DNA of 33,581 bases from Richelia intracellularis (GTDB taxonomy: Bacteria; Cyanobacteriota; Cyanobacteriia; Cyanobacteriales; Nostocaceae). The notes under the pieces were generated by a model. That model did no database searches, was not told the origin of the DNA, and saw only the letters and a list, made by a program, of their open reading frames with translations. Location: positions 1 to 33,581 of the forward strand of contig CBZS010000374.1 of assembly GCA_000613065.1 (NCBI GenBank), in the 5' to 3' direction. Every line of letters starts with the position of its first letter. Position 1 is the stretch's first letter. The position numbers and the translations under genes were made by a program. This document shows positions 1 to 33,581 of this stretch, one piece after another.

Positions 1-315
1 AGGGTTGTATACAGTGAATTTGGCAACCACGAATCCCCAGCAACAGAAAGAGCAATCCCTGATTTCCCACCAGAAAAACAAGATTTACGGGTACAAGCTA
101 CCCGGGCTGGACGCAAAGGCAAAACGGTAACTATAATTAGCGGATTTCAAACTAACGCGGAAAATTTACAGACTTTATTAAAAAAGTTGAAAACCCAATG
201 TGGTACTGGTGGAACAGTTAAAGATAATACAATTGAGATTCAGGGAGAACACAAACAGAAAATTTTAGATATTCTTAAGCAAAAGGGTTATAAGGCTAAA
301 ATTAGTGGTGGCTGA
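1..315 (+). CDS. SUI1/YciH-family translation initiation factor (5' end outside window)
   Basis: The open frame runs from the first base to a TGA at 313-315 and shows the last 104 residues. The core GRKGKTVTIISGF, then QCGTGGTVKDNTIEIQG and the tail ILDILKQKGYKAKISGG, are the hallmarks of the SUI1/eIF1-like fold. In bacteria this family (YciH) is thought to influence start-site fidelity at the small ribosomal subunit. The family is about 110 residues long, so only a few N-terminal residues are missing. No partner gene is visible beside it. The family call is firm. The cellular role in cyanobacteria is inferred from homologues. Confidence 0.9.
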   Translation, partial: RVVYSEFGNHESPATERAIPDFPPEKQDLRVQATRAGRKGKTVTIISGFQTNAENLQTLLKKLKTQCGTGGTVKDNTIEIQGEHKQKILDILKQKGYKAKISGG

Positions 316-504
316 AGTTTTGTCTCTTCTAGTCTGTATGAAGTACTAAAGAAATACAGTAATTTTACGAAGAATATCAGTGTTTATTGCGCTCGCTAAA
401 TCTTGTTGTTGGTTACATCTCTTAAATAATGTCGTTCAAAGAAAAAAATGTTATCTTTGAGGAGAAGAGAAAATGACATATTTGTAGATATATCTAAAAA
501 AGCG

Positions 505-666
505 ATGGACTTAGTTCGGATTATTTGCGCAATATTTTTACCACCTCTAGGAGTCTTTCTGCAAGTAGGTTTGGGTGCAGACTTTTGGATTAATTTACTA
601 TTAACTATTTTTGGCTTTTATATTTTGGGTATTGTCCATGCTGTTTGGGTGATTGCTAAAAAATAA
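505..666 (+). CDS. Pmp3/YqaE (UPF0057) small membrane protein
   Basis: From the ATG at 505 the product is 53 residues, the usual length of the Pmp3/YqaE family. It has two hydrophobic helices (about residues 3-22 and 27-48) joined by a short GADFW turn, with the family motif PPLGVFLQVG and a basic AKK end. Homologues are plasma-membrane proteolipids linked to salt and cold stress and membrane potential. An upstream in-frame ATG at 448 would add a charged 19-residue leader, which is atypical for the family. The strongest purine-rich stretch (about 458-472) precedes an out-of-frame ATG at 473 that stops after four codons, so the start is not decided by an RBS. Confidence 0.85.
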   Translation: MDLVRIICAIFLPPLGVFLQVGLGADFWINLLLTIFGFYILGIVHAVWVIAKK

Positions 667-703
667 TTATGATGGGTGCTTCTTTGTGGGAATAAGCTGT
701 TAC

Positions 704-730
704 GAATTCATCCCGCACTTATGCAACGCC
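704..730. repeat. MITE tip (single terminal arm)
   Basis: One arm of the roughly 91-bp repeat family that recurs in this window. It reads GATGAATTC-type sequence, then the CCCGCACTTAT arm and a terminal GCAACGCC. The other arm is absent, so this is a truncated copy. It overlaps the 3' end of the minus-strand gene at 708-1253 and supplies that gene's last codons and stop. Confidence 0.75.
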
Positions 731-1253
731 TAAAATTCAATTCAGTTGGGAGTATAACTTGCTGGAGATTCTCTCTTAGTTTTACAGCAACTAAGGGATC
801 GGCACGGCGTTTGCATTCATAAAACCACCATGCTGATCCATCACTACGCGCCACAATTGGATCAAATATATCCCGTTCACTGACTAAATGTACGGCTACA
901 GTCTGAGAACTTCCACAACGCTGCTGCATATCCTGTTCATTTACCGGGTATGCTACCCAATTCTGTCTTTGCAACTTGTGAGGGAGTTGTAGACGTAAGG
1001 GTTGGAGATATTGTAAATAGGATGCAATTTGGGGTAAACCAGACTCTTCAGTCATCTCTGCTGTTTTTGTATCTACAGCCAGAAAGGTTCCCGAACCCTC
1101 TAAATTAGGAGGTTTGAGGGTGAATGTATACACCATACCCTGCAAACCAGTTATTAGCTTACCACCCTGTACACAGGGGGCAATGAATTGACTTGAATGT
1201 AACTCTTCCTCTTGAGCTGCTAACTGTTGAATTAGTTTATGGATATCTGCCAT
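708..1253 (-). CDS. Uncharacterised protein, 181 aa, C-terminus formed by a MITE tip
   Basis: A single open frame of 181 residues without a signal peptide or membrane segment. I do not recognise the family. The body looks like a soluble alpha/beta protein with an acidic, Gln-rich N-terminus (IQQLAAQEEELHSSQ), a VYTFTLKPPNLEGSGTF strand-rich stretch and a SAWWFYECKR segment. The last residues (RRCISAG) and the TGA are encoded by the MITE arm at 704-730, so the native C-terminus may have been replaced or slightly shortened. It stands alone on the minus strand between two plus-strand genes, so it is probably monocistronic. The open frame and normal codon use argue for a real gene. Confidence 0.65.
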   Translation of the reverse strand: MADIHKLIQQLAAQEEELHSSQFIAPCVQGGKLITGLQGMVYTFTLKPPNLEGSGTFLAVDTKTAEMTEESGLPQIASYLQYLQPLRLQLPHKLQRQNWVAYPVNEQDMQQRCGSSQTVAVHLVSERDIFDPIVARSDGSAWWFYECKRRADPLVAVKLRENLQQVILPTELNFRRCISAG

Positions 1254-1836
1254 ATTTATCAGGGAATTGGGAATAGTTTTATACCGTTTTTAGATAAATA
1301 TGTACATTCTTAACCTGTGTTCGCATAGCGTGTGCGTCAGTCCTGAGGCTGATTATTTTACTGTATACTCTGTGCTAATTATATATATAACCTCATAGAG
1401 AATTTCCCATTACCTCTTTTGGTTGTGTTTACCATATATCGGGAGATATTGTTTACAACATAATTGACTTTTCCAACATCCCCTTAGTCTTCAGACATTA
1501 ATATTTTTATCGAATTTTGATCGATTCACAGTCATTATCTTGACAAATGGGAGAATAGTCTTGACAGTGAGCAATTAATTTGTGTTTTTTGATGAAATAT
1601 TGAATCTAGTAAGGTTTTATCCTGATTCAGGTTTTTCTGTTTGCTTGAATATAAGCTACGCCGTCTTAACAATCGTGATTGGAGCGCTTTATAGCTAAAA
1701 ATTTTGAGGGAATTATATATAGCGAATAACTTTCTAATAGTAGCTCTGTGAGATATGTAAAGGTGATGGGTAGAGTTACAAATAAAACTAATATTATTGG
1801 GGGATAATTATATAGGAAACCGTAATAATTTATTCT

Positions 1837-1927
1837 GGTGTTGCGGAATCAGGGGATGATTTCACTAAATTTTTAACGATTTCTCAATGGTTTCAAACGC
1901 TAATTCATCCCCTGATTCCGCAACGCC
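1837..1927. mobile_element. MITE copy, full length, both arms GGAATCAGGGG type
   Basis: A 91-bp element with matched terminal inverted repeats. The left arm begins GGTGTTGCGGAATCAGGGG and the right arm ends CCCCTGATTCCGCAACGCC. It lies in the opposite orientation to the other copies, with the core read as TTTCACTAAATTTTTAACG. Both arms carry the private GCGG/CCGC variant. It has no coding capacity, so movement would need a transposase in trans. Confidence 0.85.
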
Positions 1928-1944
1928 TGTATTCTATAGCTTAC

Positions 1945-2012
1945 TGCATAAAATGCAACAAGATTCTGTAAGTTAGGCCTCTCTTATAATTGGGGTTGTT
2001 GCATTTTATGCA
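1945..2012. repeat. Inverted repeat with 17-bp perfect arms
   Basis: The arms TGCATAAAATGCAACAA (1945-1961) and its exact reverse complement (1996-2012) enclose a 34-base spacer. It lies 17 bases beyond the MITE at 1837-1927. It is not followed by a T-tract, so a terminator role is unlikely. It may be a second small foldback repeat. Confidence 0.75.
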
Positions 2013-2100
2013 CTTTTCTTAATGGGAACAATGTTTCTTGTAATTTAAATAACGTTGAATTGATTCAATTATTGTCTAACAATCAGAATCAAAGACCTAC

Positions 2101-2120
2101 CCCTAATCCTAAAATTAGGG
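2101..2120. other. Short hairpin upstream of the nuclease gene
   Basis: CCCTAAT and ATTAGGG pair across a six-base loop. The hairpin is followed by ATTAAATTTT, about 117 bases before the nuclease start. It could act as a weak terminator or a leader element. The stem is only 7 bp. Confidence 0.4.
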
Positions 2121-2237
2121 ATTAAATTTTATCATGGGAGTGACAGAAAGAGATAAATAGAATGTTAAACTTTTTTATACTCTTCCTCACAAGTTTTCCA
2201 CAAGCCATATTTTGACTTTGTTAACATAGTCTTATTA

Positions 2238-2813
2238 GTGACTGGGTTATTGGCAGTGAAATCGAATAGAAAGATTACAATTTTTGTATCTACAACTTTC
2301 TTAATTTTATGTTTGATGGGGTGTGACAAAATATTTCCAGCTTCTGGTTATAAAGTTCAAAAAGTAAGCGATGGAGACACAATCTTAGTCACAGATACAA
2401 ACAATCAAAGAATCTCCGTTCGTTTTGCCTGTATTGATGCACCAGAAGTACCCCATTCTCAACGTGAAAGGAATAGTAAAAGAGCCGTCTATCGCAATCA
2501 ATTTAAATGGGGGGCAAAGGCACAAAAACGTGTACAACAACTAGTCGAAAAAGGAGGCGATCGCGTATTATTGAATATTACAGATACTGATCGCTATGGG
2601 CGTAAAGTCGCCGAAGTCAGATTAAAAGATCGTACTTTCATTCAAGAAGTGTTGGTAAGGGAAGGATTAGCACAGGTTTACCGAAGTTACTTAAACAAAT
2701 GTCCTAGTCGAGATATTATTCAACTGGTGGAAGCAGAAGCCAAGAAAAAGCGTCGTGGTGTTTGGCAAGACAAAAAATATGTTCAATCCTGGGAATTCCG
2801 ACGACTGAAATAG
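2238..2813 (+). CDS. Thermonuclease-family (SNase) lipoprotein
   Basis: A 191-residue product with an N-terminal hydrophobic signal ending in a lipobox-like LMGC (about residues 26-29). This predicts export and lipid anchoring, probably facing the periplasm. The SNase fold follows, with VSDGDTI, VRFACIDAPE and DTDRYGRKVAEV. These carry the Asp and Arg residues used for Ca2+ binding and phosphodiester cleavage in staphylococcal nuclease. The likely role is DNA or RNA degradation for nutrient scavenging. The start is a GTG at 2238; another GTG at 2256 is equally possible and there is no clear RBS. It converges on gshB with a 27-base gap. Confidence 0.85.
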   Translation: MTGLLAVKSNRKITIFVSTTFLILCLMGCDKIFPASGYKVQKVSDGDTILVTDTNNQRISVRFACIDAPEVPHSQRERNSKRAVYRNQFKWGAKAQKRVQQLVEKGGDRVLLNITDTDRYGRKVAEVRLKDRTFIQEVLVREGLAQVYRSYLNKCPSRDIIQLVEAEAKKKRRGVWQDKKYVQSWEFRRLK

Positions 2814-2840
2814 TGATAAAACTAGGTAAAGTTATGATAA

Positions 2841-3815
2841 TTATCTTTTCTCTATTTCCGACTCAATCCATTGAATCACCTGATTCCCAATACGAGTATT
2901 ATCCAATTTATCAATTTCCCTGATTCCCGTAGGGCTAGTAACATTAACCTCTGTCAAATATCCACCAATGACATCAATACCCACAAATATTAAACCATCT
3001 TGTTTGAGTCTGGGAGCTAATTGAGCACAGATTTCTAATTCCCTGGGGGTAATTTCCGTTTTTGCGACAGTTCCACCAGTAGCCATATTATTACGAAACT
3101 CACCAGGACCAGAAAGACGATTAACCGCACCAATGGGTTCACCATCAAGCAAGATAATCCGCTTATCCCCTTGCTTTGCTTCGGGAATAAAAGTCTGAAT
3201 CATCACTGGTACTTTTCCTTGGCTGGTGCTGAGTTCCACTATAGAATTGAAATTGCGATCGCCAGCCGATAAAATTAAAATACCTCCTCCTGCTTTATCT
3301 CCTAGTGGTTTGAGAATTGCCGAACCTTTGACATCAACAAATCTTTTAATCGTTTCCTTGTCGGAAAGCACAATAGTTTCCGGGATTACCGAGGGAAACT
3401 GCAAAGCGTACATTTTCTCATTGGCAGCACGAATACCCCTGGGACTGTTAATTACTAAAGTGTGGCTTTGGTCAATGTAATCCAGAATATAAGTAGCATA
3501 GAGATAGGGTACTGTAACTGGAGGATCTGTCCTCATAAATACGGCATCCATAGTTTCCAATGCACAGAAAGTATGAGAATCACTTAATTTATACCAAGGA
3601 TTCGCAGCTACCCAACCCTGAGTTCGCAACTCTATAGGGACGAGTTCAACCCGCTCCAAAAATCCCCAAGCTTGACTTTCCACTACACTTAACTGATTTG
3701 CCTGAGTTATCCAAACTTCATGCCCTAAAATATGCGCTGCTTCCATTAATGCAACACTGGTATCATGACATGGATCGAGATTTTGGATGGGATCGATGAT
3801 AAAAGCCAGTTTCAC
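2841..3815 (-). CDS. gshB: Glutathione synthetase
   Basis: 324 residues, the usual length. It joins gamma-glutamylcysteine and glycine with ATP, the last step of glutathione synthesis in the cytoplasm. The N-terminal prokaryotic GSH-synthetase domain begins MKLAFIIDP and contains FMRTDPP. The ATP-grasp part carries NSPRGIRAANEKMYAL, ILKPLGDKAGGGI, DKRIILLDGEPIGAVNR and the C-terminal FVGIDVIGGYLTEVNVTSPT. All are diagnostic. In many cyanobacteria a glutaredoxin gene precedes gshB, but none is seen here. The upstream 170 bases are non-coding and contain a tandem duplication of CAGGGAAGAGAT around 3859-3886. Confidence 0.95.
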   Translation of the reverse strand: MKLAFIIDPIQNLDPCHDTSVALMEAAHILGHEVWITQANQLSVVESQAWGFLERVELVPIELRTQGWVAANPWYKLSDSHTFCALETMDAVFMRTDPPVTVPYLYATYILDYIDQSHTLVINSPRGIRAANEKMYALQFPSVIPETIVLSDKETIKRFVDVKGSAILKPLGDKAGGGILILSAGDRNFNSIVELSTSQGKVPVMIQTFIPEAKQGDKRIILLDGEPIGAVNRLSGPGEFRNNMATGGTVAKTEITPRELEICAQLAPRLKQDGLIFVGIDVIGGYLTEVNVTSPTGIREIDKLDNTRIGNQVIQWIESEIEKR

Positions 3816-3988
3816 TCTGCTGCCTCAATTCCTGGAATTTCCATTATTCACTTTATAGCAGGGAAGAGATAACAGGGAAGAGATTATAAGTGTGCTGGGT
3901 TCGAATTATCTCAGCTAGTAAGAGCCATTTAGCTAGTCCAAGGGACACTTTTTATCAAGCAAACTAGTCGCATTGCATAAATAAATCC

Positions 3989-4340
3989 ATGGCTTATACA
4001 TGTACTCAATGTGCTGATGGTAGTTACTATAGTGGTGGCACAAAAGATTTAGAACGTCGTTTGTAAGAATATGAACAAGGTAAGTTTGCAAACCATACAG
4101 CAGAAATATTGCCTGTAAGGTTCATTTTCTGTGAATATTATCAACGAGTAATAGATGCTTTTGAGGGTTAAGAAATAGGTGCAGGGTTGGAGTCGACAAA
4201 AAGCAAGTCTTAATTGTAGGGGAGAAACATTTGTTCCATAAGTTAACTGAATGCCAAAATGAAATCCATTACAGTCACTTAGCGAATTTGTACATCTCGA
4301 CAAACCCCTCTGGAAACAAAGTCGAGGAGAAGGAATAGGA
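3989..4340 (+). pseudogene. GIY-YIG nuclease-domain protein, decayed
   Basis: From the ATG at 3989 one frame reads MAYTCTQCADGSYYSGGTKDLERRL, then a stop at the next codon, then EYEQGKFANHTAEILPVRFIFCEYYQ and RVIDAFEG. A shifted frame continues with LIVGEKHLFHKLTECQNEIHYSHL. This matches the small stand-alone GIY-YIG (UPF0213-like) proteins of about 90-110 residues: a YY-GGTKDLERRL core, then NHTA, then an EQ-IQGWSR-KK-ALI-type tail. At least two stops and one frameshift separate the blocks, so no full protein can be made. The 3' end abuts the JAMM gene. Confidence 0.75.
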
Positions 4341-4352
4341 TTCCCATACACT

Positions 4353-4811
4353 ATGATAAATCTCCAGGAAGAACACTTGCAAATAATTTATACCCAAGCG
4401 GAAAAAACCTATCCAGAAGAGTGTTGCGGAATTTTATTAGGTTACTTCAGTAGTGGGAAGAAAACAGTTGTGGAAATTATTCCCACAGAAAATGCTTGGA
4501 AATCAGACATAGCAGCAGATTTTTCCCACGATAACCTAGAATATAGCAAACGCAAAAGATATGCGATCGCCCCTCAAATACTGTTACAAGTTCAAAAAGA
4601 CGCCAGGGAAAAAAACCTAGATATCATTGGTTTTTTCCACTCCCATCCTGATTATCTTGCTATTCCTTCCGAATTTGACAGCTTGTGTGCTTGGCAAGAA
4701 TATTCGTATATTATAGTTGCTGTGCAAAATGGCAAATACAATAATATCAATAGCTGGTGTTTAGATGAAACTCACCAATTTCAGCCAGAAATAATTAAGA
4801 ATTTAACCTAA
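4353..4811 (+). CDS. JAMM/MPN+ metallopeptidase (M67 family)
   Basis: 152 residues forming a single MPN+ domain. The zinc motif is complete: Glu22/23 in PEECCGILLG, then His96-x-His98, seven residues, Ser106, two residues and Asp109 (FHSHPDYLAIPSEFD). Prokaryotic enzymes of this type remove cysteine or other groups from the C-terminus of ubiquitin-like sulfur carriers; Mec of Mycobacterium on CysO is the model. The E1-like MoeZ gene lies 150 bases downstream on the same strand, which supports that role here. No small sulfur-carrier protein (MoaD/ThiS/CysO) gene is visible in the window. The substrate is inferred; the family is certain. Confidence 0.9.
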   Translation: MINLQEEHLQIIYTQAEKTYPEECCGILLGYFSSGKKTVVEIIPTENAWKSDIAADFSHDNLEYSKRKRYAIAPQILLQVQKDAREKNLDIIGFFHSHPDYLAIPSEFDSLCAWQEYSYIIVAVQNGKYNNINSWCLDETHQFQPEIIKNLT

Positions 4812-4961
4812 AGAATGTGAACAAATGGTGTAACATCCAACGTAGAATATAGGCAAGAGGAGATTTACTATCCTAATTTACTGAAAACTATAAAAGAATA
4901 TAGGTAAAAAGGTATCATTTTTAGTTACCATAAAAACTCTGCGCTTCCTCATCGAAATGCT

Positions 4962-6134
4962 ATGCTAAATCCCAATCTGGATAAAATCCAGTTGACACAA
5001 GATGATTACGAACGCTACTCCCGCCATCTGATAGTACCCGAAATCGGACTAGAAGGGCAGAAGCGTCTCAAAGCAGCCAGTGTGCTGTGTATTGGTACAG
5101 GTGGACTTGGCTCTCCATTACTGTTATATCTGGCGGCTGCGGGTATTGGACGCATCGGGATTGTAGATTTCGATGTCGTTGATACTTCTAACCTGCAACG
5201 TCAAGTGATTCATGGTACATCCTGGGTAGGTAAACCTAAAATTGAATCAGCTAAGAACCGCATCTACGAAATCAACCCCTATTGTCAGGTTGATTTATAC
5301 GAAACCCGTCTCAGCTCAGAAAATGCTTTAGATATCATCAGACCTTATGATGTAGTGGCTGATGGTACAGATAATTTCCCCACCCGTTACTTAGTTAACG
5401 ATGCTTGCGTCCTAGAAAATAAGCCGAATGTCTACGGCTCTATTTTCCGGTTTGAGGGACAAGCCACGGTATTTAACTACGAAGGGGGACCAAATTACCG
5501 TGATTTATATCCCGAACCACCACCACCAGGGATGGTTCCTTCCTGTGCGGAGGGAGGAGTTTTAGGAATTTTGCCAGGAATTATTGGCATAATTCAAGCC
5601 ACAGAAACTGTCAAAATTATTGTTGGCAAAGGTAATACCCTCAGTGGTAGATTACTGCTGTACGATGCCTTAGCAATGCAATTCCGGGAGTTGAAATTAC
5701 GTCCCAACCCTGTTCGTCCAGTCATAAGAAAACTGATTGATTACGAACAATTCTGTGGTATTCCCCAAGCAAAGGCACAAGAAGCAGAAGAACAGGCTAC
5801 TATTCAAGAAATAAGTGTTACTGAATTAAAACAGTTATTGGATAAGGGTACCGATGACTTTACACTCATTGATGTCCGCAATCCCCATGAATATGAAATT
5901 GCCCGTATTCCTGGTGCTGTTCTAATACCTCTATCAGAAATTGAGAATGGTACTGGTGTGGACAAAATCAAAGAATTGTTCAACGGAGATAAGTTATATG
6001 CCCATTGTAAAATGGGTGGTCGTTCTGCCAAAGCTTTAGCCATCCTTAAGCAATATGGTATAGAAGGTATCAATATTAAAGGTGGTATTACAGCTTGGAG
6101 TAAGGAAGTCGATTCTTCTGTTCCTAGTTATTAA
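4962..6134 (+). CDS. moeZ: MoeZ/MoeB-type adenylyltransferase-sulfurtransferase with rhodanese domain
   Basis: 390 residues. Residues 1-260 are a ThiF/E1-like domain: SRHLIVPEIGLEGQ, nucleotide loop GTGGLGSP (45-52), DFDVVDTSNLQRQ and DGTDNFPTRYL. A likely catalytic cysteine, Cys195, sits in PSCAEGGVLG. Residues about 285-385 are a rhodanese domain with LIDVRNPHEYEIARIPGA and active Cys349 in HCKMGGRS. The protein adenylates and then thiolates the C-terminal Gly-Gly of sulfur-carrier proteins such as MoaD and ThiS, for molybdopterin, thiamine and possibly cysteine synthesis. The CxxC zinc pairs of E. coli MoeB are absent, as is usual for MoeZ forms. It follows the JAMM peptidase gene and ends in a strong terminator. 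Confidence 0.93.
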   Translation: MLNPNLDKIQLTQDDYERYSRHLIVPEIGLEGQKRLKAASVLCIGTGGLGSPLLLYLAAAGIGRIGIVDFDVVDTSNLQRQVIHGTSWVGKPKIESAKNRIYEINPYCQVDLYETRLSSENALDIIRPYDVVADGTDNFPTRYLVNDACVLENKPNVYGSIFRFEGQATVFNYEGGPNYRDLYPEPPPPGMVPSCAEGGVLGILPGIIGIIQATETVKIIVGKGNTLSGRLLLYDALAMQFRELKLRPNPVRPVIRKLIDYEQFCGIPQAKAQEAEEQATIQEISVTELKQLLDKGTDDFTLIDVRNPHEYEIARIPGAVLIPLSEIENGTGVDKIKELFNGDKLYAHCKMGGRSAKALAILKQYGIEGINIKGGITAWSKEVDSSVPSY

Positions 6135-6160
6135 TGAAGTGTAATTTTAGACTCCATAGT

Positions 6161-6194
6161 AACCCCTGGTTATTCTAACTTAACTAGGGGTTTT
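6161..6194 (+). terminator. Rho-independent terminator after moeZ
   Basis: AACCCCTGGTTA (6161-6172) pairs with TAACTAGGGGTT (6181-6192) with one mismatch around an eight-base loop, and is followed by TTTT. It lies 26 bases after the moeZ stop. Confidence 0.8.
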
Positions 6195-6270
6195 GGCGTT
6201 GCTGAATCAGGGGATGAATTAGCTTTTGAAACCATTGATAAATCGTTGAGAATTTAGTGAAATCATCCCC
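6195..6270. mobile_element. MITE copy lacking its right tip
   Basis: Begins GGCGTTGCTGAATCAGGGG, keeps the conserved core TTTGAAACCATTGATAAATC and ends at CATCCCC. The final ATTCAGCAACGCC arm is missing. It directly follows the moeZ terminator T-tract. Confidence 0.8.
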
Positions 6271-7125
6271 AATAAATAATCAGCTTTTACTTTACGTTGG
6301 TTGGGTGTTTCAAGGTTTCATGTCAATTCATTTATTAACGTTCGCTTCTTTGAAACAGATTTCCAACCTCAGTGAGCAGCGGTGCTGCATTCTACAGTTT
6401 TTTCGTGCTCCCTGTCGTAAATATTATTTTCTTTGTTAACGAACCTACAGAATGTGGGGTATAAAGCTACCAGCAGTACAAAAAGCATGAATTGATATAA
6501 ATATCTCCTTGTTAATATGGATGATGTTGCCAAAATGCCATTTTTGTAGCTTCATCTCTGGTTTCAATTAAATCAGGACCTATATTTATCTTCCGTAATT
6601 TTGCTACTAAATTATATGTTTTTCTAGCTTCTAACTCCCCTCTTTGTTAGGAATATTTTATTGATACATATATGGTATTTGTAAATAACTAATAAGTTTT
6701 ATTTGGTTTATCTCATATCTCATGGTAATTGTGAAATATAAGCTATTTGGCGATTGTAGCTGCAATTAAGTTATTTATCCCGATCTCCTGTAACCAAAAT
6801 AATCATCTCTGAGCATTTTTTATATACCATTTCTCTAAATATCTCATGTTAGGTCTATTGACTGCCTAAAATATTATTTTCATGACAATTAAAGATTAGG
6901 AGGCTTTCGCCGTAATTAAATGTTGAAAATGACAAATAAGTAACTAAATTAATGTATTATTAGTCATGGCATTATTTCAAGATAAAAATGATGCCAAAAA
7001 ATTGTTTAATTGACTACATTTAACAACAAGTAAATATATTCTTTACTACAACTTTAAAGAAAAATTACCGGCACAATAAAGACAGAAATAAATGCAGATG
7101 ATTTGTGCTCGGAGATAAATAACTC
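6271..7125. other. AT-rich intergenic region with a small coding-like remnant
   Basis: No intact gene is seen. On the minus strand (about 6512-6646) one frame without a start codon reads RGELEARKTYNLVAKLRKI and ends MAFWQHHPY before a TAA. It looks like the tail of a lost gene of unknown family. The short open frame around 6257-6439 begins inside the MITE and does not look coding. The last 100 bases must hold the flavodiiron promoter. I could not assign -10/-35 boxes or an NtcA site with the correct spacing. Confidence 0.4.
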
Positions 7126-8844
7126 ATGGTTGCGATCTCAGAGAACGCCCAGGGTCGGTTAACTATCCAAACTGTCGAAATCGCTCCCAATACAACAGCG
7201 ATTCGTTCTTTGGATTGGGACCGCGATCGCTTTGATATAGAATTTGGATTACAAAATGGTACGACCTATAACTCATATCTAATTAAAGGTGAGAAAATTG
7301 TTCTGGTGGATACTTCCCACCAGAAGTTTCGAGATTTGTACTTAAATACTCTCAAAAGCTTAGTTAATCCTAAGGCAATTGACTATATAATTGTTAGCCA
7401 CACGGAACCAGATCACAGTGGTTTAGTGGAAGATGTACTGCAATTAGCTCCTAGAGCAACTGTATTAGCATCCAAAATAGCCTTACAATTTTTGGATAAC
7501 TTGGTTCATGATCCTTTTTCTAAGCGAATTGTCAAAAGTGGCGATCGCATTAACATTGGTAAGGGACACGAAATAGAATTTGTCAGTGCGCCTAATTTAC
7601 ACTGGCCTGATACCATTTTCAGTTACGATCGCCATACCGAAGTACTCTACACCTGTGATGCTTTTGGTATGCACTACTGTAGTGATGATACCTTTGACAA
7701 GGATCTAGAAGCGATAGAAGCAGATTTTCGCTTTTACTATGATTGTTTAATGGGTCCCAATGCCCGTTCTTTGTTGAATGCAATGAAGAAAATGGGTGAT
7801 TTAGGACACATAAAAATCATTGCCAATGGTCATGGCCCCCTACTGTACCACCATCTCGATGTACTGCGGGAATGTTATCAGAGTTGGAGTCACAAACAAG
7901 CCAACAAAGAAACTACCGTTGGTGTGTTATATGTCTCCGACTACGGATATGGCGAACGCTTGGCACAAGCAGTTTCCCAGGGAATTCAAAAAAGTGAGGT
8001 AGGTGTAGAATTTATCGATATTGCCACCGCAGATGTCCAGGAAGTGAATGAGTTGGCACTGCGCTCTGCTGGTATTGTTATCGGTATGCCTCCATCAGAT
8101 AATGCAGCAGCTCATGCAGCGATTAGCTCTTTGCTAGCAGTAGTAAAAAATAAGCAATTCGTCGGCTTCTTTGAGTCTTTTGGTGGGGATGACGAGCCAA
8201 TTGCCCCCTTACGTAAGAGATTTATCGACCTTGGTGTCAAAGAAGCTTTCCCCGCAATGAAAATTAAGCAAACTCCCAACGAGCCTCTGTTCCGAGAATT
8301 GCAGGAATGCGGTACAGACATGGGACAGTTGGTGGTGCGAGCTCGTAACATTAAGCAAGTGAAGTCCATTGATGTAAATATAGAAAAAGCTCTAGGTCGC
8401 ATTAGCAACGGGTTGTACATACTCACTACCGCCAAAGATGGCACTAAAAACGGGATGTTAGCATCCTGGGTGGCTCAAGCTAGCTTAAAACCCCTAGGCT
8501 TCACCGTTGCTGTAGCTAAAGAAAGGGCAATTGAATCCTGTTTGCAAGTCGGCGATCGCTTTGTCCTCAATGTTCTGGAAGAAGGCAACTATAAGGAATT
8601 GAAAAAGCACTTTCTCAAACGGTTGCTTCCTGGTTGCGATCGCTTCGCTACCATCAATACCCAAACAGCGAACAACGGGTGCTCTATTCTCTGCGATGCT
8701 TTAGCATACATGGAATGTGAAGTGATTCGCACCATGGAATGTAGCGATCACTTTATCATGTATTGTTCTGTAGAACATGGTCGAGTTTCTAAGCCGGAAG
8801 GAATCACCGCAGTCCGCCACCGTAAAGTCGGTAACTATTACTAA
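7126..8844 (+). CDS. flv3B: Flavodiiron protein, Flv3 type (probably heterocyst Flv3B)
   Basis: 572 residues in the cyanobacterial three-domain layout. The metallo-beta-lactamase-like diiron domain (about 30-250) has the full ligand set: His92, Glu94, Asp96 and His97 in SHTEPDHSG, His159 in APNLHWPD, Asp178 in TCDAFG and His236 in NGHGPL. A flavodoxin domain (about 260-400, VGVLYVSDYGYGERLA) and a C-terminal flavin-reductase domain (about 420-572) follow. The enzyme reduces O2 to water with NAD(P)H or ferredoxin-derived electrons, usually as a heterodimer with Flv1. In Anabaena the adjacent pair is the B set, expressed in heterocysts to protect nitrogenase. That and the absence of an sll0218-like gene argue against Flv2/Flv4. 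The A-versus-B assignment is inferred from context. Confidence 0.85.
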   Translation: MVAISENAQGRLTIQTVEIAPNTTAIRSLDWDRDRFDIEFGLQNGTTYNSYLIKGEKIVLVDTSHQKFRDLYLNTLKSLVNPKAIDYIIVSHTEPDHSGLVEDVLQLAPRATVLASKIALQFLDNLVHDPFSKRIVKSGDRINIGKGHEIEFVSAPNLHWPDTIFSYDRHTEVLYTCDAFGMHYCSDDTFDKDLEAIEADFRFYYDCLMGPNARSLLNAMKKMGDLGHIKIIANGHGPLLYHHLDVLRECYQSWSHKQANKETTVGVLYVSDYGYGERLAQAVSQGIQKSEVGVEFIDIATADVQEVNELALRSAGIVIGMPPSDNAAAHAAISSLLAVVKNKQFVGFFESFGGDDEPIAPLRKRFIDLGVKEAFPAMKIKQTPNEPLFRELQECGTDMGQLVVRARNIKQVKSIDVNIEKALGRISNGLYILTTAKDGTKNGMLASWVAQASLKPLGFTVAVAKERAIESCLQVGDRFVLNVLEEGNYKELKKHFLKRLLPGCDRFATINTQTANNGCSILCDALAYMECEVIRTMECSDHFIMYCSVEHGRVSKPEGITAVRHRKVGNYY

Positions 8845-8980
8845 ATTTGCAGGGAATGGGAGATGTTGATAGTTAGTTTATCCTCATGTCCTTATTTCCT
8901 CATCTCCTTCAGGGTAACCACAAGCGGTACCCCTACTTATTAAGTATCTGCTATTTTCCTACTCTCAAATTGAAATAATT

Positions 8981-10693
8981 ATGAATAATACCCATCCTCG
9001 TGACGTGCAGTATGTACCAATTGCCACGGACACATTGGTATTGAGGGCACGCAGTTGGACGCGTTTAAGATTTGAAATTGAATTTGCACGAGCTAAGGGT
9101 ACTACTGTTAATAGTTATATGATTCAGGGCAATCGCACTGCATTGATCGATCCAACCCCAGAAACTTTTGCGGAGATTTATTTAGAAGCGTTACGCCAGT
9201 GTACGGACTGGAGGAAAATTGATTACATCATTTTGGGTCATTTCAATCCCAATCGGTTGGCTACCCTAAAAATGATTTTAGAGCGAGCCCCGCAAATAAC
9301 TTTTGTTACATCTGTGCTTGGTGCATCCCACTTAAAAGAAGCTTTTCCTGATCAAGAATTGAAAGTACTTACCATGCGGGGTAAAGCGAGCCTGGATCTA
9401 GGAAAAGGTCATGTACTGCGCTTTATTCCTACCCCTAGCCCCAGATGGCCTGAAGGGTTATGTACTTACGACTCTCAAACCCAAATTTTATATACAGGCA
9501 AACTATTTGCTAGTCATGTTTGCGGGGATGAAGTTTTTGACGAACAGTGGGAAACTCTCAAGGAAGACCAGCGATACTACTTTGATTGCTTAATGGCTTC
9601 TAATGCTCCCCATGTATTGTCTGCTTTAGAGAAAATGTCTGACCTACCTGTAAGGATGTATGGTGTGGGTCATGGTCCATTGCTTCGCTATGGCTTAATA
9701 GAATTAACCAAATACTATCAACAATGGAGTCGCGCCCAAAGCGAGAGGGAAATATCTGTTGCCCTATTATATGCTTCTGCCTATGGTAATACCGCTACCC
9801 TAGCCCGAGCTATCGCTTTTGGTTTGAATAAAGGGGGAGCAGCAGTTCAATCGATTAACTGTGAATTTGTCGAACCAGAGCAAATTCGGGCAGTTGTGGA
9901 AAAAGCAGATGGATTTATCATTGGTTCTCCCACCATTGGTGGTCACGCACCCACCCCCATCCATACAGCCTTGGGAACTGTATTAACGATCGCCGAACAC
10001 ACAAAAATTGCTGGGGTCTTTGGTTCCTATGGTTGGAGTGGAGAAGCCTTTGATTTAATTGAAGGTAAACTCAAGGAGGCCGGTTATAAATTGGGTTTTG
10101 AAACCTTAAAGGTTAAATTTAAGCCCTCCGATGCTATCCTCAAGCAATGTGAAGAAATCGGTACGGATTTTGTCCAAGTACTGAAAAAAACTAATAAAAT
10201 CAGGACTCCACAAACTGCAGCGACTCCTACAGAGCAAGCAGTGGGTCGAATAATTGGCTCTGTGTATGTACTGACAGCAAAGCAAGGTGATGTATCCACT
10301 GGCATGTTAGGAACATGGGTGTCCCAAGCAACCTTTAGCCCCCCAGGAATTACGATAGCTATCGCTAAAGAGCGAGCAGCTGAATCCCTTTTATATTCAG
10401 AGAGTAAATTTGTTCTCAATCTTATCCCAGAAGGTAAACATCAAAAGTATATGAAGCATTTCCGTCAATCATTTGCACCGGGAGAAGAGCGGTTTGCCCG
10501 ATTTTCTACCGCAGTTGCAGACAATGGCTGTACTATCTTCTGTGATGCTTCAGCTTATCTAGAATGTACTGTTCACCAAAGGATGGAGTGTGGAGATCAC
10601 TGGGTTCTTTACGCCACAGTTGATAATGGAAAATTAGTCCAATCAGAGGCTGTTACAGCTATTCATCATCGTAAAACAGGTACTCAGTATTAG
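8981..10693 (+). CDS. flv1B: Flavodiiron protein, Flv1 type with degenerate metal site (probably Flv1B)
   Basis: 570 residues with the same three domains as its upstream neighbour. The diiron ligands are largely replaced. The first motif reads GHFNPNRLA, so the Glu, Asp and second His positions are Asn, Asn and Arg. APNLHWPD becomes TPSPRWPEG, and the TCDAFG Asp is Lys in YTGKLFA. Only GHGPL keeps its His. Such class-A Flv1 proteins lack a normal Fe-Fe centre and act with Flv3 as a heterodimer. The flavodoxin part (VALLYASAYGNTATLARAI) and flavin-reductase part (GRIIGSVYVLTAKQGD) are intact. The gene follows flv3B by 136 bases on the same strand and is probably co-expressed. A MITE begins seven bases after its stop. 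Confidence 0.85.
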   Translation: MNNTHPRDVQYVPIATDTLVLRARSWTRLRFEIEFARAKGTTVNSYMIQGNRTALIDPTPETFAEIYLEALRQCTDWRKIDYIILGHFNPNRLATLKMILERAPQITFVTSVLGASHLKEAFPDQELKVLTMRGKASLDLGKGHVLRFIPTPSPRWPEGLCTYDSQTQILYTGKLFASHVCGDEVFDEQWETLKEDQRYYFDCLMASNAPHVLSALEKMSDLPVRMYGVGHGPLLRYGLIELTKYYQQWSRAQSEREISVALLYASAYGNTATLARAIAFGLNKGGAAVQSINCEFVEPEQIRAVVEKADGFIIGSPTIGGHAPTPIHTALGTVLTIAEHTKIAGVFGSYGWSGEAFDLIEGKLKEAGYKLGFETLKVKFKPSDAILKQCEEIGTDFVQVLKKTNKIRTPQTAATPTEQAVGRIIGSVYVLTAKQGDVSTGMLGTWVSQATFSPPGITIAIAKERAAESLLYSESKFVLNLIPEGKHQKYMKHFRQSFAPGEERFARFSTAVADNGCTIFCDASAYLECTVHQRMECGDHWVLYATVDNGKLVQSEAVTAIHHRKTGTQY

Positions 10694-10700
10694 TATTAGT

Positions 10701-10791
10701 GGCGGTGTATAAGTGCGGGATGAATTGGCGCTTTAAACCATTGATAAATGGTTGAGAATTTAGTGAAATCATCCCCTGATTCAGCAACGCC
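10701..10791. mobile_element. MITE copy with unlike arms
   Basis: A 91-bp element. The left arm is the GTATAAGTGCGGG variant and the right arm is CCCCTGATTCAGCAACGCC. The core is TTGAGAATTTAGTGAAATC. It sits immediately after flv1B and may form the transcript's 3' stem-loop. No target duplication is obvious. Confidence 0.85.
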
Positions 10792-11118
10792 TGGAAAACA
10801 TATATTTACAGTATGATTTCATCCTCCGAAAAATTGCGGATACTATTTTCTTCTAAATAAGTGGTCACATGTTGAAGTTGTATATGTCTGTTTAAGTAAT
10901 TAAGAAGGTCTAATCTTATTTCCCCCTGGTAACTACCATGTATGGCAGGGTAAGCGCATCTAATTTTGTAGTGAAAGTTACAGGTTTTTGTGCATTATTG
11001 TGTATTGTGTCTTGATTGTCAGGTGCTAAGGCCAACAACGGGCACTTCGTGCTTAAGCGCAGGCTACGCCAACCCCCTTTGGGGGTAATGGAGGCGCATC
11101 GCCAAAAAAAATTGACTC

Positions 11119-11230
11119 AACTGGGGAAGATTCGGTGATGCCAGGTAGGGGTATCAAGACCTTGAGTAAACCCAATAAATACTCATACCCCTACCTGGCA
11201 CTCCCCTACCCCACCGAATCTTCCCCAGTT
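11119..11230. repeat. 112-bp foldback (long imperfect inverted repeat)
   Basis: The outer arms 11119-11137 and 11212-11230 are 19-bp perfect complements (AACTGGGGAAGATTCGGTG). The inner arms 11139-11154 and 11185-11200 are 16-bp perfect complements. An 11-base bulge on the right side separates them. The loop has its own TGAGTA/TACTCA stem. It lies in the 5' part of the ISAs1 element, close to small palindromes (GCACTTCGTGC; CCCCCTTTGGGGG at 11072-11084). Confidence 0.85.
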
Positions 11231-11337
11231 GCTCGAACACTCGTGGGGCATAAAAATGGAGATTTAAGTCTTAAATAAGTTAAGTAGTATGCTGCTAAGG
11301 ACGCAAAAGGTCTATCTTAACTGAACGGGTTAGTCTA

Positions 11338-12474
11338 ATGGTATCTCTGACAAGAAGTCTTGCGCCTACGGGTTTCAAATCTTCAAACCCAAAGATTAAA
11401 AGCTCAAAAAATTTGAGTATAGCCAATGCCACTGCATTAACAGAAAAAATGTCATTAGTTTTTAGTGAGATAGAAGAACCAGGTATAGAAAGAACCCGTG
11501 TCCATTTCTTAACAGATATTTTAATAATTGGAATACTATCAGTGATTGCAGGAGGTAAGGGATGGGAGGACATGGAAAATTATGGATTGAGTAAATACGA
11601 CTAGTTGGAGCAGTTTTTACCTTTACCCGAGGGCATTCCAAGTCGAGATAGGTTTGGACAGGTGTTTGAACCAATTAACCGAAACGTATTTGAGGGATGC
11701 TTTCGCCGTTGGGTAGAATCAATAGTTGCATAGGTGCGGGATGAATTAGGGTTTGAATCCATTGAGAAATCGTTGAAAATTTAGTGAAATCATCCCCTGA
11801 TTCAGCAACGCCGTAGAATCAATAGTTGAACCAGCAGGAGCACAGGTAATTCCCATTGATGGTAAGACCCTCAAAGGTTCCTATGATAGAGAACAGGGTA
11901 AATCAGCGTTACATCTAGTTAGTGCATGGTCGAGTGAACATCGTCTTCTTTTAGGAGAAGTCAAACAAGACGATAAATCAATGGAATGAAATTACAGCAA
12001 TCCCTGGATTATTGGAATTATTAGACATGGCTGGATGTATTATTACCATTGATGCCATGGCTACGCAAACAGCAATTGCATCCCAAATATTTAATGCAAA
12101 AGCAGATTATGTTTGAGCCCTCAAAGGTAATCATCCTAGACTTTACGGACAAGTTAAAAATTGGTTTGAGCAACAGTTCTTTCAAGGCTTTAAAGGTATT
12201 ATCCATAGTTATGATAAACGGGTAGAGAAAGGTGATCATCGTACTGAGAAACGTCAAATTTGGTGTGTTCCTATTTCTCAACTGCAAACTTTCCATAACC
12301 AAGACAATTGGGTTGGTCTTAAATGCCTTGTCATGGTTGTGCGGATAGCACATCTTTGGGATCAAACAACCCGTGAAGTTCAGTTTTATCTAACTAGTTT
12401 CAATTATGATGCTCATAACTTAGGACAATTGATTCGTCTTCATTGGGGGTGAAAATGGGTTGCATTGGACTTTA
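11338..12474 (+). pseudogene. ISAs1-family transposase, 5' part
   Basis: The recognisable sequence begins around SIANATALTEKMSLVFSEIE and continues LTDILIIGILSVIAGGKGW. A TAG at 11602 replaces the usual Trp in YDWLEQFLPLPEGIPSRDRF. After the MITE the frame resumes as VESIVEPAGAQVIPIDGKTLKGS, which contains a DDE aspartate. It then shifts near 11990 and goes on as ITAIPGLLELLDMAGCIITIDAMATQ, with a TGA inside KADYV-ALKGNHP. The part ends at LHWTL where the ISAzo13-like element enters. It cannot make an active transposase. Confidence 0.85.
11721..11812. mobile_element. MITE copy inside the ISAs1 transposase
   Basis: The core is TTGAAAATTTAGTGAAATC, the right arm CCCCTGATTCAGCAACGCC and the left arm the CATAGGTGCGGG variant. 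It is flanked by a 16-bp direct repeat, GTAGAATCAATAGTTG, at 11713-11728 and 11813-11828. The 16-bp repeat overlaps the expected left tip, so the exact left boundary is unclear. Removing 100 bases restores the transposase frame. Confidence 0.85.
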
Positions 12475-13825
12475 AGTGATTTATAAGAAAGAATTGACCA
12501 ATGAAAGTAAGATGTAATGTTGATGAGTAAAAAAACAGGGGCAAGTATTTTGGAGTATGCTAGACCCACCAGAGGAACCCAAATCATTAACAAGATCACA
12601 AATAAATAGAAGACTTGCGGTTGCCAGCATCGAACATGAATGGAGTAGAACGTCGGGGCTTTCAACCTGAAATCACGTTGAAATATTGCCAAGATAGAGC
12701 AAGGTTAGCACAAACAGTATTCCGTTGGGGTAGAGAAAATATAGAGTTAGGGTTAGCGGAAAAAAGAACAGGGATAATCTGTGTGGGATTACAATCAACC
12801 TTTAGCACAGCAAAGCGTTGCCAGGAGAAACAACCTCTTCTCTTCTGACATTATCGCTGCGATAAATTGCACAATCTGATTCTCAACAAGACCCAAACTT
12901 TAAAACTTCCTTAGCCTATACTCGCTTCACAGCAACATCCGCACTAGAAAAACTCAAAGAGCAGGGATTTAGCTAGGAGCAATTGCCTTGCGCCAGTACA
13001 ATGGCACAAGTCTTGAATCGAATGGGCTATGGTCTTCGTAAAGTAGTAAAAGCCAAACCTCAAAAAAAATTCCACAAACGGATGATATCTTCAACAACAT
13101 CAAAGAATTTGAGCCGCAATCAACAAACAAGCCTCAAAGTCAAACGACTAAGCATGGATTGAAAAGCTACGGTTAATATCGGGGGTTATTCTCGTGGTGG
13201 AAAAACCAGAGGAGACAATCAAGCTCAGGAGCATCATATGGGATGCACAGAAAAATATACTTCCTGTGGGATTTTTGATGAAGATAGTGGGCAATTATTT
13301 TATACTAACTTTGGTAGTTCTTCTTATCAAACCAGGGATTTTATTGTTGATACTCTAATTGAATGGTGGAAGACAATGACACCAGAACAAAAGCAGCATA
13401 CCGAACTGATACAAATTAAAGTTGATAATGGTCCGGAAAGTAGTGGAGTAAGAACTCAATAAAAAAAAAGTATGGTTGAGTTTCTTGATATCCTAAATAT
13501 ACCAATTCAATTGCTTTACTATGCTCCTTACCATAGTAAATACAATCCCATAGAGGGTTATTGGGGTATTCTTGACCAGGATTGGAATGGGGGGGGGGCG
13601 AAGCTTGTTGATGTTGAAGTCATCCTTTCCTGGGCTTCGAATATGACTTGGAAAGCCTTATATCCTATTTTGAGTTTAAGTAAAACTGTTTACCAAAAAG
13701 GAATTTCCCTAACAAAGAAAGCTATGAAACAAGTAGAGTCTAGATTACAACGAAATCCACTGTTGCCCAAATGAGATATTGTGATTCAACCGCTGTAGCT
13801 GGTAATTTATTTTTCAAAAATCACC
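12475..13825 (+). mobile_element. ISAzo13-family-like element inserted in ISAs1
   Basis: About 1.35 kb, bounded by related ends: AGTGATTTATAAG on the left and, on the complementary strand of the right, GGTGATTTTTGAA. A TTA (or TA) flanks both sides (12472-12474 and 13826-13828). Removing it rejoins the ISAs1 reading LHWTL-DVTF. It contains the transposase remnant at 12540-13798. Confidence 0.75.
12540..13798 (+). pseudogene. ISAzo13-family-like transposase, multiply broken
   Basis: Blocks in order, over several frames: MLDPPEEPKSLTRSQINRRL, EITLKYCQDRARLAQTVFRW, then TSLAYTRFTATSALEKLKEQ and MAQVLNRMGYGLRKVVKAKP. The DDE-like region follows: GYSRGGKTRGDNQAQEHHMG, GIFDEDSGQLFYTNFGSS, IQIKVDNGPESSGVRTQ and YYAPYHSKYNPIEGYWGIL. 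It ends RNPLLPK-stop-DIVIQPL. An extra G-run near 13590-13597 disrupts the NWNGAKLVD motif. Stops and frameshifts are numerous. The ISAzo13 label rests on remembered similarity of the DNGPESSG/HSKYNPIE blocks, so treat it as likely rather than certain. Confidence 0.7.
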
Positions 13826-13828
13826 TTA

Positions 13829-14056
13829 GATGTCACATTTTATCAAGATGCTTTTCGTGTCCGTACTGATCATCATTCACAAAAGTTACAACCTCTGCGA
13901 CGAATACCTCTTAATGCTTTAAACCTAGAGCAATCTTTGAACTGTAACAATCGCCAAAAATATAATCGAGCCGATATGGATAATAATTATGTGCTGATTG
14001 TTATTACTGCTTATTTATTCTACCAGAATAATACCTCTCAACCCCCTTGTCAATAG
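13829..14056 (+). pseudogene. ISAs1-family transposase, 3' part
   Basis: Continues the frame interrupted at 12474: DVTFYQDAFRVRTDHHSQKL, PLRRIPLNALNLEQSL, MDNNYVLIVITAYLF and the TSQPPCQ stop. The same segment, less altered, occurs at 23833-24066, so both belong to one IS family. Twenty-two bases later the terminal inverted repeat ends. Confidence 0.85.
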
Positions 14057-14078
14057 GATTTGAGATGCGCTTACCCTG

Positions 14079-15247
14079 CTATATGACGTTAGCTCTACAT
14101 ATTTAGAAGGAAAAGCTTGTCCGTTAGCAAAATATGGTTAAAACCGTGAGAAAAAACGTGGTAAACTAAAAATATTATTTGGGCTATTATGTAATGAGAA
14201 AAGTTGTTCAATTACAGTAGAAGTATTTGAGGAAAATACATCCTATCCAAAGACATTTACTAATCAAATAGATAAGGTTAGCTAGAAATTTAGTATTAAT
14301 AGAGTAGTCTCGCTCAAAGACCGTGAAATGATTCATCAACAAAGGATTCGATAAAACCTAAAAGATAAAGAATATTTAGACTGGATTATCCCTTTTATAA
14401 CGAGGGCCTCAAATCAAGAAATTAGTAGAAAAATCAGCTATTCAATTAGCTCTATTTCATGAACGAAATTTAGTATCAATAAAAAACGAAGATTATCCAG
14501 GGGACAGATTAATAGTTTGTCTAAATCCTTTCTCCGCACCAGAAATAAAGAAAAATAGAGAATAATTATTACAAGCAAAAGATAAGGAATTAGATAAAAT
14601 TGTTGCAGCAACTTCCACAAAAGCTCGTCCACTCAAAGGCGAGGATAATATTGGTGTAAAAGTAGGTAGGGCTTACATAAGTGCGGGATTAATTAGCTTT
14701 TGAAACCATTGATAAATCGTTGAACATTTAGTAAAATCCTTCCCTGATTCAGCCACGCCGAGTAGGTAAAGTTATCACTAAATTTAATGTTGAAAAGCAT
14801 TTCAGAATTGAGATATAAGAGAAAAGTTTTTCATATCAGAGAAATCAGTCCAAAATTCATGCGGAAGCAGTATTGGATGGTTTATATATAATTCGTACAT
14901 CTTTGGATGAAGAAACTTTATCTGCTACGGATACGGTAAAAGCCGATAAAAATCTCTTACAAGTAGAACAAGCTTTCCGTATTGATAAAACTGTTGATTT
15001 AAAAGTTCGTCCAATTTATCATTGGACAGCCGAACGTCTAAAAGCCCATATATTTCTATGTATGTTGTCTTATTCTGTAGAATGGCATATGGGATAACTT
15101 TTAGCTCCAATACTTTTTGATGAAGATGGTTGGTAAGCAGCAGCAGCGATAAAAGAGTCTGTTGTATCTCCTGCCAAAAATAGCAATAGATTTACTCGGA
15201 ACTAGCATGATTTTTACCCAGTCAAATTCGACTTGAAATCTCTGTAA
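14079..15247 (+). pseudogene. IS1634-family (IS4-like) transposase remnant with a MITE insertion
   Basis: Starts exactly at the end of the ISAs1 element with LYDVSSTYLEGKACPLAKYG, so the N-terminal part is missing. It continues KRGKLKILFGLLCNEKSCSI, VEVFEENTSYPKTFTNQIDK, then LFHERNLVSIKNEDYPGDRL and KIVAATSTKARPLKGEDNIG. The MITE at 14669-14759 then splits it. The C-terminal blocks are HAEAVLDGLYIIRTSLDEET, TDTVKADKNLLQVEQAFR, KTVDLKVRPIYHWTAERLK and AHIFLCMLSYSVEWHMG. These match IS1634 transposases well. Several stops and frameshifts are present. Confidence 0.85.
14669..14759. mobile_element. MITE copy with 8-bp target duplication
   Basis: The left arm is GGGCTTACATAAGTGCGGG and the right arm CCCTGATTCAGCCACGCC. 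The same 8 bases, AGTAGGTA, flank it at 14661-14668 and 14761-14768, the clearest target-site duplication of any copy here. It interrupts the IS1634-like transposase between GVKVG and VITKFNVEKHF. Confidence 0.88.
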
Positions 15248-15479
15248 GTCTTACTATACATAAATTTAGTTTTTCGTGAAAGGGGAAATTCAGATTAACA
15301 TTTGCCATGATATCCACAAAATATAGTCTTGTTAATTTACTACATTCAGCATTTTCAACCAGGACAAGGATTCTCTAGGTGTGCAATATTAAAATGAAAT
15401 GCTAATGTTTTGCATCTATTTCTTGCATTAGTAACCAAAATAAAAATTATTAAACTGTTAATATAATCTAATTCTTTAT
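15248..15479. other. AT-rich spacer
   Basis: No gene is seen. It probably holds the right end of the IS1634 remnant and the original promoter region of the acyltransferase-like gene that starts at 15480. Confidence 0.4.
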
Positions 15480-15700
15480 ATGAATAAGCGTAAACCCCTC
15501 CGGGTGAAATTTCCTCTTTGGCAATATCTCAATCAACCCTTACTTCATAGCCAAGGTAAACTTATTTTAAATCCTCGTAGCTTTGCACTTTTTTACAGAG
15601 TGGAATTTCTGAATAAGTGTTTAACTATGGAGTGTGATGCCAAGAGGCACTATTAACTTCTATGCCTTATTATTTACTGGATTTTCTATATTGTTTGTCT
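15480..15700 (+). pseudogene. N-terminal part of a probable acyltransferase gene, cut by a MITE/IS block
   Basis: The ATG at 15480 opens MNKRKPLRVKFPLWQYLNQP, then LLHSQGKLILNPRSFALFYR and VEFLNKCLTMECDA. The frame closes at 15656. One frame over, the sequence continues as INFYALLFTGFSILFVWRW, a membrane helix, up to the MITE at 15701. A single frameshift near 15640 therefore explains the break. No complete protein fits on its own. About 2.3 kb downstream, after several IS remnants, a same-strand acyltransferase C-terminal part begins at 17970. The simplest reading is one gene split by insertions. The link between the halves is inferred from order, strand and complementary content, not from overlap. 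Confidence 0.5.
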
Positions 15701-15791
15701 GGCGTTGGATAAGTGCGGGATGAATTAGCCTTTGAAACCATTGATAAATCGTTGAAAATTTAGTGAAATCATCCCGCACTTATCCAACGCC
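15701..15791. mobile_element. MITE copy with perfectly matched arms, GGATAAGTGCGGG type
   Basis: A 91-bp copy. The left arm GGCGTTGGATAAGTGCGGG is the exact reverse complement of the right arm CCCGCACTTATCCAACGCC. Both arms carry the same private base (GTTGG/CCAAC rather than GTTGC/GCAAC). The left flank is the acyltransferase-like remnant and the right flank is ISKra4 sequence, so it lies at a rearrangement junction. Confidence 0.9.
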
Positions 15792-16256
15792 GGTAAATCA
15801 AGTTCAGTTCCCGCAGGTATGCGCCGGAGTGCTACTTTACCCAAACTGACCTCCCAAGAACGTAAACGCGTGGATACCTGTGCTAGATATTTACTTAACA
15901 ATGTCAAATACCTCAAATATGACGATTACTTAAAAGCTGGATTCCCCATCACCACGGGGGTGATTGAGGGTGCTTGTCGCCACCTGATTAAAGACAGACA
16001 GGATGGATCTCACTGGGACTAGATAGAGGATGAGGGGTGCTGAGGCTGTTTTAACCCTGGGTTCTTTATACATCAGTGGCGATTGGGATTAGTATTGACA
16101 GTTTAATCTACAACAAGAAGATAAATGCAATCACCTGCCTTTGTACTCTAGTGGTATTGCTTTGATCAAGCAAGTTCTCAAAGCTCGTTGTTCTACTACC
16201 CCTCCACCTCTTCCAATAGCTGTCTAAGTTCCACTCCCCGTCTGACTAAAAGAGTC
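15792..16256 (+). pseudogene. ISKra4-family transposase, 3' remnant
   Basis: Reads GKSSSVPAGMRRSATLPKL, RKRVDTCARYLLNNVKYLKY and then AGFPITTGVIEGACRHLIKD, the characteristic ISKra4 C-terminal block. After HW a stop and frameshift follow. Then come EAVLTLGSLYISGDWD-like sequence and LPLYSSGIALIKQVLKARCS, ending TTPPPLPIAV at 16227. The 3' non-coding end GTCTAAGTTCCACTC...ACTAAAAGAGT is shared with the copy at 29838-30704 and marks the IS end near 16256. The 5' half is missing at the MITE border. Confidence 0.85.
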
Positions 16257-16334
16257 GCACCTAATAAAAATAACAACTGGCACAGACTTTCTGAATTAAT
16301 ATAAGTTTCATTTGTAATTGTAATTATTTCCTTA
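16257..16334 (-). pseudogene. IS630-family transposase, downstream piece
   Basis: Read on the minus strand this continues the transposase at 17255-17740 after the IS5-family insertion: KEIITITNETYINSESLCQL and LFLLGATL. It is then cut at the ISKra4 end. Confidence 0.7.
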
Positions 16335-17254
16335 GAGGATGTTTTAAAAGTCGAAGTGAGTTACAAATCATGCAAGTCCCCTGACCATGATACGTATCAT
16401 TGCAATATAGATTAAAGTATCAGAAGTTTCAGGTAGCCTTTCATAGTCCTTACTTAATTTTCTACACCAATTGAGCCACCCGAAAGTTCGTTGTACAACC
16501 CAAGGTTTTGGCAAAAGGGTAAAACCCTTCTTTTCTAAGGGTCTGAGAACCACTTCCACAATCCAATGAAAAACATCGATTATCCAGTGGGCAAAATCTT
16601 TCCCCTGATATTCTCCATCCATGCAAATAGTGTGCAGTCTTTTAACTTTATCTTTCATCTGATAAACCTACCAGAATGTGCACGTTTAGTTTAGCCCCTG
16701 CACCTTCTGGCACACTTACAGAAGCAACCAAGACTCGCAAAACTAGCCCTAACAAGTCAACCGTAATAAATCGCTTACGTCCATGTATTTGTTTTCCTGG
16801 GTCGAAACCAATATCCGTACCAATCATGGTTGCGGTTTCAACTGATTGGCTATCAAAGGCTGTTTCCCATGGAATTGGTTCTCGACTGGCTGCTACCCGA
16901 ACCCATTGATATAGTTTGTCATGAAGCTGAAGCCAAGTACGATCTTTGCGCCATCTTCTGAAATAGCCATAGACTGTAGACCAAGGTGGTAAATTTCCTG
17001 GTAATGCCTGCCATCATGTAAATTCTTGACAGAGTACGTATAAAATCGCGTTTACTACTGGGTACATACATGTTGTACGTGGATGTTCACCTGGTTTTGC
17101 CTCTGGAAACAGGTCTACGATTAACTCGCAATGTTCCCACGTTAAATTGCTAGGATAATTATTAGTCATTGCTCAGGGGGTGCTGGTTTCTATAATTCTC
17201 AGCATATGCCTTGTGAGCTTTTTTATGATACCTCCCACCTTTTAAAACATCCTC
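16335..17254 (-). mobile_element. IS5-family element (IS1031/IS427-like) inserted in IS630
   Basis: 920 bp with 16-bp perfect terminal inverted repeats GAGGATGTTTTAAAAG (16335-16350 and 17239-17254). It has a 3-bp target duplication TTA (16332-16334 and 17255-17257), which fits the TNA duplications of this IS5 subgroup. Removing it restores the IS630 frame across NVLGAVNAVT-KEIITITNETY. The ends are intact, so it could still be mobilised in trans. Confidence 0.88.
16368..17169 (-). pseudogene. IS5-family transposase, one stop and one frameshift
   Basis: Starts MTNNYPSNLTWEHCELIVDL and continues YPVVNAILYVLCQEFT, with a TGA before WQALPGNLPPWSTVYGYFRR. The DDE core follows: AFDSQSVETATMIGTDIGFD, GRKRFITVDLLGLVLRVLVA and SVSVPEGAGAKLN. 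The frame then shifts near 16665 to MKDKVKRLHTICMDGEYQGK, VEVVLRPLEKKGFTLLPKPW and VVQRTFGWLNWCRKLSKDYE. IS427-group elements can use programmed frameshifting, but the internal stop makes loss of function likely. Confidence 0.85.
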
Positions 17255-17740
17255 TTAGTAACTGCATTAACTGCTCCTAAAACATTAAATCGTTTTCCAC
17301 CGGAAGGTGAACAGAAAAATGTTCTTGTAAAACACCATAAAAATCCTAAGTATGCCCGATGTGCAAAGTGGGCTGGGTCAACAAAAAAACTACTTTCTTT
17401 CCGCTAATAGCTTCTTCCAGTAATAGTTATAGCTTTTCTTGTCTATATTTTTCTACCTCTTGAATTTTTTCTGGGTCTACTGACTTCCCCGGTACATACC
17501 CCACTTTTAAGCAAGGCAAACCTGTTCTGAGCAGAAATTGTCTTACCTGAGTTGGACTGCGCTTAATACCAGTTATTTTTTCAATGGCATTACTCGCTTC
17601 TGCAATACTTGTAGCTGGATGTTTCTCAAAATATTATTTCAAAATATCACTATACTTATTTAATTCACTTGTCTGTCTTTTGTAGTGTATTTTTTTTAGC
17701 TCTTCTACTCCTCCTGATTGATATTGTCTAATGTAAACTA
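17255..17740 (-). pseudogene. IS630-family transposase, upstream piece
   Basis: Minus-strand blocks: YQSGGVEELKKIHYKRQTSE, a stop after SDILK, EKHPATSIAEASNAIEKITG, IKRSPTQVRQFLLRTGLPCL and KVGYVPGKSVDPEKIQEVEK. After a second stop come KKVVFFVDPAHFAHRAYLGF (DDE aspartate), LWCFTRTFFCSPSGGKRFNV and LGAVNAVT at the IS5 border. This is the HTH-to-DDE order of the IS630 family. The N-terminal end before YQSGG is missing. Confidence 0.85.
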
Positions 17741-17969
17741 TTAATTAATGTTGTTTTTTATATTTGACACAAACTACAAATATTTTTATGTTTTATAACC
17801 TGACTTTTTAGATATATAAATTCCATCTTTTTCTGTACTAATGGATGAAAATAATGATATCATTCATAATGAAGTTTATCAATGTCTTCTTGCCTAAAAT
17901 ATATTTTTCACATGAGACTTTACCTGGTTTATCAAGTAATATTGTTTATTAATTTATAATACTTGTTAT
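17741..17969. other. AT-rich spacer at the IS/acyltransferase junction
   Basis: Nothing recognisable. It probably includes the lost end of the IS630 element. Confidence 0.35.
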
Positions 17970-18519
17970 TACCCCTATACAAAAGTCCAGCTTTTAACCG
18001 TTCTTCTTATAACTGGTGGCTACCTCTGGGATACTCCCAGGTATTAGGGGGTGTGAAGGCAAAAATCAATGATTTTAACCATGCAGTAGAGGAAGATAAA
18101 GTTGTCCTCTATGCTGCATAAGGTGTATGAAGAGCACAAAAAGGGTGGCAAAAACGCTATCAGTTACAAACTTTTGATGGTAGCTTTATCCAGTTAAGCC
18201 AACTTCATAAAATACCTATTATGCCTGTTATCTGCTTAGGTAATCAAAACTTGCATCCTCTAGCAGTGAATTTGAAGAAATTACAGAAACTCTTCAACTT
18301 ACCCTTTTTACCCCTATCTCCCTTAATGCCCATTTTTATCCTTTTCCCTTCTATGGGTGTTTGCGCAACGAAAACACCCATAGAAGCTATCAAATCGAAC
18401 CTTTGACTTCGCCTCAACCTTCTCAAGCCCCTCAAACTAGAACTAAGGCTTATCAACCTGCACAACTATTAAAAGATTACATGGAATTACAGCTTAATAG
18501 TCAAGAGAACAAAGAGTAA
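17970..18519 (+). pseudogene. Lysophospholipid acyltransferase-like gene, C-terminal part
   Basis: One frame reads FNRSSYNWWLPLGYSQVLGG, VKAKINDFNHAVEEDKVVLY, AA-stop-GV-stop, RAQKGWQKRYQLQTFDGSFI, LHKIPIMPVICLGNQNLHPL, VNLKKLQKLFNLPFLPLSPL and ILFPSMGVCATKT. This is the pattern of PlsC/DGAT-like acyltransferases of cyanobacteria (gate region, VLYxxEG-like motif with stops, PIxPVxxxG). The frame then shifts and ends RSYQIEPLTSPQPSQAPQTR...NSQENKE with TAA at 18517. The shift coincides with a 15-bp perfect inverted repeat (18348-18386) that seems to have overwritten the normal sequence. It probably belongs with 15480-15700. Confidence 0.7.
18348..18386. repeat. 15-bp perfect inverted repeat in acyltransferase pseudogene
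   Basis: CTTCTATGGGTGTTT (18348-18362) and its exact reverse complement (18372-18386) flank a nine-base loop. The left arm encodes the conserved PSMGV block. The right arm replaces where a TRLRYYIQP-type sequence is expected, and the reading frame changes there. Confidence 0.8.
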
Positions 18520-18810
18520 GAATTGATTGTTGGAATGTTACACCTTCTGTAGTTAAATAAAGGCGATACAATCATATTCACAGAATGTAATAAATAAAAG
18601 CGAGCGATTTTATTTATCAAAACTCCAAAAATATTACTAACTATGTACTCTTATCGAAGTGAAACAGACTGTAATCATAAAGGAATAAAAACAAGAATAA
18701 ACAATCATTGAGTACATTACATATATATTGAAATTTTGAGATTATCCATATTGCCAGTATTAGAGTATAGACATCTCATGAAAGTATATAAATATGGGAG
18801 CGATAGGATT
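18520..18810. other. Intergenic, AT-rich, no gene seen
   Basis: Contains the promoter region of the small gene at 18811. No clear hairpin or repeat is seen. Confidence 0.4.
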
Positions 18811-18963
18811 ATGGATATCTCTAATTTAATTTCCAGAGTTACCCAGTACATAACTGAAGCTGCTATGCGGATTTTTAAGCCTGATGAAGATGAGTATCCA
18901 TCCACAGGTGTACAACCCTTTGCAGGTTATCCTTATAACGAAAAAACTACAAATTCTTGGTAA
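18811..18963 (+). CDS. Small uncharacterised protein, 50 aa, with YPSTGVQPF motif
   Basis: The ATG at 18811 is preceded by GGGAGCGATAGG, a plausible ribosome binding site, so I prefer it over longer in-frame starts at 18736 and 18778. The product has an amphipathic N-terminal helix (MDISNLISRVTQYITEAAMR) and an acidic PDEDEY linker. It ends with STGVQPFAGYPYNEK. I recall similar short cyanobacterial proteins with a Y-P-x-T-G-V-Q-P-F tail but cannot name a family or function. There is no signal peptide and no transmembrane helix. A hairpin at 19004-19050 follows and could end its transcript. Confidence 0.6.
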   Translation: MDISNLISRVTQYITEAAMRIFKPDEDEYPSTGVQPFAGYPYNEKTTNSW

Positions 18964-19003
18964 AAAGCTAAAGCGAGTCCTAGTTGTGCCACATAAAAGT
19001 TGC

Positions 19004-19050
19004 AAAGGTGGGTAAATAAATCCTGATAGAGCCCAATAGAGCCCACCTTT
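19004..19050. terminator. Hairpin between convergent genes
   Basis: AAAGGTGGG (19004-19012) pairs with CCCACCTTT (19042-19050) across a 29-base loop, 24 bases beyond the permease stop. It could serve both the small plus-strand gene and the minus-strand permease. The loop is long, so termination is uncertain. Confidence 0.5.
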
Positions 19051-19074
19051 TACATTGGGAATTAACAAATAATT

Positions 19075-19941
19075 TTAAATAGTTCCCTTAAACAATCCCT
19101 TAGGGCGAATTAAGAGTACAGCAATCATAATTATTAAAGCTACCGCTTGCTTGTACTGTGAACCCAACCAGGGAGTACTAACTTCTTGGACAATACCAAT
19201 AATAAAAGCACCCGCGATTGCACCGTAAGGATTACCAATTCCTCCCAGAATTACGGAACAAAACAATGGTAAAATTAAGAACCAGCCCATGTTGGGTCTG
19301 ACAGCAGTAATTAAGCCATACATACTACCACTCAAGGAAGTAATGCTACCAGTAATTACCCATGTCCAAATAACAACTTTGTCTACATTGATACCAGACA
19401 CCCTAGCCAAATCTATATTATCAGCCACTGCACGCATTGCTTTACCAATTTTGGTGTTTTGTAATAAGTAATGTAAAGCAACAATCGCTACTACCGCCAA
19501 AATGAAGACTAATAATTGATTTTGGGGTACATTCAAACCAAATATTTTTAACGCTGGAGTAATAGGTAAATCATAGTTTTTGTTACTACCACCCCAAATA
19601 AAAATGATGCCATTCCGTAAAAATAAAGCTAGTCCAATGGAGATGATAATAAAAGTAGTGGAAGTAGCTCGGATAGAACGCATTCTTGACCAGAGAAATT
19701 TCTCTGATATCAGCATAGCAATCACAGTTCCAACTGCAGCTATTACCACTGATACCCAAATGTTTATCCCCAGTGAATTAGCCAATAGAGTGAAGTAAGC
19801 CCCTAGAGTAAGAAAATCACCATGGGCGAAATTAGACAAGCGTAAAATACCATAGGTAAGAGTCAGTCCAACTGCTGCTAACGCAATAATGCTCCCCACA
19901 GCAATGCCATTAACTATTAACTGAGCAAATTGTGCATCCAT
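19075..19941 (-). CDS. natD: Branched-chain/neutral amino acid ABC transporter permease (LivH/NatD type)
   Basis: 288 residues with about eight hydrophobic segments and the LivH-family signatures GLTLTYGILRLSNFAHGDFL near the N-terminus, AMRAVADNIDLARVSGINVD (the loop that contacts the ATPase) and PLFCSVILGGIGNPYGAIAG. The C-terminus is LLIRPKGLFKG. It forms half of the inner-membrane channel of a high-affinity amino acid importer. In Anabaena the orthologue NatD works with NatC and the ATPases NatA and NatE. None of the partner genes lies in this window, which is typical of dispersed nat genes. The NatD assignment rests on family and organism context. Confidence 0.88.
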   Translation of the reverse strand: MDAQFAQLIVNGIAVGSIIALAAVGLTLTYGILRLSNFAHGDFLTLGAYFTLLANSLGINIWVSVVIAAVGTVIAMLISEKFLWSRMRSIRATSTTFIIISIGLALFLRNGIIFIWGGSNKNYDLPITPALKIFGLNVPQNQLLVFILAVVAIVALHYLLQNTKIGKAMRAVADNIDLARVSGINVDKVVIWTWVITGSITSLSGSMYGLITAVRPNMGWFLILPLFCSVILGGIGNPYGAIAGAFIIGIVQEVSTPWLGSQYKQAVALIIMIAVLLIRPKGLFKGTI

Positions 19942-20220
19942 ATTTTCCGAATATTTACTGAAAACTCAAATAATTGCGAACGATAAAAACTTTAATATTT
20001 ATCTCATCATTGTCATCACTCCATCACCTTATTTTTATCTCGTATATTCCTATGTCACACTTTCGTTGTGATTTGATACACTCTTCTTTGCTACCCGTGT
20101 CACATTTTCCTCGGGTAATTTAGTATATAAAAATGAAGAAAGTGTGAGCTAATATATATAGAATCATACTTTTGCTCTCATTGAGAGACTTAATAGCCAT
20201 TTTCACCGGTCTGTTTGACC
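19942..20220. promoter_or_regulatory. Divergent promoter region between the permease and the histidine kinase
   Basis: Upstream region of two divergent genes. TCACACTTTC (20055-20064) and GAAAGTGTGA (20138-20147) form a 10-bp perfect inverted repeat 73 bases apart. Between them TACCCG and CGGGTA can form a smaller hairpin. This could be a regulator site or an RNA structure. No known factor motif was matched. Confidence 0.4.
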
Positions 20221-22038
20221 ATGCAGCAGCCTTCAAGCTTACCAGAACCAAATTCCCAAGTAGATCAATCGTCAAGCCTTTTGATAACAATTCAGCGACT
20301 GAATGCTGAGTTGTGGTTGGAGCGTAGCTTGAAGCAGTTACAAAGTCTCTTGAATTTGAGGTTGAGTCAGGTATTACGCCAAAAAACAGGAGTATTTACA
20401 GAAGCAGATATCTTCCAATTAGTATTGGAACAACTGCAATTAGCCCTGAAAAATTATCCTTTTAGTAATTTTCATCAAAGGTGTTTAGCTACCGCATTAG
20501 TACAGCCTAAAGCTTCTTGTGGTTCAATTTGCCACCTCGTGAATTCCTCTCAAGAAGAATTGCAAGATCCATGGGTAGGTAGAATTAGCGCTGAACAAAA
20601 TCAGTTATCCCTAAAGTTATCCACGCAAATCACACTCAAGGAATTACAAAGTCTCGAACAGCAATTTCCTCAAAAGGCTTGGCGTTTACCTAATACTTCC
20701 ATTACCTACTCAGCTTGGCTGATTATGGATGTAACAGTTTCCTCTTGTAATGAAGAGAATTATATTATATCTGAGTTGATGACAAATGCAGCCCAACAAT
20801 GCGCTCAAGCCCTGGAACAGTTGCAGCAAATCCTGGATTTACAGAATTCTTGTCAGAGTTTACAAACATTTAATCAAAACTTAGAGCGTACCAATCAGCT
20901 CAAAAATCAGTTTTTAGCAAACACTAGCCATGAAATACGTACTCCCTTAAGTTCGATTCTAGGTTTTACCCAACTAATATTAGCTCAAGGTTACGAACCT
21001 AGTAGGGAACGACATCAAGAATATTTAAATATTATTCTTTCCAGTGGCAAGCATCTCTTGGCGTTAATTAACGACATCTTGGATTTATCTAAAATTGAAG
21101 CCGATCAATTAGAGGTACATTGGGAGAAAGTAAACATACCAGAATTATGTAGTAACGTTTTAACCCTAGTTAAGGAAAAGGCAAGTAATAAGGGTTTAAA
21201 ACTACAATTAAAAATAGATGATAACATTTCAATTTTAGTAGCAGATTCCCTGAGACTAAAACAGATGTTATTGAACTTATTATTTAACGCCCTCAAATTC
21301 ACCAATAATGGTAGTGTGGGTTTAAAAATAAGCCTCAATGGTTCATTCATGAATTTTACTATTTGGGATACAGGTATAGGAATTCCTAAAGAGCAACAAA
21401 AACAATTATTTCAACCTTATTGTCAAATTACGAATTCGACTACTAATCGCCAGGAAGGTACAGGTTTAGGATTAGTTGTTACCAAAAAGTTAGCAGAAAT
21501 GAATGGTGGTTGGATTGAATTGAAATCAGATACATATAAAGGTTCCCAGTTCACTATTTCCCTACCTTTAGTACCAAATGCTGCATTGGAACAAGCCCCC
21601 CAATTACTAACAGAAGTAGATGAAATAGGAGGAGATGAACACATTTTAGAGACTTCTGTATCCCTTCCTCCTAATTCCGTAGATATTTTACTGTTAGAAG
21701 ATGATTTAGATAACGCTAAAGTAATACAAACTTTTTTAGAGAACAGGAATTATAGAGTTACTTGGGTTAAAAGTGCAAGAGAAGCTTGGAAAGTTTTGAC
21801 ACAAATTAATCCTGCTGTGATTTTGCTAGATATTCAATTACCTGATAGTAATGGTTTTGAACTCATCAAGCAACTGCGTCAGCACGAACAATATCAAGAC
21901 ATTCCTCTGATTGCTCAAACAGCCATGGCAATGCAAGGTGATAGAGAAGCCTGTTTGAGTGCGGGAGTGAATGACTATATTTCTAAACCCCTTGATTTAT
22001 CAAAATTAGCAAGAATGATTGCTAAATATATGCAATAG
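20221..22038 (+). CDS. Hybrid sensor histidine kinase with C-terminal receiver
   Basis: 605 residues from the ATG at 20221; a TTG two codons upstream is also in frame. Residues 1-200 are a cytoplasmic sensory region of unrecognised type, rich in Leu/Gln helices. The HisKA H-box TSHEIRTPLSSILGF has His237. The HATPase follows: NLLFNALKFT (N box), DTGIGIP (G1) and GTGLGLVVTKKLAEMNGG (G2). The receiver begins ILLLEDDLDNA, with phospho-acceptor Asp537 in VILLDIQLPDSNGFE and Lys in YISKPLD. There are no membrane helices, so the signal is intracellular. It probably autophosphorylates and passes phosphate to its own receiver. No downstream partner is adjacent. Confidence 0.9.
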   Translation: MQQPSSLPEPNSQVDQSSSLLITIQRLNAELWLERSLKQLQSLLNLRLSQVLRQKTGVFTEADIFQLVLEQLQLALKNYPFSNFHQRCLATALVQPKASCGSICHLVNSSQEELQDPWVGRISAEQNQLSLKLSTQITLKELQSLEQQFPQKAWRLPNTSITYSAWLIMDVTVSSCNEENYIISELMTNAAQQCAQALEQLQQILDLQNSCQSLQTFNQNLERTNQLKNQFLANTSHEIRTPLSSILGFTQLILAQGYEPSRERHQEYLNIILSSGKHLLALINDILDLSKIEADQLEVHWEKVNIPELCSNVLTLVKEKASNKGLKLQLKIDDNISILVADSLRLKQMLLNLLFNALKFTNNGSVGLKISLNGSFMNFTIWDTGIGIPKEQQKQLFQPYCQITNSTTNRQEGTGLGLVVTKKLAEMNGGWIELKSDTYKGSQFTISLPLVPNAALEQAPQLLTEVDEIGGDEHILETSVSLPPNSVDILLLEDDLDNAKVIQTFLENRNYRVTWVKSAREAWKVLTQINPAVILLDIQLPDSNGFELIKQLRQHEQYQDIPLIAQTAMAMQGDREACLSAGVNDYISKPLDLSKLARMIAKYMQ

Positions 22039-22110
22039 GTAATGGCAACTGTTTTGTCCTTTACTGAGGATAATAAGGATGAAAAAGAGACTCGAGAGGA
22101 TTGCTATTGC

Positions 22111-22134
22111 GGCGTTGCATATTTGCGGGATGAA
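22111..22134. repeat. MITE tip
   Basis: A single left arm GGCGTTGCATATTTGCGGG followed by ATGAA. The rest of the element is missing where IS1 sequence begins. Confidence 0.7.
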
Positions 22135-22770
22135 TGAACAAAATACAGGTATTTCTCTATACTTAAAGTAATGAGGTAACAATCAAATAGAGTGCTGAAG
22201 CATATCTACGGATTTAGAATAGCATAATGTTTTTCTATGTAGACGTGGGAGATAATTACGTAAACGTGTGTTTTCCCCTTCTACTCTGGTCATATATGTT
22301 TTGCTAATAATATGGTCTCCTGGTTCAACAAAACTGGCGTAAACTTCCCATCCATCTGTGACATAAAAATAGCACTTCCAGAGGTAGACAATATCCCACA
22401 AAAGTTGAAATATTTCTGCACTATGGTCTCCGAGTACCCAAGCTAAAATTCCTTGGCAGAAATGAACTATTGCTGTCCACAACCAAATTTTGTTTTTTTT
22501 TTTACCGACGAAAGTTTATAATTCGTCTAGTTCTTCAACTTCTGGGATATCCTCTATTGATGGTACATCTGGCAATTTTTCACCAACTTGTTTTACCCAA
22601 CTAATTATGGTTGTGTGATGAACTGCTTGTTGGCGTTCAATAGCCCTAAATCCCGAGCCATTAACCTATGCTTTTAAGGATTCTTGTTTGATCTCATTTG
22701 AGTATCCTTTTGATGGATTATAGATATCTATAAATTGGCGAACGTAATTTACACAAATGTGATTTTGGCC
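22135..22770 (-). pseudogene. IS1-family transposase, broken
   Basis: Minus-strand blocks in order: HICVNYVRQFIDIYNPSKGY, SNEIKQESLKA-stop, VNGSGFRAIERQQAVHHTTI, ISWVKQVGEKLPDVPSIEDI, PEVEELDEL-stop-TFVGKKKN and KIWLWTAIVHFCQGILAWVL. These are followed by GDHSAEIFQLLWDIV, CYFYVTDGWEVYASFVEPGD, SKTYMTRVEGENTRLRNYLP, RLHRKTLCYSKSVDMLQHSI-stop and LLPHYFKYREIPV. This is the InsA zinc-ribbon/HTH plus InsB DDE architecture of cyanobacterial IS1 fused in one frame. Three in-frame stops are present, and the N-terminal zinc ribbon is cut by the adjacent MITE. Confidence 0.88.
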
Positions 22771-22857
22771 GTTACATAAGTGCGGGATGAATTAGCGTTT
22801 GAAACCATTGAGAAATCGTTGAAAATTTAGTGAAATCATCCCCTGATTCAGCAACGC
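22767..22857. mobile_element. MITE copy at an IS1/ISAs1 junction
   Basis: 91 bp. The left arm is GGCCGTTACATAAGTGCGGG, the core TTTGAAACCATTGAGAAATC and the right arm CCCCTGATTCAGCAACGC. The left flank is IS1 sequence and the right flank is ISAs1 transposase, with no target duplication. It therefore marks a recombination or deletion joint. Confidence 0.88.
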
Positions 22858-22939
22858 GAAATTGTGATGCTCGTAACTTAGGACAAGTGATTCGTCTTCA
22901 TTGGGGTGTGGGAAATGGGTTGCATTGGACTTTAGATGT

Positions 22940-23832
22940 TCCTATCCCACTAATATTAGAAGGCGATAATATGCGTGTTGAGTAAGAGGGGTTATATTAT
23001 CTGATGGCTGGACGTTTTGAAGGATTGAGTAATTTGGAGTGGTCTTTGTTTGAGGATATTTTTCCGAAACCGCCAGAGAAACGGAAACGAGGAATGCCAC
23101 ATTCTTCATTTCGTTATGTATTCAACCTTTTTTTGTATAACTCGTAACAAAATGGCGTTGGTGTGACGTTCCAGAAGTAGAAATATGGGCATCAAAGAGC
23201 TCTGCACATCGATGGCTCAAACGTTGGCAGTTGGACGGGAGGTTAGAGGCTTTACAAGCACTAATATTGAGGATTGGACAAGAGAAAGGGTTAATGTACT
23301 GGAGTTATGGCGCGGTGGACGGGTCTGTTTACCTCTGGAAAGGGCGGTGCTGATGGTGTTGCTTACCGTGGAAAAGGAAAGGGTATTTTAATACACACTC
23401 TTACTCAAGGCTCAGGAATGCCTTTATCCAATCGCACCACACCTACCAATGGTAGTGAAAGAGATCACGTGATACGACTTCTAGATAGTGTAAAGGTTAA
23501 GACAAACAAACGCGGTAGACCCCGTAAACCCCTGAAAGTGCTTGCTGCTGAAAAAGCCTAAGATTCTAAGGATAAGCGTGCTCCTTTACGTAGACGTGCT
23601 ATTAGGCCGCAATCGCCCAAGGGGGTTTGGAAGCCAAAGAAGAACAAGGGCAGACCCATTAAAATTTCCGTCCCACGTTTTCAACAAGAACGTTGTTTCC
23701 CATGATTAAAAAAAAATATTGTCGTCTTATTTCTTGTCAGATGGGGAAGAATTTCAGGTTGTTTTGATGCTTTTTTGTCTCTTCCAACAATCTATATTTG
23801 GATTAACAAAATTATATTAGTGGGATAAATTC
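22940..23832 (+). mobile_element. IS5-family element in ISAs1
   Basis: 893 bp. The related ends contain ATCCCACTAATAT on both sides in inverted orientation (near 22945 and 23813-23826). It is flanked by a TAGATGT duplication (22933-22939 and 23833-23839). The insertion point is the same as that used by the ISAzo13-like element in the other ISAs1 copy. Confidence 0.82.
23004..23828 (+). pseudogene. IS5-family transposase, frameshifted
   Basis: MAGRFEGLSNLEWSLFEDIF, PKPPEKRKRGMPHSSFRYVF and NLFLYNS-stop begin it. Several frame changes follow. Then come GGADGVAYRGKGKGILIHTL, GSGMPLSNRTTPTNGSERDH, VIRLLDSVKVKTNKRGRPRK, APLRRRAIRPQSPKGVWKPK, KNKGRPIKISVPRFQQERCF and a degraded FDAFLSLPTIYIWINKIILVG tail. 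It matches the cyanobacterial IS5 family transposases with a GRGMPH-type start. It cannot be translated as one protein. Confidence 0.85.
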
Positions 23833-24193
23833 TAGATGTCACTTTTTCTGAAGATGCTTGTGCTGTCCGTACTGGTCATGCTCCACAAAACTTAGCTCTT
23901 CTGCGCCGAATAGCTCTTAATGCTTTAAACCTAGAGCAATCTTTGAAACGTAGTAATCGCCAAAAATCTAATGGAGCTGCGATGGATAATAATTATATGC
24001 TGACTGTTGTTACTGCTTGTTTATCCCAACATGATGATCATACCTCTCAACCCGCTTGTCAATAGAATTTGAGATGCGCTTACCCTGGGTAGGATGTAGA
24101 TTAAGAGTTAAAGCTTCCATAGCTGCTGATTATTCCGAACCTTAGCCTCGCATTAGTTGTTCACTCGTTTTTAACCAAACTCAGACTCCAGAT

Positions 24194-24227
24194 AAACACT
24201 CCAGATAAGTATTTATCTGGAGTGTTT
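24194..24227. terminator. Strong hairpin between IS nest and peroxiredoxin gene
   Basis: AAACACTCCAGATA pairs with TATCTGGAGTGTTT almost perfectly around a short AGTATT-type loop. It lies 66 bases beyond the peroxiredoxin stop, read on the minus strand. The T-tract is weak. A partial direct copy of ACTCCAGATAA precedes it. Confidence 0.6.
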
Positions 24228-24292
24228 GGTAATTTTTCAGTTGGATTACCAACAAGCTCAATTTTGTGTGACTTTGTTGGTTAAGTTAGTAT

Positions 24293-24898
24293 TTAAACAG
24301 CAGAGAAGTAGACCTTAGACTTGACGGGATCGGGATTCATGGTTTTATCTCCTGGCTGCCAGCCAGCTGGACAAACTTCATCGGGGTGGGATTGAACATG
24401 CTGAATCGCTTGTAAAGTCCGCAGGGTTTCATCAACGTTACGGCCGAAAGCCAGATTGTTGATAGTAGCATGCTGAATTACCCCATCTTTGTCGATGATG
24501 AATAAACCACGTAAAGCGATACCTGCAGAAGGATCGAGGACATTATAATCAGCACTTACTTCTTTTTTGATATCCGAAACTAGGGGGTAGTTTAAATCAC
24601 CTACACCACCAGATTTCCGATCGGTTTGGATCCATGCTAGGTGAGAAAATTCACTGTCAACTGATACACCGAGAATTTCAGTATTCAGTTTCTTGAATTC
24701 TTCATAACGATCGCTAAAAGCTGTAATTTCTGTTGGACAAACAAAGGTAAAGTCTAAAGGATAGAAAAACAGGACGACATATTTACCGCGATAGTCGGAA
24801 AGCTTAATTGTCTTAAATTCTTGATCCACTACAGCTGTTGCTGTAATTTCGGGAGCCTGTTGTCCAACACGGATACATCCTTCTGCTGTACTCGACAT
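24293..24898 (-). CDS. Typical 2-Cys peroxiredoxin
   Basis: 201 residues. The peroxidatic cysteine Cys54 lies in [17 protein letters not shown] and the resolving Cys176 in [14 protein letters not shown] (97-100) and a C-terminal VYF are the two motifs of the hyperoxidation-sensitive type. The enzyme reduces H2O2 and organic hydroperoxides with thioredoxin. It is the major cytosolic peroxidase of cyanobacteria, and the plant chloroplast 2-Cys Prx is its relative. Beside the flavodiiron pair it is one of the intact oxygen-defence genes of this window. It is probably monocistronic. A purine-rich GGAG lies just upstream of the ATG. Confidence 0.95.
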
Positions 24899-25221
24899 AC
24901 ACTAATTCTCCTTGAGTTTTATATGTGTCTGGTAGCGTTGGATTATGGTTCGGGTAAAACCCAACCTTTACCAGTCACCCTTACAGGTTTGGCTGTTTCT
25001 ACTAGTAGTGAAACTTATCAAACAGTTACCTAATCTTTCTGGGCAACACTTCATTTGCTTTTTGGATAAAATTCCATCTACAACTGTGTTAACCTAAGTT
25101 CAGTACAACGAAGGCTCTATTGATCTAGTACTCAAAAATACGGTACTTTCTAACCACGTTGTGATTGCTTGATTACAAACCGTTACGAATATATCATAGT
25201 CATAACGATTTTGATTAGTGC
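24899..25221. other. Intergenic region between divergent genes
   Basis: Promoter space for the peroxiredoxin and debranching genes. A plus-strand stretch at about 24932-25031 reads VALDYGSGKTQPLPVTLTGL and then AVSTSSETYQTVT before a stop. It looks protein-like and may be the tail of a lost gene, but there is no start and I do not recognise it. Confidence 0.35.
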
Positions 25222-27252
25222 ATGGCAAATTTAGATATTAGAGAATCGTTGTTAACTAATGGGTTAGGTAGTTTTGCCAGTGGTACAGTCTCGGATATTC
25301 GTACTCGCATTTATCATGGATGGCTATTTACTGCTACTAATCCACCCACAGAACGTAAGTTATTACTTACCCATTTAGAGGCTAGCTTAGAAATTTCCGG
25401 TGGGGTACTGGCATTAGGAACAAATTTTTCGGTTGATGGGCAGATTAAACCACTAGGCTACAAATTCCTGCGGCATTTTGAGGTAAGCCCAATGCCTAAA
25501 TGGGTCTGGAGTGGGGAAAATTGGGAAGTAAGTAGGTATTTATTTATGCCCAACAGCACAGTTCTTACGTTTCGGGTATTCATTGATCATGCATATAAAG
25601 GTATAAATGATGCCATCTTAAAACTAAGACCATTGATTGCTGATCGCAATTTTCACCATCAGCAGCAGGGGAATCCCCTGTTGCAATTGTCCCCGTTGTT
25701 AGAGTTAAAACAAGTTTGTCTGCAAGCTATCATCCAAAAAGAATGGGTCGGTACTCCTTGGTATTTACGTTGGAGTCATGGGAAATATCAGCCTGATGGA
25801 ATGTGGTACTGGAATTATGGTTTAACAGAGGAGACACAACGGGGTTTACAAGATAGTGAAGACTTGTATAATCCTGGTTATTTAAGTATTTATTTGCAAC
25901 CAAATGATAAAGTGTTTTTATAAGCGAGAATAGGATTGCCTGTATCATCTCTGAGTTCCCCAACTATTGATAGTTTTACAATTGCAAGGGAGCAAGAAAA
26001 AGAACGACTGGCTCAGATTTTTGGATGGTGGAATGGGACAAGTTCAGAAAGGGAAAAAGATGAGCAAAAATTGTCAAGTTACACATCAAAAGCTGCCATT
26101 TGGCAGTCATTGTTGCGATCAAGCGATCGCTTTGTCGTTCACAGAAGTTCCATTGCTGGCCCCACAGTCATAGCTGGTTATCACTGGTTGAATTATTGGG
26201 GTCGAGACACCTTAATTGCTTTACCTGGATTAACCCTAGTTACTGAGATATTTGAGCTTGCTAAAGGCATTTTGCAGACCTTTGGTAGCTATTCCCGTAA
26301 TGGTTTGATTCCCAATGCATTCCCTGATGATGACAAACAACCTTTTTACAATAGTATTGATGCCGCCTTATGCTGGATTGAAACCCTGGGGTTATATTTA
26401 GAAGCAACGGAAGATTGGAGTTTTTTAGCAACACAATATCCAGTAGTAGAGCAAATATATAAAGCTTTTATAGTTGATACTCATTACAATATTCAGGTTG
26501 AGGCTATGGATAGCTTACTCAGTTGGGAGGCAAATGGTGTAGCCTTAAGCTGGATGGATGTGGTAATTCAAGGTACACCTGTCACTCCTAGATGTGGAAA
26601 ACCCGTAAAAATAAATGCTCTGTGGTATTCGGCTTTATGTTGGATTAGTCAGTGGTCACAAATCTTAAGTAATATGGGTTATGGTGAATCTGCCCGTTTG
26701 GCAAAACAAGCACAACGTTATGCTCAACAAGCGGAACAGGTAAAAACTTCTCTCCAAAAATTCTGGAATTCCGAGATTAATTACCTTTATGACAGCATTG
26801 GGTCGGACTTGAGCCGTAATGCTCAAGTCCGACCCAATGCTGTGTTAGCTCTTTCCCTACGTCATAGTGCTTTTACCGACTATCAAGGGGAAAAAGTACT
26901 TGCTGGAACTAAAGCCAGTTTACTTACTCCCTATGGTTTACGTAGCCTCCATCCCCGGGTTCCAGAATATATTGACACATATACAGGTAACGCCGAACAG
27001 CGCGATCGCGCTTACCATCAAGGTACGGTATGGTGTTGGTTATTGGGTGCTTTTATTCCTGCATGGCAGCGTTTTTACCTCCAGGAAGCTGTTCCCTTTG
27101 ACTGGAAAGCAATATTAGAACACTTCCTCAATGATGCCTGTATGGGTTCCCTTTCCGAGATTTTTGATACTAACCCACCCTATACAGCCAGAGGTGCGAT
27201 CGTTCAAGCTTGGTCTGTTGCAGAAGTGATGCGTCATTTTCCCCATGAATAA
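25222..27252 (+). pseudogene. Amylo-alpha-1,6-glucosidase (glycogen-debranching type) with one in-frame stop
   Basis: One frame of 676 codons interrupted only by TAA at codon 234 (25921-25923). The first part has LLTNGLGSFASGTVSDIRTR and IYHGWL, typical of the GDE N-terminal domain. The second has the catalytic-domain signatures HWLNYWGRDTLIALPGL (Trp326, Arg328, Asp329), SRNGLIPNAFPDD, NSIDAALCWIETLG, LSWMDV, VRPNAVLALSL and AYHQGTVWCWLLGAF. Family proteins are about 650-720 residues, so this is a full-length gene with a single nonsense change. Either it is newly dead or the halves are made separately; the second could start at the TTG at 25936, but no RBS is seen. A 23-bp perfect palindrome lies inside at 26792-26843. 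Confidence 0.88.
26792..26843. repeat. 23-bp perfect inverted repeat inside the debranching gene
   Basis: Arms 26792-26814 and 26821-26843 are exact reverse complements around the six-base loop CGTAAT. The reading frame stays open through both arms. The right arm encodes the conserved QVRPNAV block and the left arm a normally variable loop (DSIGSDLS). In mRNA it would form a very stable hairpin. Confidence 0.95.
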
Positions 27253-27312
27253 AGACATATAGTTCGTTTTTATACTTGATGGAGACTTGTAAAGCCATGA
27301 GTGTATCACTTC

Positions 27313-27570
27313 TCAGTTAGCTTGATAGCATTTTGTGACAGGATAAATAGCAAGACCATCCAGTTCTTCCGACTTGAGTTAACTGGTCTATTGTGTTAGC
27401 AGTAAGGCATCTTGGGGTTGAGCAAACCAGAGTTGTGCCACATTTGTTAGGGCATTATGCCAAATACCTTGTTCTGCACAAAGTGCTACTTGCTGTACAT
27501 AAGTAGCTTGTTTTTAAGTATATTTGTTAATTCTGGATTCATCTTAACCCGTTCTATCCATCCCTCAAGC
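27313..27570 (-). pseudogene. DUF928-type protein, C-terminal remnant
   Basis: Minus-strand pieces over shifting frames: LEGWIERVKMNPELTNILKN, a break, QVALCAEQGIWHNALTNVAQ, LWFAQPQDALLLT, then IDQLTQVG and EELDGLAIYPVTKCYQAN. The order (W..R...NP.L, AE.GIW.DAL..LA.L, P.DA, L..VGL..LA) matches the tail of DUF928 proteins, which are exported cyanobacterial proteins of unknown role. Stops and frameshifts leave no functional frame, and the N-terminal part is absent. Confidence 0.55.
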
Positions 27571-27664
27571 TATAACGACACTTCACTTGTTCATTGTTCT
27601 ACGCACAACCTGACACTTGGGGATGAGGGATCACATGACTGAATCAGTTTACATTTTCGGTTTC

Positions 27665-28567
27665 TCATTTCTTCCCTATTTCGTGTTTTATGTCCAATAT
27701 CCCCCGTTCCCCATCCAAAGCTACTTCTACCCCCACTGGTAAAGCTGCATTGGGAGCCTCATGACCAAAGGGGAAATTAGATACTATAGGAATCTGTAAA
27801 TATTCCAAGCGATCGCGCAGTACTTCTTCTACACTAAAACTAGGAATATTTGCTGGTGGTTCGCATTGACTAAAGCTACCTAAAGCTACGCCCCGCACTT
27901 GAGATAAAGCACCATTCATACGCCAAAAAGTAAGCATTCTATCTATGCGATAGGGAGCCTCCATCACATCCTCAAAGGCAAGAATTACCCCATCTAAATT
28001 AGGTTGATGAGATGTACCCAATAGATGACTAGCGACAGTCAAATTTGCTGGGAGCAAGGTTCCTGTTGCTACACTTCCACCCCAACCATCACCCTGCAAA
28101 GGTTTTAGGGAAGAACCTTCTACACAGTCAAACAATCTTTGTTGCGACCATTCCGGCTCGTCTGCAATAGTCGTTAATACGGGAGCATGAACGCTGACAT
28201 AACCAGCATGGTAAAGACTCCATAACAAAGCCGTGATATCGGAAAAACCAATCAACCATTTAGGATGTGTTGTTTGCCAATCCCAATTCTCCAATATTCG
28301 TATACTACCAAACCCCCCCCTAGCACAGAGAATCCCTTTACATTCTGGATCTTGCCAAGCTGCAGCTAAGTCTTGACGGCGTTTCTCATCATCTCCTGCT
28401 AAATATCCCCACTTGTCATCTATATCAGCAATTATTTCTACCTTATAACCACGCGAACGCCAAATTTCCATACCACGTTTAAATGCTGTTAATTCTCGCA
28501 AACAGCCACTAGGAGCAATAACTCGGAGTAGGTCACCTGGTTTTAAAGGAGGGGGAGTAATTATCAT
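27665..28567 (-). CDS. S66-family LD-carboxypeptidase
   Basis: 300 residues. The Ser-Glu-His set of the S66 family is visible: nucleophile Ser109 in LIGFSDITALL, Glu199 in LAFEDV and His269 in FPFGHE. RGGFGSIRIL is the usual preceding loop. LdcA-type enzymes remove the terminal D-Ala from muropeptide tetrapeptides in the cytoplasm during wall recycling. MccF-type members instead cleave microcin C-like compounds. Family alone does not decide between them. It lies 50 bases downstream of the acyltransferase on the same strand, so the two may be co-transcribed. Confidence 0.9.
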   Translation of the reverse strand: MIITPPPLKPGDLLRVIAPSGCLRELTAFKRGMEIWRSRGYKVEIIADIDDKWGYLAGDDEKRRQDLAAAWQDPECKGILCARGGFGSIRILENWDWQTTHPKWLIGFSDITALLWSLYHAGYVSVHAPVLTTIADEPEWSQQRLFDCVEGSSLKPLQGDGWGGSVATGTLLPANLTVASHLLGTSHQPNLDGVILAFEDVMEAPYRIDRMLTFWRMNGALSQVRGVALGSFSQCEPPANIPSFSVEEVLRDRLEYLQIPIVSNFPFGHEAPNAALPVGVEVALDGERGILDIKHEIGKK

Positions 28568-28617
28568 GAATGATTGAACTAAAAAGTTAAAAAGGCAAAA
28601 GAAAATTGTCCTAAATT

Positions 28618-29496
28618 TTACTTTAAAAAAGGAAGATGTATGCGCGTTTTTGCTACCCTTGCCAAAGCATCTAACTCTAATTGCATTTGTGTTCGCACTA
28701 ACTCATAGCATTGAGCTACATAATTGCGATCACAAGCTGCTTCTCGACCATAGCGTTCAAATACTATTGGTGGACATACCCTAGTGTGCATGGGTACTGG
28801 TAAAGGAATATGGGGTAATGGTCCTAATCCTAATCCCCAGGGCAAACCCAGGTAAATTGGGAATACAATCGGGTCTAGTCCCAAAAACCAAGGCATTCCC
28901 CGTTCGTGGAGTTGACTCACTAATTCATAAGCATCCGTAATCACATACAATGTATCGTGTGCACCAAAGGAAATCATAGGAACAATAGGCACCTTTTCCC
29001 GCAGTGCTAACTTAATAAAACCCTTACGATCGGCAAAGTAGACTTTACCACGTAGATGGTGAGGTCTAAATACATCTTGCGCTCCCCCAGGATATACCAA
29101 TACACTGGATCCCGACCGTAAGACAGTGTAAGCCATTTTAGGGTGAGCAACAACCGCTCCGGTTTTGGCAATGATTTTTGCTAAACTGGGGAATACCTTC
29201 CAAATAATCGGATGCATTAATCCATATACAGGTTGTTCTGTACCAAATCTGCGAAACCAGTCGTACATCATCATTGGCATATCTGGAGCAGCTAATCCCC
29301 CATTATGGGAGCCAACCATCAACACTTTTTGGTTTTTCGGGATATGATGCCATCCACTAGTTTGCACGTGAAAATAGTTGTTGTACAGCCACTCCCAAAC
29401 TGGCATAAGGGATTTAATAAATTCAGGATCTCGTAAATCTAACGTCCATCCCAGTTTATTGTGCTGTTGGTATATTTGTATGACGGATTTTGACAT
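28618..29496 (-). CDS. Lysophospholipid/diacylglycerol acyltransferase-family protein
   Basis: 292 residues. The acceptor motif is VGSHNGGLAAPDMPMMMYDW (His64, Asp72), an expanded form of HX4D. The second block is VLVYPGGAQDVFRP, and KGFIKLALREKVPIVPMISF gives the third. This set is typical of the PlsC/DGAT-like group that transfers acyl chains from acyl-ACP or acyl-CoA to lipid alcohols, acting at the membrane surface. The exact acceptor cannot be read from sequence. A related but dead acyltransferase gene lies at 15480-18519. This copy may carry the remaining activity of that kind here, although the two are not close paralogues. Confidence 0.85.
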   Translation of the reverse strand: MSKSVIQIYQQHNKLGWTLDLRDPEFIKSLMPVWEWLYNNYFHVQTSGWHHIPKNQKVLMVGSHNGGLAAPDMPMMMYDWFRRFGTEQPVYGLMHPIIWKVFPSLAKIIAKTGAVVAHPKMAYTVLRSGSSVLVYPGGAQDVFRPHHLRGKVYFADRKGFIKLALREKVPIVPMISFGAHDTLYVITDAYELVSQLHERGMPWFLGLDPIVFPIYLGLPWGLGLGPLPHIPLPVPMHTRVCPPIVFERYGREAACDRNYVAQCYELVRTQMQLELDALARVAKTRIHLPFLK

Positions 29497-29549
29497 GATA
29501 TTTAGTAATTCGTATATCAGTTATCAGTATCCACCCTAATTAGCAATAA

Positions 29550-29837
29550 TCACAAAATCTGATTGTCAAGATAATCAAAGGTTCGTATGGCTAGAGCTAC
29601 CATAATAAAAATTGGGTTAACCGTTCCAGAACCAACAAAAGTACTGCCACCAGCAACAAATAGATTGGAGATGCCTACTTTCGCATATTGGTCTACTACG
29701 CTGTTTTTGATATCGCTACCTATACGACAAGTTCCATGGTGATAGGCAGTAGATGAAAATTCTTGAAAATCGAAGAACTTGGTTTATTCTGCTCCAGTTG
29801 CAGCAGCAATCCTTTGAAACAAATGATTAAGATGCTA
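29550..29837 (-). pseudogene. GMC oxidoreductase, C-terminal remnant
   Basis: Minus-strand reading FQRIAAATGAE-stop-TKFFDF, then STAYHHGTCRIGSDIKNSVV, DQYAKVGISNLFVAGGSTFV and GSGTVNPIFIMVALAIRTFD ends YLDNQIL before a TGA. The HHGTCRIG and NLFVAGGS...NP blocks are the C-terminal FAD-binding and active-site region of GMC-family alcohol/sugar oxidoreductases. The gene is cut upstream by ISKra4 at 29838 and has an internal stop. Confidence 0.85.
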
Positions 29838-30704
29838 CTCTTTTAGTAAAACGGAGAGTGGAACTTAGACAGGTATTGGAAGAGGTGGAGGGGTCGTAGA
29901 ACAACGAGCTTTGAGAACTTGCTTCATTAAAGCAATACCACTAGAGTACAAAGCCAGGTGATTGGGTTTATGTTCTTGTTGTACATGAAACTGCCAATAC
30001 TCATCCCAATCGCCACTGATGTATAAAGAACCCAGGGGGAAAACAGCCTCAGCACCCCTCATGGTCCATCTAGCCCCAGTGATATCCATCCTGTCTGTCT
30101 TTAATCAGGTGGCGACAAGGACCCTCAATCACCCCCGTGGCGATGAAGAATCCAGGTTTTCAGTAATCGTCATATTTGAGGTATTTGGCATTGTTAAGTA
30201 AATATCTAGCACAGGTATCCATCGTTTTACGTTCTTGGGGGATCAGTTTGGGTAAAGTCCCACTCTGGCGCATGCCTGGGCCAACTGAACTTGATTTACC
30301 TTCAAGCATAAGCTGTAAACGTTTGCTCTCCCAAACTTCTGCCTGTGTTGAAGTCTGATAATAAAACACAAATGCAGCTTTCCACAAATACTCAATCACA
30401 TGGATAATATCCCTGTCTTAGTCCATGAGAATATTGCTGTGCTGATAGATTAAACTCCCCATCCAAAGGAAATAGGGTATTTATCTTTCTTCCTCCATAA
30501 CCGATTCTATTGGCGATTACTGTGCCAAATAATGTGGTCAATTTCCGCCAAAATTTTTTCTTGTATGTTCTGTTTACTAACTCTGTGCCTGCACACTCTC
30601 CCTCTATTTCATCTTGACTACGTTTATCAAAATATCTTTCTTTGTAACAACCTTTTCAATAGTTTGTATCCATTCTCAAGTCACTTACTTTCTATCTGGG
30701 AGTG
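29838..30704 (-). mobile_element. ISKra4-family element remnant, internally deleted
   Basis: Minus strand. GECAGTELVNRTYKKKFWRK, LTTLFGTVIANRIGYGGRK and FPLDGEFNLSAQQYSHGLRQ come first. A deletion joint leads to HVIEYLWKAAFVFYYQTSTQ, AEVWESKRLQLMLEGKSSSV, GTLPKLIPQERKTMDTCARY, LLNNAKYLKYDDY, ATGVIEGPCRHLIKDRQDG, MDITGARWTMRGAEAVFPLG and SLYISGDWDEYWQFHVQQEH, ending TTPPPLPIPV at 29865. It shares its 3' end with the copy at 15792-16256. Stops and the deletion make it inactive. It is inserted in the GMC oxidoreductase gene. Confidence 0.85.
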
Positions 30705-30739
30705 TTCAGCAACGCCAAAAATAAAATGCGCTTACCCTG
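30705..30739. repeat. MITE tip next to a lone ISAs1 terminal repeat
   Basis: TTCAGCAACGCC (30705-30716) is the MITE end. AAAATGCGCTTACCCTG (ending 30739) is the ISAs1 terminal repeat seen at 10946, 14078 and 24087. No internal sequence of either element remains, so this is a scar. Confidence 0.65.
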
Positions 30740-30875
30740 CTATTATGCCAAGGACAAATATGACTAAAATATCCCATTTATGTTGGCTAATTTGTTGAAG
30801 GATTTGAGTCGATAAATCTGGATAAGCCTGACGAGTTTCTACTCCTTTTTCAACTCTAGCTATATAAGAGTTCAT
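30732..30875 (-). pseudogene. Truncated unknown ORF ending in an ISAs1 terminal repeat
   Basis: From the ATG at 30875 it reads MNSYIARVEKGVETRQAYPD, LSTQILQQISQHKWDILVIF and VLGIIAG. The TAA is supplied by the ISAs1 end (GGGTAAGCGC). A GTG about ten codons upstream would add VSRLVSFAISY. The C-terminal hydrophobic run looks like the start of a membrane helix cut off by the element. I do not recognise the family. Confidence 0.4.
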
Positions 30876-31395
30876 GTATGAGATTGCAAAAGATACTAAT
30901 CTTGACACAAATTATTTGTGATTTTTAATCATTGTTTGGATATAAAAGCCTAATTATTATGGCTAATAAAATAGTGGTCACCACACTTGATACTTTTTTC
31001 CCAAATGCTATGTAAAAAATTGCACTTACCATTCAAATGAGACCTGTCCCTTGAGATATAGAAACTTTTCCGCATAGCAAAAATACCCTAATAATAGTTG
31101 TTGGTAAAATTGTGCTCACAATTATTAAAGGGTCGGTAAAAGTAAATTTAGTATTCCTAAAACTACAATATAAAATATCGTATTAATCCTATAGTCCGCA
31201 ATACATCCTAACAAATAATCAAGTAATAATTGTTGAGCATAACCCAATGATAATAAGGGTTTAAACATAGTATTTTAACTTATCTTAGTTAAAATCAGTA
31301 ATGCTAATAGAAGCAAAATAATCATATTTGCAAATATGATTATTTTATACCCGAATAAGTTAATGAATACTATTTTTGTATCGATAAACAGCAAC
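30876..31395. other. Decayed region with a short hydrophobic frame
   Basis: A minus-strand frame from 31268 to 31125 reads MFKPLLSLGYAQQLLLDYLL and continues as a hydrophobic stretch to LLLPTL. It could be the 5' part of the same lost gene as 30732-30875, but I cannot link them. A 32-bp palindrome lies upstream at 31315-31346. Otherwise it is AT-rich. Confidence 0.35.
31315..31346. repeat. Perfect 32-bp palindrome without loop
   Basis: AAAATAATCATATTTG is followed at once by its exact reverse complement CAAATATGATTATTTT. It could be a dimeric regulator site or a cruciform. It lies 47 bases upstream of the short minus-strand frame starting at 31268. Confidence 0.9.
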
Positions 31396-31860
31396 GCCTA
31401 AAATTCCACAGTTCGGATTGCCGAGGATATTTTTTTTGCAACCATTGACCTGGTATTATTTTCCACCACCGGGGTGAATGAGGTCATGTTGCTACTTGAA
31501 TACAATGACATCCACAAATTTTTTCACCCATAAAATCTGTATGGAAACGATCTCCAATGACTAGCACTCTGCCAGGAGATAAATTCATAAAATTCATTGC
31601 TTTGCGAAAAGATCGCGGAAATGCTTTTTTGCATGAGTTATGGTTCGTATATTCGCACGTTTAGACCAATATCTAACTAGGTAATGACGTTTACCGTTAG
31701 AGAGAATAAAAAAACTTAAACCTGCTAATTTAGCTTGTTTAATACAATTTTCAGCTTGTGGACATAGATAAATATCATCTTCTGAGACTATGGTGTTGTC
31801 TAAATCGAGAATTACTCCTCTAATTCCCAACTGCATTCACTGGGTAATATCAACATTTGC
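31396..31860 (-). pseudogene. YqeG-type HAD phosphatase, frameshifted
   Basis: The minus-strand frame DITQ-stop-MQLGIRGVILDLDNTIVS carries the HAD motif I (DLDNT). SFFILSNGKRHYLVRYWSKR is motif II (SNGK). Near 31615 the frame shifts to FRKAMNFMNLSPGRVLVIGD, which supplies motif III (GDRFHTD), then KICGCHCIQVAT-stop-PHSP. Members of the YqeG/HAD-IIIA family are about 170 residues and complete here but for two stops and one frameshift. The 3' end fades into NFRRC, which resembles a MITE tip (CAGCAACGCC at 31389-31398). Confidence 0.8.
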
Positions 31861-31987
31861 GATCGCAGAAGCTCTTTTTGACAACCTGTAAGAGCGTAAG
31901 GATATTGATTTTTTTCTCCCCGCAAAGGAGTTAAATATTTTGCCCAGACTATTTATAGGATTTATCATTAATACATTTCCTGGAAAC

Positions 31988-32490
31988 TTATTGGACGAAC
32001 CCTACTTGCTGTCCATACAGGATTAAGAAGCATGTCAATACCTAGTAACAAACATTCAGTAAAATCGGTACATCCTTCAAAACGACTTCCTCTGCTCTTT
32101 CACTGCGTCCTCCTCCTTCCATGCCAATATCGGTGTAACGAGGAGAGGAATCTGTTCCGGATCTCTGAGGAGTTGATAGCGGAAAATTCCATATAGAAGA
32201 AAGGGTAAAGTCAGTAACATCCAAGAGCTAGAAGCGCCACCAACTATTGGTCCTGAACTCCATAGAGTGTAGCTAACGACACAACCTGTAGTAACACAAT
32301 ATTCTCCATACGGTGAAGTAGGGGCAAAGAATAACGTTGGAGATCCTTGCGCGGTTTACTACCTTTGATTTGTGACAGTCGTAGTTTAGCTTTGCGTTTT
32401 TCAATTGCTAAGAACAGTGCCAGCAACGCCCAGATTTTTTGTCCACTGCCTGGGACTTAGGGCAGTTATATAAGGAAAGGGCAATTGTAA
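31988..32490 (-). pseudogene. UbiA-family prenyltransferase (decaprenyl-phosphate phosphoribosyltransferase-like), deleted and frameshifted
   Basis: Minus-strand order: LSPRQWTKNL (the N-terminal RP-QWTKN block), an abrupt join to ALFLAIEKRKAKLRL, then RKDLQRYSLPLLHRMENIVL, a frameshift, WSSGPIVGGASSSWMLLTLP, YGIFRYQLLRDPEQIP, GGGRSERAEEVVLKDVPILL and a tail to a TAA at 31988. This is the C-terminal half of the UbiA proteins that attach phosphoribose to polyprenyl phosphate. The central catalytic aspartate-rich region is missing between the first two blocks. It is followed directly by the YqeG-type pseudogene on the same strand, which may have been a former operon. Confidence 0.75.
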
Positions 32491-33022
32491 AGCCTTAGTT
32501 TTGATGCTACTTTTAGAAATTTTTGTAGTACGTAAAATTGATCGCAAGCTGATTTTGTATCCTCATTGGCTACTAATTGATAAGTATATTTATTGACGAC
32601 AGCTATAAGCTGAACATCTAATATCACATACGTAAAATAACGGCACAGTATAAACTTGCCGAATTAAGGTTTTTCTTAAATCGCCACTGAAGAGTATATG
32701 CGTTAAATTACTTCGAAACAATGTGGCTTCCGGTTAAATCAGACTTGCACCAGACTTATACAATTATCTATCATGTATATTATGTCATAATTTACACCTA
32801 GTACTAAGTCTATAACAGATATACTTTTCACTGATATTTATATTTATTCTACCATAGAAAAAACGTCTTTAAAATATCTTGAATATTATTCCCAGTATAT
32901 TTATTACAGCTTTACTTTCTCTTAATATTCACTTATTCTGTCTGCAGGGAAAAATTGCGCATTAAACCAATTCAATGCTAATGAAGAAGGATAGAATTTT
33001 GAAGCACTGATAATCAAGAGAC
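32491..33022. other. AT-rich intergenic region, nothing recognised
   Basis: No reading frame with family resemblance is seen on either strand. It may contain the lost 5' end of the UbiA-like gene. Confidence 0.4.
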
Positions 33023-33553
33023 TTAATTAGTCACTTTTTCAGTTTGATTTTTATCTGCTGGTATTATGTAAATTAATCCGGAGACTATGGTGAGGGCCGC
33101 TGACATCCAGAAAGCTATCAGGGTAATCGTTTTCCAATATATAGGTAGCGGGGCAATTAAAATAGCGGTCGCAATAATTTGACTAACAGTTTTAAGTTTG
33201 CCCCAAATATTTGCTCCAGTGATGGTAGTTTGCTTTACACGCCAACCAGCAATGGCTAGTTCTCGCGCCAAAATGATGAATACTCCCCAAGCCGGAATTT
33301 CTCCCAATTCGACTAATGCTAGCAGAGGAGCTAAAACTAGTAATTTATCCACCAAAGGATCGAGGAATTTACCTAAATCGCTAATTTGGTTGAGTTTTCG
33401 GGCTAAATAGCCATCTAACCAGTCAGTACCAGCCGCAATCAGAAAAATCACCAGACAAATCCATCTTGTTTGTGCAGTAGGGTTATGTAAACCATAGAGA
33501 ATAAATGGCAACCCCAACAATCGAGAAAAAGTAATCCAGTTAGGTATAGTCAT
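33023..33553 (-). CDS. pgsA: CDP-diacylglycerol-glycerol-3-phosphate 3-phosphatidyltransferase
   Basis: 176 residues, complete. It makes phosphatidylglycerol-phosphate, the committed step to phosphatidylglycerol, which cyanobacteria need for photosystem II. It is an inner-membrane protein with four to five hydrophobic helices. The CDP-alcohol phosphotransferase motif is complete: Asp44-WL-Asp47-Gly-YL-Ala-Arg, eight residues, Gly, three residues, Asp65, three residues, Asp69 (TDWLDGYLARKLNQISDLG, then KFLDPLVDK). The N-terminus MTIPNWITFSRLLGLP is typical. A heptamer tandem repeat starts three bases upstream of the ATG, so the promoter lies in or beyond it. Confidence 0.95.
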   Translation of the reverse strand: MTIPNWITFSRLLGLPFILYGLHNPTAQTRWICLVIFLIAAGTDWLDGYLARKLNQISDLGKFLDPLVDKLLVLAPLLALVELGEIPAWGVFIILARELAIAGWRVKQTTITGANIWGKLKTVSQIIATAILIAPLPIYWKTITLIAFWMSAALTIVSGLIYIIPADKNQTEKVTN

Positions 33554-33555
33554 TC

Positions 33556-33581
33556 GATTTTAGATTTTAGATTTTAGATTT
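33556..33581. repeat. Short tandem repeat, unit GATTTTA
   Basis: Three full heptamers and a partial one run to the window edge. Short tandem heptamer repeats are common between genes of heterocystous cyanobacteria. Here it lies immediately upstream of pgsA. Confidence 0.85.

Follow-up and report, generated by a model that had tools for sequence, protein, structure and literature searches.

A perfect 23-bp palindrome in a glycogen debranching enzyme gene of Richelia intracellularis and its likely origin by quasipalindrome-associated template switching

A glycogen debranching enzyme gene of the diatom-associated cyanobacterium Richelia intracellularis carries a perfect inverted repeat with 23-bp arms. 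Comparison with 29 related genes makes it very likely that one quasipalindrome-associated template-switch mutation in this Richelia lineage produced the palindrome, with the right arm copied into the left. The repeat lies in a stretch of 33,581 nucleotides (contig CBZS010000374.1 of assembly GCA_000613065.1), here called the window; coordinates without a locus prefix refer to its forward strand, on which all features of the gene are read. The source genome (G000), probably that of R. intracellularis RC01, comprises 5,488,377 bases in 857 contigs, and one genome of the same genus (G001, 3.2 Mb) was compared with it. Genome sizes of 5.48 Mbp for RintRC01, 3.24 Mbp for RintHH01, and 5.97 Mbp for CalSC01 have been reported (PMC8776783).

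The palindrome and its broken host gene

An inverted-repeat search of the window placed the arms at 26792–26814 and 26821–26843, with 23 of 23 positions complementary and a six-base loop, CGTAAT, at 26815–26820. This is the geometry that an earlier note, based on the letters of the DNA, had described. The same note had held that chance alone would not give such a structure, and the calculation agrees: from base composition, the window should contain 4.8e-8 perfect repeats of this size (arm of 23 or longer, loop of 0–30), and shuffled samples contained on average no repeats with arms of at least 14. As RNA, the 52-nt palindrome folds at −45.4 kcal/mol (z −12.8), a value that none of 200 shuffles equaled, in line with the very stable mRNA hairpin that had been anticipated. 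When the source genome was searched, the palindrome was found in one place; besides itself and its own reverse complement, there were five matches of 14–21 bases.

The host gene was identified as a glycogen debranching enzyme from two ORFs in the same frame. The downstream ORF (25936–27252, 438 aa), which bears the palindrome, matches GDE_C (amylo-alpha-1,6-glucosidase, PF06202, 410 bits), and the upstream ORF (25222–25923), the N-terminal part of the gene, matches GDE_N (PF12439, 198 bits). Both domains are present but not in one open frame, as they are separated by an in-frame TAA at 25921–25923, where all 29 relatives have a Glu codon; most of the matches listed are single open frames of about 660–790 aa. 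The earlier description of an open coding sequence thus holds for the frame through the palindrome but not for the gene, which is broken upstream. In a leave-one-out count, 29 of the 273 positions at which the other 29 rows of the alignment agree are different in the Richelia gene, the stop included, compared with 1–6 of 245–250 for six other rows counted in the same way. Pairwise dN/dS between the Richelia gene and three Calothrix rows is 0.15–0.17. Apparently the gene was under constraint through most of its past and is now eroding, provided that the TAA is genuine; it is broken, mis-sequenced at this codon, or read via an unrecognized start or readthrough. Matches of the GDE_C part to solved structures, those of eukaryotic glycogen debranching enzymes, are limited in extent; they suffice for naming the enzyme but not for judging the changed loop. 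The same-genus genome G001 (88% complete) gave no match to the debranching gene.

Arm comparison with relatives and origin of the palindrome

Thirty-two relatives of the gene were fetched and three duplicates dropped, and the remaining 29 were aligned with the Richelia gene in 30 rows. The nearest relatives found were those of Calothrix rhizosoleniae SC01 and two Calothrix MAGs, and even the closest row has a DNA identity of only 77%. In a tree built without the palindrome columns, the Richelia gene groups with that of SC01 (support 95/65), and its end branch has a length of 0.26 changes per site.

The palindrome is present in one of the 30 rows; the 29 relatives pair 5–13 of the 23 positions. 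In the three nearest rows, the Calothrix sequences L040, L041, and L039, the outer nine positions of the arms (26792–26800 with 26835–26843) pair at 8 of 9 places. Judged from these sequences, an older imperfect stem was probably present at the site before the event. None of the 29 relatives has a gap between 26780 and 26855 and both flanks align, which argues for a length-neutral overwriting and not an insertion.

The two arms differ in how well they are kept. The right arm is 18, 20, and 20 of 23 identical to L040, L041, and L039, respectively (15–20 over all 29 relatives), compared with 12, 12, and 13 of 23 for the left arm (9–16 over all 29). Pooled over the 29 relatives, the left arm accounts for 299 differences and the right arm for 165. 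The right arm encodes AQVRPNAV, and RPNA is found in 29 of 29 relatives, as expected from the earlier identification of a conserved block (VRPN) in this arm. Against L041 and L039, it shows three differences, all at silent third positions, leaving AQVRPNAV unchanged; against the sister row L040 there are five, one of which changes Thr to Ala. The loop codons read R-N, as in 28 of 29 relatives, with R-H in L020.

The left arm begins with the second and third bases of an Asp codon and continues with S-I-G-S-D-L-S. In it, we counted 11 differences from L040, 11 from L041, and 10 from L039. They span 26795–26814 against L040 and 26795–26813 against the other two rows, and this would be the shortest rewritten tract. 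At the protein level, DTIEPDDR, DTIEPDDS, or DTIEPDDY of Calothrix became DSIGSDLS, a change of 4–5 residues in which an Asp invariant in all 29 relatives was replaced by Leu. The core of the arm (26801–26813) departs at 7 positions from bases on which the three Calothrix rows agree; along the gene, only 3 of 2015 segments of 13 nt reach 7 such differences, and all three overlap this core. Over its full 23 nt, the arm does not stand out alone, since 37 of 2005 segments of the gene have as many differences. A score of the differences “explained” by the partner arm was left out of the evidence as non-discriminating, because the pooled count was high in both directions (239 of 299 for the left arm, 105 of 165 for the reverse). 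Comparison with orthologs, which the earlier note had proposed, thus turned out as it predicted: the relatives have a different left-arm sequence and a better kept right arm, and the overwriting of the left arm by a reverse copy of the right is supported.

The mutation would have started from an older imperfect inverted repeat, in which a 9-nt outer stem with a single mismatch enclosed a mostly unpaired middle. In the course of replication or repair, the nascent strand would leave its template and take the right arm as a new one, either through its own already copied stretch (foldback) or on the sister strand. The reverse complement of the right arm would then be written over the position of the left arm, and the strand would switch back to its first template at the outer stem, a place of near identity between copied and original sequence at which the copied strand could re-pair with the template. 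As the nearest relatives hold the imperfect outer stem (8 of 9), such an event amounts to the correction of a quasipalindrome, and copying from right to left accounts for the changed base 26795 inside that stem. The exchange would be length-neutral, so that the frame stayed open and 4–5 amino acids were altered together. The marks of template switching were found together at this site: a perfect derived repeat, an imperfect repeat in living relatives, clustering of the changes in one arm, and homology that resumes on both sides.

We infer a single event rather than several, with copying either along the same nascent strand or from the sister strand. With a nearest row of only 77% identity, however, several steps are possible, and some of the left-arm differences may reflect ordinary change on so long a branch. 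The event would be young, given that the 46 arm bases contain no mismatch although the end branch has a length of 0.26. If rates were even and the stem was not repaired later, this suggests a date within about the last quarter of the branch.

Other origins of the palindrome were considered, among which an artefact deserves the most attention: a foldback chimera could have arisen during whole-genome amplification, library making, or assembly. We regard this as improbable, although the draft is fragmented, some genes occur in two near-identical contigs, and the upstream TAA could likewise be a sequence error. A contig break in the nifH element of RC01 has also been reported, in a passage that attributes seven odd cases from heterocyst genomes to mis-assembly as the probable cause (PMC4874684). 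A chimera of this kind, however, turns once and continues reversed, whereas in the debranching gene homology resumes on both sides and no base has been gained or lost. A second palindrome-bearing gene, the amidase gene described below, is also homologous on both flanks, and its protein is found 100% identical in another contig. Selection for the hairpin, as an mRNA structure regulating translation or decay or as a terminator, would suit the great stability of the RNA stem and is nevertheless very unlikely. The hairpin is absent from all 29 relatives, and the nonsense codon together with the many lost invariant residues makes fine regulation of this gene hard to expect. Between 26500 and 27500 there are no terminator-like sites (a GC-rich stem followed by a T run), by which an intrinsic terminator was ruled out.

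Palindromic elements such as the Rickettsia palindromic elements (RPE) and small MITEs insert into genes, are present in several copies, and add length. Many dispersed hairpin repeats do occur in the sampled part of the source genome, but the palindrome of the debranching gene occurs once in the whole genome, has only itself as a match in the sample, and shows no added length in any of the 29 comparisons; its insertion as a dispersed element was rejected on these grounds and has a negligible probability. It is just as hard to believe that independent point substitutions completed the palindrome by chance. The long branch would have given them time, but all of the 11–12 positions that are unpaired in the nearest relatives would have had to become paired, against the minute expectation given above. 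Template switching from the right arm into the left accordingly remains our preferred explanation.

Other palindromes, dispersed repeats, and exonuclease VII in the source genome

To see the palindrome in the context of its genome, the window and 80 other contigs of G000 (489,486 bases, about 9% of the genome) were compared with 20 stretches each from the genomes of three relatives, G024 (taken as C. rhizosoleniae SC01), G168, and G071 (957 kb in total). The count covered perfect inverted repeats with arms of at least 14 and loops of up to 30 and excluded low-complexity arms. G000, G024, G168, and G071 contained 45, 4, 12, and 20 such repeats, of which 10, 1, 0, and 3 lie inside ORFs of at least 100 aa (293, 177, 324, and 259 kb of ORF, in the same order). 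Three block-shuffled versions of the sample from each of the four genomes gave a mean of 0. The 10 of 14 coding palindromes that belong to G000 correspond to a binomial p of 0.0009. A stricter count, setting the five G000 ORFs with a non-transposase Pfam match against all four cases elsewhere, gave p = 0.07, and the excess of coding palindromes in G000 is therefore suggestive but not firm. For arms of at least 18 anywhere in the samples, 23 of 30 are from G000 (p = 2e-6), a count to which dispersed repeats and terminators may contribute.

One of the coding palindromes, in an amidase gene (L148:4675–4717), has 18 of 18 paired positions and a loop of 7. Eight relatives pair 8–12 of the 18, and the same-genus G001 pairs 10. 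The G000 protein reads DLSVANVRR where L183 and L184 read DLSKSPNVRR, one codon shorter than the eight relatives. Against the nearest relative, L183, the left arm is 12 of 18 and the right arm 15 of 18 identical, with silent right-arm changes. The asymmetry of the arms is clear only in this comparison: it is weak against L184 (13 left, 14 right matches) and reversed against L185 (13 left, 12 right), and it is likewise weak or reversed against five more distant rows. At the DNA level, the pattern appears similar to that of the palindrome in the window but less clear. The amidase protein of L148 (contig C560) has its identical counterpart in contig C817, where it was compared as protein only. 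This pair and that of L068 (C160) with C281 show protein identities of 99–100%, suggesting assembly redundancy or recent duplication.

The remaining coding palindromes of G000 vary in their setting. Those in a SulP gene (L096:2700–2743, 18 bp) and a PhoX gene (L096:7655–7697, 19 bp) are found at the start or end of the homology to relatives and may mark truncations, not clean switches. A further one, L068:13659–13692, is within the homologous sequence of a phosphate-binding-like protein and has a left arm unlike that of the solved relatives. The others, at L068:1231, L068:1794, L094:2828, L159:9973, and L082:12540, fall in two transposase-like ORFs and three ORFs without a Pfam match. The coding palindrome of G024 is a perfect 24-bp repeat with no loop (L110:8336–8383), located near the start of a GHL10 glycosyl-hydrolase-like ORF.

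Dispersed repeats are another feature of the Richelia sequence. Over long stretches, the window has no ORF reaching 100 aa, and a 100-aa ORF at 13472–13774, probably a remnant, matches the end of a DDE transposase (DDE_Tnp_ISAZ013). A hairpin element of about 91 nt is found at 15701–15791 and 1837–1927, with more matches near 6211, 10700, 11725, 14677, and 22770. A second dispersed repeat, about 115 nt long and with 24 hits in the G000 sample, is seen at 16151–16264 and 29830–29941 and at L068:13304–13414. The phosphate-binding-like ORF (L068:13305–13880) takes its first codons from this repeat, and the translated start of the ORF matches more than 100 places in the genome.

The 91-nt element was found 68 times in the 490-kb G000 sample and gave no match in the samples of G024, G168, and G071. 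Two copies are too near contig ends, and 66 were read. The arms differ in a 9-nt middle in 42 copies, 13 have one middle on both arms, 6 have the other middle on both arms, 1 is swapped, and 4 were left unclassified; 10 stems pair at 23 of 23 positions. Private bases are common to both arms at 8 paired positions and confined to one arm at 117. This pattern fits arm homogenization by template switching; in a rival interpretation, copies with matching arms would represent older subfamilies, and the mixed form would have arisen by recombination.

A possible cause of frequent template switching was sought among the nucleases. Neither xseA (TIGR00237) nor xseB (TIGR01280), the genes of the two subunits of exonuclease VII (ExoVII), gave a match in the Richelia genomes G000 and G001, and both were found in all eight other genomes tested. 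ExoVII is one of the single-strand exonucleases that guard against quasipalindrome mutation. For E. coli, a protective effect of 3′ to 5′ single-strand exonucleases against these mutations has been stated (PMC3820800, citing Viswanathan et al. 2000), as has an increase upon loss of mismatch repair (PMC3820800). We tentatively consider, and think rather doubtful, that the loss of ExoVII in Richelia led to template-switch palindromes throughout the genome, with genes and dispersed hairpins alike being rewritten by foldback copying. G024 has ExoVII and a 24-bp coding palindrome, which speaks against the loss being necessary. Across the family, 30 of 192 genomes (28 of 185 when restricted to good ones) gave no xseA match, and 32 gave none above the cut-off; besides the two Richelia genomes, 28 others thus have no match, some of them large, arguing against a simple link between ExoVII and palindromes, and its loss as a peculiarity of Richelia was rejected. 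Loss of SbcD or RecJ was likewise rejected as the cause of the hairpins, as both are present in 10 of 10 genomes. If the ExoVII idea were true, this diatom symbiont would represent a highly specific type of natural mutator that arose through gene loss in symbiosis. The presence of coding palindromes and absence of ExoVII in one genome offer a natural test of whether the loss of a single-strand nuclease alters the kinds of mutation found in an eroding symbiont.

Comparison with known template-switch systems

Among the hits listed in searches of the open-access literature, no paper dealt with template switching in Richelia. The kind of mutation is known from bacteria. Quasipalindrome template switching, formulated in the Ripley model, has been described for T4 rII and for E. 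coli rpsL and thyA (PMC8604942), as well as for lacZ reporters in E. coli (PMC7202029). As in these systems, an imperfect inverted repeat appears to have been made perfect in Richelia, with one arm templating the other. Unlike the laboratory mutants, the Richelia case is an evolutionary change in a cyanobacterial gene and involves arms of 23 bp.

In coding genes of Saccharomyces cerevisiae, template switching has been reported with arms of 7–16 bp (Table 1 of PMC8604942) and up to five changed residues. These cases resemble the Richelia palindrome in the homogenization of arms inside genes and in the clustered amino acid changes. They differ from it in that they were found among strains of one species, whereas the relatives of the Richelia gene are much more distant, and in that the 23-bp arms exceed the 16-bp maximum of that table. 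Template switching has also been reported to create perfect stems in RNA genes (PMC8794818). There, too, one event can yield a perfect stem, but the Richelia stem is in a protein gene in apparent decay.

Perfect inverted repeats of up to 284 bp have been described in protein-coding genes of Nematomorpha mitochondria (PMC6649704). According to that report, both arms encode conserved residues, the genes work, and template switching is one possible mechanism. In the Richelia palindrome, by contrast, conservation is limited to the right arm. Against this background, the Richelia palindrome is notable for its unusual length, its location in a symbiont gene that appears to be eroding, and its occurrence in a genome that may contain more of them. 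The debranching gene provides a clean natural case from a bacterium in which template switching would have changed several residues of a protein together.
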